From contig CAJVZZ010000015.1 in assembly GCA_913020435.1 (NCBI GenBank), positions 1-64,000 on the forward strand: a stretch of 64,000 nucleotides of DNA. The letters run 5' to 3'. Below, in pieces: positions 1-64,000 of the stretch (the first letter of the stretch is position 1; the number at the start of each line of letters is the position of its first letter). The notes under the pieces are model-generated. The model was given only the letters and a program-made list of their open reading frames with translations, searched no databases and was not told the origin of the DNA. Made by a program: the position numbers and the translations under genes. This DNA comes from an uncultured Flavobacteriales bacterium. Lineage in GTDB: Bacteria > Bacteroidota > Bacteroidia > Flavobacteriales_G > Salibacteraceae.

Positions 1-753
1 ATTGCTCATGAAATCAATAACCCTATAAACTTTGTTTCCTCCAACATTAACCCATTGAGAAGGGATATAAAAGACCTTTTAGAAGTTATTGAAAAATACA
101 GAAGTATTGTTTCAACTGATGAATTTAAGGCAAAACGAAAAGAGGTTGAGGTGTTTTTGGAAGAGATTGACTTTGGCTATGTAATCAAAGAAATTGATCA
201 ACTAGTAAATGGCATTCAAGAAGGTGCAGACAGAACTGCTGAAATAGTGAAAGGACTCAAGAACTTTAGCAGATTAGATGAGGTTGAATCTAAGAGTGCA
301 AACTTGCACGAGGGTATCGACTCTACCCTATTAATAATTTTGAGTGGATCAAAAGTAAAAGTAGAAATTGTAAAAGATTACGATGAAAACATTATAGAGA
401 TAGAATGTTTTCCGGGAAAATTAAATCAAGTATTTTCTAATATTCTATCCAATGGATTTCAAGCGATGGAGAATAATCTACCTGAGAATCCTCCCTCAAT
501 GAAAATAACAACCAAGCAAATGAAAGAGCACGTTTCTTTGTCTTTTAAAGACAATGGCCCTGGAATACCAGCTAAAACAATTGAAAAAATTTATGAGCCT
601 TTTTTCACAACAAAAGAGGTTGGTGAAGGAACAGGACTTGGTCTTTCGATTGTATTTTCTATCATTGAATCTCATAAAGGAAAAATTGAAGTAAATTCTG
701 AGCCACCGAATGGCACAGAATTTTTGATTACACTTCCTAAATCCATTAATTAA
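1..753 (+). CDS. Sensor histidine kinase, C-terminal part (cut by left edge)
   Basis: This is the catalytic half of a membrane or cytosolic sensor kinase that autophosphorylates on histidine. Reading frame 1 is open from the first base, so the gene starts outside the window. The visible 250 codons begin inside the H-box (AHEINNP, phospho-acceptor His near codon 3). They continue through the N-box (QVFSNILSNGFQAM), the G1 box (DNGPGIP), the F-box (YEPFFTTK) and the G2 box (GTGLGLSIV), so both the dimerisation and the ATPase domain are complete. The sensory domain is not visible. The stop overlaps the next start by one base (TAATG), so it is probably translated together with the receiver-kinase hybrid downstream. 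The family is certain; the signal sensed is unknown. Confidence 0.93.
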   Translation: MAHEINNPINFVSSNINPLRRDIKDLLEVIEKYRSIVSTDEFKAKRKEVEVFLEEIDFGYVIKEIDQLVNGIQEGADRTAEIVKGLKNFSRLDEVESKSANLHEGIDSTLLIILSGSKVKVEIVKDYDENIIEIECFPGKLNQVFSNILSNGFQAMENNLPENPPSMKITTKQMKEHVSLSFKDNGPGIPAKTIEKIYEPFFTTKEVGEGTGLGLSIVFSIIESHKGKIEVNSEPPNGTEFLITLPKSIN

Positions 754-1874
754 TGAAAATTACAGAAAACAATGCTCTTGTTAAACGAGTTCTTTTTGTC
801 GACGACAATGAGAATAATTTAAATTCATTTCGGGCAAATTTTCGATTTGATTATGAAGTTTATACAGCATTGACTTCAAAAGAAGGTTATCAATTAATAG
901 AGGAACACGACATACCCGTAATATTATCAGATTATAAAATGCCTGAAGAAAACGGAGTTTTATTTCTTGAAAAAGTGAAGGAAAATTTTCCTTTGACAGT
1001 TAGGGTCATGCTCACTGGTCATGCTGATATGCCCACCATTGTAGATGCAATTAATAGAGGAGGAATATTTCGATTTTTACCAAAACCATGGAATGAAGAG
1101 GTTTTAAGGAACTCGATTGATAATGCTTTTGACATTTATTTTACAAAGAGTCTTCTTGAGAAAAAAAATGAAGAATTAAAAAAAGCTTACGTCGAGTTAG
1201 ATAAATTGGTGTTTAGCACAGCTCATGATATTACAGGGCCTCTTTCAAATATAATAGGGTTAATTACATTGCTGAGAATGGAGGAAAGTGACCCTGAAGA
1301 GTACATAGATTTAATAGAGTTCTCAGCTAAAAAGCTAATGGCAACAACGCGTGATGTGCTAAGCTTTCATCGCAATAAAAGAACAGGTTTAGACTTACGA
1401 AATATCCGATTTAAACAATTGATTAAATCGGTTAGGGACGAGCATCAGTATTTTGAAGAATCAATTGATATAAAGTATTCAGTAGAAATAAATCAAGATG
1501 AAAAGTTTGTTTCTGATAAATCACGAATTCGGTTTATCCTAAATAATTTGCTGTCCAATGCTATTAAATATCAAGACAAACATAAAGTAGAGCAAACGAT
1601 TAAAATTTCAGCACATGTAGATTCTTCTGAGTTGAAATTAATAGTAGAGGACAATGGAATTGGGATTGAAAAAGAGCAACAAGCGCAAATTTTCAACATT
1701 TACTATAGAGGAACTCAACTCAGCAACGGTACAGGAATAGGTCTATACATTGTAAAAGAGGCTGTTGACCTACTAAAAGGAACTATAGAACTCAGCTCTT
1801 CCCTAGGTCGTGGAACAAAATTTACAATTACAATTCCAAATTTGGTTGGGTTTGAAGTTAAAGAGGATAACTAA
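753..1874 (+). CDS. Hybrid response regulator / histidine kinase (REC-HisKA-HATPase)
   Basis: The 373-residue protein carries an N-terminal receiver domain (residues about 12-125) with acidic pair D17/D18, phospho-acceptor D60 in LSDYKMP, T88 and K111. A helical linker follows, then a histidine kinase core with H158 (STAHDITGPLSN), an N-box (NNLLSNAIKYQ), a G1 box (EDNGIGI) and a G2 box (GTGIGLYIV). It has no membrane segment and no DNA-binding output, so it is a cytosolic relay kinase that probably receives phosphate from another kinase and passes it on. It is translationally coupled to the upstream kinase through a TAATG overlap. The receiver-first architecture is common in Bacteroidota phosphorelays. 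The final target is not in the window. Confidence 0.9.
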   Translation: MKITENNALVKRVLFVDDNENNLNSFRANFRFDYEVYTALTSKEGYQLIEEHDIPVILSDYKMPEENGVLFLEKVKENFPLTVRVMLTGHADMPTIVDAINRGGIFRFLPKPWNEEVLRNSIDNAFDIYFTKSLLEKKNEELKKAYVELDKLVFSTAHDITGPLSNIIGLITLLRMEESDPEEYIDLIEFSAKKLMATTRDVLSFHRNKRTGLDLRNIRFKQLIKSVRDEHQYFEESIDIKYSVEINQDEKFVSDKSRIRFILNNLLSNAIKYQDKHKVEQTIKISAHVDSSELKLIVEDNGIGIEKEQQAQIFNIYYRGTQLSNGTGIGLYIVKEAVDLLKGTIELSSSLGRGTKFTITIPNLVGFEVKEDN

Positions 1875-1891
1875 TTCCGCGTTGCCTTAGT

Positions 1892-1899
1892 TAAATTTG
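1892..1899 (+). promoter_or_regulatory. -7 promoter element of uvrC, directly before the start codon
   Basis: TAAATTTG matches the Bacteroidota -7 consensus TAnnTTTG. It ends 4 nt before the GTG start at 1904, so transcription would start at or next to the start codon, giving a leaderless mRNA. I see no TTG at the usual -33 spacing, so the call rests on the -7 element and on the identical placement at 4293, 8092 and 19787. Confidence 0.5.
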
Positions 1900-1903
1900 C
1901 AAA

Positions 1904-3700
1904 GTGCCCGAAGTAACTCCATACATAAAGCAAATACTTACCACATTGCCCAAATCGCCTGGGATTTATCAGTATTTTGATAAAGAAGGGGTAATTCTGT
2001 ATGTGGGAAAAGCTAAAATCCTTAAGAATAGAGTCAATAGTTACTTCACGAGCAAACATGAAGATAGCCCCAAAACGAGAATTCTCGTCAGCAAAATATC
2101 GGATATTAAATTCATTATTGCTGATTCAGAATACGACGCGCTGATACTTGAAAATACTCTAATAAAAAAATACAAACCGCGCTACAATGTGTTGTTGCGT
2201 GATGATAAAACCTACCCTTGGATTTGTATTAAAAACGAACGGTTTCCACGAGTTTTTTATACAAGAAAACTGATAAAGGATGGTTCTGAATACTATGGAC
2301 CTTATACCTCTTTTAGAACGATGCGGATTGTTTTGGAGTTTGCAAATAAGCTTTACAAATTGCGTACTTGTAATTTCAATTTGTCCGAAGAAAATATTGA
2401 AGCCAAAAAGTTTCGAGTATGCCTTGAATATCATATCAAGAATTGCGAAGGACCATGCGAGGAATTGCAAACGGATGAAGATTATCAAAAAGGAATTGCT
2501 CATATCCGTAAGATTCTAAAGGGAAGTATTATTGATGTAATTCGTGACCTAAAGCTGACAATGCAAGCATCAGCAGAAGTTTTGAAATTTGAAGAGGCAC
2601 AAGATGCCAAGGAGCAAATTAAATTACTCGAAGACTATCAAATGCGTTCTACTGTTGTCCATCCTAGCATAAACAACGTAGATGTGTTTTCCATTTTGAG
2701 TGATGATAAATTTGCCTATGTTAATTTTATGAAAATGGCTAATGGTGCTATTATTCAGGCACATACTGTAGAGGTAAAGAAAAAGTTAGAAGAAACGGAG
2801 GAGGATATTTTGTCTTCAGTCATCTTTGAAATTCGCAATAGGTTTAATAGTACTTCAAAAGAGGTTTTCACATCTATTCCTATGGCTTTGGAAATTCCCG
2901 AAATCAAGTTGCACAACCCAATTCGAGGGGATAAAAAGCAGTTGATCGATATGTCTTTGCGAAACGTAAAATATTTTATGCGCGATCGTCAACTGCAGCA
3001 AGAAAAAGTGGATCCAGATCGTCATAAGAATCGAATTTTAGGTACGATTCAAAAAGATTTGAGAATGAAAGTTTTACCGACCCACATTGAGTGTTTCGAT
3101 AATTCGAATATTCAAGGAGCGTTTCCGGTGGCGGCCTGCGTGGTTTTTAAAGATGCTAAACCCGCTAAAAAAGATTACCGTCATTTTAACATCAAAACGG
3201 TTGTCGGTCCAGATGACTTTGCCAGCATGAAAGAAGTGGTTTACCGCCGCTACAAGCGCTTATTGGAAGAGAAGCAACCACTTCCTCAGTTAGTAATTGT
3301 AGATGGGGGCAAAGGGCAGCTTAGTTCTGCAGTGGAAAGTTTACAAAAACTGGATCTTATGGGGAAAATTGTCATAGTCGGGATTGCAAAAAGGCTGGAA
3401 GAAATCTTTTTTCCTGGAGATCCATATCCATTATATATCGATAAAAGATCAGAAAGCCTTAAGTTAATGCAGCACCTGAGGAATGAGGCTCACCGATTTG
3501 GAATTACGCACCATCGCAACCAGCGATCAAAAGGAACCATTAAGTCTGGACTAACCGAAATAGAAGGAATAGGTTCAATTACACAGGAAAAATTACTTAA
3601 AAAATTTCGTTCCTTCAAACGAATTAAGGAAGCTAGCGACGAACAATTGAAAGAGGTTTTAACTTTAAAACAATTACAAGCTCTAAGAAACTTTATTTAA
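1904..3700 (+). CDS. uvrC: Excinuclease ABC subunit C
   Basis: UvrC makes both incisions flanking a DNA lesion during nucleotide excision repair, acting in the cytoplasm with UvrB. The 598-residue product has the usual family length. An N-terminal GIY-YIG nuclease domain (GIY at residues 20-22, YVG at 33-35) makes the 3' cut. It is followed by a UVR motif that contacts UvrB (around residue 230), the UvrC RNase H-like domain for the 5' cut (IECFDNSN, VDGGKGQL) and a C-terminal helix-hairpin-helix (TEIEGIGS). The start is GTG: the only other in-frame start-like codon before an upstream stop (TAA at 1892) is ATT, and a -7 element sits 4 nt before it. The gene appears monocistronic. Confidence 0.97.
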   Translation: MPEVTPYIKQILTTLPKSPGIYQYFDKEGVILYVGKAKILKNRVNSYFTSKHEDSPKTRILVSKISDIKFIIADSEYDALILENTLIKKYKPRYNVLLRDDKTYPWICIKNERFPRVFYTRKLIKDGSEYYGPYTSFRTMRIVLEFANKLYKLRTCNFNLSEENIEAKKFRVCLEYHIKNCEGPCEELQTDEDYQKGIAHIRKILKGSIIDVIRDLKLTMQASAEVLKFEEAQDAKEQIKLLEDYQMRSTVVHPSINNVDVFSILSDDKFAYVNFMKMANGAIIQAHTVEVKKKLEETEEDILSSVIFEIRNRFNSTSKEVFTSIPMALEIPEIKLHNPIRGDKKQLIDMSLRNVKYFMRDRQLQQEKVDPDRHKNRILGTIQKDLRMKVLPTHIECFDNSNIQGAFPVAACVVFKDAKPAKKDYRHFNIKTVVGPDDFASMKEVVYRRYKRLLEEKQPLPQLVIVDGGKGQLSSAVESLQKLDLMGKIVIVGIAKRLEEIFFPGDPYPLYIDKRSESLKLMQHLRNEAHRFGITHHRNQRSKGTIKSGLTEIEGIGSITQEKLLKKFRSFKRIKEASDEQLKEVLTLKQLQALRNFI

Positions 3701-3802
3701 GTGAAGCATGGTTTATTGTGTTTTATCTCTATAGCTCGATGGCGATCAACTTGGTTTAAGACAGAATAATTTAGATACTCAGAAAAGCACACTTTAAATC
3801 AG

Positions 3803-4153
3803 CTAATTTTCATAGAATTTACCATGAATTTTTTTACCGCAGCAGTTGCATTCAAAAGGACACGCTAATACATCCTCAGTTGTATTATAATCGAAAGTAA
3901 TTTCGTCTCCCGGTTCAATATCCTTTGCAGCCAGCATTATTTTGCCTTCAATTTTAACGCTTGGTGAACAGTGATGGTTCATGTATCTGTAGGGTTCGGA
4001 CACATTTAAATGCACGGTTTTACCAATTTGTATAGTGTATCGATCCCGGACGGATAACTCCAGTCCTTTTAATTTGCAAATAGGGTCTCCGTTATTGTAA
4101 TGGTCGGAGGCAAACATACCTTTCATATTGTTTGTGCCAAATTTTGCAATCAT
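3803..4153 (-). CDS. Small SET-domain protein (putative lysine methyltransferase)
   Basis: This 116-residue protein is essentially a bare SET domain. The SAM/lysine-site signature NHHCSPS is at residues 59-65, followed by EITFDYN (84-90) with the conserved tyrosine. The C-terminus carries four cysteines (98, 102, 104, 105) like the post-SET zinc site of eukaryotic enzymes. SET proteins transfer methyl groups from S-adenosylmethionine to protein lysines. A bacterial target cannot be read from the sequence. Such short stand-alone SET proteins occur in several bacterial phyla. It is flanked by uvrC and an ABC permease with no sign of an operon. The family is clear; substrate and activity are unknown. 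Confidence 0.85.
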   Translation of the reverse strand: MIAKFGTNNMKGMFASDHYNNGDPICKLKGLELSVRDRYTIQIGKTVHLNVSEPYRYMNHHCSPSVKIEGKIMLAAKDIEPGDEITFDYNTTEDVLACPFECNCCGKKIHGKFYEN

Positions 4154-4292
4154 CGTCGTGTTTTTTTAAAAATAATAGTACAAAGTTGCTTTCTTTTTTT
4201 CCTGAATTGATTTTTATTCCCTTTGTTTTTGCCCTTTGAAAATACTCTTAACCGCTCTTCATAGGGTTGGTTCAAAAATGAAAGAGTAGTAA

Positions 4293-4300
4293 TACATTTG
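4293..4300 (+). promoter_or_regulatory. -7 promoter element of the ABC permease gene
   Basis: TACATTTG fits TAnnTTTG and ends exactly 4 nt before the GTG start at 4305. A TTG lies at 4267-4269 (23-nt spacer) and a TTC at 4271-4273 (19-nt spacer). The position predicts a leaderless transcript and supports the GTG start. Confidence 0.5.
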
Positions 4301-4304
4301 AATC

Positions 4305-5573
4305 GTGACCACAAAAAAACAAGGTACTCGTTTGTACATAACGCTTTTATTTGAAAGCCTGAGGTTTGCCTTGCATGCATTGCGAGTAAATAAATTACGA
4401 ACTGCGCTTTCTGTATTGGGTGTTACCGTTGGAATTTTTTCAATTATTTCAGTTTTTACTATGGTTGATTCACTTGAGGGAAATATTCGAGGAAGTATAG
4501 AATCTATGGGTGATAATGTAGTTTTTGTGGCAAAGTGGCCTTGGACTTTTGGGTCAGATTATCCTTGGTGGAAGTATTTAAATCGTCCAATTCCAACTGT
4601 TCGTGAAAAGGAATATATTCAACGGAAAAGTCAAAAAGCATCAGCTGTCTGTTTTCAGGCCACAACACCAGTGAATGCTGTCTACAAACAAAATTCGTTG
4701 GAGTTAATTTCTTTGAGTGCAATTTCTTATGAGTACAATCGAGTAAAGGAATTTGAACTGAATGCTGGACGCTATTTTTCAGCAAGTGAAGCGGCAGCAG
4801 GAAAAGCAGTATGCTTAGTCGGCTTTGATGTGGCTGGGATATTGTTTGGAAACCCATCTATTGTTGGGAGGCACATAAAGGTGGATGGCAGTAAAATGTT
4901 AGTTATCGGAGTATTTCAGCGTGAAGGAGACAGTTTTTTGGGTGAGAGTGTCGATTTGCAGATATTTACACCCGTAAATTCAGCAGCGAATTTTATGGAT
5001 TTAAGGAACCAGCAAAATAACCCATCTATAATGGTTAAGGCAAAATCGAACGTTACGAATGTTGAATTGATTGATGAATTGACAGGAATTTTACGCAGCG
5101 TTCGAAGATTAAAACCAAAAGCCGACGATAGTTTTGCTTTGAATCAAATTTCCATGCTCATTAACACTTTTGCGCAACTGTTTAAGGTTATCAATTGGGC
5201 TGGAATTATCATCGGTATGTTCTCCATTTTGGTAGGTGGTTTTGGAATAGCCAACATTATGTTCGTTTCTGTAAAAGAACGTACTCGCCTTATTGGAATC
5301 CAAAAATCTTTGGGAGCAAAAAACACATTTATTCTGTTTCAATTTCTTTCTGAAGCTGTGATACTGTGCATTATTGGAGGATTGATTGGTATTGGGTTGC
5401 TTTGGATACTGGTGTTTGCTGTTCAGCAAAGCGGAAGTTTTGACATTTTCTTATCCATCCAAAATGTAATGCTTGGTTTAGGCATATCAGTTGGAATTGG
5501 ACTTATCTCCGGAATTTGGCCCGCAAAATCGGCGAGTAATTTGGATCCCGTAGAGGCTATTCGCTCTAGTTAG
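4305..5573 (+). CDS. MacB/FtsX-type ABC transporter permease
   Basis: This inner-membrane permease belongs to the MacB/LolE/FtsX superfamily. Residues about 30-55 form the first membrane helix (LSVLGVTVGIFSIISVF), then comes a large periplasmic MacB-like core domain (about 60-280) and three helices at the C-terminus (about 290-415, including the typical KERTRLIGIQKSLGA coupling loop). It is 422 residues, normal for the family. Members export peptides, lipoproteins or antibiotics, or act mechanically across the envelope. No ATPase is adjacent, so the partner nucleotide-binding subunit must be encoded elsewhere. A GTG start is chosen because a -7 element precedes it by 4 nt and the N-terminus aligns with family members. 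Confidence 0.88.
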   Translation: MTTKKQGTRLYITLLFESLRFALHALRVNKLRTALSVLGVTVGIFSIISVFTMVDSLEGNIRGSIESMGDNVVFVAKWPWTFGSDYPWWKYLNRPIPTVREKEYIQRKSQKASAVCFQATTPVNAVYKQNSLELISLSAISYEYNRVKEFELNAGRYFSASEAAAGKAVCLVGFDVAGILFGNPSIVGRHIKVDGSKMLVIGVFQREGDSFLGESVDLQIFTPVNSAANFMDLRNQQNNPSIMVKAKSNVTNVELIDELTGILRSVRRLKPKADDSFALNQISMLINTFAQLFKVINWAGIIIGMFSILVGGFGIANIMFVSVKERTRLIGIQKSLGAKNTFILFQFLSEAVILCIIGGLIGIGLLWILVFAVQQSGSFDIFLSIQNVMLGLGISVGIGLISGIWPAKSASNLDPVEAIRSS

Positions 5574-5594
5574 GGCGTTAATAGCCCTAAATTC
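5570..5594 (+). terminator. Probable Rho-independent terminator of the ABC permease gene
   Basis: TTAGGGC (5570-5576) and GCCCTAA (5584-5590) form a 7-bp stem with a 7-nt loop that overlaps the stop codon, followed by ATTCTTTT. The uridine run is interrupted, so efficiency is uncertain. Confidence 0.45.
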
Positions 5595-5702
5595 TTTTAA
5601 GAATAGTTCCAGAAAATATTCCTTTAAGAAGCCTGTTTAATTTTTCGTCGGTATAAAATAAACCGCCAATAAATCGTATTTAGTTTTTTCAATTAATTAG
5701 AA

Positions 5703-6233
5703 ATGAGTAACAAAACCAGTGCCCTCATTATTATGTTGTGGTTTATATCTATTGGACCAATTGCATGTCAACCATTAGAATATAATCACAGAATTGGGAT
5801 TAAATATTTTAATTATTTCTCAAGTAATTATGTGCCATATGCACCATATGATATTTTATCGTATCAATATGAATTAGCGCTTAAGAATGATTTATTCCGA
5901 TTTACTCCAGAATTTGGATTCGGTTTGCTTGATTTAGATGTTGACAAGAAGCTTTACTATGAAATTGGGTTTTCAACACTTACAGGTAAAAAGTGGTTTT
6001 ACATTGGGTTAAATGCAGACGTATATTATGATTCTCATCACAAGGAATTTGGAGGTTATACAGTTCTTGGGCCTAGGTTTTTATTAAAAAATAGATTGTT
6101 TATAGAACCGTCAATTGGTTGGAGTTTATCAAAAGGGTATTTCCAATCTGAAAAAGCATTTTATCCAGCATTTTCTTTAAAGGCGTCCTATTGTTTTAGT
6201 TTTCTTAATGGCGATAAAAAATTGATCGAGTAA
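5703..6233 (+). CDS. Hypothetical exported protein, beta-barrel-like
   Basis: I do not recognise a family. The 176-residue product starts with a hydrophobic segment (residues 8-21, ending PIACQ) that reads as a signal peptide. A lipoprotein at C22 is possible, but the lipobox is poor. The mature part has many aromatic residues and alternating short strands (for example GFSTLTGKKWFYIGLNADVY), with strands ending in aromatic residues, as in small outer-membrane barrels. The final strand reads SLKASYCFSF. It stands alone between a terminator-like hairpin and a convergent gene starting 8 nt after its stop. A small outer-membrane protein is the best guess. Confidence 0.65.
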   Translation: MSNKTSALIIMLWFISIGPIACQPLEYNHRIGIKYFNYFSSNYVPYAPYDILSYQYELALKNDLFRFTPEFGFGLLDLDVDKKLYYEIGFSTLTGKKWFYIGLNADVYYDSHHKEFGGYTVLGPRFLLKNRLFIEPSIGWSLSKGYFQSEKAFYPAFSLKASYCFSFLNGDKKLIE

Positions 6234-6241
6234 TCATGATG

Positions 6242-6739
6242 TTACTTCCCAGCAGCCTTCTTCAAAGCCAACACCAACTCATCTTGTTTTTGAGTGCCAA
6301 TAAGATAAATCATGCCGTCTTTGTCAGTAAGTTCTACTGCTTTTCGGCCACTGCAATAAAAACGAATGGTTCCTCTACGATGCAAATTATAAACTGGACG
6401 ATTCAAGAAGAACTTACTATATCGAACAGGTTCAATGCTCACGATAGTTCTAAGATCAAGTTTCACCTTTCTGGATGTCCATAACCCGTCTAGAGTGAGC
6501 ATTCTTTCTCTGACTTCAGTTTTCAGAAAAAGAACCAGCATAAGAGCTACTGAAAGGATCAATACAAAAAGCCCCATTACAAAAAGATAATTCGCTGCAC
6601 TTCCGATACCCAATTCAGGATTCTGTTCAGAATAAAAGTAGGTTAAGAAACAAAAAATGGCCAAAACCAATCGGCGATTCAACGAGTATTTGTTACTCCC
6701 TAAATGTTGTGATTCTGTATAGATAATGCCGTTCTTCAA
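6242..6739 (-). CDS. Hypothetical membrane protein with two helices, encoded after tilS
   Basis: The 165-residue protein has two membrane helices (residues about 23-37 and 50-72). The cytosolic C-terminal part (75-165) alternates strands and ends in a helix, reminiscent of the PH-like domains found in small bacterial membrane proteins, but I cannot assign a family with confidence. Its start codon overlaps the tilS stop by 4 nt, so it is translated from the tilS mRNA. No catalytic motif is visible. Codon use resembles the neighbours, so it looks like a resident gene. Confidence 0.75.
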   Translation of the reverse strand: MKNGIIYTESQHLGSNKYSLNRRLVLAIFCFLTYFYSEQNPELGIGSAANYLFVMGLFVLILSVALMLVLFLKTEVRERMLTLDGLWTSRKVKLDLRTIVSIEPVRYSKFFLNRPVYNLHRRGTIRFYCSGRKAVELTDKDGMIYLIGTQKQDELVLALKKAAGK

Positions 6740-8070
6740 GTTGCTTGTTTTTGCTCAACAAAATAAATCTTTTTGGTTGAATCTGTAACTGCAAATCGAT
6801 CATCAATTCGTTGACCGACTACCCAAATAATATTATTGCCAGAGAGCAGCACCATTTGCTGTTCTTTATTAGGCAAAGGCATTTTGATATCAATCAAAAA
6901 GTCACTTAGTTTTTTCATACCCAGCATTCCAAATGGACGAAACCTATCTCCAGGCATCCACTTCCTCAGAGTTAATGGAAATGTGAGCTTATCGGCATCT
7001 AAATAAGCCAAATGAGGTTTCTTTTTTATTTGTATTGGAACATTCAGGAGGGCAAATTTTAATCGAGTAGGTTGAGTTATTGATTCATCAGAGAATAAAA
7101 TTTCTCGTGTATTCTGAATAGCTCTTTTTCTTGTTTTTAAGGCTTCAACAATAAGATAGTCTCTATCTACTGTAATGACATGAGTTGAACTAAAGTATTG
7201 CTTTCCTGATTGCTTTAAATCACTATCGCACAAATCATTAATAGTAGTCGCGTTAAAGCCAAAGGGCTTCAAACCTTCATATAGATAATAAGATTTCGGG
7301 TTTAAGTTGGCAAGAAACCCTCTATTGATGAGCCATTTATTATCCTGTTGAACTAATAAATGTTTCGATATTTTTAGGGTCTCTTTTTGAACCAACTCAT
7401 TAGCTATTTGCAAATGAGCAATGCTGGACTTTAAGGCCGAATCAAAATGAGGATACTGTTCTTTAAGCTGAGGAATAATTTCATTTCGCCAACGATTACG
7501 TTCGTATTTATTGGAGGCATTGCTCTTGTCCTCTCGAAATTTTAAGTCGTTAGAATTTATGTATGCATCAATTTCAGTCCTAGACGTTTCTATAAAAGGT
7601 CGAACGATATTCTCTCTAACAGGAAGAATGCCACGTAATCCAGCTAGGCCAGCACCGCGCATTAAATTCATTAAAAGTGTTTCGGCAGAATCGTTTAGTT
7701 GAGTACCAACGGCAATAAAATCTAGGTTTTCGTTTTTTACAAGTTCATTAAACCAATTATAACGAAGATCTCTTGCTGTTTCTTGAAGGTTTCCTCCCCT
7801 TGTATCTAATATTTCTTGAGTTTCGAAGTGCTCCACGAAGCAGATTACTTCACATTTTTTTGCTAATGCTTTTACAAATTGCTCATCATTATTAGAATCT
7901 TCACCACGTAATTGGTAGTTACAATGCGCAATAGAGAATTGAACGCCTAATTCAGAAAAGACAGCAGCCAAAGCAACTGAATCACGGCCACCGCTTACTG
8001 CTAGAAGAAATTGTTTTTCTTTCCAATTGGGGACTTGTTTAGTAAGCCATTTTTCTACCTGCTTTTTCAC
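6736..8070 (-). CDS. tilS: tRNA(Ile)-lysidine synthase
   Basis: TilS attaches lysine to C34 of tRNA-Ile(CAU) using ATP, so that the tRNA reads AUA and not AUG. The 444-residue protein has the N-terminal PP-loop ATPase domain with SGGRDS at residues 26-31 and the later NDSAETLLMNLMRGAG block, then a middle domain and a C-terminal TilS domain (KWMPGDRFRPFGM). One oddity is that the motif usually read as AHHxxD before SAET is here GTQLND, so the usual histidines are missing. The start is GTG; the reading frame upstream is not coding, and the divergent DUF3109 gene starts 33 nt away. The downstream membrane-protein gene overlaps by 4 nt. Confidence 0.95.
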   Translation of the reverse strand: MKKQVEKWLTKQVPNWKEKQFLLAVSGGRDSVALAAVFSELGVQFSIAHCNYQLRGEDSNNDEQFVKALAKKCEVICFVEHFETQEILDTRGGNLQETARDLRYNWFNELVKNENLDFIAVGTQLNDSAETLLMNLMRGAGLAGLRGILPVRENIVRPFIETSRTEIDAYINSNDLKFREDKSNASNKYERNRWRNEIIPQLKEQYPHFDSALKSSIAHLQIANELVQKETLKISKHLLVQQDNKWLINRGFLANLNPKSYYLYEGLKPFGFNATTINDLCDSDLKQSGKQYFSSTHVITVDRDYLIVEALKTRKRAIQNTREILFSDESITQPTRLKFALLNVPIQIKKKPHLAYLDADKLTFPLTLRKWMPGDRFRPFGMLGMKKLSDFLIDIKMPLPNKEQQMVLLSGNNIIWVVGQRIDDRFAVTDSTKKIYFVEQKQAT

Positions 8071-8091
8071 TCCGTAAAATTAGCCAATGCG

Positions 8092-8099
8092 TACCTTTG
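8092..8099 (+). promoter_or_regulatory. -7 promoter element of the DUF3109 gene
   Basis: TACCTTTG matches TAnnTTTG and ends 4 nt before the ATG at 8104, predicting transcription from the start codon itself. No TTG lies at the usual -33 distance. Confidence 0.5.
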
Positions 8100-8103
8100 A
8101 GCC

Positions 8104-8676
8104 ATGTTTCAAGTAGGAAAAGCACTCATTGCAGAAGACGTATTAAAAGAAGAATTTGTATGTAACCTATCGGCTTGTCGCGGCGCTTGCTGCGTTGAAG
8201 GCGATGGCGGAGCGCCATTAGAGAAGGAAGAACTAGAGATAATCGAGAAAAACCTTGATGCCATTAAACCTTTCTTACGAAAAGAAGGGTTGGAGGTAAT
8301 TGACAAAGAAGGCTTTTGGTATACCGATACTGATGGGGAAAAACTAACCAGTTTAGTTAATGATAAGGAATGCGCTTTTGTCACTTATGATGAACGCGGA
8401 ATCACTAAATGTGGAATTGAAGAAGCGCATTTGGATGGTAAAACTGATTTCAAAAAGCCGATTTCGTGCCACTTGTATCCAATTCGGCTGAAGGAATATG
8501 AAAATTTTGTTGCTGTAAATTATCATCAATGGGAAATATGTGAAGCGGCATGTTTTAATGGTAAGGAATTGAATGTTGAGGTTTACAAATTTTTGAAAGA
8601 ACCTCTTATTCGAAAATTTGGAGAAGAATGGTATAATGAACTGGCTGAGGTAGCCAAGCAGTGGAAAACGGCTTAA
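8104..8676 (+). CDS. DUF3109 family cysteine-rich protein
   Basis: This 190-residue cytosolic protein belongs to the DUF3109 family, related to the YkgJ type of putative metal-binding proteins. Cysteine motifs are spread along it: CNLSACRGACC near the N-terminus (residues 20-30), a cysteine in KECAF, one in TKCGIE, one in ISCHLYPIR and two in WEICEAACF near residue 155. Such patterns bind zinc or an iron-sulfur cluster in relatives, but the function is not established. The gene is divergent from tilS with only 33 nt between the two starts, a spacing that leaves room for little more than overlapping promoters. Confidence 0.9.
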   Translation: MFQVGKALIAEDVLKEEFVCNLSACRGACCVEGDGGAPLEKEELEIIEKNLDAIKPFLRKEGLEVIDKEGFWYTDTDGEKLTSLVNDKECAFVTYDERGITKCGIEEAHLDGKTDFKKPISCHLYPIRLKEYENFVAVNYHQWEICEAACFNGKELNVEVYKFLKEPLIRKFGEEWYNELAEVAKQWKTA

Positions 8677-9088
8677 TGGTTCATCATTGTGTTTGATTTA
8701 AGCCAATCCCCTCCTAACGAGGAAGGTGGTGGATTAGTTACTGAATTAGGTTTATGAAATCAAAATAAACACGCCTTTATCCAATTTCTTCTAGCTAGAT
8801 TCCAAACCACTAAACTTTCCCTTAAGACAACCCTAGTTACTAAATCGCGAATTCATTCAAAAAGTTTATTGATTCACCTGTTTTACGCATCCTACTGTAG
8901 GTCAATCGGTTAGCTTTGTGGTAATGTTTAGGATTCTTAAAGGTGACTTTTGGGTAACATTGTACGCGTCTTGATGCAATTGGGTTTGGGTGAGTTATTG
9001 ACAAGTAATTAACAACGCTAGGCATTCAAAATAATTAAATCACAAGATTACACAAGTAAAATCGGGAAAAAAGATACTAAAAGCAAGC

Positions 9089-9131
9089 AGTCGAAAGTAA
9101 ATCGTGCTACAGTGCGGCATTCGACTTTTTT
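9089..9131 (+). terminator. Terminator-like hairpin inside the gap before nrdB
   Basis: AGTCGAA (9089-9095) pairs with TTCGACT (9120-9126) across a 24-nt loop, and the 3' arm runs into TTTTT. It could end a small RNA, attenuate transcription toward nrdB, or be chance. Confidence 0.35.
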
Positions 9132-9305
9132 ACCCTCTTCTATCAACATGCAGTTGTTAATTGCGAATGTTGAAAACTACCGTGAATTGTGAATTGTTTA
9201 AGCTTTTTGTGCTTTGTTTTATAATCCAAATTTGGAGGGTCAGGATGTGAATAGTGTTTCATTCTCATGAATCCTCACAAATAACAAAATACACGAGTAA
9301 AGGTT

Positions 9306-9339
9306 TTTTAGCATTATTCGGTTTAGGCCGAGGCTAAAA
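9306..9339 (+). promoter_or_regulatory. Folded leader element upstream of nrdB
   Basis: TTTTAGC (9306-9312) pairs perfectly with GCTAAAA (9333-9339). Inside, CGG (9319-9321) pairs with CCG (9328-9330) around the loop TTTAGG. The element ends 17 nt before the Shine-Dalgarno sequence, so it could influence translation of nrdB. It matches no riboswitch I know. Confidence 0.35.
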
Positions 9340-9355
9340 TTTAGGCATTAAAAAT

Positions 9356-9361
9356 AAGGAG
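9356..9361 (+). promoter_or_regulatory. Strong Shine-Dalgarno sequence of nrdB
   Basis: AAGGAG lies 7 nt before the ATG at 9369. This is unusual here, because most starts in the window have no such sequence. It fits high expression and confirms the start. Confidence 0.65.
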
Positions 9362-9368
9362 TAAAATA

Positions 9369-10433
9369 ATGGAAGAGAAAAAGATTACAGAGGTAGACCC
9401 AACCATTGCGGGAGCTTTACCAAGCGAAGTAAGAGAAGTAAAAACAGTACAAGAATTGGATAAAGAAGAGCCAATCCTAAAAGAAAACGGAGGCAGATTT
9501 GTTTTGTTTCCTATTCAGCACAACGATATTTGGGAAATGTACAAGAAGTCAGAAGCCAGTTTTTGGACAGCTGAAGAAATTGACTTAGCACAGGACATGG
9601 CCGATTGGGAAAACAAACTCAATGATAACGAACGTTTTTTCATCAAGAATGTTTTGGCATTCTTCGCAGCATCCGATGGAATCGTAAATGAAAACTTAGC
9701 GGAGAACTTTGTTTCTGAAGTACAATATACCGAAGCAAAATTCTTTTATGGATTCCAAATCGCAATGGAAAACGTGCATTCGGAGACCTATTCGTTGTTG
9801 ATCGATACTTTAATCAAAGACACTAACGAAAAAGACAAACTTTTTAACGCTATTGAAACAATGGATTGCGTTAAGAAAAAAGCAGATTGGGCTTTAGATT
9901 GGATTGATAATGGAAGTTATGCAGAGCGTCTTGTTGCTTTTGCTGCTGTTGAAGGTATTTTCTTTTCAGGATCTTTCTGCTCTATTTTCTGGTTAAAGAA
10001 AAGAGGCCTTATGCCAGGACTTTCGTTTTCTAACGAATTAATCTCAAGAGACGAAGGTTTGCACTGTGACTTTGCTTGTTTACTTTACAACAATCACTTA
10101 GTAAATAAACTTCCCAAGTCTAGAGTTGCCAAAATCATTTCTGACGCAGTAGACATAGAAAAAGAATTTGTGACTGATTCATTACCAGTTTCATTGATTG
10201 GAATGAACGCTAAGCTTATGCAGCAGTACATTGAGTTTGTTGCAGATCGATTGTTAACTGAGTTAGGTAACGATAAGATTTATAATGCTTCAAATCCATT
10301 TGATTTTATGGAAATGATTTCACTTCAGGGTAAAACAAATTTCTTTGAAAAAAGGGTTGCTGAATACCAAAAAGCTGGAGTAGCGAACAACGATAAAGAT
10401 GCACACGCCTTTAAAATGGATGCAGATTTCTAA
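9369..10433 (+). CDS. nrdB: Class I ribonucleotide reductase, beta subunit
   Basis: NrdB houses the metal centre and tyrosyl radical that start reduction of ribonucleotides to deoxyribonucleotides. The 354 residues include the ferritin-like core. D103, E134 and H137 match the first metal-ligand set, and Y141 follows H137 by four residues exactly as the radical tyrosine Y122 of the E. coli enzyme follows H118. A second ligand set lies in VEGIFF and RDEGLHCDF. Having the tyrosine makes a normal tyrosyl-radical enzyme more likely than the tyrosine-free class Ic. nrdA follows after 24 nt, the reverse of the E. coli gene order but common in Bacteroidota. The long folded leader and strong ribosome site suggest specific regulation. 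Confidence 0.97.
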
Positions 10434-10457
10434 TAAATTTTTTAGCCCTATACACAC

Positions 10458-12860
10458 ATGGAAGTATTAAAAAGAGACGGTAGGAAAGAAATTGTAATGT
10501 TCGATAAGATTACGGCAAGAATTAAAAAGCTTTGCTACGGTCTTTCAGAGCACGTAGATCCTGTTAAAATTTCGATGAAAGTTATCGAAGGTTTATACGA
10601 CGGAGTTACTACTTCAGAGTTGGACAACCTTGCAGCAGAGCAATCGGCTTCAATGACTGTTTCTCATCCTGATTATGCTTTGTTAGCTTCACGTATCGTC
10701 GTGTCTAACCTGCACAAACAAACCAAAAAGTCATTCTCGGAAACAATGACCGACTTACACGATTATATCGATCCTAAAACTGGGGAAAAAGCTCCGTTAT
10801 TAGCGGATGATGTTTACCAAATCGTAATGGATAACGCCGAAAGAATTGATTCTCACATTATTTATGATAGAGATTTTGGTTACGACTTTTTTGGAGTAAA
10901 AACATTAGAGCGTTCTTACCTATTGAAGTTAAAAGGTGAAGTTGCTGAGCGGCCACAACAAATGTTGATGCGTGTTTCTTTAGGGATTCACAAAAAGGAT
11001 ATTGATAGCGCTTTAAAAACCTATGACTTGATGAGTGAGCGTTGGTTTACTCACGCAACTCCTACGTTATTTAATTCTGGTACTCCAAAACCACAAATGT
11101 CTTCTTGTTTCTTATTAACAACAAAAGATGACAGTATTTCTGGAATTTATGACACACTTAAAAACTGTGCTCAAATTTCACAATCTGCCGGTGGAATCGG
11201 ACTTGCTATTCACGATATTAGAGCTACTGGGTCCTATATTAAAGGAACCAATGGTGAATCTAATGGTATTGTGCCAATGCTTAGAGTATTCAACGATACA
11301 GCGCGTTATGTAGATCAGGGTGGTGGAAAACGAAAAGGTTCGTTTGCTATTTACATGGAACCTTGGCATGCAGATATTTTCGATTTCTTGGATTTGAAAA
11401 AGAATCACGGAAAAGAAGAGCAACGAGCAAGAGATTTATTTTATGCTATGTGGACGCCAGATTTGTTCATGAAGCGTGTTAAAGCAAACGGAGATTGGAC
11501 ATTAATGTGTCCTCACGAATGTCCTGGACTTTCCGATGTACATAGCGAAGAGTTTGAAAAGCTGTATACGAGATACGAGAAAGAAGGAAAAGGAAGAAAA
11601 ACTATCAAAGCACAAGATCTTTGGTTTAAGATTCTAGAATCTCAAATCGAAACAGGAACACCTTACATGTTGTATAAGGATGCAGCAAACAGTAAGTCGA
11701 ACCAAAAGAACTTGGGAACTATAAAGTCTTCGAACTTATGCACTGAAATTATTGAGTATACTGCTCCAGATGAAGTTGCAGTTTGTAACTTAGCTTCAAT
11801 GGCATTGCCTAAGTATGTGAAAAATGGCGAATTTGATCATGAGAAGTTATTTGAAGTTACTTATCAAGCGACAATAAACTTGAATCGCATTATCGATGAA
11901 AACTTCTATCCAATAGAAGAAGCAAGAAAAAGTAACATGCGTCACCGTCCAATTGGAATTGGTGTGCAAGGATTAGCTGATACGTTTATCTTGATGCGCT
12001 TACCGTTCACTTCTCCGAGAGCAAAACAATTGAATAAGGAAATCTTTGAAACTATTTACTATGCGGCTATGACGGCTTCTAAGGACTTGGCTGTTAAAGA
12101 AGGGCCATATGAGACCATCAAAGGTTCTCCAGTGTCTAAAGGAATTTTTCAATTCGATATGTGGAACGTAACTCCTTCAGATCGTTGGGAATGGGATGTA
12201 TTGAAAGAAGAAGTGAAGAAACATGGAGTAAGAAACTCTTTGTTATTGGCTCCAATGCCTACTGCTTCTACAGCTCAGATTTTAGGAAACAATGAAGCGT
12301 TTGAGCCATACACCTCTAACATGTTTACAAGAAGAACACTTTCTGGTGAATTTGTGGTAGTGAACAAGCATTTGTTGCGTGATCTTAACGATCTTGGAAT
12401 TTGGAACGATAACTTGAAGAACAAGCTAATTGCAGCTAACGGTTCGGTTCAAAACATTGATGAAATTCCAGAAAACTTAAAAGAACTGTATCGTACAGCC
12501 TGGGAAATTTCTCAGAAAGAAATTATCGAAATGTCAGCTGATAGGGGCGCCTATATCGATCAGTCTCAATCGTTGAACATATTTATGGAGAACGCTAACT
12601 TTGCTAAGTTGACCTCTATGCACTTCTACGGATGGGAAAAAGGATTGAAAACAGGCATGTATTACTTGAGAACGAAAGCCGCAAGAGATGCTATTCAGTT
12701 TACGGTAGATAAATCTACTCTAGCTCAGCCAAAACCTGAAGTAAAGACTGTTCCAGACAACGCACCTCCAAAAGATAATGTTGAGGAATATGCGGCTTGG
12801 CTAAGAGCACAACGCGAAAAAGTTGAAGAAGGCGACGATTGTGAAATGTGTTCAGGTTAA
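10458..12860 (+). CDS. nrdA: Class I ribonucleotide reductase, alpha subunit
   Basis: NrdA is the catalytic subunit that reduces ribonucleoside diphosphates, forming a complex with NrdB. The 800-residue protein starts with an ATP-cone (residues about 1-90, VLKRDGRKE), the allosteric site that switches the enzyme off with dATP. The catalytic barrel follows, with the first redox cysteine in SSCFLL, the NLCTEI motif carrying the thiyl-radical cysteine and its glutamate, and the long PMPTAST signature near residue 600. The C-terminal tail ends in CEMCSG, the swinging CxxC that accepts electrons from thioredoxin or glutaredoxin. It lies 24 nt after nrdB and is closed by a strong terminator. Confidence 0.97.
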
Positions 12861-12898
12861 TACCAGAAGGTATTTGGCGTAGTCAAATTCTTAACGTC

Positions 12899-12918
12899 AT
12901 TCCCGCGCAGGCGGGAAT
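12899..12918. repeat. GC-rich perfect palindrome after nrdA
   Basis: ATTCCCGC (12899-12906) pairs with GCGGGAAT (12911-12918) around GCAG. It resembles dispersed intergenic palindromes of other bacteria, but only one copy is present here. With no uridine run it is not a terminator alone. Confidence 0.5.
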
Positions 12919-12935
12919 CTAAAATCAGTTTATTG

Positions 12936-12969
12936 AAACCCCTGCTAATGAAAATTAGGAGGGGTTTTT
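12936..12969 (+). terminator. Strong Rho-independent terminator of nrdBA
   Basis: AAACCCCT (12936-12943) pairs with AGGGGTTT (12960-12967). An inner stem CTAAT / ATTAG (12945-12949, 12954-12958) is capped by a GAAA tetraloop, and a run of T to 12969 follows. Confidence 0.9.
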
Positions 12970-13031
12970 GTTTTCAATTCTATTCGTTAATCACATTAAA
13001 TTATGTTTGCCTTCTAACAACAATGCACTGC

Positions 13032-14172
13032 ATGAAATTCAAAAAAATCACGTGCTTATCTCTTCTAACGATTGTTGCGCTTCTGGCTTGTAAAAAAGAA
13101 GAAATTGAAGCACCTGCTTTGCCAGAAAATAGCACCGCAGTAGGTTTTGAAAAGTATTTGACCATTCAAAAAAGGGCTCAAAATGTATCGGCCTTAGCTA
13201 CACTTATTTTTAAAGAAGATCAGGTATTGTTTGAGAATTATCAGGATGAGTCGGACATTGAAAAAGATATTACCCTAACTAAAGACCACGTTTTTTTATT
13301 GGCTTCGATTTCTAAAACTATTACTGCTTTATTCCAATTGTATGATCAGGGTAAATTTAAGTTGGACTATAATATCAATGATTACTTGAATTTTAAAGCT
13401 GTGGTTCCCGACTACAGTAAGGCTATAACTTTTAAAATGTTACTTACTCAGACTTCTGGAATTACTGATGGAAAAGTGCTTAACAATGAAGATTATTATG
13501 GAAAAGATAGCCCCGTTCCATTGGATCAATTTTTAGAAAATTACCTAACTGTTGACGGTGATTATTACAACGAAAAACAAAATTTCCATGATTTTGAACC
13601 TGGAAGTGACCATGAATATTCTAATGTTGGAAATGCACTTATCGCTGCATTAGTAGAAGATATAACAGGAATTGATTTTAATGAATACTGCAAGAAAAAC
13701 ATTTTTCAACCTTTAAAAATGCACGATACATTTTGGCGACTAGATGAGGTTACTAAAATTATTGTTCAACCTTACAATTATGCTAAACGAGATTATGAAC
13801 TCATCAGTCATTATACCTTCACAGATTGCCCAAATGGTAGTTTACGGTCTAGCGTAAATGACATGTTCAACTTTTTAAGTGCATTGGTTCAGGAAGGGAC
13901 CTATGACGGTCACGAGTTATTGAAAACAGAAACAGTAGCCGTGATGATTAATCCTCAAGCTACAAGTTTGGATGCGACAATGGGTTTTACACTTGTTTCA
14001 AATAGATAAAACCAATAATATTTGGGGACATGAATGCTGAGAACAGTGTTTAGCAACAATTATGGATTATAATCTAACGATCAAAGTTGGAGCTCTAAAT
14101 TCCTGTAATCAAGGAGAAGTAAGTTTGGATGCTGTATTAATTGAGGCATATAAAATTGGGCTAACACTATAA
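13032..14172 (+). pseudogene. Decayed serine hydrolase (class C beta-lactamase-like) lipoprotein
   Basis: The intact-looking part (13032-14009) encodes a lipoprotein signal (LLTIVALLAC, lipid Cys about residue 18), the SxxK motif SISK and the YxN motif YSN of penicillin-binding-protein-like serine hydrolases. It stops at 14009, before the third active-site motif. Shifted by one base, the sequence continues with DKTNNIWGHE, a TGC and TGA codon where HEGG is expected, then TIMDYNL, CNQGEVSLDAV and IEAYKIGLTL, ending with TAA at 14170-14172. So a frameshift near 14000 and a TGA at 14038-14040 break the gene at the GHxGG motif. The start is the ATG at 13032; an ATG at 13023 is also possible. A -7 element TATGTTTG is at 13002-13009. 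The shortened product should be inactive. Confidence 0.8.
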
Positions 14173-14177
14173 GAAAA

Positions 14178-14747
14178 ATGGAACTTATTTCTGAAGAATA
14201 CAAAACACCTTTTGGTGATTTAATTTTAGGTGCATTCAACAGTGAACTTGTGCTTTGCGACTGGAAGCAAAGGAAAACGCGTGCAGCTATTGATAGACGA
14301 GTAAAAGAAGGAGTTTATGCAATGTCGAGAGATACACGTTTCTCTGAAGCGTCACTTAAAACGAATCAGGAAGATAATGTAGCCATAATCAATAAAACTA
14401 AAATACAACTCGACGAATATTTTAACGGTACACGTACAAAATTTGATATTCCAGTACGCGCAATTGCAACTAATTTTCAGCAAAAAGCTTGGATGGCTTT
14501 GTGTGATATTCCTTACGGAGAAACAAGAAGTTATCTAGAGCTATCCCTAGAATTGGGCAATATAAAAGCAATACGAGCAGTGGCCTCTGCAAATGGAGCT
14601 AACGCACTTTCCATTCTGATTCCTTGTCATAGAATTACTGGTAGCAATGGCGAGTTGATGGGTTATGCTGGTGGTTTAAATGCGAAGAAAAAATTGTTGG
14701 AACTTGAAAATCCAAACATGATAAGCCAGCAGTTGGACTTGTTCTAA
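14178..14747 (+). CDS. ogt: Methylated-DNA--protein-cysteine methyltransferase
   Basis: The enzyme removes alkyl groups from O6 of guanine in DNA by transfer to its own cysteine, which inactivates it. The 189-residue protein shows the C-terminal MGMT domain with the helix-turn-helix arginine-finger region (about 99-145, IPYGETRSYLEL) and the active-site PCHR with Cys150, followed by the YAGGLNAKKKLLELE tail. The N-terminal part (about 1-85) is the poorly conserved domain of this family; there is no Ada-type zinc-binding region or AraC domain, so this is a plain Ogt-like repair protein. The ATG lies 5 nt after the end of the decayed hydrolase. Its stop overlaps the convergent CPBP gene by 4 nt. 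Confidence 0.93.
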   Translation: MELISEEYKTPFGDLILGAFNSELVLCDWKQRKTRAAIDRRVKEGVYAMSRDTRFSEASLKTNQEDNVAIINKTKIQLDEYFNGTRTKFDIPVRAIATNFQQKAWMALCDIPYGETRSYLELSLELGNIKAIRAVASANGANALSILIPCHRITGSNGELMGYAGGLNAKKKLLELENPNMISQQLDLF

Positions 14748-15682
14748 TCCAACAAATAAGCAAACAACTCCATACACCCAGCAAGGGTAATATGCACCAA
14801 AACGCCACCCCAAATATTCTTAGAATAGTAGGCTAAGACACCCAGAAAATAGCCGCCAAACACAGAGCTAATGGTTTCTCCAACTGGTTTTCCGAAATGC
14901 AGTACAGCATAAGCGGCCACCATAGGTAGAATTGCGTCTTTGCCCAAGTATTTAGAAACTCCAACTACTAGAAAACCCCTGAAAAGCAATTCTGTATTTA
15001 GGAAATCTGTAAGATAGAAAAACTCATAAATGAGCACAGATATCCATTCTGGTAGTTGGTGAAAAGCAGCAAATGCATATCCACCACAACGCTGATAAAC
15101 GGGGTAAAAGCTATTGATTTCTGAGCTTAATGCGGCCAAAGCAGTCAAAGGAATTATTAGGGCAACCAAAATGCTATAGAATTTCAAATTGATACACTCA
15201 AAATGCAACCCATACAAACCAATACTCCGTTTTTTATCCAGCAAAAATTTGCACAATGTTAGTATTCCAAAAATCGTTATCCAGCCGTAGGCATTAAAAA
15301 ATATTTTGTACCAAAAGAGAAATTGTTGAGGGTCTAAAGACCCCAGCACAGGCTTTACGAAATACGGGAAAACCGATCGATCGATAGAAAGTATAAGCAG
15401 ACCTAAAGCAGCATAAGCAAAAGTCTTAAGATTGATTATCAGCGCATCTTTCCGGAAGGATTTTAGGAGAAATAATACTCCAAAATAAGCTATTGCGTTT
15501 AGGCAAAAAAATGCGGGAATACGTAAAGCTGCCGGTTTCAATTTGTCAATGAAATTATCTTCGATATCGAGTTGATAATTGGTCACTATAAGCGCACCTA
15601 GAAAGACTCCTATGATTACGAATCCCTTAACTGGAATATATTCCTTGTGGAATTGTTTGAAGTATTCAACAGTTGTTTTCAT
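14744..15682 (-). CDS. CPBP family intramembrane metalloprotease
   Basis: The 312-residue protein has about eight membrane helices and the C-terminal CPBP (Abi/CAAX-protease-like) domain, residues about 215-310. Its motifs are TELLFRG (first glutamate and arginine), AVLHFGKP (motif 2 His) and LVHITLAG (motif 3 His). The usual paired glutamates are reduced to one preceded by threonine, a slightly unusual motif 1. Bacterial members cleave membrane-embedded peptides or act in immunity to bacteriocins, but the substrate is unknown. The gene is convergent with ogt and overlaps its end by 4 nt. A full consensus promoter lies immediately upstream. Confidence 0.85.
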   Translation of the reverse strand: MKTTVEYFKQFHKEYIPVKGFVIIGVFLGALIVTNYQLDIEDNFIDKLKPAALRIPAFFCLNAIAYFGVLFLLKSFRKDALIINLKTFAYAALGLLILSIDRSVFPYFVKPVLGSLDPQQFLFWYKIFFNAYGWITIFGILTLCKFLLDKKRSIGLYGLHFECINLKFYSILVALIIPLTALAALSSEINSFYPVYQRCGGYAFAAFHQLPEWISVLIYEFFYLTDFLNTELLFRGFLVVGVSKYLGKDAILPMVAAYAVLHFGKPVGETISSVFGGYFLGVLAYYSKNIWGGVLVHITLAGCMELFAYLLD

Positions 15683-15689
15683 GGAAATT

Positions 15690-15719
15690 CAAACGTATCC
15701 AATTTATTTAGTAACTCAA
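15690..15719 (-). promoter_or_regulatory. Consensus promoter of the CPBP protease gene
   Basis: On the minus strand TTG (15717-15719) is followed after 19 nt by TACGTTTG (15690-15697), a full match to TTG-N17-23-TAnnTTTG. The ATG at 15682 is 7 nt from the -7 element, giving a very short or no leader. Confidence 0.7.
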
Positions 15720-16048
15720 AATCGATCTAACAAATAAGCGTGCATCTTCATTTTCTATTTGCTCTGTTCGTTCTGGATTTATAAGAACATGCAAAAAATG
15801 GGTTAGGTGAGGAGTTGAAAGCCAACGAGAAAAAAGGATTAATCAAACTGTAGCTCAATACAAAGTCAGTTTTGGCGGATTAAATAAAAGTCACTACTCA
15901 ATATTTTCGCAACTATTTTGAGGATGGTCAAGGAGATGAACAGAGTCAGAAAGGACTGAATTGTAATCATGACCAATAGGTTTAGTGTTTATAGTTGAAA
16001 AATATTGAGACATTAAAAGCGAAACAAGAGGAATCAACAGTAAAAACG
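15720..16048. other. Gene-free stretch between the CPBP protease and nadD
   Basis: No complete gene, RNA or repeat is visible. One stretch near 15890-15960 reads on the plus strand as TTQYFRNYFEDG, then DEQSQKGLN, which looks protein-like but has stops around it. It may be the remains of a lost gene. Confidence 0.4.
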
Positions 16049-16654
16049 CTATTTATAGAAATTCATCTCGTCGATATAATTGAAAACAGGCTCAGTAAGT
16101 AGGTATCTAACGTCTTTACCTTCTTTGATTGCACGACGAATAAAGCTTGCCGAAACCTTCATTATTGGAGCATCGGTCAGCCTTACGTTGGGATGATTTT
16201 CAATCTCTGGTTTTGTTTGAGACTTGTGAGAGTCATGTATTTCTTGCTCGGTTAAAATGCGAGGATAGACAAATAGCTCGTGCTGGTCAATAATCGCTTG
16301 ATAGTTCTGCCACTTATGGAAGGTTCTTAAGTTGTCCTCGCCCATAATGAGTGCAAAATCATGTTCAGGATACTTGTCTTTTAGATAAGCAAGGGTGATT
16401 CCCGTATAGGAAGGCTTTTCCAATTTAAACTCAATGTCAGATGATCGCAGGGAAGGATTGTCAGAAATGGCTTGATTTACCAGTGCTAAGCGATGGTAGT
16501 CTGCCAGTAGACTCTCTTTCTTTTTTAGTGGATTTTGAGGTGAAACTACTAACCAAACTTGGTCTAAGTCTGTGTAGCTAACCATGTGATTTGCTATAAT
16601 CAAATGCCCTACATGAATCGGATTAAAGGTTCCGAAGTAAAGTCCTATTTTCAT
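16049..16654 (-). CDS. nadD: Nicotinate-nucleotide adenylyltransferase
   Basis: NadD joins nicotinate mononucleotide to ATP's AMP, a central step of NAD synthesis. The 201-residue product has the nucleotidyltransferase signature GTFNPIHVGHL at residues 8-18 and the C-terminal ISSTxIR-like motif, here VSASFIRR. Length and fold pattern match the family. It is the last gene of a tight run yicC-gmk-nadD on the minus strand and overlaps gmk by 4 nt, so all three are very probably one mRNA starting upstream of yicC. Confidence 0.96.
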   Translation of the reverse strand: MKIGLYFGTFNPIHVGHLIIANHMVSYTDLDQVWLVVSPQNPLKKKESLLADYHRLALVNQAISDNPSLRSSDIEFKLEKPSYTGITLAYLKDKYPEHDFALIMGEDNLRTFHKWQNYQAIIDQHELFVYPRILTEQEIHDSHKSQTKPEIENHPNVRLTDAPIMKVSASFIRRAIKEGKDVRYLLTEPVFNYIDEMNFYK

Positions 16655-17217
16655 TTTGATATAAATTCAGTAATCATAGATTCTGCTGATATGACAGCTT
16701 GATCCAATATTTTGTTTTCCAAAACCACATCAAATTTATTTGCAAATTCAAGCTCTTCGTTTGCTTTGCTCAATCGAATTTGAATTTTTTCTTCACTTTC
16801 AGTTTGCCTTCCTCGTAGTCGTTTTTCAAGTTCCTCAACACTTGGTGGCATAACAAAAATCGCCAAAGCATTATTTCCAAAAAATGATTTTAGGTTGAGA
16901 CCACCTACCACATCTAAATCAAAGATTACCGTTTGGTTATTATTCCAAATACGTTCAATCTCAGATTTTAGAGTGCCATAAGATTGACCTTTATAGACCT
17001 CTTCAAATTCCACAAAGTCGTTGTGCTCTATTTTTTGTTTGAACTCTTCAGGACTTAAAAACCAATAATCAAGGCCATTTTCTTCTTCACCTCTTTTAGG
17101 CCTGCTCGTTGCAGAAACTGAAAATGAAAGTACATTCAGTTTCTTCAATAGAGCTTGAACTATTGAAGTTTTTCCAGCACCAGAGGGCGCAGAGAATATG
17201 ATGGCTTTTTTGGTCAT
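16651..17217 (-). CDS. gmk: Guanylate kinase
   Basis: Gmk phosphorylates GMP to GDP with ATP. The 188 residues contain the P-loop SAPSGAGKT (residues 9-17), the GMP-binding region with SATSRPKRGEEENGLDY and FVEFEEVYKG, and the lid RLRGRQTESEEKIQIRL. All core motifs of the family are present and the length is normal. It lies 4 nt after yicC and overlaps nadD by 4 nt. The yicC-gmk-nadD neighbourhood is conserved among Bacteroidota. Confidence 0.97.
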   Translation of the reverse strand: MTKKAIIFSAPSGAGKTSIVQALLKKLNVLSFSVSATSRPKRGEEENGLDYWFLSPEEFKQKIEHNDFVEFEEVYKGQSYGTLKSEIERIWNNNQTVIFDLDVVGGLNLKSFFGNNALAIFVMPPSVEELEKRLRGRQTESEEKIQIRLSKANEELEFANKFDVVLENKILDQAVISAESMITEFISK

Positions 17218-17221
17218 TAAA

Positions 17222-18097
17222 CTAAAGTACGTTTAGTACTTGTTCTTTTATTTTTTCTAGCTCGTCTTTCATTTCAACTACATGTCTTTGCATCTCGGCA
17301 TGGTTTGCCTTTGATCCAATTGTGTTGATTTCACGACCCATTTCTTGGCCAATGAATCCTAGTTTTTTCCCTTGTCCAATTTGTCCATCCATGGTTTTTG
17401 AAAAATATTCTAGATGAGCCTTTAATCGAACTTGCTCTTCAGTGATGTCTAGCTTCTCTAGATAATAGATCAGTTCTTGTTCGAATCGATTGTTGTCAAA
17501 AATATCATCGTCTTTTTTCATGTCCTCAAAACGAGCAAGCAGTTTTTCGCGCTTATTGTCAACACGTGTAGGAGCCAATTGCATTACTTTTTCGAGATGA
17601 TCACTAATAATATCGATCCGTTTTTTAAGGTCGTTTTCTAGCTGTTGTCCTTCATCCTTTCTGAAATTATTGCAAGCAGTAAGTCCCTCAATAACGGTTT
17701 GCTTGATGGTCTTGTATTCATCTGAGTCAAATTCGTGACTTTCCGATTCCAAGATATTTGGCATTCTCATTATCAAACTCATAGTGTCTATAGGTTCCAA
17801 ATCAAATTCCTGGCTCACCCCTTTTAATTGAGCATTGTACTCCTCAAACAAGACACGATTAATTTTTACCGTTGAAGTTTTGTTGGCGGATTCTAAACTC
17901 AGAGAAAAGTCAATTTTACCTCTATCTAATTGCTCCGTAATTAGATTGCGAATTTCAAGTTCTTTTTCTCGGTATGAGCTGGGCACCCGAATTTTAGTGT
18001 CGTTCATTTTTGAGTTTAACGTTTTCACTTCAACAGTGATTTTAGTCCCGTTAAACTCATTTGTTGCCTTACCGAAACCGGTCATGGATAATATCAT
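17222..18097 (-). CDS. yicC: YicC family endoribonuclease
   Basis: The 291-residue protein matches the YicC family from end to end: the N-terminal MILSMTGFGKA signature, an internal charged coiled region (about 130-235) and the C-terminal GFIGQEMGREINTIGSKA block. E. coli YicC is an endoribonuclease reported to act on the small RNA RyhB; a general role in stationary phase has been proposed. It is the first gene of the run with gmk and nadD. A -7 element lies 17 nt before the ATG, so the operon likely starts here. Confidence 0.93.
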   Translation of the reverse strand: MILSMTGFGKATNEFNGTKITVEVKTLNSKMNDTKIRVPSSYREKELEIRNLITEQLDRGKIDFSLSLESANKTSTVKINRVLFEEYNAQLKGVSQEFDLEPIDTMSLIMRMPNILESESHEFDSDEYKTIKQTVIEGLTACNNFRKDEGQQLENDLKKRIDIISDHLEKVMQLAPTRVDNKREKLLARFEDMKKDDDIFDNNRFEQELIYYLEKLDITEEQVRLKAHLEYFSKTMDGQIGQGKKLGFIGQEMGREINTIGSKANHAEMQRHVVEMKDELEKIKEQVLNVL

Positions 18098-18114
18098 ACT
18101 CTCAATAATTTCCG

Positions 18115-18122
18115 CAAATATA
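18115..18122 (-). promoter_or_regulatory. Candidate -7 element of the yicC-gmk-nadD operon
   Basis: TATATTTG on the minus strand matches TAnnTTTG, 17 nt before the yicC ATG. No TTG occurs at the usual -33 distance, so it is a half-supported promoter. Confidence 0.4.
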
Positions 18123-18133
18123 AAGCACAGTCT

Positions 18134-19018
18134 TTAGCTAAATCGTTTGCTTACAATGTAAACCCCTGTGAAAATCAGAATTGCTCCTACTATCTTAACC
18201 AAACTTAATTCATCCTTTCCCATTGCAATAGCAAATAACGATGCTAATATAGGCTGCGTATATATGTAGGTGCTTACTGTAGCGGGCTGTAACTTTTTGA
18301 GCGCGAATAGGTTAAGTAAATAGGCCAAGAATGTTGTGCAGATAACTACAAAGGCAGTTTCGAGCCAAATGGTAGTAGTAAAAGTGGACCATTCGATAGC
18401 CATAAAATCATAGACACCGAAGGGAAGTACATAGATTAATCCAAAAGTAAAGACCCATTTTATTATTGTTAATGGCTGGTACTTGGTCATTAAGGGCTTA
18501 ACAATTACTAAATACACTCCATACGATGCTGCATTCATTAGAATCATAACATCACCTTGCCAAGTTGTTGCATCGAAAGAAAAATCAGCGTTGAATAGTA
18601 TAATGAGTAACGCGCCAATTATTCCAAGAGCAAGCCCAATTATTTTTTGTCTAGTAATAACATCATGTAGGATTATTGATGCTGCAATTATGACTAAGAT
18701 TGGATTTGAAGTCATTATAATAGCTGCATTTATTGGTGTTGTAATATTCAGCCCGGCAAAGAATAAGAGTTGATTCATAGCAACTCCAAACAAACCACAA
18801 AGTGCTATCCTTGGCCAATCTTTTTTATCAATTTTTTCATTGCTCAGTATACTATGAAAGAACCAAAAGAGCAAAGAAGCACCGAGTACTCTCAGTAAAA
18901 TGAATCCAAAGGGTTGAATGTATTCGGGCATCACATCTTTGGCCACAGAATAGTTTAGACCATAAATGATGTTTGCACCTAATAGTGCTATATGTGCCTT
19001 TATATTTGTATTCTTCAC
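18134..19018 (-). CDS. EamA/DMT superfamily transporter
   Basis: The 294-residue protein has ten predicted membrane helices arranged as two EamA repeats (about 8-140 and 150-290), the pattern of drug/metabolite transporters. Motifs typical of the family are present: the N-terminal IYGLNYSVAKDVMP and, in the second half, ATVSTYIYTQPILASLFA. It probably exports or takes up a small metabolite; substrates cannot be predicted from sequence. The start is GTG, with no ribosome site. It lies 36 nt upstream of the yicC start on the same strand but is separated from it by a candidate -7 element, so it may be a separate unit. Confidence 0.9.
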   Translation of the reverse strand: MKNTNIKAHIALLGANIIYGLNYSVAKDVMPEYIQPFGFILLRVLGASLLFWFFHSILSNEKIDKKDWPRIALCGLFGVAMNQLLFFAGLNITTPINAAIIMTSNPILVIIAASIILHDVITRQKIIGLALGIIGALLIILFNADFSFDATTWQGDVMILMNAASYGVYLVIVKPLMTKYQPLTIIKWVFTFGLIYVLPFGVYDFMAIEWSTFTTTIWLETAFVVICTTFLAYLLNLFALKKLQPATVSTYIYTQPILASLFAIAMGKDELSLVKIVGAILIFTGVYIVSKRFS

Positions 19019-19087
19019 TGAAAACGAAATTGTGAATTTTGTTGCATGCTTTTTGTGTGTGACTATAAAACTTTAAAACATTATCTC

Positions 19088-19438
19088 ATGAAAAATATAA
19101 TTATTGCTACCGTAATTACACTCACGACTTTAACTGGATTTTCTCAGAAAAAAGGTACAGTTGAGGCTAAAATTCACGTAGAGGGGGTTTGTAGCATGTG
19201 TGAAAACAGAATAGAAGAAACAGTCAATTTTGCTAAAGGAATTAAAACTGCAGAGTGGGATTTGGATACTGAAATCCTTACAGTGGTTTATAAAGAAGGG
19301 AAAACGACTCCACAGGAAATCGGTGATGCCTTAGCGAAGGCAGGTCACGATAATCAATATGCAAAAGCAACTGATAAGGATTACGGAAAAATATCAGATT
19401 GTTGTAAATATAAAACGCAGCAAAAACATCACGATTGA
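19088..19438 (+). CDS. Exported heavy-metal-associated (HMA) domain protein
   Basis: The 116-residue product begins with a signal peptide (residues 1-18, ending GFSQ). The mature protein is one HMA ferredoxin-like domain with the metal-binding CSMC motif in EGVCSMCENRI (residues about 34-44), suited to copper or other soft metals. A second pair of cysteines (DCCKY) and two histidines lie at the C-terminus. It is probably a periplasmic metal carrier. The ATG at 19088 is chosen because the signal peptide starts there, although the frame is open further upstream. The end overlaps the convergent ArsC-like gene by 10 nt. Confidence 0.87.
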   Translation: MKNIIIATVITLTTLTGFSQKKGTVEAKIHVEGVCSMCENRIEETVNFAKGIKTAEWDLDTEILTVVYKEGKTTPQEIGDALAKAGHDNQYAKATDKDYGKISDCCKYKTQQKHHD

Positions 19439-19782
19439 GCAGCCTCTAGTTGCTCTAAGTTTTTCTTGGCATTTCCAATAAAAATTAGTTCGTTTAGCAA
19501 TATTACAGGTCTTTTCAAAAAAGTATACTCATCAAGAATTAACGCTTTGTAATCAGGTTCTGTGAGTTGTTCTTTACCTAAATTTCTTGCTTTAAATTGC
19601 CTAGACCTCATAGAAAACAAAGTCTCGTATGAGCCTGCTATTTCATGCATTTGCTCTAATTGTTCCAGCGTAATTTTGTTAGTTTTGATATCTTGAAAAT
19701 CAAAGTTCTTTGATTTCAACTGAAGGTCGTCGATGATTCTTTTGCAGGTACTGCAAGTAGATAAATAGTATACTTTCTTCAT
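19429..19782 (-). CDS. ArsC/Spx family protein
   Basis: The 117-residue thioredoxin-fold protein carries CSTC at residues 10-13 close to the N-terminus (YYLSTCSTCKRI), then the RSRQFKA and FLKRPVIL blocks of the ArsC/Spx family. Members are arsenate reductases or redox-sensing regulators; many Bacteroidota genomes carry such small forms and their role is not established. It has no arsenic-resistance neighbours, so an arsenate role is not supported by context. The ATG has a -7 element 4 nt upstream. Its end overlaps the HMA gene by 10 nt. Confidence 0.88.
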   Translation of the reverse strand: MKKVYYLSTCSTCKRIIDDLQLKSKNFDFQDIKTNKITLEQLEQMHEIAGSYETLFSMRSRQFKARNLGKEQLTEPDYKALILDEYTFLKRPVILLNELIFIGNAKKNLEQLEAAQS

Positions 19783-19786
19783 GTAA

Positions 19787-19794
19787 CAAAGATA
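19787..19794 (-). promoter_or_regulatory. -7 promoter element of the ArsC-like gene
   Basis: TATCTTTG (minus strand) ends 4 nt before the ATG at 19782, the same spacing as at 1892, 4293 and 8092. A leaderless transcript is predicted. Confidence 0.5.
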
Positions 19795-19801
19795 AAATTA
19801 C

Positions 19802-20896
19802 TTGTGCATTTTGGCTAAAGGAAAAAGCAGTTCTCCAGTAAGAAAACTATTAAGTCCACAGCGGATTTTTATTCCTGTTGTTATTGGATTGGCCGTTGCG
19901 TTATGGTTGCTTTGGGATGAGTTTAGTGCCGACATGTTCAGTCATGTCACGTGGGGATGGTCAACAGCATTTTGGCTCTTTTGTGCACTTATAATGGTTG
20001 CAACCCGCGACCTTGGTTACATGTACCGGATTCGGGTACTGACCGATAATGAAATAAAATGGCGTAACAGTTTTGATGTTATTATGCTATGGGAGTTTGC
20101 ATCTGCCATTAGCCCAAGTGTAGTAGGAGGTTCAGCCATTGCTTTGTTTATTGTCAATCGTGAAGGGATAAGCTTAGGAAGAAGTACCGCAGTTGTAATG
20201 GTTACGGCGTTCTTAGACGAACTCTTTTACATTCTAATGGTGCCTTTGGTGTTGCTAGTAGTTGGAACAAGCGATTTATTTCCACCCAATTTGCAAAAAA
20301 TAATGTTCGGGGTGAGCTTAGGAGCAAAACAAATATTCTATGTGGGATACGGGTTTATAGTAGTACTAACGACTTTGATTTTGACTGCAATTTTCTTCGC
20401 ACCCAAGGCCACTAAGAAGGTTTTGGTGAAGGTTACTTTTCTTAATTTTCTAAAATTCTGGAGAGCAGAGGCTATTCAGACAGGTAATGATATCATCACT
20501 ACTAGCAAAGAGCTTCGAGGTAAACCATGGGTGTTTTGGGGAAAAGCTTTCGGCGCTACTTTGTTTAGTTGGACCGCTCGTTTTTGGGTAGTAAACTTTT
20601 TGATTCTTGCTTTTGGAACTTTAGCATTTAATGAGCATATGATGGTTTACGCTCGCCAACTGGTTATGTGGGTTATCATGCTTATAAGCCCGACGCCAGG
20701 TGGAACAGGAGTTGCGGAATATATGTTTGGTGAATTCCTCGGACTATACATCGTTGATGGATTCTCAGGAGTTATTGCTTTGTTATGGAGATTGTTCACC
20801 TACTATCCGTATTTGTTCGTAGGAATTATTGTGCTCCCTGGATGGATAAGAAGAGTGTACTTAAAACGAAGGTTGATTACTTTTAAGAAAGTATAA
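19802..20896 (+). CDS. UPF0104 / lysylphosphatidylglycerol synthase-like membrane protein
   Basis: The 364-residue protein has about eight membrane helices and the pattern of the UPF0104/YbhN family related to the flippase domain of lysylphosphatidylglycerol synthases. Typical blocks are WEFASAISPSVVGGSAIAL (about 98-116), TAFLDELFYILMVP, SPTPGGTGVAEY (about 298-309) and LLWRLFTYYPYL. Members are thought to move lipids or lipid-linked molecules across the inner membrane. There is no soluble aminoacyltransferase domain, so it should not make lysyl-lipid itself. The start is uncertain: TTG at 19802 or the in-frame TTG at 19811. A strong terminator follows. Confidence 0.87.
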   Translation: MCILAKGKSSSPVRKLLSPQRIFIPVVIGLAVALWLLWDEFSADMFSHVTWGWSTAFWLFCALIMVATRDLGYMYRIRVLTDNEIKWRNSFDVIMLWEFASAISPSVVGGSAIALFIVNREGISLGRSTAVVMVTAFLDELFYILMVPLVLLVVGTSDLFPPNLQKIMFGVSLGAKQIFYVGYGFIVVLTTLILTAIFFAPKATKKVLVKVTFLNFLKFWRAEAIQTGNDIITTSKELRGKPWVFWGKAFGATLFSWTARFWVVNFLILAFGTLAFNEHMMVYARQLVMWVIMLISPTPGGTGVAEYMFGEFLGLYIVDGFSGVIALLWRLFTYYPYLFVGIIVLPGWIRRVYLKRRLITFKKV

Positions 20897-20901
20897 AGCA
20901 T

Positions 20902-20928
20902 AAAAAAAGCCCTAAAAGGGCTTTTTTT
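20902..20928. terminator. Bidirectional Rho-independent terminator
   Basis: A perfect 11-bp inverted repeat, AAAAAAAGCCC / GGGCTTTTTTT, with loop TAAAA, lies between two convergent genes. It has a T run on both strands and can serve both. Confidence 0.92.
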
Positions 20929-20945
20929 ATAGTCTAAACAGTCTA

Positions 20946-21143
20946 TTACTTTAAAGTACAAACTTCAGGAACAACCTGATAATTTATACATGCAGCTTCA
21001 GCATCAGCTTTCTTTGCTTTTTGAATGTTAAGAGAGTTATCTACAACTCCATCAATTTTACATTCACATATGTAATCTTTTTTGCATGAAGTAAAAGAAG
21101 CAGCAAATAATGCTACTGAACAAATTGCTAAAATTTTTTTCAT
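20946..21143 (-). CDS. Small cysteine-rich lipoprotein
   Basis: The 65-residue product has a lipoprotein signal (residues 1-20, SFTSC with the lipid-bearing Cys about 20). The mature 45 residues contain four more cysteines in CECKI, AACIN and EVCTL, which could form two disulfides outside the cytoplasm. I do not recognise the family. The ATG at 21143 is preferred over an upstream in-frame ATG because the lipoprotein signal begins there. A TAAATTTG -7 element is at 21165-21172 on the minus strand. It ends against the bidirectional terminator. Confidence 0.75.
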   Translation of the reverse strand: MKKILAICSVALFAASFTSCKKDYICECKIDGVVDNSLNIQKAKKADAEAACINYQVVPEVCTLK

Positions 21144-21360
21144 TTTATTATTCTTTAATTCATTCAAATTTACGGTTTTCAAAAGAATTGTGAAAATGAG
21201 AATTGAATTAATTTCAGTGGAAACAAAGCTTAGGACTTCTAAATCTCACAATTTGTGTCATTTACTCACCTATAATGAGAATCGTGAAGGAGCTGCTAAG
21301 ACACCACTTTTTTAGAGTTAGCCGATTTATAAAAGAACAATAGTAAATCAGTTGGACTCG

Positions 21361-21394
21361 CAAGAGTGGCAAGAGTGGCAAGAGTGGCAAGAGT
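21361..21394. repeat. 9-bp tandem repeat (minisatellite)
   Basis: CAAGAGTGG is repeated three times and followed by a partial fourth copy (CAAGAGT). It begins 2 nt after the methyltransferase stop (read on the minus strand) and lies in the convergent gap 21144-21396, where I see no other feature apart from the lipoprotein's -7 element. Confidence 0.9.
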
Positions 21395-21396
21395 AA

Positions 21397-22032
21397 TTAG
21401 GTTATCTTAAAAATCACAGACGTTTCTATGGTAGTATCTTTTACAGCTGAAGATTCGGAGTAAGCCAATAACTCGAAGGGTACGAAATCTATAAACTCTT
21501 GTAAATCAGTGAAATACTCATTTCCATATTTTTGAGAGCCTTTATAAAAAACTTGGTTTACAATTAAATATTTGCCTTTAGAGGATTCGCTTAACGCCTT
21601 AAATAGTGCTTTAAGATTGGGTAAGATATACCAAACTACTTCACTCAGTATAATTGCTTCTCTAGTTTTAAAAGAGTCAATATTCTTAGTAATATCTGCC
21701 AGCTCAAAATCTAAATGAGGGAATTTTTCTTTTGCTTTAGAGACAGCAGTTGCAGAGATATCGATGCTTTTCGGGACAATATTGGTTTCTTGATATATCC
21801 ACTCTGCATAATATCCTAACCCACAGCCAACTTCAAGAATACTTGTAATTCCAAAATTTTTGATGTGAATTATTCCCGCATTTCTAGAATATCTATTGGG
21901 CTGAATTGACTGCATCCATGGATCATTGACATTTTGATACATAGTTTCAAAATCACCAATGAATTTTCCATTTTTGATTACGTAATCGTGGTAATTTGAA
22001 TTTTCTGCTTTTTTAGATTTGGGAGTACTCAT
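21397..22032 (-). CDS. Class I SAM-dependent methyltransferase
   Basis: The 211-residue protein has a Rossmann-type methyltransferase core: motif I ILEVGCGLGYYAEW (about 75-88), the acidic end of strand 2 in PKSIDISATAV, motif II in FELADITKN and motif IV in ILSEVVWYILP. The substrate is unknown. The sequence resembles small NodS-like methyltransferases that modify sugars or lipids, but this is weak. It is a single gene with the 9-bp tandem repeat directly after its stop. No promoter element was recognised upstream. Confidence 0.85.
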   Translation of the reverse strand: MSTPKSKKAENSNYHDYVIKNGKFIGDFETMYQNVNDPWMQSIQPNRYSRNAGIIHIKNFGITSILEVGCGLGYYAEWIYQETNIVPKSIDISATAVSKAKEKFPHLDFELADITKNIDSFKTREAIILSEVVWYILPNLKALFKALSESSKGKYLIVNQVFYKGSQKYGNEYFTDLQEFIDFVPFELLAYSESSAVKDTTIETSVIFKIT

Positions 22033-22086
22033 AGACGATAATTTACTTCTTCAATACTTGCAACTCAGTCCAAATTTGAAAACTAA

Positions 22087-23865
22087 CTATAGCCCTAAAT
22101 GTTCAATCGCGGCTTGATAGTTAACGCGTTCTCCGTCAGAAATTCCAATTAAAAAGGCGTCTAAAATACCTTTAGATTTAACTAGTGATAAAGTTTGTTC
22201 AACCTCATTCCTGTTTTTCGTTTCACCTGTGTAATAACGAACTGGTGCATCATGGATTATTTTAATTCGCAGTTGTAATTGATGTTCATATTTCGCTAAT
22301 TCATAAATTGGATCATTAGCCGTTAAACTAGCTCCAATTTGAACTGCTAAAAATACTTCTGCTTTGTTTTTGATTTTTGAGGTAATAGGATTTGGGGCGA
22401 CGTTCTTTTTCGGTGAGATTAGTTTGCTTTCAGAAATAGCTGAAGTCGCTTGGGCAGGCGAGCCTGCTTCTATTTTCTTAGCTTCTCCAATGCTAATTTT
22501 ACTGCCATTTGAATACGCAACGATAAACGCATCAGTAATTCCTTTTTTAAAGACCATGTTTTTGGAATTTACTGCCTCTCTCAAGCTAGTAAAATGTCCA
22601 ACTCTAAACTTGTTCATGCTATCTTCTTTATAGGTGTAAACCTCCTCAGATAATTTAGCAACTGAACTTGGAATTGTTTTGTCCATGCCTGCGGCAACTT
22701 GCACTGCATAATAAAAACCGACTGTTTCTTCTGTTTTCGAAGTTAAAATAGGCTTCTCAATAGGAGTTGTGACAGCTACGGGAGTTATGACTTGTTGTAC
22801 TCGAGGAGAAGTCGCCAAGGGCTCTGTGTCAATTTTTGGGTCAGGTTCAGGCACAGTTGCAGGAACAGGCAAAGATACAGGTTCAGCTGAGATTTCTGTT
22901 TCAGAGTATTTACCGAAATACATTAAAATGGCTTTAGGAATAGTCTCTTCTTTAGCTTCAATTTCTTCAGGTGCTGCATCGGAAATTTCAGTAGTTCTAA
23001 CCGTATCCATAATAGGAGTAATTACTTCAGAAACACTAATTTCAAATGATCTAACCGTGTCCATAATCGGTCTCATATATTGAGTATCAGCAATGAGAGT
23101 ATCTGAAACGGTCGAATCAACAACTTCTACTGAAGAAGCGGTATCTGTCTCTCTTGAAGTGTCAATAATTAGGATCAAAGGAGTCTCAATACTATCAAAT
23201 ACAGTTGTATCTAATGCCGTTACAGTTGGGGATATAACGGTATCTAATATCGTTTCAGAAGCTTTTTCTTTAGTTGGACCGGAAGTAATGGTAATTGTTG
23301 TGTCTTGAATAACGGTAGGAACAGGCTCTGTTTGAATTACTAGCGTATCTGCTATTACTACTTCTTCTTCAGGTTTTGGCGCAGGTGGTTTCGCAGATTT
23401 ACAGGGATCATTAATGTATGTTGCAAAAGCGATTAAAATTTCATGTAGTTTATTAACGTTACTGATCAAAGCGGTGTATTGGTCTGACTTTTGTTTTTCA
23501 ATATCTACAGATTCTGCACGTTTAATCCAATATTTAACTTCAATAATTTTTTGGTTAACCAATTCAAAATCAAAACCTTCACAGGCGCATTCTTTTCTTA
23601 ATGAAATTTGAGTTATGCTGTGACTCATTAAATCAGCCTGTTTATGTGCAGACTTAATCAAGCGCATTATTTTATCGTCAGTTGCTTTGTTTTTTTCGTC
23701 TGCAGCTGTCTCCGCTAACTTTTGACAGCTCTGCACATCTTCAGCTATACTTTTCATTTGATCTTGAACAATGCCCAACTCTGCATCAAACATATCGCAA
23801 GCATCATTGGCCGAACTATAAATTGGCAGTAATAACACTGCAAAAGCAAATAAATTTTTTTTCAT
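22087..23865 (-). CDS. Exported protein with coiled N-terminal domain and two SPOR-like repeats
   Basis: The 592-residue protein has a signal peptide (residues 1-19, SSANDAC) and a helical N-terminal domain with five cysteines (about 20-160). A long low-complexity linker rich in Pro, Thr, Asp, Glu and Val (about 160-385) contains two copies of PIMDTVR. Two C-terminal SPOR-like units follow, starting FYYAVQVAAG and FLAVQIGASL, each with the pattern of a strand, FRVGHFTSLREA or RYYTGETKNR, and a GITDAFIVAY-like end. SPOR domains bind denuded peptidoglycan. The design suggests an envelope protein anchored to peptidoglycan through the repeats. A -7 element TATATTTG lies at 23885-23892 (minus strand). 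Confidence 0.75.
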   Translation of the reverse strand: MKKNLFAFAVLLLPIYSSANDACDMFDAELGIVQDQMKSIAEDVQSCQKLAETAADEKNKATDDKIMRLIKSAHKQADLMSHSITQISLRKECACEGFDFELVNQKIIEVKYWIKRAESVDIEKQKSDQYTALISNVNKLHEILIAFATYINDPCKSAKPPAPKPEEEVVIADTLVIQTEPVPTVIQDTTITITSGPTKEKASETILDTVISPTVTALDTTVFDSIETPLILIIDTSRETDTASSVEVVDSTVSDTLIADTQYMRPIMDTVRSFEISVSEVITPIMDTVRTTEISDAAPEEIEAKEETIPKAILMYFGKYSETEISAEPVSLPVPATVPEPDPKIDTEPLATSPRVQQVITPVAVTTPIEKPILTSKTEETVGFYYAVQVAAGMDKTIPSSVAKLSEEVYTYKEDSMNKFRVGHFTSLREAVNSKNMVFKKGITDAFIVAYSNGSKISIGEAKKIEAGSPAQATSAISESKLISPKKNVAPNPITSKIKNKAEVFLAVQIGASLTANDPIYELAKYEHQLQLRIKIIHDAPVRYYTGETKNRNEVEQTLSLVKSKGILDAFLIGISDGERVNYQAAIEHLGL

Positions 23866-24038
23866 ATATAATCTGATTGTACATCAAATATAAATAATCA
23901 TTCAGTCATCGTGCTTTTATAGAGTCAATAATAGATTAGCAGACAAGATGTTCGTCAACACTAACAGTTGAATAAGTACTTACTGACGCATTTGCAGAGG
24001 TAAACTAGATAGTCCACATTTGTAGAAAACGAAATAGT

Positions 24039-24455
24039 ATGCGCTTAATAATCACTCTTTTTATAATCGTTCTAGCAAATTCATCTTTTGGACAAGATTG
24101 TTATTCAAAATATCGTAAAGCGTTTACTGAGCGCGGTGCCTTAGAAGTAATGGATAGCACCTACGAAGGTGTAATTATAGCTGTTAGAGAAGGACATGAG
24201 ACAAACTGCTTTATGGGTAAAGTATCAGTTAAATCTGGAAAGGTTGTTTTAGATAATTTCTATGTAGAGTTAGAAGATGAGTCTTATGAAAACTTAGGAC
24301 CTAAATTCAAGAACTTAAAGCCTGTTGAGATTAAAGATGGTATTTCTCAAATCATTATTGATAAACGAGATGACTTGTACAATGTGATTTTTCTTGATCA
24401 CTTAAAACCTAAAAAGAAAGGATTTAAGAAAGCTCCAGATTTTGATTTGGACTAA
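24039..24455 (+). CDS. Hypothetical exported protein
   Basis: This 138-residue product starts with a signal peptide (residues 1-18, NSSFGQ). The mature part holds two cysteines (C21 and one in HETNCFMGK), with several strands and a lysine-rich end (KPKKKGFKKAPDFDLD). I do not recognise a family. It lies alone between the SPOR-like gene (divergent) and the aminopeptidase (convergent, 23 nt between the stops). It is probably a small periplasmic protein. Confidence 0.7.
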   Translation: MRLIITLFIIVLANSSFGQDCYSKYRKAFTERGALEVMDSTYEGVIIAVREGHETNCFMGKVSVKSGKVVLDNFYVELEDESYENLGPKFKNLKPVEIKDGISQIIIDKRDDLYNVIFLDHLKPKKKGFKKAPDFDLD

Positions 24456-24478
24456 TTATCAGCTGAGTTTCTTGATGT

Positions 24479-27112
24479 TTAGAGATTAGTCAAGCTTTCA
24501 ATAACCTGTATATTTTTTTCTTGGTTTAAGATTTTATTTATGGTTGCGGTAATAGCATCCAATCTCATTTGAAACTCCTCTAGTTTAGTTTTGTTTTCTT
24601 CCTTTGGACTTTCCTCATTGGTCTTTTCTTGTGCGTCAACATCTTCCTTTGCTGCTATATAAAATGTCTTTAAGCTGTTCGCGGCAGATGACTTTATCCA
24701 ATTAGAGTTGGATTGTAAAAGAGTTTTTTGAAAAACTGAATAACCCGACATTAATTCATCCGTTCTATCAACTTTGAGCAAAAGTTGTGAGTTAAGGTAT
24801 AGAAATCCCGCCTGTTTATAGGCTCCAATTTTGTAAAAATTATTTTTAAAAAAGGTCAAGTGGCCATAATTTCCTAGTTCTGAATATGCTTGTGCAATTT
24901 GCATTCTGAGTTCTTCATTTTCATCTTTTTCATGAGCTTTACAAAATGTCAAAACGGCTAATGTGTCTTTAGCTTTAATCCCATTTTTAATAACAGACTG
25001 AAGCACAGTGTATGAGCTATCAGAACTTAGCTCAGAATAATAGTCCTCCATATTTTTTGGTGTATAGTTCAATCGATACAGCTCAATTGCCTTAGCTCTT
25101 ACCTTGGAATTATTGTCGTTTTTCAGAAAAAAGAGTAACTGTTCTTCTTTGAATTTAGCGTCGAACAATAGACTAGCAGTCATTGCAGATAAACCCTGAA
25201 GTCGGAGATCGAAAAAACCGTGGCTTATAGCAGTTTTAATAGCCTTCTTAGTCAATGGGTTATTTGGATACTCCCCAGAAAGCGTCGCCAATGCTTGTTT
25301 CATATCAGCCAATCCTTTTCCGGACGTAAATTGAGCAAACCACGCTTCAGTTGTTTTATTTGGCTCTTTAATCTCGGCAAGGAGATAGTCTTGACTGTCA
25401 TAATCTATCCAAGTAGCAGCTGTGCTTCCTTTTAAATAAAAAGTGTCTAATTCATTTTTGACCCAAATAGTATCTAATATTTCTTGGTGAGGGTGATAAG
25501 ACTTTACCAGTAACGGAATTTGATACAATGGATATTCGTTCAAATTTTGAGTTTGATTTACGATCATGAAATTTTGCTGTTGATTAGCATCAAAATAATA
25601 GGTAATTGTTAATTCTGGGTGACCATTATCGAACATCCATTGATTAAAAAACCAATTTAGATCCTGACCAGTGACCCCTTCCATTACTAAACGCAGTTGC
25701 TGCATTTCGGCAGAACTGTGAGCATAGCGTGTTAAGTAGGTTTTGAGCCCTTTAAAGAAAGCCCTATCACCAATAGCCGTTCTTAATTGATGCATTATGC
25801 AAGCACCTTTGGAATAAGTGTGCCCATCGAACACTTCAAGCTTGCTGTCGTATTGAAATCGAACAAAATCTACTTTTTTGACTTTTGATTCTCTTAAGTA
25901 GCTTCTTTGCTTATTGAGTAAGTTGAGCTGAGCGTCAAATGGCGATTTACTTTCCTCGACCCATAAGTATTCGCCATAGGTTGCAAAAGCCTCATTGAGC
26001 GCCAAATTTGACCAGCTCTCACAGCTTACTAAATCACCAAACCATTGATGAAAAAGTTCATGAGCGATTATGCCTTCTTGAGGATAATCAATTAATTCTT
26101 GCTTATGACGCTGTACAAATTCTCCATGCAATGTTGCAGACGTATTCTCCATTGCTCCTGAGACAAAGTCTCGAACTACGACTTGAGTATATTTATCCCA
26201 AGGATAATCAACACCTAATTTGTTTGAATAGAATTCCAGCATTCGTGGGGTTGCTCCGAAAATGTATTGCGCGTCCTTTGCGTACTGTTTTTCTGTGAGA
26301 TAGGTAACCTCCTTACCCCTCCATTCTTTCTCTTTAAAAACAGAAAAATCACCAATAGCTATCATTGCCAGATAGGGAGAATGAGGCAGCGATTGAACCC
26401 AGTAATCTGTCCGTGTACCATCTCCATTTTCTGTCGAAAACTCCAGTGATCCGTTACTCAAAGTTTTTAGGGTATCAGGAACAGTGATAACAATTTCTTG
26501 AGTGGTTTTTTGATTGGGCTCGTCCATTGTTGGAAACCAGCAGGAAGAAAAATCTGTTTCACCTTGTGTCCATATTTGAAGTGGTTTTCCAGGTATGTTA
26601 TTTTGGGCATTTATAAAATACAAACCCTGCCCTCCGCGAATTGCTTTTCCGCTGCGTTCTTCAACTTCATTAGGGTTTGCAACATATTTTATAAAAAGCT
26701 CTAAAGTGTCATTCGACGATAAGGTTTTTGAGAAAATGAGGTTTAGCTTTTCACCGGTATACTCGTAGCTGAATGGGTTGTTTGAGTCATTTAAAACTCT
26801 AATTTCCTTAATGTCAAAAGCTTTTGCGTCAAGAGAAAGAGTCTTTTTTGCATAAAAATGTGGTGATAATTTTAAACGAGCTTCTCCTAAAACTTGTTCA
26901 GCTTCAAGATCAAATGAAACTACGAGATTAGTATGAATTAAATCCCAAGCTAATTCAGTAGTAGCCCTATAAAGAGGTTGAGTCCTAGGGTTTGTATTTA
27001 AACCAGAGCCTTTGGTAGACGATTTCCCAACTACACCAGTTGATTCAACATTTTTAGAGGAATTACAGCTAATTGTAATAACAAGAAAGAGTAAGGGTGC
27101 AAAAAATCGCAT
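24479..27112 (-). CDS. M1 family aminopeptidase, lipoprotein
   Basis: The 877-residue zinc metallopeptidase removes N-terminal residues from peptides. After a lipoprotein signal (LFLVITISC), the protein has an N-terminal beta domain, the substrate-binding GAMEN at residues 319-323, zinc-binding HELFH (351-355) and the third ligand E374 in NEAFA. The C-terminal half contains helical repeats and a short charged tail (about 840-877). The ATG at 27112 is chosen because the lipoprotein signal starts there; a GTG start 33 nt upstream is possible. The lipid anchor places it on the periplasmic or outer-membrane side, where it would degrade peptides for nutrition. Confidence 0.95.
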   Translation of the reverse strand: MRFFAPLLFLVITISCNSSKNVESTGVVGKSSTKGSGLNTNPRTQPLYRATTELAWDLIHTNLVVSFDLEAEQVLGEARLKLSPHFYAKKTLSLDAKAFDIKEIRVLNDSNNPFSYEYTGEKLNLIFSKTLSSNDTLELFIKYVANPNEVEERSGKAIRGGQGLYFINAQNNIPGKPLQIWTQGETDFSSCWFPTMDEPNQKTTQEIVITVPDTLKTLSNGSLEFSTENGDGTRTDYWVQSLPHSPYLAMIAIGDFSVFKEKEWRGKEVTYLTEKQYAKDAQYIFGATPRMLEFYSNKLGVDYPWDKYTQVVVRDFVSGAMENTSATLHGEFVQRHKQELIDYPQEGIIAHELFHQWFGDLVSCESWSNLALNEAFATYGEYLWVEESKSPFDAQLNLLNKQRSYLRESKVKKVDFVRFQYDSKLEVFDGHTYSKGACIMHQLRTAIGDRAFFKGLKTYLTRYAHSSAEMQQLRLVMEGVTGQDLNWFFNQWMFDNGHPELTITYYFDANQQQNFMIVNQTQNLNEYPLYQIPLLVKSYHPHQEILDTIWVKNELDTFYLKGSTAATWIDYDSQDYLLAEIKEPNKTTEAWFAQFTSGKGLADMKQALATLSGEYPNNPLTKKAIKTAISHGFFDLRLQGLSAMTASLLFDAKFKEEQLLFFLKNDNNSKVRAKAIELYRLNYTPKNMEDYYSELSSDSSYTVLQSVIKNGIKAKDTLAVLTFCKAHEKDENEELRMQIAQAYSELGNYGHLTFFKNNFYKIGAYKQAGFLYLNSQLLLKVDRTDELMSGYSVFQKTLLQSNSNWIKSSAANSLKTFYIAAKEDVDAQEKTNEESPKEENKTKLEEFQMRLDAITATINKILNQEKNIQVIESLTNL

Positions 27113-27182
27113 AAACAAATTTAGGATTCTGCGGTTAACTAACACTAATTCTGAGTTGAGGTTAGAAGTTAGTTTTAAAGAA

Positions 27183-27211
27183 TTGAATTTTGCCTTTATA
27201 ACCTATTTTTG
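27183..27211 (+). promoter_or_regulatory. Consensus promoter of the biotin carrier gene
   Basis: TTG (27183-27185), an 18-nt spacer and TATTTTTG (27204-27211) fit the Bacteroidota consensus. The ATG follows 25 nt after the -7 element. Confidence 0.65.
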
Positions 27212-27236
27212 GCTGCTGATTTTTAAGCAAAGCGAT

Positions 27237-27734
27237 ATGAAAGTTATTGGAAAAGACACTACCTATGAAATTGAACTAGATCTTGACGCCAAACTGAGTT
27301 TAGGCGGAGAGGAAGTAACCTTGGATATGGTTGCAGAGTCTGAAAATTCTTTCCATGTTATTCATGAAAATATTGGGTACGATATTTATATCGTTGATAA
27401 AAATGAAACAACGAAGACCTATATCATTAGCGTAAACGGAAATCAATACACCCTTCAAGCCAAAAGTAAGTTTGATGAACTGTTAGATCAATTAGGAATG
27501 TCTAATCTCGTTGAAGCTAAAGCAGATAATCTGAAGGCTCCTATGCCTGGTTTGGTTATCGATATTTTGGTAGAACCAGGAAATACGGTTTTAAAAGGAG
27601 ATTCAGTTTTGGTTTTAGAGGCAATGAAAATGGAGAATAACATTAAGTCTCCAGCTGAGGGGATTATCAAATCAATAGACATAAAAAAAGGACAAGCAGT
27701 TGAGAAAAACCAAGTCCTAATTTCATTTGAGTAA
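27237..27734 (+). CDS. Biotin carboxyl carrier protein (acetyl-/propionyl-CoA carboxylase type)
   Basis: The 165-residue protein has an N-terminal region of about 85 residues and a C-terminal biotinyl domain (about 92-165, beginning LKAPMPGLV). The biotin is attached to K131 in EAMKMEN. The carrier shuttles carboxyl groups between the biotin carboxylase and carboxyltransferase parts of an acyl-CoA carboxylase. The carboxylase subunits are not next to it, so which complex it serves is unclear. In many Bacteroidota such a carrier sits near carboxylase genes, so isolation here is notable. The frame is open further upstream, but the ATG at 27237 follows a good promoter. Confidence 0.9.
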   Translation: MKVIGKDTTYEIELDLDAKLSLGGEEVTLDMVAESENSFHVIHENIGYDIYIVDKNETTKTYIISVNGNQYTLQAKSKFDELLDQLGMSNLVEAKADNLKAPMPGLVIDILVEPGNTVLKGDSVLVLEAMKMENNIKSPAEGIIKSIDIKKGQAVEKNQVLISFE

Positions 27735-27769
27735 GAAGATTACAGGTAAACTTTAAGATTAAAAGCGCC

Positions 27770-28474
27770 TTAGTCGTCCTTTGTTAACAGCTTAAAACCT
27801 TTTCCGTGTACGTTAACAATCTCTAAGTTATCGTCAGCCTTCAAGTATTTTCTCAGTTTAGTAATGTAAACATCCATACTTCTTGAGTTAAAGTAAGAGT
27901 CATCGCCCCAAATTCTGTTCAATGCATAACTTCTGTCTGTTACTTCATTAAGGTTTAATGATAACAATTTTAGAAGGTCATTCTCTTTGGATGTAAGCTT
28001 TTGTTTTTCACCATCAATTATTAATTCTTGTAACTTAGAATTAAATGCAAACCGACCAACTTCAAATTTTTCTTGCTTTTGATGATCTCTTTCTTTTCGT
28101 GTTCTTTTTAGAATTGCCTGAATTCTGAGAAGCAACTCTTCCATACTAAATGGTTTGGTCAAGTAATCATCTGCTCCAAGCTTGAATCCTTTTACTTTAT
28201 CTTCTTTCATAGACTTGGCGGTCAAGAAAACAATAGGAATTTCAGGATTTATTTTAAGCACATCTTTAGCCAATGTAAATCCATCTTTTTCAGGCATCAT
28301 TACATCGAATATGCACAAATCATAATGATTCGTTCTAAAAGCTTCAAGAGCTTCTTTACCATTTCGCCTTAGTTCGGCAGTATATCCTTTTGCTGAAAGA
28401 TATTCAGAAAGTAGGTCACCTAAATTATGGTCATCTTCTGCAACCAGTAATTTTATTTCTTCTTTTTCCATCAT
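27770..28474 (-). CDS. OmpR-family response regulator
   Basis: The 234-residue DNA-binding regulator has a receiver domain (residues about 8-122, acidic pair D14/D15 and phospho-acceptor D57 in IFDVMMP) followed by a winged-helix OmpR/PhoB effector domain (about 135-232, SRSMDVYITKLRKYL). It follows the kinase gene after 2 nt on the same strand, so the pair is one operon and one signalling system. The pair resembles the RprX/RprY systems of Bacteroidota, but the identity is not certain. Target genes cannot be told from the sequence. Confidence 0.94.
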   Translation of the reverse strand: MMEKEEIKLLVAEDDHNLGDLLSEYLSAKGYTAELRRNGKEALEAFRTNHYDLCIFDVMMPEKDGFTLAKDVLKINPEIPIVFLTAKSMKEDKVKGFKLGADDYLTKPFSMEELLLRIQAILKRTRKERDHQKQEKFEVGRFAFNSKLQELIIDGEKQKLTSKENDLLKLLSLNLNEVTDRSYALNRIWGDDSYFNSRSMDVYITKLRKYLKADDNLEIVNVHGKGFKLLTKDD

Positions 28475-28476
28475 AA

Positions 28477-30096
28477 TTATCGTTCAATATTGTTCATTGG
28501 GATTGTTAAAGTAAAAGTACTTCCTTTATTCAACTTGCTGTTTACTTTTACACTACCATCATGCCTTTCGACGACTGTTTTCACATAGTTTAACCCAAGT
28601 CCAAAGCCTTTTGTGTCGTGTAAGTTTCCAGTTGGGACTCGATATAATTTGTCGAAAATTTTGCTTTGATGTTCTTTACTGATTCCAATTCCATTATCAC
28701 AGACCGACAACATAAGATTGTCTTTTTCATTGTTGGTTTTAATATGAATTACCGGTGCTGCAGGTGTATATTTTATTGCATTATCAATGAGGTTGTATAT
28801 AGCGTTTGTTATATGCACTTTATCAGCCATCAAATAATCCGATTTGGCATTTAATTGCATTTTAATCTCGCCACTTTTTTCACCAAGTTGCATTTGAAAT
28901 TTAGAGACAGCATCTTCTATGATCGCATGCATCTGAACCGGTTCCATGCTCATTTTAAAGGCTTGACTGCCCCAAATAGCACTTTTTAAGACATTTTCTA
29001 CCTGAACCCCAAGCCGTTTATTTTCTTGACCAATAATTCCAATATATCGAGTCATTAAATTTGGTGTTGCACTAATATCTGGATCCGATAGCGCTTCACA
29101 TGCCAAGGAAATCGTTGAGATTGGCGTTTTTAATTCGTGTGTCATATTATTTATGAAATCGTTTTTGATTTCAGAAACTTTCTTCTGTTTTAGTATCGTT
29201 CTTATGCTGTAATAGAATGCAAATAAAATTAGAATGATAATCAATAAACTTGAAAAGAGGAGATAAGATACTGAACTGAAAATATATTTAATCCGCTTTG
29301 GGAAATAGAGTCTTAAAGAAGCTTTTTGACCCAAAATGTCTTTAGGAAATAAATTAATTTCAAAAGATTCTAGATCTGCAGTTAACGTCGTATCTGAAAA
29401 ATTTCCAGTCCTCAGTTCAGAATCCAAATCATAAACGCCGAAATAATAAGGGAGTTTAATACCTTCTTCTAGTAGGAACTTCTTCAGCAGTTTATCCACT
29501 CTTACATCGTTCACCCTGTCCTCAATTTTTTCGGAAAGATCAATTTCCATTAAGCTTCGAACTATGTCACTAACCAACACTGTTTTATTTACTAATTGGT
29601 TTCTGACGGCCGTGTCAAGGTTAACTTCTAGATCACTTATATAATAAGTTTCACCCTCTTCTCCATTTGCATGATAAGATAAATTATCCTCAGAATTTTC
29701 AATATCTACTCTATGCTGACCTGCAGTAATAAAATCAGTAACCGTTTTTTTACCGCCTTGCTCTTCAACAACTCTAACCTCTATACCGGCTTCTTTTTTT
29801 TCTAGTTCTTTAAAAAGAAAATATTTGTAAGAAGAATCGTGCATGAAGTTAGAACTACTAACAGAATCTTCAGCCGTGAAAAGAAACCGACCTTGTTGAT
29901 GCGTTCTGATTTTTTTGAGTGCTTCTTCCTGTTCTAGCACTTCTACAACATTGGACAAGGCCTTATGAACTAGACGATCAAATTCTTCATGACTAATTGA
30001 TACGGCTTTATTAATCCAAAAGAGCTGGATACTTATTAGAGCCACTATCGAAAAAACAACTCCACTTATGAGCCAGGCTATTAATCTATTGTTCAC
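28477..30096 (-). CDS. Membrane sensor histidine kinase
   Basis: The 539-residue kinase has two membrane helices (residues about 6-27 and 271-297) around a 240-residue extracytoplasmic sensor domain with no recognised fold. The cytosolic part has H320 in NNMTHELKTP, then the N-box (NAIYNLIDNAIKY), DNGIGIS and GLGLNYV ATPase motifs. It is the partner of the OmpR-type regulator that follows after 2 nt. The start is GTG. A consensus promoter with a 17-nt spacer lies just upstream. Confidence 0.94.
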   Translation of the reverse strand: MNNRLIAWLISGVVFSIVALISIQLFWINKAVSISHEEFDRLVHKALSNVVEVLEQEEALKKIRTHQQGRFLFTAEDSVSSSNFMHDSSYKYFLFKELEKKEAGIEVRVVEEQGGKKTVTDFITAGQHRVDIENSEDNLSYHANGEEGETYYISDLEVNLDTAVRNQLVNKTVLVSDIVRSLMEIDLSEKIEDRVNDVRVDKLLKKFLLEEGIKLPYYFGVYDLDSELRTGNFSDTTLTADLESFEINLFPKDILGQKASLRLYFPKRIKYIFSSVSYLLFSSLLIIILILFAFYYSIRTILKQKKVSEIKNDFINNMTHELKTPISTISLACEALSDPDISATPNLMTRYIGIIGQENKRLGVQVENVLKSAIWGSQAFKMSMEPVQMHAIIEDAVSKFQMQLGEKSGEIKMQLNAKSDYLMADKVHITNAIYNLIDNAIKYTPAAPVIHIKTNNEKDNLMLSVCDNGIGISKEHQSKIFDKLYRVPTGNLHDTKGFGLGLNYVKTVVERHDGSVKVNSKLNKGSTFTLTIPMNNIER

Positions 30097-30116
30097 TTAA
30101 TTCAAATATTAGAAAT

Positions 30117-30144
30117 CAAATATAGTTGGGCTACTACAGACCAA
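30117..30144 (-). promoter_or_regulatory. Consensus promoter of the two-component operon
   Basis: On the minus strand TTG (30142-30144), a 17-nt spacer and TATATTTG (30117-30124) are present. The GTG start at 30096 is 20 nt downstream. The same gap holds the divergent promoter at 30294. Confidence 0.6.
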
Positions 30145-30293
30145 TGTTAGCTTAACTAAATTTAACCCCCTAATAGTCTGGTTTCATGGTTACTTCTGGC
30201 GTAGAATATGGTTAAAGAATGTCATAATTAGCCTCTAAAGAAACGGGTTTTTATGGAGGACAATTTATTTTCAAAATCAATTAAAAGTTGCTT

Positions 30294-30324
30294 TTGGTTA
30301 GTACGATGAAAGTGCATAGTTTTG
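30294..30324 (+). promoter_or_regulatory. Consensus promoter of the sorting-domain protein
   Basis: TTG (30294-30296), a 20-nt spacer and TAGTTTTG (30317-30324) match the consensus. The ATG at 30352 is 27 nt downstream. Confidence 0.6.
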
Positions 30325-30351
30325 GTGGTTCGAATAACTAAAATAAAATTT

Positions 30352-31944
30352 ATGAAGCATTCTTTACTGAAAGCATTGAAATCGTCTCTTCTTAGCGGAC
30401 TTGTTCTTGCGGGACTACTTATTAGTTCAGGAGTAAATGCACAAAGTTCTGTCACAATATCAATAAGCGCTGACACTATTTGCGCTGGTGATAGTTTGAA
30501 GGTCTTTGCAACGAGTTCTAGAGTTAGTGGAGCCACTTATACTTGGTCTGTAGCTGTTGGACCTTCAGGAAGCTTAACTTCAACAAACGATACCGCTGTG
30601 TTTAATCCAACTGCAAGCACATTATATAGAGTCATTAGTGATTCTGCAGGATTCAAGGATACGGCTCTGTCATTTATTCAAATATATACTAATCAGCCTG
30701 TTGGTTTAACAATTTCAAAAGACACTGTGTGTATGCGAGATCAAATTACTCTAAAGGGTTCGGGTGCATTAACGTATTCCTATTTTAAAGGATCTATTGC
30801 TTCTGGCGGTGGTGATTCGGTAAATGTAATTATCACTAAAAACGATAGTGTATCTGTTATTGGAACAGATGTTAACGGTTGTAAAATGACCGCATTTAAG
30901 AAAGTTATTGCAAAAGAGTTACCTACGGTTTCATTTAAGGTATACGTTCAAGGGTTTTTATCTAGAAATAAGGATGCTTGTGCAACTCAAAATTTCACCC
31001 TAAAAGCAACTCCAGGCTATTCTGCATACAACTGGAGTAGCTCAAGTCAAATTGTTGGATCAAATACCGATAGCACCATTACTGGAAATACGGCTATAGC
31101 AGCAAACTATGCAGTAACAGCCACCGGAGATAACGGGTGCTCTAAAGCGTTTAACCAGTTAATCAGAACCACTCAGCAGCCAGCTAAAGGCGTTACTATC
31201 AATTTAGTTGGAGGAAATTTGGATACCGTTTTATGTGGAGGAGAAGTTCGAAGAGCTAACGCTAATACTGGCGATTTTTATACATGGTCTCCTGCTTCGG
31301 CAATCGATAGTGGATCAATTACCTCTACAAAGGTTAGACTTAAGCCTGTCGTTGATGAAACAATCATTCTTACAGGAATATTTGCGGGTTGTATAACAAG
31401 GGATACTATTATTTTGCGTGTAAGTCAATTACCGACTTTAACCTTTGTTAGTCAAACTAGTTCTGCGGCTCAGCCATTGTGCGAAGGAGATGGTGATACA
31501 ATTAAAGTAAATTCAAATTCATCAAGGATTTTATGGAATACCGTAAGTTCTTCGAGAACAACGAAAACAGTTGCGTTTAAACAGACTACGACATTTGACA
31601 TTATTGCATTCAATGCTTTGGATTGCGCAACAAAAATTACGGTTACCTCGCATGTCGATACTTCATGTGGTATAAAAATTAGTACAGAGGAATTTGAGCA
31701 ACAAAATTTGAATGCTTTTTACAATGCGGAAAATAATAAAATGATATTGTCTACGTCAACGGAATTAGTAAACGCATCAGTTGTTGTTTTCGATCTAAGT
31801 GGTAATGAGATCTTTAATAATTCGGTTGAATTAGTTCCTAACGCTAGAATGGAATTTGATTTTTCTTCACTTTCAAATGGAGCTTACTTATTCAGAGTGT
31901 TTAATTCGGATTCGGATTTTACCAAGAAATTTATAAAACACTAA
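30352..31944 (+). CDS. Secreted Ig-like repeat protein with T9SS type A sorting domain
   Basis: The 530-residue protein has a signal peptide (to about residue 30, SGVNAQ) and a mature part made of several beta-rich, cysteine-containing repeats of about 80 residues. The repeats contain phrases such as DTVCMRDQITLKG, typical of Ig-like or PKD-like domains of Bacteroidota surface proteins. The C-terminal ~85 residues form a type A sorting domain (VVVFDLSGNEIF, DFSSLSNGAYLFRV, ending KKFIKH), which targets the protein for secretion and attachment by the type IX system. It is probably an adhesin or surface layer protein. It is alone, with a consensus promoter. Confidence 0.85.
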   Translation: MKHSLLKALKSSLLSGLVLAGLLISSGVNAQSSVTISISADTICAGDSLKVFATSSRVSGATYTWSVAVGPSGSLTSTNDTAVFNPTASTLYRVISDSAGFKDTALSFIQIYTNQPVGLTISKDTVCMRDQITLKGSGALTYSYFKGSIASGGGDSVNVIITKNDSVSVIGTDVNGCKMTAFKKVIAKELPTVSFKVYVQGFLSRNKDACATQNFTLKATPGYSAYNWSSSSQIVGSNTDSTITGNTAIAANYAVTATGDNGCSKAFNQLIRTTQQPAKGVTINLVGGNLDTVLCGGEVRRANANTGDFYTWSPASAIDSGSITSTKVRLKPVVDETIILTGIFAGCITRDTIILRVSQLPTLTFVSQTSSAAQPLCEGDGDTIKVNSNSSRILWNTVSSSRTTKTVAFKQTTTFDIIAFNALDCATKITVTSHVDTSCGIKISTEEFEQQNLNAFYNAENNKMILSTSTELVNASVVVFDLSGNEIFNNSVELVPNARMEFDFSSLSNGAYLFRVFNSDSDFTKKFIKH

Positions 31945-31954
31945 TAAAACCAGA

Positions 31955-31976
31955 AAAGCCTTATTTTCTTGGCTTT
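31955..31976 (+). terminator. Weak terminator-like hairpin after the sorting-domain gene
   Basis: AAAGCC (31955-31960) pairs with GGCTTT (31971-31976) over a 10-nt loop. The stem is short and the T run poor. Confidence 0.35.
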
Positions 31977-31996
31977 ATTATCTAAAATCTTACTCA

Positions 31997-32980
31997 ATGA
32001 AAAATTTAGTTGAAGCTTTTCCGCTGAACATGAAAGAAGCTTTGCAAATTGCAAAAGACTCTGAATGGAAAGCATCGAATGAACAATTTAGAAACATTGT
32101 TATCAGTGGTTTAGGTGGTTCAGGAATTGGCGGTACAATAGTTTCGCAATTGATCGCAGGTGAAATTGATGTTCCAGTTGTGGTAAATAAAACCTACGGA
32201 ATTCCAAACCTTGTAAACGAGCACACTCTTTTTGTTGCGTCTTCCTATTCAGGTAATACTGAAGAGACATTAGAGGCCGTGCACGAAGCTATAGCTAAAG
32301 GTGCAACAATAGCATGTTTAACCTCTGGTGGCAAACTGTTGGAAATAGCGAAAGAGAATGGGTATAACTATATAGAAATGCCGGGTGGTCTTCCTCCAAG
32401 AGCAGCTTTTGGTTATTCAAGTACATTATTGTTTAGACTTCTCGGAAATTATGGATTTGTAAGCGCTCAAGTGTTAACTGATTTAGCATCAACGCCAGCT
32501 CTTATTGGGGAACATATAGAAGAAATTAAAAAAGCAGGATTGAGTTTAGCTAATAAATTAGCTGGTAAAAGACCTGTTTTTTATACAGATGCTAGAATGG
32601 AGGGTGTCGCGATTCGCTACCGTCAGCAATTGAATGAGAATTCTAAAATGCTGAGTTGGCATAATGTGCTTCCAGAAATGAACCATAATGAATTGGTTGG
32701 TTGGGCAGAAGATCAGCCAGAGATAGTTCCTGTATTTTTAAGAACTAAGAATGATTATTACAGGACTCAAGAACGAATGGAGTTCAGTAAGGAATTAATG
32801 ATCAGTAGAAAAGCTAATTGTGTTGAGATTTCAGCTGATTTTGATTCAGATATTCATGCAGCGTATTATTTAATTTCAATTGGAGATTGGGCTTCTGTGG
32901 ATCTAGCAGATATTAAAGGAATAGATGCAACTGAGGTTGATGTCATTACCGAACTGAAAACGAAACTTTCAAACATCTAA
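31997..32980 (+). CDS. Bifunctional phosphoglucose/phosphomannose isomerase
   Basis: The 327-residue protein is an SIS-domain sugar isomerase of the bifunctional PGI/PMI type, which interconverts glucose-6-phosphate or mannose-6-phosphate with fructose-6-phosphate. Visible signs are the phosphate-binding GLGGSGIGGT (residues 38-47), SSYSGNTEET (about 83-92), LTSGGKLL, and the conserved EMNHNELVGW near residue 229, where the active-site histidine of these enzymes lies. Its length is normal. It lies 4 nt before lipB, probably in one operon with lipB and the serine hydrolase. Confidence 0.9.
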   Translation: MKNLVEAFPLNMKEALQIAKDSEWKASNEQFRNIVISGLGGSGIGGTIVSQLIAGEIDVPVVVNKTYGIPNLVNEHTLFVASSYSGNTEETLEAVHEAIAKGATIACLTSGGKLLEIAKENGYNYIEMPGGLPPRAAFGYSSTLLFRLLGNYGFVSAQVLTDLASTPALIGEHIEEIKKAGLSLANKLAGKRPVFYTDARMEGVAIRYRQQLNENSKMLSWHNVLPEMNHNELVGWAEDQPEIVPVFLRTKNDYYRTQERMEFSKELMISRKANCVEISADFDSDIHAAYYLISIGDWASVDLADIKGIDATEVDVITELKTKLSNI

Positions 32981-32984
32981 ATTC

Positions 32985-33692
32985 TTGGAAACCGTTGCCG
33001 TTGAAAGACTGGGCTTAATTGACTTTCAAGAAAGCTGGGATTATCAAGAGCAATTGTGTAAGGCCAATGTTGAGGTAAAACTCAACCAGAGAAAGCATCC
33101 CGAATTAGCAGGTTTTACAAAACATCACTTGCTATTTTGTGAGCATCCATTGGTGTACACGCTTGGTAAAAGTGGAGATGAATCTAACCTCCTTGCAGAG
33201 CAAGATACTTTAAACGAATTAGGAATTACCTATCATAAAATAAACCGGGGTGGAGATATCACCCACCATGGTCCCGGGCAATTAGTGGCCTATCCAATAT
33301 TAGATCTAGAAAAGTTTTTTACTGACATCCATAAGTACCTGCGGTATCTTGAGGAAGCGACTATTCTAACGCTCAAAGACTACGGAATTACTGCTGGCCG
33401 ATACAAAGGTTACACAGGAGTTTGGCTGGATGCGGATGACCCTATTAAAGCTAGAAAGATTTGTGCAATGGGTATAAGATGTTCGCGTTGGATAACCATG
33501 CATGGACTAGCACTGAATGTCAATAATGATCTATCGTACTTTAATAATATAATTCCTTGTGGAATTGAAGATAAGCAAGTAACCTCTATTGAAAAGGAGC
33601 TCGGGAGAAAGGTTGATATTGCTGAAGTATCGAATAAATTACTACTTCACTTATCAAAGCTTTTTAACTTCGAGGCAAAGGAAATTCAATGA
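32985..33692 (+). CDS. lipB: Lipoyl(octanoyl) transferase
   Basis: LipB transfers octanoate from acyl carrier protein to the lipoyl domain of dehydrogenase E2 subunits; SucB at 55524 would be a client. The 235 residues show the family signature GGDITHHGPGQLVAYPIL and the catalytic-region KICAMGIRCSRWITMHG, with the active cysteine in NNIIPCGIEDK. The start is TTG at 32985, 4 nt after the isomerase stop. The start is not marked by a ribosome site. The stop overlaps the hydrolase start by 4 nt. Confidence 0.95.
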   Translation: METVAVERLGLIDFQESWDYQEQLCKANVEVKLNQRKHPELAGFTKHHLLFCEHPLVYTLGKSGDESNLLAEQDTLNELGITYHKINRGGDITHHGPGQLVAYPILDLEKFFTDIHKYLRYLEEATILTLKDYGITAGRYKGYTGVWLDADDPIKARKICAMGIRCSRWITMHGLALNVNNDLSYFNNIIPCGIEDKQVTSIEKELGRKVDIAEVSNKLLLHLSKLFNFEAKEIQ

Positions 33693-34852
33693 AGGTTGCA
33701 AAAAGAATAGGCGTTCTGGTTACTCTAGGAATATTGTTTCACCTAGCATTAGTTGTTACAGGTAATATTCATTTGTACAATACATTAGAAAACACGCTAT
33801 TCAAAGGTCGTCTTGGACCTGCAATTGAAGAATTCGAAATATTTTCAAATCGCAAGGTGGCAGTTGGTTTGCATGAAGCTTGGCTTGTTTCTAATAATGT
33901 GAATCAAGTTGACCTGTCAGAAGAGACAGCCGCTAAATTCAAGGAGCTTGGTACTGTTGCGTTTCTTGTAATTCATAAAGATTCCATTGTAAAAGAACAT
34001 TACTGGGATGGCTATTCTGAGAACAGTTTAAGCAACTCATTTTCAATGGCTAAAAGTATTTTGAATATTGCTATTGGAAGCTTAATTCGAGAAGGAAAAA
34101 TTAAATCTATAGACGACCCTATCGCCCTCTATTTACCCGAATTTGATGTTTCTAAATATCCAGAATTATCTATTCGTGATCTTCTTCAAATGAGTTCTGG
34201 AATCAACTTTGATGAAAACTACATCAATCCATTTGCCTATCCCGCAAAGGCAAATTATGGAGATGGTCTTGTTCAACTCACCTATTCTTATGCAGCATCA
34301 GAGCAACCGTCTCAAAAATTTGAATACCGCTCAGGCAATAGTCAGCTATTGAGTTTTATTATTGCTAAGGTAAGTGGAATGACTACTTCTGATTATGTTT
34401 CTGAGAAAATCTGGAAACGGATTGGTGCAAAAAACGAAGCCTTATGGAGTTTAGATAAACTTGAAGGAAAGGAAAAAGGGTTTTGTTGTTTCAATAGTAA
34501 TGCTCGAGATTTTGCAAGAATTGGCAAGTTGTTCTTACAAAAGGGGATATGGAATAGTGACACTATTGTTGATCCTGAATTTGTAAAAGTTTCTCTGACT
34601 GCAGCATCAGTGTTGGATGTGGATGGAGTTAGCTGCAAACGATATGGACTGCATTGGTGGTTGCATGAATATGAAGGTAAGGAAGTTTTTTATGCTCGAG
34701 GAATCTTAGGCCAATACATTGCCGTGATGCCTGAGCTGGACTTAATTGTTGTTCGGTTAGGCCATAAAAGAATTAAACCTAAAGGAATTGAGTCGCCACC
34801 TGATTTTGACTTGTACTTACAGGAAGCAATTTTGACAGCAACTATTCGCTAA
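33689..34852 (+). CDS. Serine hydrolase, class C beta-lactamase/esterase fold
   Basis: The 387-residue protein has an N-terminal hydrophobic segment (residues 8-25), then a beta-lactamase-like transpeptidase fold. SMAK is the SxxK motif (catalytic Ser near residue 128), and YRSGN is the second motif with Tyr near 212. The third region reads FYARGILGQYIAV, where the usual KTG/HxG is replaced by a GxxGQ pattern like that of the nylon-oligomer hydrolase (NylB) group. It may hydrolyse amides or esters; a beta-lactamase role is not supported. It overlaps lipB by 4 nt, and its end overlaps the convergent S41 protease by 4 nt. Confidence 0.85.
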   Translation: MKVAKRIGVLVTLGILFHLALVVTGNIHLYNTLENTLFKGRLGPAIEEFEIFSNRKVAVGLHEAWLVSNNVNQVDLSEETAAKFKELGTVAFLVIHKDSIVKEHYWDGYSENSLSNSFSMAKSILNIAIGSLIREGKIKSIDDPIALYLPEFDVSKYPELSIRDLLQMSSGINFDENYINPFAYPAKANYGDGLVQLTYSYAASEQPSQKFEYRSGNSQLLSFIIAKVSGMTTSDYVSEKIWKRIGAKNEALWSLDKLEGKEKGFCCFNSNARDFARIGKLFLQKGIWNSDTIVDPEFVKVSLTAASVLDVDGVSCKRYGLHWWLHEYEGKEVFYARGILGQYIAVMPELDLIVVRLGHKRIKPKGIESPPDFDLYLQEAILTATIR

Positions 34853-36453
34853 TTCAGTTGGGCTGAAATAGACTCTTTTAATGTTGAGTCAATTTCGTGT
34901 AGAATAGGAAAAAAGGCTTCATCCCCGAATATGTTTCTTCCGATACCAGCTCGAACTCTCGCTGAAATAATATCAAAAGATCTTTTGTAATCTGTTTCTA
35001 TAATTTTGAGATTTTTCTTTAATAGGTAGGCTTTGAATGCAACTTCAACTTTACCAGAGTAGGTAAAATTTTCTACGAAATTTTCAGCGTTGCCATATTT
35101 AACGAGTTCCTCGCGGTTTTTGTCTGCGTAGTCAAAAGCAAATTGATAGAAGTTACCAGAATAGAAAATTCGAGACAATAAGATACTTGCTCCTGCTGTA
35201 TCAATGGAAATGAAATTATCTGGCATTATTCCACCGCCACCATAAACAACTCTTCCAGATAAGGTTTTAAAAACAGTACTATCTGCTAATGATGTGCTAT
35301 CACCTGATTCAAATTCACCATTTTCATATCTATCATAAACTTCTTTATTGTATGCTTTGAGTCCATTGTCATATGGCTTTTGAATACACCTCCCAGCCGG
35401 AGTGTAGTATCGAGCAATCGTTAAGCGCGTTGCACTCCCATCAGGCCAGCTAGACTGTTCTTGAACTAAACCTTTACCAAAAGATCTGCGACCCAAAATT
35501 ACTCCCCTATCATTATCCTGAATAGCTCCAGCAACGATTTCACTTGCCGATGCTGAGCTTTCGTCTATTAAAACTGCTAGGTTAATACTCAGTAAATCAT
35601 CAGCTGAAGTAGCGTAGTAATTCTTGCGTTTTCTTGCTCGACCTTCTGTATAAACAATTAATTGATCTTCTGCTAAAAATTGATCTACCATGTTTATTGC
35701 TGCATCCATAAAACCACCACCATTTCCGCGTAAATCCAACACTAGCTTGGTCATACCCTTTTCGAGTAATACAGTGTATTTGTCTTGAAACTCAGTATAT
35801 GTTTCTCTAGAAAATCGGCTAATTTTTATGTAACCGGTTGTGTCATTCACCATATATCCAACGTCAACAGAATAGATTGGGATTTTTCCGCGAGTAATTG
35901 CAAAAGGCATTAACGATTCAGTCCCATTGCGATGAATATCAAGGTTTACAAGTGTACCACCTTCACCTTTCAGCAAGCGCATTACATCAGCGTTTCGAAT
36001 GCCCGTTCCTGCAATAAGTTCTCCGTCGACTTTAATAATTCGGTCACCAGCAGCTATTCCAACCTCGGCGCTTGGCCCTCCCGAAATTGGAGTAACCACC
36101 ACCACGGTATCTTTTTGAATACTAAATTGAACTCCTATTCCTTCAAAACTACCTTCAAGAGGTTCGTTCATCGCTTGTAATTCAGTAGCACTGATATAGT
36201 AAGAATGAGGATCTAGTTTTTGTAATAAATTTTCAATCGTTTGATCAACTAATTGCTCTCTATCCGTACTATCGACATATTCGTTGTCAATATAATCGAT
36301 GATTTGGTTGAGCTTTGACTGTTTGTTAATTGGAAAACTTCCAAGGGACAATTCTTTTTTGCTCGGAGAGAAAGATCCAAAAAAGTAGCCGAATGCAAAA
36401 ACTACAGCTAATAATAGGGGCCAAAAGGCGCTAGAAAATATATTTTTTCTCAT
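34849..36453 (-). CDS. S41 family C-terminal processing protease
   Basis: The 534-residue protein has an N-terminal membrane anchor (residues about 10-25), a PDZ domain (about 85-180, GIGVQF and AGDRIIKVDG) and the S41 catalytic domain. The catalytic serine lies in SASASEIVAG and the lysine in SFGKGLVQ. A tail of about 140 residues follows. Such proteases cleave C-termini of periplasmic proteins. A second S41 protease of the window is at 47567. Upstream, toward queA, is a 188-nt divergent gap that holds the queA promoter. Confidence 0.92.
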   Translation of the reverse strand: MRKNIFSSAFWPLLLAVVFAFGYFFGSFSPSKKELSLGSFPINKQSKLNQIIDYIDNEYVDSTDREQLVDQTIENLLQKLDPHSYYISATELQAMNEPLEGSFEGIGVQFSIQKDTVVVVTPISGGPSAEVGIAAGDRIIKVDGELIAGTGIRNADVMRLLKGEGGTLVNLDIHRNGTESLMPFAITRGKIPIYSVDVGYMVNDTTGYIKISRFSRETYTEFQDKYTVLLEKGMTKLVLDLRGNGGGFMDAAINMVDQFLAEDQLIVYTEGRARKRKNYYATSADDLLSINLAVLIDESSASASEIVAGAIQDNDRGVILGRRSFGKGLVQEQSSWPDGSATRLTIARYYTPAGRCIQKPYDNGLKAYNKEVYDRYENGEFESGDSTSLADSTVFKTLSGRVVYGGGGIMPDNFISIDTAGASILLSRIFYSGNFYQFAFDYADKNREELVKYGNAENFVENFTYSGKVEVAFKAYLLKKNLKIIETDYKRSFDIISARVRAGIGRNIFGDEAFFPILHEIDSTLKESISAQLN

Positions 36454-36579
36454 AAAACGTTATGGACGAAAGTAGCAATTATTGAATCCTTGATTAAGAT
36501 AAAAACTTCTAAAAGCTAACTGCGGAGCATATTATATTTACATATGAAAGCGCTGAAAGTTCAATCCTGAATTAGCTGC

Positions 36580-36608
36580 TTGCCATCTCCTCGTTATTGA
36601 TACTTTTG
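36580..36608 (+). promoter_or_regulatory. Consensus promoter of queA
   Basis: TTG (36580-36582), an 18-nt spacer and TACTTTTG (36601-36608) match the consensus fully. The start at 36642 is 33 nt downstream. Confidence 0.72.
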
Positions 36609-36641
36609 CATCCGCTTTTTTAAAAATCAAATTCTTGTATT

Positions 36642-37697
36642 ATGGGAATGAAATTGTCCGAGTTTAAGTTCGAATTACCTGAAGAACTAATTGCGCAGCA
36701 TCCAGCTAAAAATCGAGATGAGTCTCGATTGATGGTGATACACCGCAAAACAGGTGAAATTGAGCACAAACAGTTCAAAGACATATTAGATTATTTCGAA
36801 GAAGGGGACATTAAGGTAATGAATGATACCAAAGTGTTTTCTGCAAGGATGTATGGCAACAAAGAAAAAACTGGGGCCGTAATCGAAGTATTTTTATTAC
36901 GTGAATTAAACAAAGAAAGTCGTCTTTGGGATGTTTTGGTAGATCCAGCACGGAAAATTAGAATTGGAAATAAACTGTATTTCGGAGAAGATGATGAGTT
37001 AGTAGCTGAGGTTATTGACAACACAACTTCTAGAGGAAGAACATTAAGATTTCTTTACGATGGACCCTACGAAGAGTTCAAAGAAACATTGTACTCATTA
37101 GGTGAAACTCCTCTACCAAAATACATTTCTAGGCCAGTTGAGCCAGAAGATGAAGATCGTTTTCAAAATGTATTTGCAAAACATGAAGGTGCGGTAGCTG
37201 TTCCTACAGCAGGTTTGCATTACAGCAAGCAATTGCTTAAGCGTTTAGAAATTCGTGGAGTTGAATTTCCAATGATGACTTTACATACTGGATTAGGAAC
37301 ATTTCGTCCGGTTGATGTTGAGGATTTAACGAAACACAAAATGGATTCTGAGGAAATGATTATCACTCAGGCTTGTGCTGATAGAGTGAATCAAGCTAAA
37401 GCTCAAAAGAAAAGGGTTTGTGCCATTGGTACTACTGTTCTTAGAGCAATGGAAGGTTCTGTATCTACTTTAGGAGAATTGAAACCTTACGATGGATGGA
37501 GTAATAAATTTATTTTCCCTCCTTACAACTTTAAAGTTTCTACCGCATTGGTTACTAACTTCCATGAGCCAGAATCTACCTTATTAATGATGGTATGTGC
37601 CTTTGGTGGTTACGATTTAACTATGAAAGCATACAAAACTGCAATTGAAGAGAAGTACAACTTTTTGGCATACGGAGACGCTATGCTAATATTATAA
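36642..37697 (+). CDS. queA: S-adenosylmethionine:tRNA ribosyltransferase-isomerase
   Basis: QueA transfers the ribosyl part of S-adenosylmethionine to preQ1-modified tRNA to make epoxyqueuosine. The 351-residue product has the N-terminal signature [20 protein letters not shown] (residues 9-28), the [11 protein letters not shown] block, [10 protein letters not shown], and [12 protein letters not shown] with the C-terminal [12 protein letters not shown] and YGDAMLIL. Two ATG codons (36642 and 36648) start the frame, and the second gives the more typical MKLSEF start. A strong promoter is present and the gene ends at a terminator. Confidence 0.97.
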
Positions 37698-37725
37698 AGG
37701 CAGTATTTCGGTCATAATAAAAAAG

Positions 37726-37755
37726 AAAAGGAGATATTTATAGCTCCTTTTTTTG
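37726..37755 (+). terminator. Terminator between queA and ispD
   Basis: AAAAGGAG (37726-37733) pairs with CTCCTTTT (37744-37751), a 10-nt loop between, then a T run. The ispD ATG at 37762 starts only a few bases after it. Confidence 0.8.
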
Positions 37756-37761
37756 TTTCTA

Positions 37762-38445
37762 ATGAAAAGTAAAAAGTTCGCCATAATCGTCGCAGGTGGT
37801 TCAGGTTCTAGAATGCAATCTGAAACACCGAAGCAGTTTTTACCGCTGGGTGAAAAAACGATTATTGAACATACTATTCAGAAATTTCTAGATCACGATG
37901 CTGAGCTACAATTAGTTGTCGTAATTCCCGAAGCTCATTTAGATTTATGGAAATCTCTTTCTAAGAAGATTACGAAAAATGAGCGACTGACGCAGGCTTT
38001 TGGTGGAGCAACACGCTATCATTCAGTATCAAATGGATTAAAATGTATCGAAGCAAATGAAGGCGACTTGGTTGCCATTCACGACGCAGTTCGGCCTTTG
38101 TTTTCAAATGATTTAATCGAGCGCTGCTTTGTCGCTGCTTCGCAAGATGGCAATGCAATTCCAGCTACAGCCCTTGTCGAAACAATCAGAAAATTAGTGC
38201 CTGCCGCTAAGTCCTCGGAGTGGGTGGATAGAGGGGAATATAGGGCCATACAAACACCGCAGACTTTTCAGTACGATATACTAAAGGACGCTTATAATCA
38301 ACTATTTAGCGATACCTTTACCGATGATGCAAGCGTTGTAGAGGCAATGGGAGTAAAAGTGAATTTAGTTGAAGGAGAGCGCAACAACATAAAAATTACT
38401 ACACAAGAAGATTTAAAATTGGCAAGACTGCTCATACTATCATGA
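37762..38445 (+). CDS. ispD: 2-C-methyl-D-erythritol 4-phosphate cytidylyltransferase
   Basis: IspD activates methylerythritol phosphate with CTP in the MEP pathway, so this organism makes isoprenoids by that route. The 227 residues show the N-terminal AGGSGSRM with TPKQFLPLG, the HDAVRPLF substrate motif, ATALVETI, RAIQTPQTF and DDASVVEAMG, all standard for the family. The ATG at 37762 is preferred over an in-frame TTG at 37753 inside the terminator. The stop overlaps rlmN by 4 nt. Confidence 0.96.
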   Translation: MKSKKFAIIVAGGSGSRMQSETPKQFLPLGEKTIIEHTIQKFLDHDAELQLVVVIPEAHLDLWKSLSKKITKNERLTQAFGGATRYHSVSNGLKCIEANEGDLVAIHDAVRPLFSNDLIERCFVAASQDGNAIPATALVETIRKLVPAAKSSEWVDRGEYRAIQTPQTFQYDILKDAYNQLFSDTFTDDASVVEAMGVKVNLVEGERNNIKITTQEDLKLARLLILS

Positions 38446-39497
38446 CGGAATCAAAAACAGATATTCGCCTTTTTAACTTAGGGCAGCTACAAGCTCAATT
38501 GGGAAAGTACAATTGGCCAAAATTTAGGGCAAAGCAGGTTTACCATTGGCTTTGGAAAAAGCACGTGCGTAGTTTTGAGGAAATGAATAACCTGCCTAAG
38601 GATATAATTGAAGGACTGGAAAATAACTTTGAGATCCTTCCAATTAGAGTTAAAGATGAGCAGGTGAGTGATGACGGTACGATTAAGTCTGCCTTTGAAA
38701 CAGCCGATAAAAAAATTGTAGAAGGCGTTCTTATTCCAACCGAAAAACGAATGACTGCATGTATCTCCTCTCAGATTGGTTGCAGCTTAGCTTGTAGTTT
38801 TTGTGCTACAGGTAAATTGAAACGATTAAGAAACTTAACTGCTTCTGAGATTGTAGATCAAGTGGTAGAAATAAACAACCAAGCAACGACTAATTATCAA
38901 AAATCGCTTACCAATATTGTACTCATGGGAATGGGCGAGCCGCTCTTGAATTACAGCGAAGTAATGAAGGGAATTGATATGATTACCAGCGAAGATGGTT
39001 TGGGAATGTCTCCAAGGAGAATCACGCTTTCAACAGCTGGTATTTCTAAAATGATTCGTAAAATGGGCGATGATATGTCAAGGATAAATCTGGCATTATC
39101 ATTACATGCCGCAAACGATGAAAAGCGTAGTAAAATAATGGCCATAAACGACCAAAACAACTTGGACGAACTGGCCGAAGCTATGATTTACTATTATTCG
39201 AAAACCAAACAAATGTTGACCTTTGAGTATATCATATTCAAAGATTTTAACGACAGTTTGGACGATGCTAGAGACTTAGCGCGCTTTTGCAAACGGGTAC
39301 CCTCAAAAGTGAATATCATTGAATACAACTCAACTGATGACGAACAGTTTGCTAAGTCTCCAGAAGATCGAGTTGATGCTTTTGTGGAGTTTTTGACCAA
39401 ACAAAAAATTGTTGCCAAAGTGCGGAGAAGCCGAGGCCAGGATATTGACGCTGCTTGTGGGCAGTTGGCCAATAAGAATAAGGCGGAATTGAAGTAG
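38442..39497 (+). CDS. rlmN: Dual-specificity RNA methyltransferase RlmN
   Basis: RlmN is a radical-SAM enzyme that methylates C2 of A2503 in 23S rRNA and A37 of some tRNAs. The 351-residue protein has the radical-SAM cluster motif GCSLACSFCATG (three cysteines, residues about 112-119) and the SAM-binding MGMGEPLLNY block. The conserved methyl-transfer cysteine C339 is in AACGQL near the C-terminus; an upstream cysteine in MTACISSQIG is typical. The first codons overlap ispD by 4 nt (ATGA), so both are translated from one mRNA. Confidence 0.97.
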   Translation: MTESKTDIRLFNLGQLQAQLGKYNWPKFRAKQVYHWLWKKHVRSFEEMNNLPKDIIEGLENNFEILPIRVKDEQVSDDGTIKSAFETADKKIVEGVLIPTEKRMTACISSQIGCSLACSFCATGKLKRLRNLTASEIVDQVVEINNQATTNYQKSLTNIVLMGMGEPLLNYSEVMKGIDMITSEDGLGMSPRRITLSTAGISKMIRKMGDDMSRINLALSLHAANDEKRSKIMAINDQNNLDELAEAMIYYYSKTKQMLTFEYIIFKDFNDSLDDARDLARFCKRVPSKVNIIEYNSTDDEQFAKSPEDRVDAFVEFLTKQKIVAKVRRSRGQDIDAACGQLANKNKAELK

Positions 39498-39705
39498 AGT
39501 AAAGTGTTCTATTCCATGGAATCAAGTGCTATCACAAGATTATATATTGTGGTCTAATCAGTTGAGCAAGAGGTAAAAAAATACAGTTTGTGTTTATTAT
39601 TAATGAGCCGTAAATGCAATTATTTTACAAAGAGATTTAATCTCGCGGCAACTGGGTGTTCATTTTAATATATTTGATTTCTTCCTAATCAAAAACTAAA
39701 AGAAA
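39498..39705. other. Gap after rlmN with a 12-bp palindrome
   Basis: Nothing coding is seen in this 208-nt stretch. ATTCCATGGAAT at 39511-39522 is a perfect palindrome. CACAA and TTGTG lie 9 nt apart near 39533-39551. A TATATTTG element (39669-39676) precedes the next gene. Confidence 0.5.
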
Positions 39706-40257
39706 ATGAATTCAATTATTCGTGTTGCTATTCTTGTCGTGGTATTTTTTACTTTATCAAGCGGCGGATTTAAGAAAGCTAAAAATATTGAACTGCCTCC
39801 CCCAGGCATGTCAATTATTTATGGCAAGCTAACAGGTATGGGAAGAGCAGCATATAAGGTAGTTTGGCTTAGGGATCTAGAGACAAAAAAAGTATTTAAG
39901 TATTGTGCAAAATGTACAACTCTGAATAGCACAGAGGAGGAGGTATATGCGTTCATTGTACCTCCTTCGAAATATGAGTTGTATGCCTATGTGAGTTTGT
40001 TTGGAGGGAATTCGCAGTCACTTCATTTTTGGAGTAAGAATAAGGCAAATACAAAAGGCTTCAGTAAGAAAAAAGCAGAACCGCTTAAACGATCGGTTTT
40101 AAAAATAGAAGAGAACAAAACGTACTATTTAGGAGAATGGGATTGTGAAAAAGGTGCTCCAAGAATTGTAATGGATAAGGAAGCTACAGACTCCGATATT
40201 TCTGGGAAATTCCCAAGTCTTAAAACCGAGAATGCAATAACGCTAATGCCGGAATAG
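39706..40257 (+). CDS. Hypothetical exported protein
   Basis: The 183-residue product has a signal peptide (residues 1-21, FFTLSSGGF). The mature part contains a short carboxypeptidase-regulatory-like beta pattern (SIIYGKLTGMGRAAYKVVWL), two cysteines in YCAKCTT and one in EWDCEKG, and a polar end. I do not recognise a named family. A TATATTTG -7 element is at 39669-39676. It is followed 37 nt later by aat, whose expression may depend on its own promoter or on read-through. Confidence 0.68.
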   Translation: MNSIIRVAILVVVFFTLSSGGFKKAKNIELPPPGMSIIYGKLTGMGRAAYKVVWLRDLETKKVFKYCAKCTTLNSTEEEVYAFIVPPSKYELYAYVSLFGGNSQSLHFWSKNKANTKGFSKKKAEPLKRSVLKIEENKTYYLGEWDCEKGAPRIVMDKEATDSDISGKFPSLKTENAITLMPE

Positions 40258-40294
40258 TGAATATAACTTCACCTACGAGGAATTTTGAGCGCAC

Positions 40295-40918
40295 ATGCAA
40301 ATCTTAAATCAAAAAATCACATTTCCAGATGTAAGCCAAGCCTCAGCAGATGGCTTGTTGGCTATTGGAGGTGATTTATCTCCAGAGCGATTAATTGAAG
40401 CTTATTCAAAAGGTATATTTCCTTGGTTCAACGATGAAGACCCTATTATGTGGTGGTCACCAGATCCTAGATTTGTAATCTTTCCTGAAGAATTGAAAGT
40501 TTCTAAAAGCATGAAACAGCTGTTTAAAAAGAAACCATTTCGAGTTACACAAAATCAAAATTTTGAAGCAGTTATCCGAAATTGTTCAGCGGCAAAACGT
40601 CACGATCAAGATGGAACTTGGATTATAGAACCTATGATTGATGCCTACCTGAATTTGCACAAATTAGGCTACGCCATTTCTGTTGAGGTGTGGCAGGATG
40701 ATGAGCTTGTTGGAGGACTCTATGGTTTGGATTTAGGAAATAATGTGTTTTGCGGAGAAAGTATGTTTGCTAAAGTCAGTAATGCTAGCAAGTATGGTTT
40801 TATAGATTTTATTCATAAATCGACTTACAAGCTAATTGACTGCCAGCTGCATACCAAACATTTGGAAAGTTTAGGCGGAAAAAACATCCCTAGAGCTGAG
40901 TTTATTGGGTATTTGTAG
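40295..40918 (+). CDS. aat: Leucyl/phenylalanyl-tRNA--protein transferase
   Basis: Aat adds leucine or phenylalanine to proteins with N-terminal arginine or lysine, marking them for ClpAP degradation (N-degron pathway). The 207 residues show the family motifs LLAIGGDLSPERLIEAY and GIFPWFNDEDPIMWWSPDPR, the catalytic region SVEVWQDDELVGGLYG, then VFCGESMF and LHTKHLESLGG. Length is typical. The start ATG at 40295 has no ribosome site. Confidence 0.95.
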   Translation: MQILNQKITFPDVSQASADGLLAIGGDLSPERLIEAYSKGIFPWFNDEDPIMWWSPDPRFVIFPEELKVSKSMKQLFKKKPFRVTQNQNFEAVIRNCSAAKRHDQDGTWIIEPMIDAYLNLHKLGYAISVEVWQDDELVGGLYGLDLGNNVFCGESMFAKVSNASKYGFIDFIHKSTYKLIDCQLHTKHLESLGGKNIPRAEFIGYL

Positions 40919-41022
40919 CAGCAGTATCAGTGCGTTAGAAAAGAAAATCGAGTATAATTCCCAAAAAAACATAACCTCTTTAATAATCACAACATAACCG
41001 TTCGTCAAATTGTATTAACTAA

Positions 41023-41030
41023 TACTTTTG
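41023..41030 (+). promoter_or_regulatory. Candidate -7 element of the polyprenyl synthase gene
   Basis: TACTTTTG fits TAnnTTTG, with TTC (41001-41003) 19 nt upstream in place of TTG. The TTG start at 41047 is 16 nt downstream. Confidence 0.45.
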
Positions 41031-41046
41031 AGTAATATTTGAACGA

Positions 41047-42021
41047 TTGACGGTAGTTGAAGAAATAAAGGAACCCATTAAAGCAGAAATGCTTGTATTC
41101 GAAGATCGTTTTCGGTCTTCTATGAAGAGTACTGTTCCATTGCTCGATAAAATCACACACTATATTATCAAACGTAAAGGGAAGCAAATGCGTCCTATGT
41201 TCGTTTTTTTATCGGCTAAAGTTTTTGGTGAACTGAACGATTCATCTTACCATGCAGCTTCATTAATTGAGTTGTTGCACACCGCAACATTGGTGCATGA
41301 TGATGTAGTGGACGATGCACACAAACGAAGAGGCTTCTTTTCGCTTAATGCACTTTGGAAAAACAAGATTGCCGTTTTGGTAGGAGATTATTTATTGTCT
41401 ACAGGTTTGTTATTGGCAATAGATAACGGCGAGTTTCAAATGCTACAGATAGTATCTAAAGCAGTTAAAGAAATGAGCGAAGGCGAGTTACTCCAAATGG
41501 AAAAAGCTCGAACCTTAAATATGGATGAAGCGATTTATTACGATATCATTCGTGGAAAAACGGCAACGTTGATAGCTGCTTGTTGTGCTGCTGGAGCAGC
41601 TACGGTTACCAAAAATGAAGAAAACATTGATGCCATGCACGAATTTGGAATTAATGTCGGAATAGCTTTTCAGATAAAAGATGATTTATTCGATTACGGT
41701 TATGGTCAAGACATTGGCAAACCAGTAGGAATAGACATTAAAGAAAAGAAAACCACCTTGCCTTTAATCTATGCTTTGAATAAAACGAGCTGGTTGAAGA
41801 AACGACAAATGATCAATATTGTAAAGAATCACAATACCAATCGCAAAAAAGTAGATGAGCTTTTTGCTTTTGTGAAAGAGCAAGGCGGAATAGCTTATGC
41901 CGAAAAGGTAATGTTGGAATACACTCAAAAGGCCAAAGATATTTTATTGAAAATGCCAGAAAATGCTGCTCGAGCTAGTCTGATGCAAATGGTTGATTAT
42001 ACGATTACTCGAAAGAAATAA
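41047..42021 (+). CDS. Polyprenyl diphosphate synthase
   Basis: This 324-residue trans-prenyltransferase builds a long isoprenoid chain, most probably the side chain of a respiratory quinone. The first aspartate-rich motif is HDDVVDDA (near residue 93) and the second is KDDLFDYG (near 213). Conserved KGKQMRP and GDYLLSTG blocks are present. The chain length cannot be fixed from sequence. The start is TTG; a -7 element lies 16 nt upstream. IspD at 37762 belongs to the same overall isoprenoid route. Confidence 0.93.
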   Translation: MTVVEEIKEPIKAEMLVFEDRFRSSMKSTVPLLDKITHYIIKRKGKQMRPMFVFLSAKVFGELNDSSYHAASLIELLHTATLVHDDVVDDAHKRRGFFSLNALWKNKIAVLVGDYLLSTGLLLAIDNGEFQMLQIVSKAVKEMSEGELLQMEKARTLNMDEAIYYDIIRGKTATLIAACCAAGAATVTKNEENIDAMHEFGINVGIAFQIKDDLFDYGYGQDIGKPVGIDIKEKKTTLPLIYALNKTSWLKKRQMINIVKNHNTNRKKVDELFAFVKEQGGIAYAEKVMLEYTQKAKDILLKMPENAARASLMQMVDYTITRKK

Positions 42022-42061
42022 ATCGGTACTCTTTTCCTAACCATCAACCCTTTCCTCGTCA

Positions 42062-42080
42062 CCTTCCCCAGAAGGGAAGG
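42062..42080. repeat. Inverted repeat between convergent genes
   Basis: CCTTCCC (42062-42068) pairs with GGGAAGG (42074-42080) over CAGAA. It lies between the convergent prenyl synthase and gcdH genes. No T run follows, so terminator function is uncertain. Confidence 0.5.
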
Positions 42081-42145
42081 ATAGAGTAAATACAATATTG
42101 ATAACCCGTTTCATTCTCTTCAACTCGAGAGCAAGATTGTTATCC

Positions 42146-43324
42146 CTACTTAAAGGCAGGAATTCCAGTTACATCAGCACCAGTAATCAACAAGTGAATA
42201 TCGTGCGTTCCTTCGTAAGTAATTACCGACTCTAGGTTCGCCATGTGGCGCATACAAGGATATTCGTTGGTAATCCCCATTGCACCATGAATTTGACGAG
42301 ATTCTCTAGCGATGTTTACAGCCATTTCGACGTTGTTACGTTTAGCCATAGAAATCTGAGCAGTAGTTGCTCTTCCTTCGTTTCTTAATACCCCCAAACG
42401 ATAAGTCAGTAATTGTGCTTTCGTGATTTCGGTAATCATTTCAGCCAATTTCTTTTGAATCAATTGAAAACCACCAATCGGTTTGTCAAACTGGATACGC
42501 TCTTTAGAATATCTTAATGCAGAATCGTAACAATCTAATGCTGCTCCAATTGCGCCCCAAGCTATTCCATATCTAGCTGAATCCAAGCAACTCATTGGTG
42601 CTCCTAATCCAGATTTTCCAGGTAGCAAATTCTCTTTAGGAATTTTTACGTTGTCGAAGATTAACTCTCCCGTTGATGAAGCACGTAAAGAGTGTTTTCC
42701 GTGCATTTCTGGAGTAGAAAACCCTTCCATTCCACGTTCTACGATTAAACCGTGTATACGTCCAGATTCGTCTTTGGCCCAAACAACTGCAACTTGTGCA
42801 AATGGCGCATTTGAAATCCACATTTTGGCACCATTCAACAAATAATGATCTCCTTGGTCGGAAAAGTTTGTAATCATACCCGATGGGTTAGAGCCGTAAT
42901 CAGGCTCTGTAAGTCCAAAACAACCTAACCACTCACCTGAGGCTAGTTTTGGTAAATATTTTTGGCGTTGTTCTTCAGTTCCATATTTCCAGATAGGGTA
43001 CATAACCAATGAACTTTGCACAGAAGCAGTAGACCGAACACCAGAATCACAGCGCTCTAGTTCCTGCATCAATAATCCATAAGAGATTTGATCGAGCCCT
43101 GCACCACCGTACTCTTCTGGAATGTATGGCCCAAAAGCACCGATTGCTCCTAGTCCCGGAACAATTTGATTTGGGAATTCACCTTTTTCGTAATACTCTT
43201 CGATAATAGGAGAAACCTCTTGTTTTAACCATTCTCTAGCTGCCGAACGAATCATGATTTGTTCGTCGCTTAAAAACTCATCCATTAGATAATAATCGTG
43301 TGCTTCAAATCGATCTGTGCCCAT
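42146..43324 (-). CDS. gcdH: Glutaryl-CoA dehydrogenase
   Basis: This FAD enzyme oxidises and decarboxylates glutaryl-CoA to crotonyl-CoA in lysine and tryptophan breakdown. The 392-residue protein is an acyl-CoA dehydrogenase with the glutaryl-specific pattern around SGVRSTASVQSSL (about 93-105) and the catalytic glutamate in ITYEGTHDIH near the C-terminus. GCFGLTEPDYGSNP binds FAD. It is a single gene with its own consensus promoter, and no electron-transfer partner lies next to it. Confidence 0.93.
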   Translation of the reverse strand: MGTDRFEAHDYYLMDEFLSDEQIMIRSAAREWLKQEVSPIIEEYYEKGEFPNQIVPGLGAIGAFGPYIPEEYGGAGLDQISYGLLMQELERCDSGVRSTASVQSSLVMYPIWKYGTEEQRQKYLPKLASGEWLGCFGLTEPDYGSNPSGMITNFSDQGDHYLLNGAKMWISNAPFAQVAVVWAKDESGRIHGLIVERGMEGFSTPEMHGKHSLRASSTGELIFDNVKIPKENLLPGKSGLGAPMSCLDSARYGIAWGAIGAALDCYDSALRYSKERIQFDKPIGGFQLIQKKLAEMITEITKAQLLTYRLGVLRNEGRATTAQISMAKRNNVEMAVNIARESRQIHGAMGITNEYPCMRHMANLESVITYEGTHDIHLLITGADVTGIPAFK

Positions 43325-43347
43325 CTTTTCCTTTTTAATTAAGATTA

Positions 43348-43379
43348 CAAAAGTACTATATTGCTAATTATTAACTCAA
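43348..43379 (-). promoter_or_regulatory. Consensus promoter of gcdH
   Basis: On the minus strand TTG (43377-43379), a 21-nt spacer and TACTTTTG (43348-43355) are present. The ATG at 43324 is 23 nt downstream. The gap to the divergent cytochrome gene at 43384 is only 59 nt. Confidence 0.6.
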
Positions 43380-43383
43380 AAAT

Positions 43384-43755
43384 ATGCTTAAAACTAAATT
43401 TGCAATTGTTCTTGTACTTTTTGCATTGATTGTTGTACAATCTTGTAAAAAAGAGGTGTTTGACGTCTCAGAACCAGAAGAAATCGTTGTACCGGTGGAT
43501 GAGTGTCTAGACGTTTTTTACCAGAACGGTGCAAAATCGATTGTTGAGGCGAAATGTGTTACTTGTCATATCGCAGGAGGATCAGGTCCTGGCGATTATA
43601 CTAAAACCGATGTTTTGATTGCTAATCTTGCTAAAATAAAGCAAAGAGCAGTCGTTGATAAGACCATGCCCTCAGCCTTTGCACCACAATTAATTGATGC
43701 CGAAATTGAAACGCTAAGAAATTGGATCGATTGTGGTGGACAATTTGGGCCTTAG
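43384..43755 (+). CDS. c-type cytochrome lipoprotein, first domain of a shortened gene
   Basis: The 123-residue product has a lipoprotein signal (LIVVQSC, Cys about 21) and one class I-like heme-c domain. Heme is attached at CVTCH (C58, C61, H62), and the likely axial ligand is M95 in KTMP. The sequence ends DCGGQFGP and then TAG at 43753. The same frame continues past the TAG as AGDITHPAPRH, followed by broken sequence of a second heme domain, so this may be the remaining half of a longer di-heme protein. It is the first gene of a run with YceI and DUF5777 genes and lies divergent to gcdH. Confidence 0.8.
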   Translation: MLKTKFAIVLVLFALIVVQSCKKEVFDVSEPEEIVVPVDECLDVFYQNGAKSIVEAKCVTCHIAGGSGPGDYTKTDVLIANLAKIKQRAVVDKTMPSAFAPQLIDAEIETLRNWIDCGGQFGP

Positions 43756-44013
43756 GCTGGAGATATAACACATCCAGCGCCAAGACATTAAGTCTATTAT
43801 TACTGCAAAGTGCGTAGCGTGTCAAATATCGGGTGGAACGGGGCCGACTGATCTTTCTACAACGGAAGAGGTTAAAAAGAGAGTAAACAATGGTAGATTA
43901 AAAGTGGTGGTTATTGATCAAAAAATCAATGCCTAAGACTGGATCAAATCTGGTAACGCTAAGAACTAGATAAAATTTTAAAACGGCTTAACGACGGAGC
44001 AAATTTCGAATAA
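43756..44013 (+). pseudogene. Decayed second cytochrome c domain
   Basis: Three frames together spell one heme-c domain. Frame A reads DIKSIITAKCVACQ, GGTGPTDLSTTEEVKKRV and NNGRLK. Frame B reads MPKTGSNLVTLRT. Frame C reads DKILKRLNDGANFE and ends with TAA at 44011-44013. The heme motif is CVACQ in place of CVACH, so the axial histidine is lost as well. The stop is 2 nt before the YceI start, so the domain probably once ended the cytochrome gene whose TAG is at 43753-43755. Confidence 0.75.
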
Positions 44014-44015
44014 TT

Positions 44016-44564
44016 ATGAAAAAGATTTATACTGTATTAGCAGCGATTTTATTAGGAATAGGAGCGCTACCCGCACAAGATATTTTTATGGTGGATTCAA
44101 GTTATGTTCACTTTTTCTCAGAAGCAACGTTAGAAAATATTGAAGCTGAGAACAATAAGGCAAAAGGATTAATAAATAGAGCAAATAGTAAAGTAGCTTT
44201 TCTAATTCCGATAAAAAGCTTTGAATTCGATAAAGAGCTTATGAAAGAGCACTTCAATGAGAATTACATGGAATCCGAAAAGTTCAAAGCTGCAACATTT
44301 AAAGGTCAGATTAATGAGAAAATTAACTGGAAAAAAGAAGGATCTTATATTGTAACAGTCACAGGAATTTTGAACGTACACGGTGTTAAAAAAAGCAGAA
44401 CGATTAAAGGTAAGCTGATGGTAAAGGAGAGTAGAATTCGAGTTCAAACAAAATTCGAATTGAAATTAGTTGATCATGACATTGAAATCCCAACAGTTGT
44501 TTTTCAAAAAATTGCTGAGGTAATAGACGTAACAGTTGATTTGCAGTTTTCACTTAAAAAATAA
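44016..44564 (+). CDS. YceI family exported protein
   Basis: The 182-residue product has a signal peptide (residues 1-20, GIGALPAQ) and a YceI lipocalin-like domain: VDSSYVHFFSEATLENIEAE, the KVAFLIPIKSFEFDKELM strand block, KAATFKGQI and LNVHGVKKSRTIKG. YceI proteins bind polyprenyl lipids in a beta-barrel pocket; their cellular role is poorly understood. The start is 2 nt after the end of the decayed cytochrome domain and 9 nt separate it from the DUF5777 gene, so the three form one operon-like unit. Confidence 0.92.
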   Translation: MKKIYTVLAAILLGIGALPAQDIFMVDSSYVHFFSEATLENIEAENNKAKGLINRANSKVAFLIPIKSFEFDKELMKEHFNENYMESEKFKAATFKGQINEKINWKKEGSYIVTVTGILNVHGVKKSRTIKGKLMVKESRIRVQTKFELKLVDHDIEIPTVVFQKIAEVIDVTVDLQFSLKK

Positions 44565-44572
44565 AGGTCATA

Positions 44573-45484
44573 ATGAAACACTCACTTATAGTTCTTGCCT
44601 TATTAGTTGTAGCGTTTAACCTTACCGCACAAGACGATTTATTGGATATGTTGGAAGCTGAAGAGTCGACAAAAAATTACAAAGTTGGCCCAACATGGAA
44701 AACCATGAAGCTGGTAAACTTACATTCAACCTCAATGGTTAAGAAGAATGGATTGGACTTTAGAGTTACGCATCGCTTTGGTAGTATTGGAGAAAAGAGT
44801 GGAGGTGGGGTGCATAATCTTTACGGATTGGATATTTCTGACGATATCCGAATTTCATTTGATTATGGAATTACAGAGAACTTACAAGTTGGAATTGGGC
44901 GAAGTAAATACTCGGAATTGATTGATGCTTCAATAAAATATAAGGTGCTAGCTCAAAAAGAGCGCAAAGCCCCTTTAACATTAGTAGTGCTAGGGAATAT
45001 CGCAACAACTCCTCAACAGGCGGTTGATGCGCGTTACGATGACTGGCTCAATACCTTGTCCTATTTCTCTCAAGTAATTATTGCGCGAAAATTTGGAGAC
45101 CGCTTTTCTTTTGAGTTTGCACCTAGTTTGCTCTACAGAAATTTGGTTTTAAAAACTACAGACGCTGATGGTGTTAACGCGGAAGATGAAAATGTAAATA
45201 TTTCTCTTGGATTTGGAGGTCGGTTTATGATCACAAAGCGCGTTGGAATTATTATGGATTACATGTATACGTTTTCTGAGTATCGATCTAATTATAGACC
45301 GATTAACTATTACGATCCATTTGGTATTGGTGTAGAAATTGAAACGGGTGGTCACGTGTTTCACATCACTATGACAAATGCCGCAGGAATTGTAGAGAAT
45401 AATTACATTCCAAATACCATTGCAAACTGGGGAGATGGAGGCATAAAATTAGGCTTTAATATTTCTAGAGTTTTTCAGTTTTAG
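44573..45484 (+). CDS. DUF5777 family beta-barrel outer-membrane protein
   Basis: The 303-residue protein has a signal peptide (residues 1-19, AFNLTAQ) and a mature region rich in alternating strands with aromatic ends. Examples are LDFRVTHRFGSIGEKSGGG and DDIRISFDYGITENLQVGIG, ending in the terminal strand GFNISRVFQF with a C-terminal phenylalanine. This fits the DUF5777 family of predicted outer-membrane barrels that is found beside YceI and cytochrome genes in Bacteroidota. No biochemical role is known to me. It lies 9 nt after the YceI gene. Confidence 0.88.
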   Translation: MKHSLIVLALLVVAFNLTAQDDLLDMLEAEESTKNYKVGPTWKTMKLVNLHSTSMVKKNGLDFRVTHRFGSIGEKSGGGVHNLYGLDISDDIRISFDYGITENLQVGIGRSKYSELIDASIKYKVLAQKERKAPLTLVVLGNIATTPQQAVDARYDDWLNTLSYFSQVIIARKFGDRFSFEFAPSLLYRNLVLKTTDADGVNAEDENVNISLGFGGRFMITKRVGIIMDYMYTFSEYRSNYRPINYYDPFGIGVEIETGGHVFHITMTNAAGIVENNYIPNTIANWGDGGIKLGFNISRVFQF

Positions 45485-45516
45485 TATTAGTGCCTTTATA
45501 GATTTGTATTCATAAT

Positions 45517-46308
45517 ATGCTGGATACAAATACTACACCTATAGATTCAATAGCATTGGCCCAAGCAAGCGCAACAAGCTTTGATGATGCCCATACTAAA
45601 GAGGCCAGAATGTTCAAAGGAATCTCCGTTACTCCTAAAGAAAGCAAGCAAATTGAACGAAATGAAGTTTCTCCATTTTGGGAAGTTGGGGTTGTAATTC
45701 TTGCTCTTTTAGTGTTAGCAATTTTGAAAAGAGCGTTTTCTAAAAAACTCGATCAGTATGCAAATGCACTAATTAGTAATCGTTTTATTGGCCAATTAAC
45801 AAGAGAGGAACGCAATAGTGAAAGTATGAGTGTTATCTTGGTTGAGTTCCTTTATTTTATAATTCTCGCTCTATTTACTAACCTTTTATACAAGAACATT
45901 AATCCAGAATTTATTCTTTATGGGTTTGAAGGCTTTGCTTTATTTACGCTGATATATTTGGTTTTTCACTTACTCAAAGTATTCGTAAACAATTTATTAG
46001 GTTGGTTATTGGATCTCCAAATTATAATAACAGATTTTCAGTTTTTCAACTTTTTGAGCCACGGAGCAATCGCAATATTTTTATTTCCAATCGTTGTTTT
46101 ATTGCTTTTTAGTCATATTGATAATCAGCTTTTATTAGGTGCCGGAGGACTGGTAATACTGGCAATGTACTTGTATAGAATATCCCGATTAGCTCGCAGA
46201 TTCTGGTGGGAGAAAAGATTTTTACTCAAGTATTTTATTTTATACATTTGCGGCCTTGAAATATTACCTGTTTTGGTGCTGGCAAATTTTGCATTCAAAA
46301 CATTGTAA
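45517..46308 (+). CDS. DUF4271 family membrane protein
   Basis: The 263-residue protein has a polar N-terminal part (residues 1-55) and about seven membrane helices (from about 57 to 260). It fits the DUF4271 family, which in Bacteroidota regularly precedes hemD. No function is established; the block YRISRLARRFWWEKRFLLKY marks a charged loop. A TAGATTTG -7 element at 45499-45506 ends 10 nt before the ATG. hemD follows after 57 nt and may be co-transcribed. Confidence 0.85.
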   Translation: MLDTNTTPIDSIALAQASATSFDDAHTKEARMFKGISVTPKESKQIERNEVSPFWEVGVVILALLVLAILKRAFSKKLDQYANALISNRFIGQLTREERNSESMSVILVEFLYFIILALFTNLLYKNINPEFILYGFEGFALFTLIYLVFHLLKVFVNNLLGWLLDLQIIITDFQFFNFLSHGAIAIFLFPIVVLLLFSHIDNQLLLGAGGLVILAMYLYRISRLARRFWWEKRFLLKYFILYICGLEILPVLVLANFAFKTL

Positions 46309-46365
46309 ATTAGAAAGTTAAGAAGTTTTAACAGGCTTCATTCTTTGAATTAAAGAGGCTATAAA

Positions 46366-47121
46366 TTGAAGGATTTGAAAGTAAAAACCATTCTGGTTTC
46401 ACAACCTAAACCCGAGAACGACAAGTCACCTTATTTCGATTTAGCGGAAAAGCTAAAGCTGAAAGTAGATTTTCGATCATTCATTCACGTGGAAGGTGTT
46501 CCTGTACTAGAGTTTAGAAAACAGAAAATTAATCTGCTGGATTTTGCAGGCGTAATCTTTACAAGCCGTAATGCGGTTGACCATTACTTCCGAATGGCGG
46601 AGGAAATGCGTATCACCATTCCTGATTCTATGAAGTATTTCTGTACTTCGGAATCAACTGCGTATTACCTTCAGAAATATGTTGTTTTCAGAAAGCGAAA
46701 AATATTTCATGGAAAACAAAAATTGACTGATTTATTACCGTTGTTAAATAAGCATTCAGAGGATAATTTTTTGTTGCCAACATCAGACCTGTTGAAGGCA
46801 GATATTCCTATAAGCTTAGAAAAGGCAAAAATTTCCTATGAAAGAGGTGTTTTTTATAGAACAGTTTGCAGTGATTTGAGCGATTTGGCAGAAGTCTCCT
46901 ATGATATATTGGTATTCTTTAGTCCATCGGGTATTAAATCGCTCTTTCAAAATTATCCTGAGTTTAAGCAAAATGAAACAAGAATTGCTTGTTTTGGACC
47001 AACGACGAAGTTGGCGGCTGAAGAAATGGGGTTAAAAGTAGATGTGCCTGCTCCTACTACGAGTTCACCGAGTATGACAATGGCAATCGAAGCCTATGTA
47101 AAGCAGATTAACAAGAAATAA
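46366..47121 (+). CDS. hemD: Uroporphyrinogen-III synthase
   Basis: HemD closes and inverts ring D of hydroxymethylbilane to uroporphyrinogen III in heme synthesis. The 251-residue protein has the two-lobed HemD pattern: VSQPKPEN at the N-terminus, GVIFTSRNAVDHYF (about 62-75), then DILVFFSPSGIKSLF and ACFGPTTKLAAEEMG in the second half. The family is divergent, so confidence rests on these blocks and the conserved Bacteroidota order DUF4271-hemD-rnpA. The start is TTG at 46366, following no ribosome site. Heme made here feeds heme A synthase and the cytochrome c of the window. Confidence 0.88.
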   Translation: MKDLKVKTILVSQPKPENDKSPYFDLAEKLKLKVDFRSFIHVEGVPVLEFRKQKINLLDFAGVIFTSRNAVDHYFRMAEEMRITIPDSMKYFCTSESTAYYLQKYVVFRKRKIFHGKQKLTDLLPLLNKHSEDNFLLPTSDLLKADIPISLEKAKISYERGVFYRTVCSDLSDLAEVSYDILVFFSPSGIKSLFQNYPEFKQNETRIACFGPTTKLAAEEMGLKVDVPAPTTSSPSMTMAIEAYVKQINKK

Positions 47122-47144
47122 ACCGAATAATATTAATAGTTAGT

Positions 47145-47172
47145 AAAAGGGTGAAGTTTTCACCCTTTTTTT
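47145..47172 (+). terminator. Terminator between hemD and rnpA
   Basis: AAAAGGGTGAA (47145-47155) and TTCACCCTTTT (47159-47169) form an 11-bp perfect stem with a 3-nt loop, then TTT. It ends just 8 nt before the rnpA ATG. Confidence 0.85.
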
Positions 47173-47180
47173 GTTTTAGA

Positions 47181-47564
47181 ATGGGTCAGCGTTTCGGAAA
47201 AGAGTACAAATTAAAGTCTAAAAAGAAAATCGATATTCTTTTTAAGAAAGGTAAGCGCGTTCATTCCCCAGTTTTGACGGTGGTATTTCTTAAAGACAAT
47301 ACCGAAGAAAATGAAATTGCATACCCTCAAATTTTAGTTTCGGTACCAAAGCGAAACTTTAAGAAAGCGGTGGATCGAAATTTTATTAGACGTCAAATAA
47401 AAGAAGCCTTTAGACTGTATTTGAAAGAAGATGTCAAGCTTGATATAACCACTTATCATTGTTATTTGGCATTAGTGTATAAAGAAACTAGGATAAGAGA
47501 TTTTAACGAAATTCAAAGTGCTTTAACTTTACTTTTACGGAAGCTCGAAGAAAAAAATAGTTGA
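47181..47564 (+). CDS. rnpA: Ribonuclease P protein component
   Basis: RnpA supports the RNA subunit of RNase P in removing 5' leaders from tRNA precursors. The 127-residue product starts MGQRFGKEYKLKSKKKIDIL, has the conserved RNP motif region SVPKRNFKKAVDRNFIRRQI (about 63-82) and a basic surface. The ATG at 47181 is chosen over an in-frame GTG at 47151 inside the terminator. It is not next to rpmH, the usual partner near the origin; instead it precedes an S41 protease. Its own promoter is not apparent. Confidence 0.95.
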   Translation: MGQRFGKEYKLKSKKKIDILFKKGKRVHSPVLTVVFLKDNTEENEIAYPQILVSVPKRNFKKAVDRNFIRRQIKEAFRLYLKEDVKLDITTYHCYLALVYKETRIRDFNEIQSALTLLLRKLEEKNS

Positions 47565-47566
47565 TT

Positions 47567-49228
47567 ATGATTTGGACAAAAACAAAAAGAGTAATTGTAG
47601 GGTTATTGTTAATTATAGGATCATTTGGAATGGTTGCCTACAACTCAGTAAGCGACAATTATTTCGAAATATCTAAAAACCTCGACATTTTTGTCAATCT
47701 ATATAAGCAACTCAATACTTATTATGTAGACGAAACGAATCCAGGCGAGTTGATGAAGACGGGTATTGATGCCATGTTAGAATCCCTAGATCCATATACA
47801 GTCTATATTCCAGAATCAGATATTGAAGATTACCGTTTTATGACTACCGGTCAATATGGTGGTATTGGCTCATTAATACGAAGAAAAGGTGACTATGTGG
47901 TAGTTGCCGAACCTTATGAAGGTTTTCCCGCTTTTAATGCAGGGTTGCTTGCAGGCGACGTAATACTGTCTATCGATGGTCACGATGTAAAAGGGAAAAA
48001 TACAGGTGAGATTTCCAAATTGCTTAAAGGTCAAGCCAAAACTGATGTCAATTTATTAATTGACCGCTACGGTGAGAAAATGGAAAAAACACTGACACGT
48101 GAGAATATAAAAATCAAAGATGTTCCTTACTATGGAGAACTTGAAAAAGGAGTTGGCTACATAAAATTGACCAGTTTTACTGAAACAGCAAGCAAAGAAG
48201 TAATTAAAGCATTTAAAGAATTAAAGGAAAAAAATAAAATTACTAGTTTGGTATTTGACCTTCGTGGTAATGGCGGTGGATTGCTAAATGAGGCGGTGAA
48301 TATCGTTAATATCTTTGTTCCTAGGGGTACTGAGGTCGTCTATACCAAAGGGAAAATGAAAGAGTGGCAACAAAGCTACAAAGCGCTCAATGCGCCAATT
48401 GATACAAAAATCCCACTTGTTGTTTTAGTAGACGAAGGCTCTGCTTCTGCATCTGAAATTGTTAGTGGTGCTTTGCAAGATTTGGATAGAGCAGTGGTAA
48501 TTGGTGAAAGAACATTTGGTAAAGGATTGGTGCAGCAAGTAAAACCACTTACATACAACTCGCAGTTTAAGGTAACCGTTGCTAAATACTACATTCCAAG
48601 TGGTAGATGTATTCAGAAATTAGATTACTCGAATAAAACAGATGGAAAGGCAACTGCAGTGGCAGACTCATTAAGAAAGCAGTTTTTTACCACAGCTGGA
48701 AGACCAGTTAAGGACGGAAAAGGAGTATTACCAGATGTTGAGGTTGAATTGCCACAAGCGGCTGATGTGACTGCGTCCCTGCTGGGTAAAAACCATATTT
48801 TCGACTATGCATCGGATTTTAAAAGAAATAATGAAACAATAGATTCGGCTAAGGAATTTGTGATGAATGAAAACCAGTACAATGATTTTGTTGCTTTTTT
48901 AGAAGGTAAGGACTTCGACTATACAACCAGAACCGAACAAGCTTTAGAACGATTAAAAAAAGCTTCAGAGGGCGATAAGTATTACGATAGAATTAGCGAA
49001 GATTATGAAAAGCTAGTTGAGAAAATTAAAGGCAACAAGGACAAAGACTTGTTATTGCATAAAGAAGAGATTTCTCAAATTTTAGAGAATGAAATTATTT
49101 CTAGATATTATTATCAAACGGGAAGAATCGAGCACAGTTTGAAAAATGATCCAAGAGTTAAGGAATCTATTTCTGTTCTCAATCAAAAACAGAAATACAA
49201 AGGGATTCTTACTGCTTCTAAAAAATAG
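47567..49228 (+). CDS. S41 family C-terminal processing protease
   Basis: The 553-residue protease has an N-terminal membrane anchor (residues about 8-25), a PDZ domain (about 80-170, GIGSLI, AGDVILSIDG) and an S41 catalytic core with the serine in SASASEIVSG and the lysine in TFGKGLVQ, followed by a long helical tail. It cleaves C-termini of envelope proteins. The ATG at 47567 follows the rnpA TGA by 2 nt; an in-frame TTG at 47561 would overlap rnpA by 4 nt. A related S41 protease is at 34849. Confidence 0.93.
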   Translation: MIWTKTKRVIVGLLLIIGSFGMVAYNSVSDNYFEISKNLDIFVNLYKQLNTYYVDETNPGELMKTGIDAMLESLDPYTVYIPESDIEDYRFMTTGQYGGIGSLIRRKGDYVVVAEPYEGFPAFNAGLLAGDVILSIDGHDVKGKNTGEISKLLKGQAKTDVNLLIDRYGEKMEKTLTRENIKIKDVPYYGELEKGVGYIKLTSFTETASKEVIKAFKELKEKNKITSLVFDLRGNGGGLLNEAVNIVNIFVPRGTEVVYTKGKMKEWQQSYKALNAPIDTKIPLVVLVDEGSASASEIVSGALQDLDRAVVIGERTFGKGLVQQVKPLTYNSQFKVTVAKYYIPSGRCIQKLDYSNKTDGKATAVADSLRKQFFTTAGRPVKDGKGVLPDVEVELPQAADVTASLLGKNHIFDYASDFKRNNETIDSAKEFVMNENQYNDFVAFLEGKDFDYTTRTEQALERLKKASEGDKYYDRISEDYEKLVEKIKGNKDKDLLLHKEEISQILENEIISRYYYQTGRIEHSLKNDPRVKESISVLNQKQKYKGILTASKK

Positions 49229-49280
49229 TTTCCTCAAGTGCTAATAATTAACCTTCATTTGCGTTTGGCATATTACGCAG

Positions 49281-50840
49281 ATGTTCGCACGCTTTTTAAC
49301 TCATAGAAATGTTTATTTACTTGGCTTGGCTGGATTCCTTTTTGGGCTAGCTATGTCTGAGTTTGTGATTAGCGTTGCTCAATTTTTATTGGCGGCAAAT
49401 TGGCTTGTTTCGAGAAATTTCAAGACTAAATGGGAGCGTATTATATCCAATCCAGCAGCATGGCTGATTTGGTTTTTTTACCTGCTTCATGTCATTGGGA
49501 TGATACACACACTGCATTTCGATTTGGGGGCTGATGAACTTCGAATAAAACTGCCCTTTCTACTCATTCCGTTATTTGTAGTTTCTGAAAAACGATTTTC
49601 AAAATTGGAGATGAAAGGCCTACTATCCGTTTTTGTTTTAGCAGTTATTTTATCATCGGGATTTGGAATTGTGCACCATTTTCAGCATCGAATGGATATT
49701 GGCTATGACGCGAGATGGTCCTCTCTTTTTATTTCTCACATTCGTCTATCGTTAATGATTGATTTGGCGATAGTATGGTTGTTGTCTCTTGTGCTGCTTA
49801 ACAATGAAAAAAAGTGGATCAAAATATTTTCCAGCATGCTTGTGCTGTATTTAGCTTTTTACCTATTCCAAATGCAAGCGCTGACGGGCCTCGTAATCTT
49901 GCCTATTTCTTTGCTTTTTGCCTTTGTATTTGCTCAAAGCGAATCTATAGCGATTTCTAAAATCAAATTAATTGTGGCATCATTTGGAGCTGTATTCTTA
50001 ATTAGTTCTGCGTTTTACTGTTATCAAATTGCAAGGCCATTCATCGATTTTAAAGAACATCTCAGGTCAGACCTTGAGGTGAATACAGTTAATGGAAATC
50101 AGTATTTACATCAGCTAGACAACTTGATGCAAGAGAATGGAAATCAGGTTTGGATATATATTTCTGATCCCGAAACTCGAGCAGAGTGGAATAAGCGAAG
50201 TAAATTGGATTTTGATGGCGTTGGAAACACAGGTGAGTCGCTTCGTGCAACATTATATCGGTATTTAACCTCAAAAGGAGCAAGAAAAGATTCAGTAGGT
50301 ATGCAGACTTTAACTGCTGAGGATTTACTTGCTATTGAAAGCGGTGAGGCAAATGTTCGTTTTGTAAATCAGACGTCTATTGAAAAAAGAATATATCAAA
50401 CTATTTGGGAGCTAAATAACTACCAATACGATGCAGGTAGTTTTGAAGGGCATTCTGTTGCGCAGCGAATAGAATTTTGGAAAGAGGGTTGGCTAGCATT
50501 TAAAATAGCGCCAATTTTTGGAAATGGGACGGGAGACGTTAGAGCAATGATGAGTGAGCAATATGTTAAAAGTAATTCCATCCTTTCAAAAGAAAGTCAG
50601 TTAAAGCCTCATAATCAATTTATAACAACGGGTATTGCATTGGGTGTCATAGGTCTTTTTTCATTGATTATTTGTTTCGTTTTTGCGTTTAAATATTCAA
50701 TTAGAAAACCCGTTCAATTGGCCTTTTTGGTAATTCTTTTGCTGTCCTTTATTTCAGAAGACACAATTGATGCTCAGGTAGGAGCAACGTTTTTTGCTGG
50801 TTTTTACGCCTTATTTTTTTGCCAACCTAAGTCTTCTTAA
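49281..50840 (+). CDS. O-antigen ligase family protein (WaaL/Wzy-like)
   Basis: The 519-residue protein has about ten membrane helices, with a large extracytoplasmic loop of about 150 residues (residues 255-400). This is the topology of the WaaL/Wzy superfamily that ligates or polymerises surface polysaccharides. The loop contains FEGHSVAQRIEFWKEG and, near residue 410-420, FGNGTGDVRAM, followed by KPHNQFITTGI, typical of this family. The loop is longer than I expect for WaaL. It is convergent with two glycosyltransferases at 50855-52662, which supports a role in the same polysaccharide. Confidence 0.8.
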   Translation: MFARFLTHRNVYLLGLAGFLFGLAMSEFVISVAQFLLAANWLVSRNFKTKWERIISNPAAWLIWFFYLLHVIGMIHTLHFDLGADELRIKLPFLLIPLFVVSEKRFSKLEMKGLLSVFVLAVILSSGFGIVHHFQHRMDIGYDARWSSLFISHIRLSLMIDLAIVWLLSLVLLNNEKKWIKIFSSMLVLYLAFYLFQMQALTGLVILPISLLFAFVFAQSESIAISKIKLIVASFGAVFLISSAFYCYQIARPFIDFKEHLRSDLEVNTVNGNQYLHQLDNLMQENGNQVWIYISDPETRAEWNKRSKLDFDGVGNTGESLRATLYRYLTSKGARKDSVGMQTLTAEDLLAIESGEANVRFVNQTSIEKRIYQTIWELNNYQYDAGSFEGHSVAQRIEFWKEGWLAFKIAPIFGNGTGDVRAMMSEQYVKSNSILSKESQLKPHNQFITTGIALGVIGLFSLIICFVFAFKYSIRKPVQLAFLVILLLSFISEDTIDAQVGATFFAGFYALFFCQPKSS

Positions 50841-50854
50841 TTACAAGAAGAAGC

Positions 50855-51904
50855 TTAAATGTTGAGGGTTTCTCTATAAACGTCTAGATATTTTTGAATA
50901 CACGTACCCCAGCTAAATTTTGCCGCGTAGGAAATACTTTTTGAACTAAAGTCAGGGTCAATATCAGCGGTCGTTAACCCCAATTCGATTTGCTTAGCCA
51001 TACTATCAGACTCAAAATTTTCGAAATAAAAGGCAAGTTTACCTCCAATTTCCGGAAGGCTTGTGAGTTTGCTCAAGAACACAGGTTTTCCATACATCAT
51101 GGCCTCAATGGGCGGTATTCCAAAACCTTCAGCAAGAGATGGGAATACTAGTGCTTTGCAATTTTTGTAATACCAGGATTTTTCATCTTCAGTTATCGTA
51201 CCAACTAAAATCACCTTCTCTTGTAAGGAAAATTCGCTAATGAGTAGCTTTATCTCGTTTCCATAATTTGTTGCATTATTTCCTGCAATTACAAGTTTAT
51301 AATCGTCCAAGTTCCGCATCATATGCAATAGGGAGTGGAAGTTTTTCTTTTTATTAAATATTCCAATTGAGAATAAAAAAGCCTCTTTTTTAAGAACATT
51401 CGGAGCGACTTCTGTCAGATTACTCTGAATTTCTACACCGTTGTAAATTACTTTTATGTTTTTACCCTTTAGGTTAATATTTTTCTCGATTTCGCTTTTA
51501 GAAAATTCAGAAATAGTGGTAATAACATGAGCGTTATCGACTCTTTTTTGCAGAAGCTTTAAATAACGAGCTCTTTTATTTCCCTCTTTCTCAACTAGAA
51601 AATTCAGATCATGAATGGTCAGAATTTGTTTGGAATTAGAATTTGGAAGATGAGCAGGAAACTGATGTAAACTGTGCCAGAGATCGTATTTGGTCGAGTT
51701 TCTAAAATGTCTATTCACCAAGTTGGCCTTTACGAAGGATAATTTATTCTCGAATAAAATTGACTTATCAGAAGGAGCGAGGCAACTAATGTCAAGATCG
51801 GGAGAGGAATGGTTTAAAAGGTTTGTAACGAATTGAAATGAAAATTGGCCCAATCCAGAATTAAGATTTTTAATCTTGTATGCGTCTACTAATATCTGAC
51901 TCAT
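50855..51904 (-). CDS. Glycosyltransferase family 4-like protein
   Basis: The 349-residue cytosolic enzyme has the GT-B pattern: an N-terminal acceptor domain with LTIHDLNFL and a C-terminal nucleotide-sugar domain with FSIGIFNKKKNFHSLL (about 184-199) and FPSLAEGFGIPPIEAMMYG (about 255-273), including the ExxxxxxxE motif of GT4 enzymes. It transfers a sugar from a nucleotide donor. Donor and acceptor are unknown. It overlaps the GT2 gene by 4 nt and is convergent with the O-antigen ligase, pointing to lipopolysaccharide or another glycan. Confidence 0.9.
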   Translation of the reverse strand: MSQILVDAYKIKNLNSGLGQFSFQFVTNLLNHSSPDLDISCLAPSDKSILFENKLSFVKANLVNRHFRNSTKYDLWHSLHQFPAHLPNSNSKQILTIHDLNFLVEKEGNKRARYLKLLQKRVDNAHVITTISEFSKSEIEKNINLKGKNIKVIYNGVEIQSNLTEVAPNVLKKEAFLFSIGIFNKKKNFHSLLHMMRNLDDYKLVIAGNNATNYGNEIKLLISEFSLQEKVILVGTITEDEKSWYYKNCKALVFPSLAEGFGIPPIEAMMYGKPVFLSKLTSLPEIGGKLAFYFENFESDSMAKQIELGLTTADIDPDFSSKSISYAAKFSWGTCIQKYLDVYRETLNI

Positions 51905-52662
51905 AGCTTAGTTTTTAGCTGCAGTTCAAGTAGGTATAGGTATTTATTTACACTAGCGGAGGCCGATATCCATGCGATAATTAGACCCATTTTCCCATCT
52001 AAAATCCCGAGATTAAAGAAGTACATACTTAGGAATTTTGCAATACCACTTAAATAGGGTTTGATTGGCGATACTTTTTTCCCTTCAGCATATAAATTTT
52101 CAGCACTAAGCTTTGAGTACTTATTGGCTCTTTTCCTGTGATCAGAATAGGAATAGTAAGAATAGTGTAATAAATCGCCCTCGAGGTTTTCTTTATTAAT
52201 TCCACTAGGCAGCTTTAATGTTTCGTGCACATAGCCGCCTTCCCAAATAGTTTCTTTTTTCGGGAAAACTCGAACCTTAGAATCGGGATACCAACCGCCA
52301 TATCGAATCCAATGGCCACAATAATTTGTCAGCCGATTAAGAGAATAGCTACCGTTTATCCCCGCGATTTTTATTGTCTGAATTGATTTAAATAACGTTT
52401 CGCCAATTTCTTCATCAGAATCTAGTGACAATATGTATTCGTTTTGCGCTAAACTATTGGCATAATTTTTTTGGTCGCTGTATCCATTCCATGCTCTTTC
52501 TACGAATTTGCAATTGAATTGCTGAGCAATTTCTTTCGTTTTATCGGTTGAGAAAGAGTCGACAATAATCAGCTCATCCGCCAAGCCTTGCACGGATTGC
52601 AAGCATCTCTTAAGATTTTTTTCTTCGTTAAATGTGATAATTACGACTGAAAGCGGCGTCAA
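51901..52662 (-). CDS. Glycosyltransferase family 2 (WaaE/KdtX-like)
   Basis: The 253-residue protein is a GT-A enzyme: VVIITFNEEKNL at the N-terminus, DSFSTDKT, then the DSDEEI metal-binding DxD at about residues 85-90 and HETLKLPSG near 145. The layout resembles the WaaE/KdtX group of lipopolysaccharide core transferases, a probable but unproven role. It overlaps the GT4 gene by 4 nt, so both are one operon. The start is TTG, the first possible codon before the conserved SVVIITFN strand. Confidence 0.87.
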   Translation of the reverse strand: MTPLSVVIITFNEEKNLKRCLQSVQGLADELIIVDSFSTDKTKEIAQQFNCKFVERAWNGYSDQKNYANSLAQNEYILSLDSDEEIGETLFKSIQTIKIAGINGSYSLNRLTNYCGHWIRYGGWYPDSKVRVFPKKETIWEGGYVHETLKLPSGINKENLEGDLLHYSYYSYSDHRKRANKYSKLSAENLYAEGKKVSPIKPYLSGIAKFLSMYFFNLGILDGKMGLIIAWISASASVNKYLYLLELQLKTKL

Positions 52663-52757
52663 ATTGAGGAAGTTTTATCTGACAAATATGTAAAATAAAA
52701 CACCATTTTTTAGCACATTATACAGAGTCTATCAATGTTCTGATGTTCAGAATGTAT

Positions 52758-52765
52758 TAAGTTTG
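52758..52765 (+). promoter_or_regulatory. Candidate -7 element of sucA
   Basis: TAAGTTTG matches TAnnTTTG, with TTC (52738-52740) 17 nt upstream in place of TTG. The ATG is at 52790. Confidence 0.4.
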
Positions 52766-52789
52766 CTTCCCTAAATCTTATGAGGTTTC

Positions 52790-55501
52790 ATGGATAAATA
52801 TTCTTACGTAGGTAATGGCGATGTAAACGCCCTAGAAGACCTATACAATCAATACCGAAACGATCCAGAATCAGTTGATTTTGGTTGGAAAAAATTTTTT
52901 GAAGGATTTGAGTTTTCGAAAACAACTTTCGACTCAGGTGGTGGAATCCCAGAGAATGTTCAAAAAGAATTTAAAGTACTACAGCTTATAAATGATTACC
53001 GTTCAAGGGGACATTTGTTCACTAAAACGAATCCAGTAAGAACTAGAAGGCAGTATAAGCCTACTTTAGAGATTGAGCATTATGGCTTTGGTCCAACAGA
53101 CTTAGATACTGTTTTTGATGCAGCTACCGAATTAGGATTACCACCTTCTAAGCTAAGCGTTATAGTCGATCATTTGATGGCTACTTATTGCGCTTCTATA
53201 GGGGTGGAGTATATGTACATTCGTAATCCGAAGGTTGTAAATTGGATCAAAGAAAAAATTGAACCAAACAAAAACACACCGAATTTTTCGAATGACGAAA
53301 AGATGGAAATCCTTACAAAACTCAATGAGGCTGTGGGTTTTGAAACTTTTTTGCACAAAAAATTTGTAGGTCAAAAGCGATTTTCGCTAGAAGGTGGAGA
53401 GTCGTTAATTCCAGCGCTAAATGCTTTGGTTGAGCATGGTGCTGAAATAGGAATAGAAGAATTTATTATTGGAATGGCGCATCGTGGAAGACTCAATGTG
53501 TTGACCAATATTTTCAATAAATCGTATGCCGATATTTTCACCGAGTTTGATGGTAAAGAATACGAAGACAATTTGTTTGATGGTGATGTAAAGTACCATC
53601 TAGGGTATTCCTGTGATATTGAGACTGATAGAGGTAAAAAAGTGCTCATGACGCTCTCCCCAAATCCTTCTCATTTAGAAGCAGTTGCGCCAGTTGTTGC
53701 TGGAATTGCTCGGGCAAAAATTGATGATTATTTGATTGAAGAGTCAAAGATTTGTCCAGTTATCATACATGGTGATGCTTCCATTGCGGGACAAGGAGTT
53801 GTTTACGAGTTAGCTCAAATGGCGGGTCTTGATGGATATAGAACTGGAGGAACGGTTCATATTGTAGTAAATAATCAAATAGGGTTTACCACAAACTATA
53901 TTGATGCCAGAACGAGTACCTACTGTACGGACATTGCAAAAGTTACTTTGTCTCCGGTTTTCCATGTGAATGGAGATGATGTTGAAGCGGTAGTGCACAC
54001 CATTAAACTGGCAACAGAATATCGCCAGAAGTTCAAAAAAGATATTTTTATCGATTTATTGTGCTATCGTAAGTATGGACACAATGAAGGCGATGAACCG
54101 CGTTTCACACAACCACTGCTTTACAAAGCGATTGCCACACACCCTAATCCAAGAGACATTTATTTGGAAAGTTTAATGGCTGAAGGAGTGCTTGGAGAAG
54201 ATGCTCAAAAGAATTTGGAAGCTGAGTTCAAGGTTATGCTTGAAATCGATCTTACAAGATCAAAAAAGAAAAAATTAGCTGTAATTACAAGTTTCTTAGA
54301 AAAGAATTGGGAAAACATTAGAGAATCAACGAGAGAAGATTTTAGAAAGTCTCCCATAACTGCGGTAACCAAGGCAAAGTTTAAGGCTATTGGTGAAAAA
54401 ATAACCGAATTGCCTACGGATCTGAATTTCTTCAAAAAAGTACAGCGACTTATGGGTGACCGTAGGAAAATGTTGGAAGAAGGAACTAAGTTAGACTGGG
54501 CGATGGGTGAGCTTATGGCTTATGCAACTTTATTGGACGAAGGCTTTAGTGTAAGAATTAGTGGTCAAGATGTTGAACGAGGAACTTTCTCTCATCGTCA
54601 TGCGGTCCTGAAAGTAGAAGATTCTGAACAAGAGTATATTCCTTTAAAATCGACTGAAAATGAAGGCGCAGATTTTAGCATTTACAACAGTTCTTTATCT
54701 GAGTATGCTGTGCTTGGTTTTGAATACGGTTATGCTATGGCAATGCCTAACACGTTACCGATTTGGGAAGCTCAATTTGGAGATTTTTTTAACGGTGCTC
54801 AAATAATTATTGATCAGTTTTTATCTGCTGCAGAAGACAAGTGGAAAGTAATGAATGGTCTGGTTATCTTATTGCCACACGGTTATGAGGGTCAAGGTGC
54901 TGAGCATTCTTCGGCTCGAATGGAACGTTGGTTGCAAGCAAACGCAGAGGATAATTTCCAAGTTGCAAATGCCACTACACCTGCAAACTATTTCCATTTA
55001 TTAAGAAGACAATTACATCGTCCAATTCGTAAACCATTAGTTGTTTTTACTCCTAAGAGTTTGTTGAGGTATCCTAAATGCGTTTCTTCTATTGAAGATT
55101 TTACAACAGGTGGATTTCAAGAAGTAATTGATGATCCTTTGGTGAAAGATAAATCGAAAGTGGAGAAAATTATGTTCTGTACCGGTAAGGTTTATTATGA
55201 TGTAATCGAAGAACGTGAAAAGCGTGGAAACGATAACATCGCATTTGTAAGAATGGAGCAATTATATCCAGTGCCTTACGAACAAATGGATAAGGTGATT
55301 GCTGGTTATAAAAATGTGAAGCAGAAATATTGGTTGCAAGAAGAACCAGAAAATATGGGCGCATGGTCTCATATTTTAAGACGTTTCCCAAAAGGCGATT
55401 TAGATTTGATAAGTAGAAAAAGTTCTGCTGCACCTGCAACGGGCTCTAGCAAAAGACATATTGCAAGGGTGGCTATGTTGATGGATGAAATTTTTAGTTA
55501 A
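52790..55501 (+). CDS. sucA: 2-oxoglutarate dehydrogenase, E1 component
   Basis: SucA is the thiamine-diphosphate E1 subunit that decarboxylates 2-oxoglutarate in the citric acid cycle. The 903-residue protein has the N-terminal segment YSYVGNGDVNALEDLYNQYR, the substrate-region GMAHRGRLNVL (about 227-237), HGDASIAGQGVVYE and the thiamine-binding GDDVEAVVHTIKLA block. The C-terminal transketolase half contains SGQDVERGTFSHRHAV and LPHGYEGQGAEHSSAR. Length is normal. It is followed after 22 nt by sucB, so E1 and E2 are one operon. The E3 subunit is not in the window. Confidence 0.97.
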   Translation: MDKYSYVGNGDVNALEDLYNQYRNDPESVDFGWKKFFEGFEFSKTTFDSGGGIPENVQKEFKVLQLINDYRSRGHLFTKTNPVRTRRQYKPTLEIEHYGFGPTDLDTVFDAATELGLPPSKLSVIVDHLMATYCASIGVEYMYIRNPKVVNWIKEKIEPNKNTPNFSNDEKMEILTKLNEAVGFETFLHKKFVGQKRFSLEGGESLIPALNALVEHGAEIGIEEFIIGMAHRGRLNVLTNIFNKSYADIFTEFDGKEYEDNLFDGDVKYHLGYSCDIETDRGKKVLMTLSPNPSHLEAVAPVVAGIARAKIDDYLIEESKICPVIIHGDASIAGQGVVYELAQMAGLDGYRTGGTVHIVVNNQIGFTTNYIDARTSTYCTDIAKVTLSPVFHVNGDDVEAVVHTIKLATEYRQKFKKDIFIDLLCYRKYGHNEGDEPRFTQPLLYKAIATHPNPRDIYLESLMAEGVLGEDAQKNLEAEFKVMLEIDLTRSKKKKLAVITSFLEKNWENIRESTREDFRKSPITAVTKAKFKAIGEKITELPTDLNFFKKVQRLMGDRRKMLEEGTKLDWAMGELMAYATLLDEGFSVRISGQDVERGTFSHRHAVLKVEDSEQEYIPLKSTENEGADFSIYNSSLSEYAVLGFEYGYAMAMPNTLPIWEAQFGDFFNGAQIIIDQFLSAAEDKWKVMNGLVILLPHGYEGQGAEHSSARMERWLQANAEDNFQVANATTPANYFHLLRRQLHRPIRKPLVVFTPKSLLRYPKCVSSIEDFTTGGFQEVIDDPLVKDKSKVEKIMFCTGKVYYDVIEEREKRGNDNIAFVRMEQLYPVPYEQMDKVIAGYKNVKQKYWLQEEPENMGAWSHILRRFPKGDLDLISRKSSAAPATGSSKRHIARVAMLMDEIFS

Positions 55502-55523
55502 TACTTAGAATAAAGAAAATATA

Positions 55524-56765
55524 ATGGTAAAAGAAATGAAAATCCCTTCTCCTGGGGAATCAATTACCGAAGTAGAAATTGCTTCTTGGATGGTGGAAGA
55601 CGGCGAATATGTTGAAGTAGATCAACCTATTGCCGAAATCGATTCTGATAAAGCTACGCTTGAGTTAAACGCGGAATTTGCTGGAACGATTAAACTTATT
55701 GCCGAAGAAGGTGATGCAGTGGCTGTGGGCAGTGTTGTTTGTTCAATAGACACGAGTGCTGAAGCACCCGAAAAAGCGCCAGTAGTTGCTGCTGAAGCAC
55801 CTAAGGCACCAGTCCAGAAGGAAGTGCCTAAAGCTGTCGAAAAAGAGGCTGCTGTTGAAGATATAGCTAACGTTAAAGCAACTCCATTGGCGAAGGGAAT
55901 GATGAAAGGCAATAACGTCAAATCATCATCTGTTAGCGGAAGTGGAGCAAACGGAAGAATAACCCGGAGCGATGTTGAGGCGTACATTGCAGGTGGAGTA
56001 GATGTTTCTGAGGTAATGCAAGGCTGGGGAGGAACTCGTGGTTCTGAGCGTAAGAAAATGTCCATGCTTCGAAGAAAAGTTGCACAGCGATTAGTCGCTG
56101 TTAAACAAGAAACGGCAATGCTAACTACGTTCAACGAGATTGACATGAGCTTTGTAATGGATTTGCGTAAGAAATACAAAGAAGCATTTAGAGAAAAGCA
56201 CGGTGTGAATTTAGGATTCATGTCATTCTTTACAAAAGCTTGTACTGAAGCACTAAGATTATATCCAGCTGTAAATGGAATGATCGATGGCGATAATATG
56301 ATCTTTCATGATTATGCTGATGTTGGTATTGCAGTAAGTTCTCCAAAAGGACTTATGGTACCAGTTGTGCGCAATGCAGAGCAAATGTCACTGGCCGAAA
56401 TCGAAGGAGATATCAAACGTCTAGCGATAAAAGCGAGAGACGGTAAATTGAGTATTGACGAAATGACTGGAGGTACATTTACCATAACTAATGGTGGCGT
56501 ATTTGGGTCTATGCTAAGCACTCCGATTATCAATCCTCCACAATCTGCAATTTTAGGCATGCACAATATTGTTGAGCGTCCAATTGCTGTAAATGGAGCG
56601 GTAGTTATTCGTCCGATTATGTACATAGCATTGTCTTACGATCACCGAATTATCGACGGTAAAGAATCGGTTTCTTTCTTGTATAAAGTGAAAGAAATGA
56701 TTGAAAACCCAATGAAATTAATGTTTGGTGCCAAGGAACCTGAAGAGGTATTGTTGGGATTGTAA
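55524..56765 (+). CDS. sucB: 2-oxoglutarate dehydrogenase, E2 component (dihydrolipoyl succinyltransferase)
   Basis: SucB forms the core of the complex and passes the succinyl group to coenzyme A. The 413-residue protein has one N-terminal lipoyl domain with K43 in DSDKATLE, a Pro/Ala-rich linker (about 75-115), an E3-binding domain (about 117-152, [11 protein letters not shown]) and the catalytic acyltransferase domain. The catalytic His374 and Asp378 lie in DHRIIDG. LipB at 32985 would lipoylate K43. It lies 22 nt after sucA and ends at a strong terminator. Confidence 0.97.
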
Positions 56766-56790
56766 ACCGATTTTAAATATTGAAAATAAG

Positions 56791-56817
56791 AAAGCCGCTT
56801 TTAAGCGGCTTTTTTTG
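56791..56817 (+). terminator. Terminator of sucAB
   Basis: AAAGCCGC (56791-56798) and GCGGCTTT (56805-56812) form the stem, then a T run to 56817. The convergent DUF1232 gene ends at 56835. Confidence 0.9.
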
Positions 56818-56834
56818 TGCGTAGTTTTTTAATT

Positions 56835-57206
56835 CTACTTTATTGGGTCAATCTTTTTTGGAAACCAACTGCGTAACTTGTCATTTGCCTTTCTTATGTG
56901 TTCTTCTTTGATTTGTTTTCTGATACTCGAGTAAACTAACATTACCACACCAAAATCATCAGCATAACCAACAAGCGGAGTAATATCGGGGATGGCATCT
57001 ATTAGAGAAATAAAATACCCAAGGGCCGCATAAATTTTCAATTTATCAGCTTTAGCAGTCTCGGAGTCGGCAGCAACATAATAGAGTTGTAAGGCATGGA
57101 CTATAATATCTTCTCCCGCCTTTAAACCATAATTTTTGACTTTGTCCCAAAATGAATCTTCCGAATATTCTTCCTCGTAATCTTTGTTTTCAATTTTGTC
57201 TGTCAT
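56835..57206 (-). CDS. YkvA/DUF1232 family protein
   Basis: The 123-residue protein shows the YkvA-type DUF1232 core in residues 45-105: KIYAALGYFISLIDAIPDIT, followed by PLVGYADDFGVVMLVYSSI, with two hydrophobic helical segments. The polar N-terminus is acidic. It is probably a small membrane-associated protein of unknown function. The family is common in Bacteroidota. It lies 140 nt from lptB with no linkage obvious. Confidence 0.88.
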   Translation of the reverse strand: MTDKIENKDYEEEYSEDSFWDKVKNYGLKAGEDIIVHALQLYYVAADSETAKADKLKIYAALGYFISLIDAIPDITPLVGYADDFGVVMLVYSSIRKQIKEEHIRKANDKLRSWFPKKIDPIK

Positions 57207-57347
57207 ACTTTAATATTTGAAGTCTAATTTCGCTCTATATTGTAAGGTAAGTGCAACTATTGCTAAGGGAATAATGCCAATAGAGCAAATGCAATGAATG
57301 TATCACAAAACGATAGAGTTAAGAATATTAGAATTTTGTACCCAACC

Positions 57348-58079
57348 CTAAACCTTCTTCTTCAATTCGAAATTTTGACCTAAATAAACACGTTTCACCT
57401 GCTCATCTGAGGCAAGTTCCTCTGCTGTTCCTGCTTTTAGAATATCCCCTTCAAAAAGCAGATAAGCACGATCGGTAATCGAAAGCGTTTCTTGTACGTT
57501 ATGGTCAGTAATCAGAATTCCAATATTCTTGTCTCGAAGTTTGTAAATAATGGTTTGAATATCCTCCACCGCAATAGGGTCAACACCTGCAAAAGGTTCA
57601 TCCAGCAAAATAAATTTTGGATCTACTGCCAGTGCTCTTGCAATTTCGGTACGTCGTCGTTCGCCACCAGAAAGTAAATCGCCGCGATTTTTCCGTACAT
57701 GACCTAGGCTAAATTCATCGATCAGTGAATCTAGTTTTATCTTTTGTTCTTTTTTGGAAAGGTTGGTCATTTGTAAAACGGCAAGTATGTTATCCTCAAC
57801 GCTCAATTTTCGAAATACGCTAGCTTCTTGAGGTAAATAGCCAATTCCTTTTTGGGCACGTTTGTACATGGCCAGGGACGTAATGTCTTCGTCATCTAAA
57901 TAAATAGTTCCCGCATTTGGTTTTACAAGTCCAACAATCATATAGAAGGAAGTTGTTTTTCCGGCACCATTTGGTCCTAATAAACCAACGATTTCGCCTT
58001 GAGAAACCTCAATACTTACTCCTTTAACAACCGTTCGGCTTTTGTACTTTTTTATTAGATTATCGGCTCTTAGCTTCAT
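57348..58079 (-). CDS. lptB: LPS export ABC transporter ATP-binding protein
   Basis: LptB is the ATPase that drives lipopolysaccharide transport by LptFG from the inner membrane to the outer membrane. The 243 residues carry the Walker [10 protein letters not shown] (residues 34-42), the Q-loop in YLPQEASVF, the signature LSGGERRR, the Walker [13 protein letters not shown] and the H-loop TDHNVQET. The pattern is that of LptB and not another ABC subunit. It follows the DUF5686 gene after 9 nt on the minus strand, in a run with tatC. Confidence 0.95.
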
Positions 58080-58088
58080 GGAACAAAC

Positions 58089-60569
58089 TTAGAATGTAAA
58101 TTGTAAAGAAAGCGAAGCTCCGAAATTTCGGGCAGCACTTTGCGATTTATCCTTGTTTAAATTGGTTAAACGATACATAAAATCAACTCGAAGGACTTTA
58201 AAAATGTTTTCTATGCCCATTCCAGACTCAAAGTAAGGCTTTGGAAGCGCGGTTAGTGAATTTGGAAATTCCATTACATTCTGGTTTTCGGGTCGTAAAG
58301 AGCCAGCAACACCTTTTAACCAGACTAATTCACGCCACTGCAATCGACGCATGAGCGGAATTTTATTTAGGAATAACCCATTGAAGTGGTGGGTGATTAT
58401 TCCTTGGATATATTCATCCGATGCATACTCTAAAAAGTTCATGAGATTAAATGCCAAAGGATCGTAGAAGAAGGTTTCGTTACCATTGTGTAGCTCCAAA
58501 ATAGGGAAAGGAACTTGTCCCCAAATTTTTCCATAACCGGCATGGTAGACACTGTATCCTAGTGGATTTATAAAGATTTTATCTTGTATGGATAAATAGA
58601 TTTTCTGGTATTCATATTGACTTCCAAATGCTCCTTTAATCCCAAAAGTTGCTCTCAAATTAATAATCGGATACATGGAGCTGAGCGAATAACGATCGAA
58701 TGCGCCCAGCACATATTTTTCACGCAAGGCAAAGTGTGTGTTGATTTTTATTTCCGATATTTTGAGTCGATTTAATTCATTGTCTCCTGTTGTATCAGGG
58801 TCTATGTCAAAAGTTAAAGAGGGAGTAACCGATCGCAATTGTCGGTGATCAAAAATTAATTCATTAGAAAGCGCCTCGGAATACCAATGCTCAAACCCGA
58901 CTTTGAATTGTTCGATACCATTCAATCGATTTGCCGGTCTAGCTCTAAAAAACGATGCAAGAATATTGTCTTGTTGGTCATTATTCTCACTAGTGCCCAT
59001 TTGCATTATGTCATTCCTGTAATCGAGATGGAGCATGGTCCACGTTTTCCTGTTTAGAAAAATATCAGTGCCCAGCCCATATTTAAATTGGTTGTCTCGT
59101 GTACCGTATGCTAAGTATCCACGCAGTCTAATTTGTTCAGTGAATCCATTTAAGGTGCGAACACCCATTTTGAAACGGTGCCCCTCAACTGGGTTGTAAC
59201 TGTAAACATTGAAATAAGGGCCCAGTTCAATTTTCTCAAACTCTTTGAACCCTGTGGTAACGATCTTTATTACGTCCACATAGGTTTTAAAAGCCGGAAC
59301 AGACTTTAGGGTATCTACCATATGGTACACAGCAATCTCATTGGCCGAAAGTTCTTCGTGTCTAGTGGAGTCCCAATAAACATCTGTTTTTTTATCTGCG
59401 TCGTCAGCTACAGAGATATTTGTTCCATCAGCATAGAACTCATTATCGCGGGGTTTATTGACAACAAAATCTTTATAGGTGGACGTTTTTCTACCATAGA
59501 AACCAATTGTTTTTTCAGCCAAATTGAAATCCACCAACAAAAAATCTTTCGTTAGCATCCAAACTTCTCGTTCAACCTGATTGTAATCTTGTTCGATTTT
59601 AAGTTCGCGCACAAAGTTGATATTTGCGTTTTTACTAATGGTTGCTTCAACTCTTTTTACGGCGTAAGTTGTATCCGCAATCCATAGATGGCCACTGAAG
59701 TTGAGCTCATATTCACGACGCGGAATATATTTGATTTTATAGCATTTATGGTTATCGATATCCATACTGTCCAATAAATAGTAATGGTAGGAAATGGATC
59801 CTAAGTTTGCAATCGGTGACACAAAACTCTTGTTGAAGATCATTATGTAATTGTCGTAGATATTTATATTTTGATACATATCACCCAAAAACTGTTGTAA
59901 GCTCTCATTCTCTAACCCCGATATCTTAGTTGCTTTAATTATTTCTTTTTTTCGTTTTGGAATTCTAGTGAAATAATAATTGGACATCGATTCGGTCATT
60001 AAAATCGGTAGATATGGGCTATTGTCTGTAGTATCTAAATAGTCGAAAATGAATTTAAAAGGTTTCCATGCTTTACGATTTTTAAAATCTTCGTCAATGT
60101 TGTTCAAGTCAAACTCTACCTTGTTATACACCTCATACTCATAGGCATCCAGTTTTTTTCGATCGTTTATTTTTTTATTAGCGACCACTTTTTCCATAAG
60201 AGCTACAGCAGGATCTACATACTGTTTATCTGCGATAACGACTACTTCAGACAATTCTTGAGCGCCAGATTGCATTGCGAAGTTTAAGGTTTGGTTTTCG
60301 TCTTTCTCTACTTTCAAAGACATTAACTTGTATCCCACAAAAGATGCAGATAGAGAGTCCGTTGCGTAGTAAGTTTCTAAAGAAAAGTTTCCATCTAAAT
60401 CGGTGGTGGTTCCAATTTTAGAGTTTTTGAACGCGACATTTACAAAAGGGAGCGACTCCTTAGTTTCAGTGTCAAATACTTTACCCTTGATAATGGTTTT
60501 TTGGCTAAACAGAGATGTACCAAAACCTACAATGAACAAGGTTAATAATAGACGTTTTAATTTACTCAA
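58089..60569 (-). CDS. DUF5686 / carboxypeptidase-like regulatory domain outer-membrane protein
   Basis: The 826-residue protein has a signal peptide (residues 1-22, GTSLFSQK), an N-terminal carboxypeptidase-regulatory-like domain (about 26-110, KGKVFDTETKESLPFVNVAF, VGYKLMSLKVEK) and a long C-terminal region rich in beta strands ending in GASLSLQFTF. The family is DUF5686, predicted outer-membrane barrels that appear in Bacteroidota and resemble TonB-dependent receptor-like surface proteins. It is 12 nt after tatC and 9 nt before lptB, so expressed with an export and an LPS-transport gene. The exact role is unknown. Confidence 0.88.
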   Translation of the reverse strand: MSKLKRLLLTLFIVGFGTSLFSQKTIIKGKVFDTETKESLPFVNVAFKNSKIGTTTDLDGNFSLETYYATDSLSASFVGYKLMSLKVEKDENQTLNFAMQSGAQELSEVVVIADKQYVDPAVALMEKVVANKKINDRKKLDAYEYEVYNKVEFDLNNIDEDFKNRKAWKPFKFIFDYLDTTDNSPYLPILMTESMSNYYFTRIPKRKKEIIKATKISGLENESLQQFLGDMYQNINIYDNYIMIFNKSFVSPIANLGSISYHYYLLDSMDIDNHKCYKIKYIPRREYELNFSGHLWIADTTYAVKRVEATISKNANINFVRELKIEQDYNQVEREVWMLTKDFLLVDFNLAEKTIGFYGRKTSTYKDFVVNKPRDNEFYADGTNISVADDADKKTDVYWDSTRHEELSANEIAVYHMVDTLKSVPAFKTYVDVIKIVTTGFKEFEKIELGPYFNVYSYNPVEGHRFKMGVRTLNGFTEQIRLRGYLAYGTRDNQFKYGLGTDIFLNRKTWTMLHLDYRNDIMQMGTSENNDQQDNILASFFRARPANRLNGIEQFKVGFEHWYSEALSNELIFDHRQLRSVTPSLTFDIDPDTTGDNELNRLKISEIKINTHFALREKYVLGAFDRYSLSSMYPIINLRATFGIKGAFGSQYEYQKIYLSIQDKIFINPLGYSVYHAGYGKIWGQVPFPILELHNGNETFFYDPLAFNLMNFLEYASDEYIQGIITHHFNGLFLNKIPLMRRLQWRELVWLKGVAGSLRPENQNVMEFPNSLTALPKPYFESGMGIENIFKVLRVDFMYRLTNLNKDKSQSAARNFGASLSLQFTF

Positions 60570-60581
60570 AAGGTGCGTGTG

Positions 60582-61439
60582 TTACAATGCTTTTTTCAAT
60601 GCTTTTTTCTCGATTCGAGCAGAGATAAAAATACTGATTTCGTAGAGTACTATTAACGGAAGAGTAACTAAAAATTGGCTAAAAACATCTGGGGGAGTTA
60701 TGATTGCCGAAAGTACCAATGCACCAACGAATGCATGTTTTCTAAATTTCCTAAGAATAAGCGGCGAAAGAATTCCTAGCTTAGTAAGTACCAACACTAC
60801 AACAGGCAATTGGAAAACGAATCCGCAAGCTAAAACCACAGTGGTAACAGTACTAATGTAGGTGCCGAGAGTAGGCATGTTTTGAACAGACTCACTTACC
60901 GAATAGGTCAAGAAAAAATTGACCGAAAGCGGGCTTATTACGAAATAACCGAACAAGACTCCAATAAAAAATAAAAGAGAAACCGTAAAAACAGCACCAC
61001 GTACATTGTTTCGTTCACCATCTTTTAACCCTGGAGAAACAAACCTCCAGATCTCCCAAAAAACATATGGAAAGGCTACAATGAGTCCCACTACTATACT
61101 GGTCATAATATGAGAGGTAAACTGGCCAGCCATATTTATATTCTGCAATTGAGGCATGTTTTGCCCAATACAAAGTGTATCAGCACCAAAAATTGATGGT
61201 ATCAGTTCATTCAGTTTTAAGGATACCCTGCAAAGCAAGCGAAAGGTTAAAAAATCGCTATTTTTTGGCCCTAGAATAATTCCGTCAAAAACAAACTTTT
61301 TGTTGATGAAAGCAATTACACCCAGAGATATAATGGCAATAGCGGAACGCATAATATGCCAGCGTAACTCTTCCAAATGGTCAAGAAAAGACATCTCTTC
61401 TTTTGGTATCTCGATGTTTTCTGATCTTTCTTCTGTCAT
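60582..61439 (-). CDS. tatC: Twin-arginine translocase subunit TatC
   Basis: TatC is the membrane receptor that recognises twin-arginine signal peptides of folded proteins for export. The 285-residue protein has six membrane helices and the typical N-terminal SFLDHLEELRWHIMRS motif, the conserved PYVFWEIWRFVSPGL block and the C-terminal FSQFLVTLPLIVLYE. It starts the run tatC-DUF5686-lptB, with 12 and 9 nt between genes. A TATATTTG -7 element is at 61456-61463 (minus strand), with TTC 17 nt further upstream. Confidence 0.96.
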   Translation of the reverse strand: MTEERSENIEIPKEEMSFLDHLEELRWHIMRSAIAIISLGVIAFINKKFVFDGIILGPKNSDFLTFRLLCRVSLKLNELIPSIFGADTLCIGQNMPQLQNINMAGQFTSHIMTSIVVGLIVAFPYVFWEIWRFVSPGLKDGERNNVRGAVFTVSLLFFIGVLFGYFVISPLSVNFFLTYSVSESVQNMPTLGTYISTVTTVVLACGFVFQLPVVVLVLTKLGILSPLILRKFRKHAFVGALVLSAIITPPDVFSQFLVTLPLIVLYEISIFISARIEKKALKKAL

Positions 61440-61455
61440 GTCTTTTGCAATGCAG

Positions 61456-61463
61456 CAAATATA
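61456..61463 (-). promoter_or_regulatory. Candidate -7 element of the tatC operon
   Basis: TATATTTG on the minus strand fits TAnnTTTG, with TTC 17 nt upstream. The ATG at 61439 is 16 nt downstream. Confidence 0.45.
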
Positions 61464-61575
61464 GACGTTTGAGTACCTAGGAACTTGAAGATTTAGGGAG
61501 ATATTGTTTTATCTAATCAAAAAAAACTGTTAATGAAATAGCTTGACTTACAAGTTGTTATACTTTTACATTTCT

Positions 61576-61995
61576 ATGAAAATGATTAAGGAACTAGTTA
61601 TGGCGTTTTTGTTTGTTGGGTTGCTTTCTTGCTCAACACAAAATGCATCGGTTGATCCAGCTGAAATCAATGACAACGAAGTTCATTTAGAGTTGGTTAT
61701 TAAGAGTAATTATTTTTTTAATCAAGAGGAGAATAAGCCTTTTATCGAAGGAGTAGATTTAGTGCAGCACTATGACACTAAGTTGTTGGTTAAGGTAGAT
61801 GTTAATCAGGTAGATTTAGAAACCGTAAAAAGAATTTTGAACTCAAAAGGATTTAAGGTTTTAAAGCAATATAAAAAAGAGTCTACGAATTCTAAACAAT
61901 CACTTGCTAAACAACGCGATGTGGGAGGTAGAATTGAAATTCCGGAAATTACTTTTCCAAATATTTTTAAGGCACTTGTAGTGTTTTATAGATAG
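61576..61995 (+). CDS. Small hypothetical lipoprotein
   Basis: The 139-residue product has a lipoprotein signal (residues 1-19, FLFVGLLSC; the lipid Cys is about 19) and a mature part with alternating strand-like stretches (VHLELVIKSNYFF, LLVKVDVNQVDLETVKRIL). I do not recognise a family. The ATG at 61576 is chosen because the lipoprotein signal starts there; a TTG at 61543 would add a few residues. A TACTTTTA sequence (61561-61568) is a near match to the -7 element. It is followed by ctaA after 51 nt. Confidence 0.7.
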   Translation: MKMIKELVMAFLFVGLLSCSTQNASVDPAEINDNEVHLELVIKSNYFFNQEENKPFIEGVDLVQHYDTKLLVKVDVNQVDLETVKRILNSKGFKVLKQYKKESTNSKQSLAKQRDVGGRIEIPEITFPNIFKALVVFYR

Positions 61996-62024
61996 AATTA
62001 CACATCACATCAACCTTCCCGAAT

Positions 62025-62032
62025 TAGCTTTG
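62025..62032 (+). promoter_or_regulatory. Candidate -7 element of ctaA
   Basis: TAGCTTTG matches TAnnTTTG and ends 14 nt before the ATG at 62047. No TTG lies at the right distance. Confidence 0.4.
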
Positions 62033-62046
62033 TTTTTTAAGTAAGT

Positions 62047-63084
62047 ATGAATAGTTCAAGAAAGAAATGGTTAGTTGGTTGGCTTCTTCTAGGGGCACTT
62101 ATGGTATTTGCAATGGTAGTTGTTGGCGGAATAACGCGGTTAACCAACAGCGGACTAAGTATGGTGGATTGGCACTTAATTGTAGGAGCAGTTCCCCCAA
62201 CAACTGATGTTGAATGGCAAACAACCTTTGAAGACTATCAAAGTTCTCCTGAATTCAAGGAATTAAACTCTGATTACAGCTTAGAGGATTTTAAGTCCAT
62301 CTTCTGGTGGGAGTTTATTCACCGATTACTAGGCCGAGTTTTGGGTGTTGTATTTCTAATCCCATTCATTTTCTTTTTGATAAAAGGATGGTTATCTAAA
62401 AAATTGACCTTACAGCTACTCTTGGTTTTTGGACTTGGAGCATTTCAAGCTTTCTTAGGGTGGTTTATGGTGAAAAGTGGTCTGGTAAACGAACCTAGGG
62501 TTAGTCATTATAGGCTAGCAGCACATCTAGTAACGGCCTTTATTACGTGTATGGTTATCTTTTGGATTTGCCTCAGTTTGTGGAAAGATGTTGGCGAAAA
62601 AATAAAAATGAACTCTTTTGGTAAACTTGTAGTTTGGTTTATCGTGGTCGTATTAATTCAAATAGTATACGGTGCTTTTGTGGCAGGAACACATGCTGGT
62701 TCTGTTCACAATACGTGGCCACTTATGGACGGGCAGTTAATAGCGGATTCAGTTTGGGCTATTGACCCCGTGTATTTAAACTTTTTGGAAGGAAAGTCGG
62801 GTATTCAATTTATTCACAGAACATTAGGAATCGCAGTTCTTATTATGGCTGGCGTTATTTATTATCAAGGAATTAAGCAGTCCTTCTTAAAGGAACAGAT
62901 TCAAGCTATTCGATGGGTGCTTATTTGCGTGCTGTTTCAGGTTGTTCTAGGCATTTTTACTTTATTATTTCATGTTCCAATTGTTCTTGGAATTCTGCAT
63001 CAAGCAGGCGCGTTAATTGTTTTGGCAGTATGTGTATACCTTATGCACACTACGATTTACCCTGCCATTCCAAAGTCTCAATGA
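62047..63084 (+). CDS. ctaA: Heme A synthase (COX15/CtaA family)
   Basis: CtaA oxidises heme O to heme A for aa3-type cytochrome oxidases. The 345-residue protein has eight membrane helices. Conserved heme-ligand histidines and neighbours are visible in WWEFIHRLLGRV (about 89-100), the VSHYRLAAHL block, GSVHNTWPLMDGQ, IQFIHRTLGI and ILHQAGALIV. The N-terminal VVGGITRLTNSGLSMVDW signature is typical. The presence of heme A synthesis supports aerobic respiration. The end overlaps the convergent gldD by 35 nt. Confidence 0.95.
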   Translation: MNSSRKKWLVGWLLLGALMVFAMVVVGGITRLTNSGLSMVDWHLIVGAVPPTTDVEWQTTFEDYQSSPEFKELNSDYSLEDFKSIFWWEFIHRLLGRVLGVVFLIPFIFFLIKGWLSKKLTLQLLLVFGLGAFQAFLGWFMVKSGLVNEPRVSHYRLAAHLVTAFITCMVIFWICLSLWKDVGEKIKMNSFGKLVVWFIVVVLIQIVYGAFVAGTHAGSVHNTWPLMDGQLIADSVWAIDPVYLNFLEGKSGIQFIHRTLGIAVLIMAGVIYYQGIKQSFLKEQIQAIRWVLICVLFQVVLGIFTLLFHVPIVLGILHQAGALIVLAVCVYLMHTTIYPAIPKSQ

Positions 63085-63649
63085 GCCGATACATGTCTTT
63101 TGAGATATAGTTGATTACCGGTGATAAAGAGTCAGGGTTAGGTCTCATATTAAAATACAAGGATCCTCTCACAAAATGTTGGTTGCTATCGGTCATGAAA
63201 AACTGAAAATTTGAAGCAACATTTCCTTCAAATTCGTAAGCGATTCCGTAAACATTATGCTCTATATTTTCATAATAACGCTCATTAATATTGTCCGCTC
63301 TAACTGTATGTTTCATAGCCAGATTGCGGGCATCCTCAATGTATTGAAATAATGAATCTCTTTTAATTGAAGTGTATGTAAAGTGCATGGTTGCTCCGTA
63401 TTGTGGGTAATATATATTCAGCCAACATGGATTTTGTAAACGATTCAAATTAGTATCTATTAAAGACCTGAGCGGAAACTCAAAACTATATGGGCAACTA
63501 GATTCATGTTTTAGATAGGCTTTTTCCGGAAAGTCAATACGCATAAATCCTTTTGGTCTTGGAGTTTGCGCAAGATCCTCAGCACAAGCACCAAATAGTA
63601 GGATGACGAAAATCATCAGAAAACTATTCTTTACACTAATCATCTGCAC
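63050..63649 (-). CDS. gldD: Gliding motility lipoprotein GldD
   Basis: GldD is a lipoprotein required for gliding in Flavobacterium; its mechanism is unresolved. The 199-residue product has a lipoprotein signal (VILLFGAC) and the family hallmark PRPKGFMRIDFPEKAY (about 31-46), with CPYSFEFP and NIYYPQYGATMHFTY downstream. gldE lies just upstream on the same strand and overlaps by 14 nt, the arrangement known from gliding flavobacteria. The 3' end overlaps ctaA by 35 nt. Confidence 0.94.
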   Translation of the reverse strand: MQMISVKNSFLMIFVILLFGACAEDLAQTPRPKGFMRIDFPEKAYLKHESSCPYSFEFPLRSLIDTNLNRLQNPCWLNIYYPQYGATMHFTYTSIKRDSLFQYIEDARNLAMKHTVRADNINERYYENIEHNVYGIAYEFEGNVASNFQFFMTDSNQHFVRGSLYFNMRPNPDSLSPVINYISKDMYRLIETLEWQGKS

Positions 63650-64000
63650 CGTTCTTTATCAATTTATTGATGGTTACCTTAATCGAAGAAACCTTTCTTT
63701 GATCAGCTGACTCTATCAAGAATGTAAAGTTGAGAAAATCAATAGACTCACCTTTTACAGGAATCCGCCCAGCTTGTTCAATTACAAAACCAGCTAAAGT
63801 ATCAGAATCACCTTTCCTATTCTCAAAATGAGATCCATCGATGTCTACCATTCTGTAAAAATCGTTCAGTGAAGTTTTTCCTTCAAAGATGAAGTTTTCT
63901 TCATCTAGCTTAGAGTAAGTGAGGTTATCGTCGTCAAATTCATCGGAAATATCACCAACAATTTCTTCAATAATATCTTCTAATGTCACAATTCCTGAAG
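63636..64000 (-). CDS. gldE: Gliding motility protein GldE, C-terminal part (cut by right edge)
   Basis: The frame stays open to the right edge. At the N-terminal side of the visible piece are SGIVTLEDIIEEIVGDI residues typical of the second CBS domain end of hemolysin/CorC-type proteins. A transporter-associated CorC_HlyC domain follows (about residues 30-110 of the visible part, AGFVIEQAGRIPVKGE and FTFLIESADQRKVSSIKV). GldE is a membrane protein of this family that is encoded with gldD in gliding Bacteroidota. Assignment to GldE, and not to a generic CorC homologue, rests on the adjacent gldD. Confidence 0.87.
   Translation of the reverse strand, partial: SGIVTLEDIIEEIVGDISDEFDDDNLTYSKLDEENFIFEGKTSLNDFYRMVDIDGSHFENRKGDSDTLAGFVIEQAGRIPVKGESIDFLNFTFLIESADQRKVSSIKVTINKLIKNGADD

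Follow-up and report, generated by a model that had tools for sequence, protein, structure and literature searches.

A di-heme cytochrome c, a putative lipoprotein, encoded in this stretch of a marine Bacteroidota genome has very probably been cut to a mono-heme form in the common ancestor shared with the sister species G001, and the orphaned half of its gene is decaying in place. The features concerned, numbered along the window (the whole 64,000-nucleotide stretch of DNA that was analysed), are the following.

43384..43755, + strand: putative mono-heme cytochrome c lipoprotein gene, 123 aa, the surviving first domain (sequence, Pfam, dN/dS)
43753..43755, + strand: in-frame TAG, common to the sister species G001 (alignment with G001; frame open in G002 and G003)
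43756..43783, + strand: decayed inter-domain linker, within which the reading frame shifts (translations, G001 alignment)
43784..44013, + strand: what is left of the second heme domain, spread over three frames, DIKSIITAKCVACQ... / SMPKTGSNLVTL / ELDKILKRLNDGANFE-stop (translations, profiles, dN/dS)
43811..43825, + strand: dead heme site TGC GTA GCG TGT CAA = CVACQ (sequence, G001 alignment)
43920..43925, + strand: A6 run with one A more than in G001, a frameshift private to this genome (alignment)
44016..44564, + strand: YceI-family protein, the intact next gene (PF04264 2.8e-13; dN/dS 0.16)
44573..45484, + strand: DUF5777 beta-barrel protein, the intact third gene (PF19089 5.3e-83; dN/dS 0.12)

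The first-pass annotation had read a heme-c domain in three frames beyond the TAG, and all of the peptides that it quoted are present. Translation in the 43757 frame gives DIKSIITAKCVACQISGGTGP, the 43758 frame gives SMPKTGSNLVTL, and the 43756 frame gives ELDKILKRLNDGANFE followed by TAA at 44011–44013; DIKSIITAKCVACQISGGTGPTDLSTTEEVKKRVNNGRLKVVVIDQ, SMPKTGSNLVTL and ELDKILKRLNDGANFE-stop each occupy a different frame. With the intact G002 second domain as reference, the scores of the three frames are 43, 102 and 32, and none of 500 base shuffles exceeded 41. The remnant is also found by tblastn, both with the protein's own first domain as query (E 2.6e-5) and with the G002 protein (E 5.8e-6). 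When the peptide is joined across the frames, PF13442 reaches only 12.3 bits. With its heme histidine replaced by glutamine (CxxCH to CVACQ, as had been proposed), its three frames and its stops, the remnant does not present the CxxCH in one open frame that defines a class I-like c-type cytochrome.

The lesions are more numerous than the two frameshifts claimed at first. There are three frame changes: (i) between the TAG and DIKS, (ii) at the A6 run 43920–43925 and (iii) between 43931 and 43963. An extra stop, TAA at 43766–43768, lies in the domain-2 frame and is without counterpart in G001; with the TAG, this makes at least two early stops. The peptide AGDITHPAPRH, earlier taken to join the two domains by read-through of the TAG, does exist, but read-through alone would not join them, since the linker also shifts frame.

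That the gene once encoded a di-heme protein is borne out by its relatives. Three congeners were compared, all with YceI (94, 70 and 56% identity). In G002 (Crocinitomicaceae bacterium SAT3021, L061) and G003 (L062/L010) an intact two-heme protein occupies the same operon position, before YceI and DUF5777. It shares the lipoprotein start MLK..SCKKEVFD with the gene described here, its first domain is 55% (G002) and 49% (G003) identical to ours, and its second domain is homologous to the remnant. In these relatives a single open frame of about 213–222 aa carries two heme sites, in contrast to the stop, three frame changes and lost histidine seen here. The distance from the end of the two-heme protein to the YceI match is 3 nt in G002 and 30 nt in G003, where the true gap is smaller because the matched part starts within the YceI protein. 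Elsewhere in the family, there are two hemes in G008 and G014, three in G005 and one in G011. A search for full-length orthologues, suggested along with the original reading, thus found a second heme-binding domain in the expected place in G002, G003, G008 and G014, with 3 to 30 nt between its end and the YceI match. The cytochrome end adjoins the YceI start in the intact relatives, whereas 260 untranslated bases separate the two genes here.

Heme-domain number varies in this family, since the gene before YceI in G005 (L012) is a three-heme version of the lipoprotein. In Bacteroidota, YceI is commonly preceded by a mono-heme gene. In the G011 type (L009/L063) the single heme domain of the cytochrome ends at the same W-I-D-x-G region and YceI comes next; an unsystematic look downstream noticed no second-domain remnant there.

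The sister species places the truncation in time. G001 is an independent Fram Strait MAG whose YceI is 94% identical, and in alignment it shares both the TAG and the frame offset with this genome. An orthologue ending at this TAG with unrelated sequence downstream, which would have spoken against a lost domain, was not seen; the G001 downstream sequence is related and differently broken. Its heme site reads CVS-stop-H, the second heme cysteine having become TGA, a methionine has changed to isoleucine, the A-run lacks the extra A and further indels lie near the C-terminus. The domain-2 frame of G001 is open back across the TAG.

Substitution rates indicate that the two halves of the ancestral gene now evolve differently. 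The neutral rate was taken as 0.142 per site, the synonymous difference from G001 pooled over 17 genes from YceI downstream. In the 45 codons of the remnant that are free of interruptions, dN/dS is 1.14, with 4/9/7 changes at the three codon positions, and the nonsynonymous rate of 0.145 is indistinguishable from neutral (p 0.89), an estimate drawn from those 45 codons. The lesion itself is common to a single sister genome. YceI and DUF5777, with dN/dS of 0.16 and 0.12, are under strong constraint, in keeping with the proposal of gene decay inside an otherwise intact operon. Together, the intact orthologous domain, the disabling lesions and the neutral evolution characterize a domain-level pseudogene. 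Operon dS is 0.14–0.17, the background of most flanking genes and of most of the window, so vertical descent suffices, and the shared stop fits descent from a common ancestor. Horizontal spread of the broken allele was considered and rejected for the same reason.

The surviving product of 43384–43755 has a lipobox-like VVQSC near its N-terminus (LVVQSCKKE, read by eye), a CVTCH heme site and a methionine in DKTMP. Its match to Pfam Cytochrome_CBB3 (PF13442; E 4e-5, 24.3 bits) falls slightly short of the curated cut-off, 27 bits, and alignment shows clear homology to relatives with canonical heme sites. The domain is complete, because the stop sits just past the W-I-D-C-G end, where mono-heme relatives also end. 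Its nonsynonymous rate of 0.065 is under half of neutral (p 4e-5), and the mono-heme protein remains under purifying selection. The short protein probably binds heme and works. At a dN/dS of 0.49 against G001, the gene is less constrained than its neighbours and so may itself be losing function.

Could the interruptions be errors of sequencing or assembly in one intact di-heme gene? One lesion does lie in a homopolymer, the A6 run, a typical error site. The TAG and frame offset recur, however, in the independent G001 assembly, and on this comparison assembly error can be taken as excluded for the shared stop, a judgement that applies to that stop and not separately to each lesion private to one genome. 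The private lesions include heme-ligand substitutions, divergence across the entire stretch is at the neutral rate and the neighbouring genes are clean, all of which makes an error origin extremely unlikely. A longer di-heme protein might alternatively be made by programmed recoding at CCT TAG G, whether through read-through of the stop or a +1 frameshift, and the open domain-2 frame across the TAG in G001, with its superficially recodable Cys-Val-Ser-TGA-His, is what such a mechanism would use. Later frame changes and stops occur in each species at different places, however, heme ligands are gone (the histidine in one species, the methionine in the other) and, at a dN/dS of 1.14, the downstream frame is not conserved as coding in the way that a programmed frameshift would show. 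We regard the probability of recoding as negligible. Recoding of the G001 heme-site TGA as selenocysteine or otherwise was likewise rejected, given the later stops and the loss of the methionine.

It is also conceivable that the remnant descends from a tandem copy of the mono-heme gene and not from the second half of a di-heme one. The remnant does resemble domain 1 (47.4 bits, in addition to the tblastn match), and the frequency of mono-heme genes before YceI in Bacteroidota would suit such an origin. Against profiles built from the first and second domains of intact relatives, with the remnant peptides manually spliced where the frame shifts, the remnant of this genome nevertheless scores 65.4 bits with the domain-2 profile, and that of G001 scores 37.2 bits with domain 2 versus 28.4 with domain 1, so that in both species it is closer to second domains. 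A tandem copy is very improbable because of this likeness and because the remnant is without a start or signal peptide of its own; its distance from YceI, moreover, equals that of the second domains of intact relatives.

Truncation of a di-heme lipoprotein would then have proceeded as follows. The ancestral gene would have encoded a di-heme c-type cytochrome lipoprotein just upstream of the YceI and DUF5777 barrel genes. Domain 2 would have been lost before the split from G001 through a stop and/or a linker frame shift where domain 1 ends, and this truncation probably preceded the other lesions. The remaining domain, with its own signal, lipobox-like start, CxxCH and methionine, would have persisted as a selected mono-heme protein, while the untranslated second half has drifted neutrally and collected separate lesions in each species. 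To judge from the protein types, the operon (heme lipoprotein, YceI and DUF5777 barrel) may serve electron transfer at the cell envelope; a literature search returned no mention of DUF5777, and the role of the operon is not described there. A second intact di-heme copy was sought elsewhere in this genome and in G001 (83% complete), and none was found.

The result is a clean, dated case of a multidomain redox protein becoming one domain smaller, with a stop that predates a species split at a dS of about 0.15. Selection still acts on the retained half, and the orphaned one stays in the operon, undeleted. Pseudogenized multiheme cytochromes, for which a literature search returned Pelobacter carbinolicus (PMC3543383), lose heme-protein function through stops and frameshifts, a process of the same general kind. 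The present case differs from pseudogenized multiheme cytochromes generally in that one domain is lost and the other kept under selection. This is ordinary domain-level pseudogenization, unusually cleanly documented, and it alters no general view. For annotation, the protein is to be described as mono-heme here and as di-heme elsewhere in the genus.

Within the remnant, 38 nt (43775–43812) are identical in both species, and random scatter of the changes gives a slightly shorter run (P about 0.03). It is very unlikely that this part is retained for a role in YceI expression, be it as untranslated leader or as regulatory RNA. A search of 43300–44100 on the + strand for promoters, terminators and RNA families found nothing beyond chance. 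On the - strand, the remnant contains one sigma-70-like match of 11/12, but such matches are no more numerous than expected by chance, and promoters in Bacteroidota are of another kind.

Other parts of the window differ more strongly from G001. From 37753 to 43324, dS is 0.37–0.63 versus about 0.15 in most of the window, with an abrupt end at the cytochrome gene; this is probably a tract recombined from a more distant relative. Further high-dS genes lie at 753–3700, 8104–8676, 19802–20896 and 33689–34852 (dS 1.5). The ORFs at 39706–40257 and 21397–22032, inside or next to high-divergence tracts, have no match in the syntenic region of G001, and the ORF at 12933–14009 shows fast protein divergence from that species (65% identity, dN/dS 0.72). 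Elsewhere in the genome, beyond the window, there is another, short YceI-like match (44% over 59 residues) at G000:C20:12863–13042.
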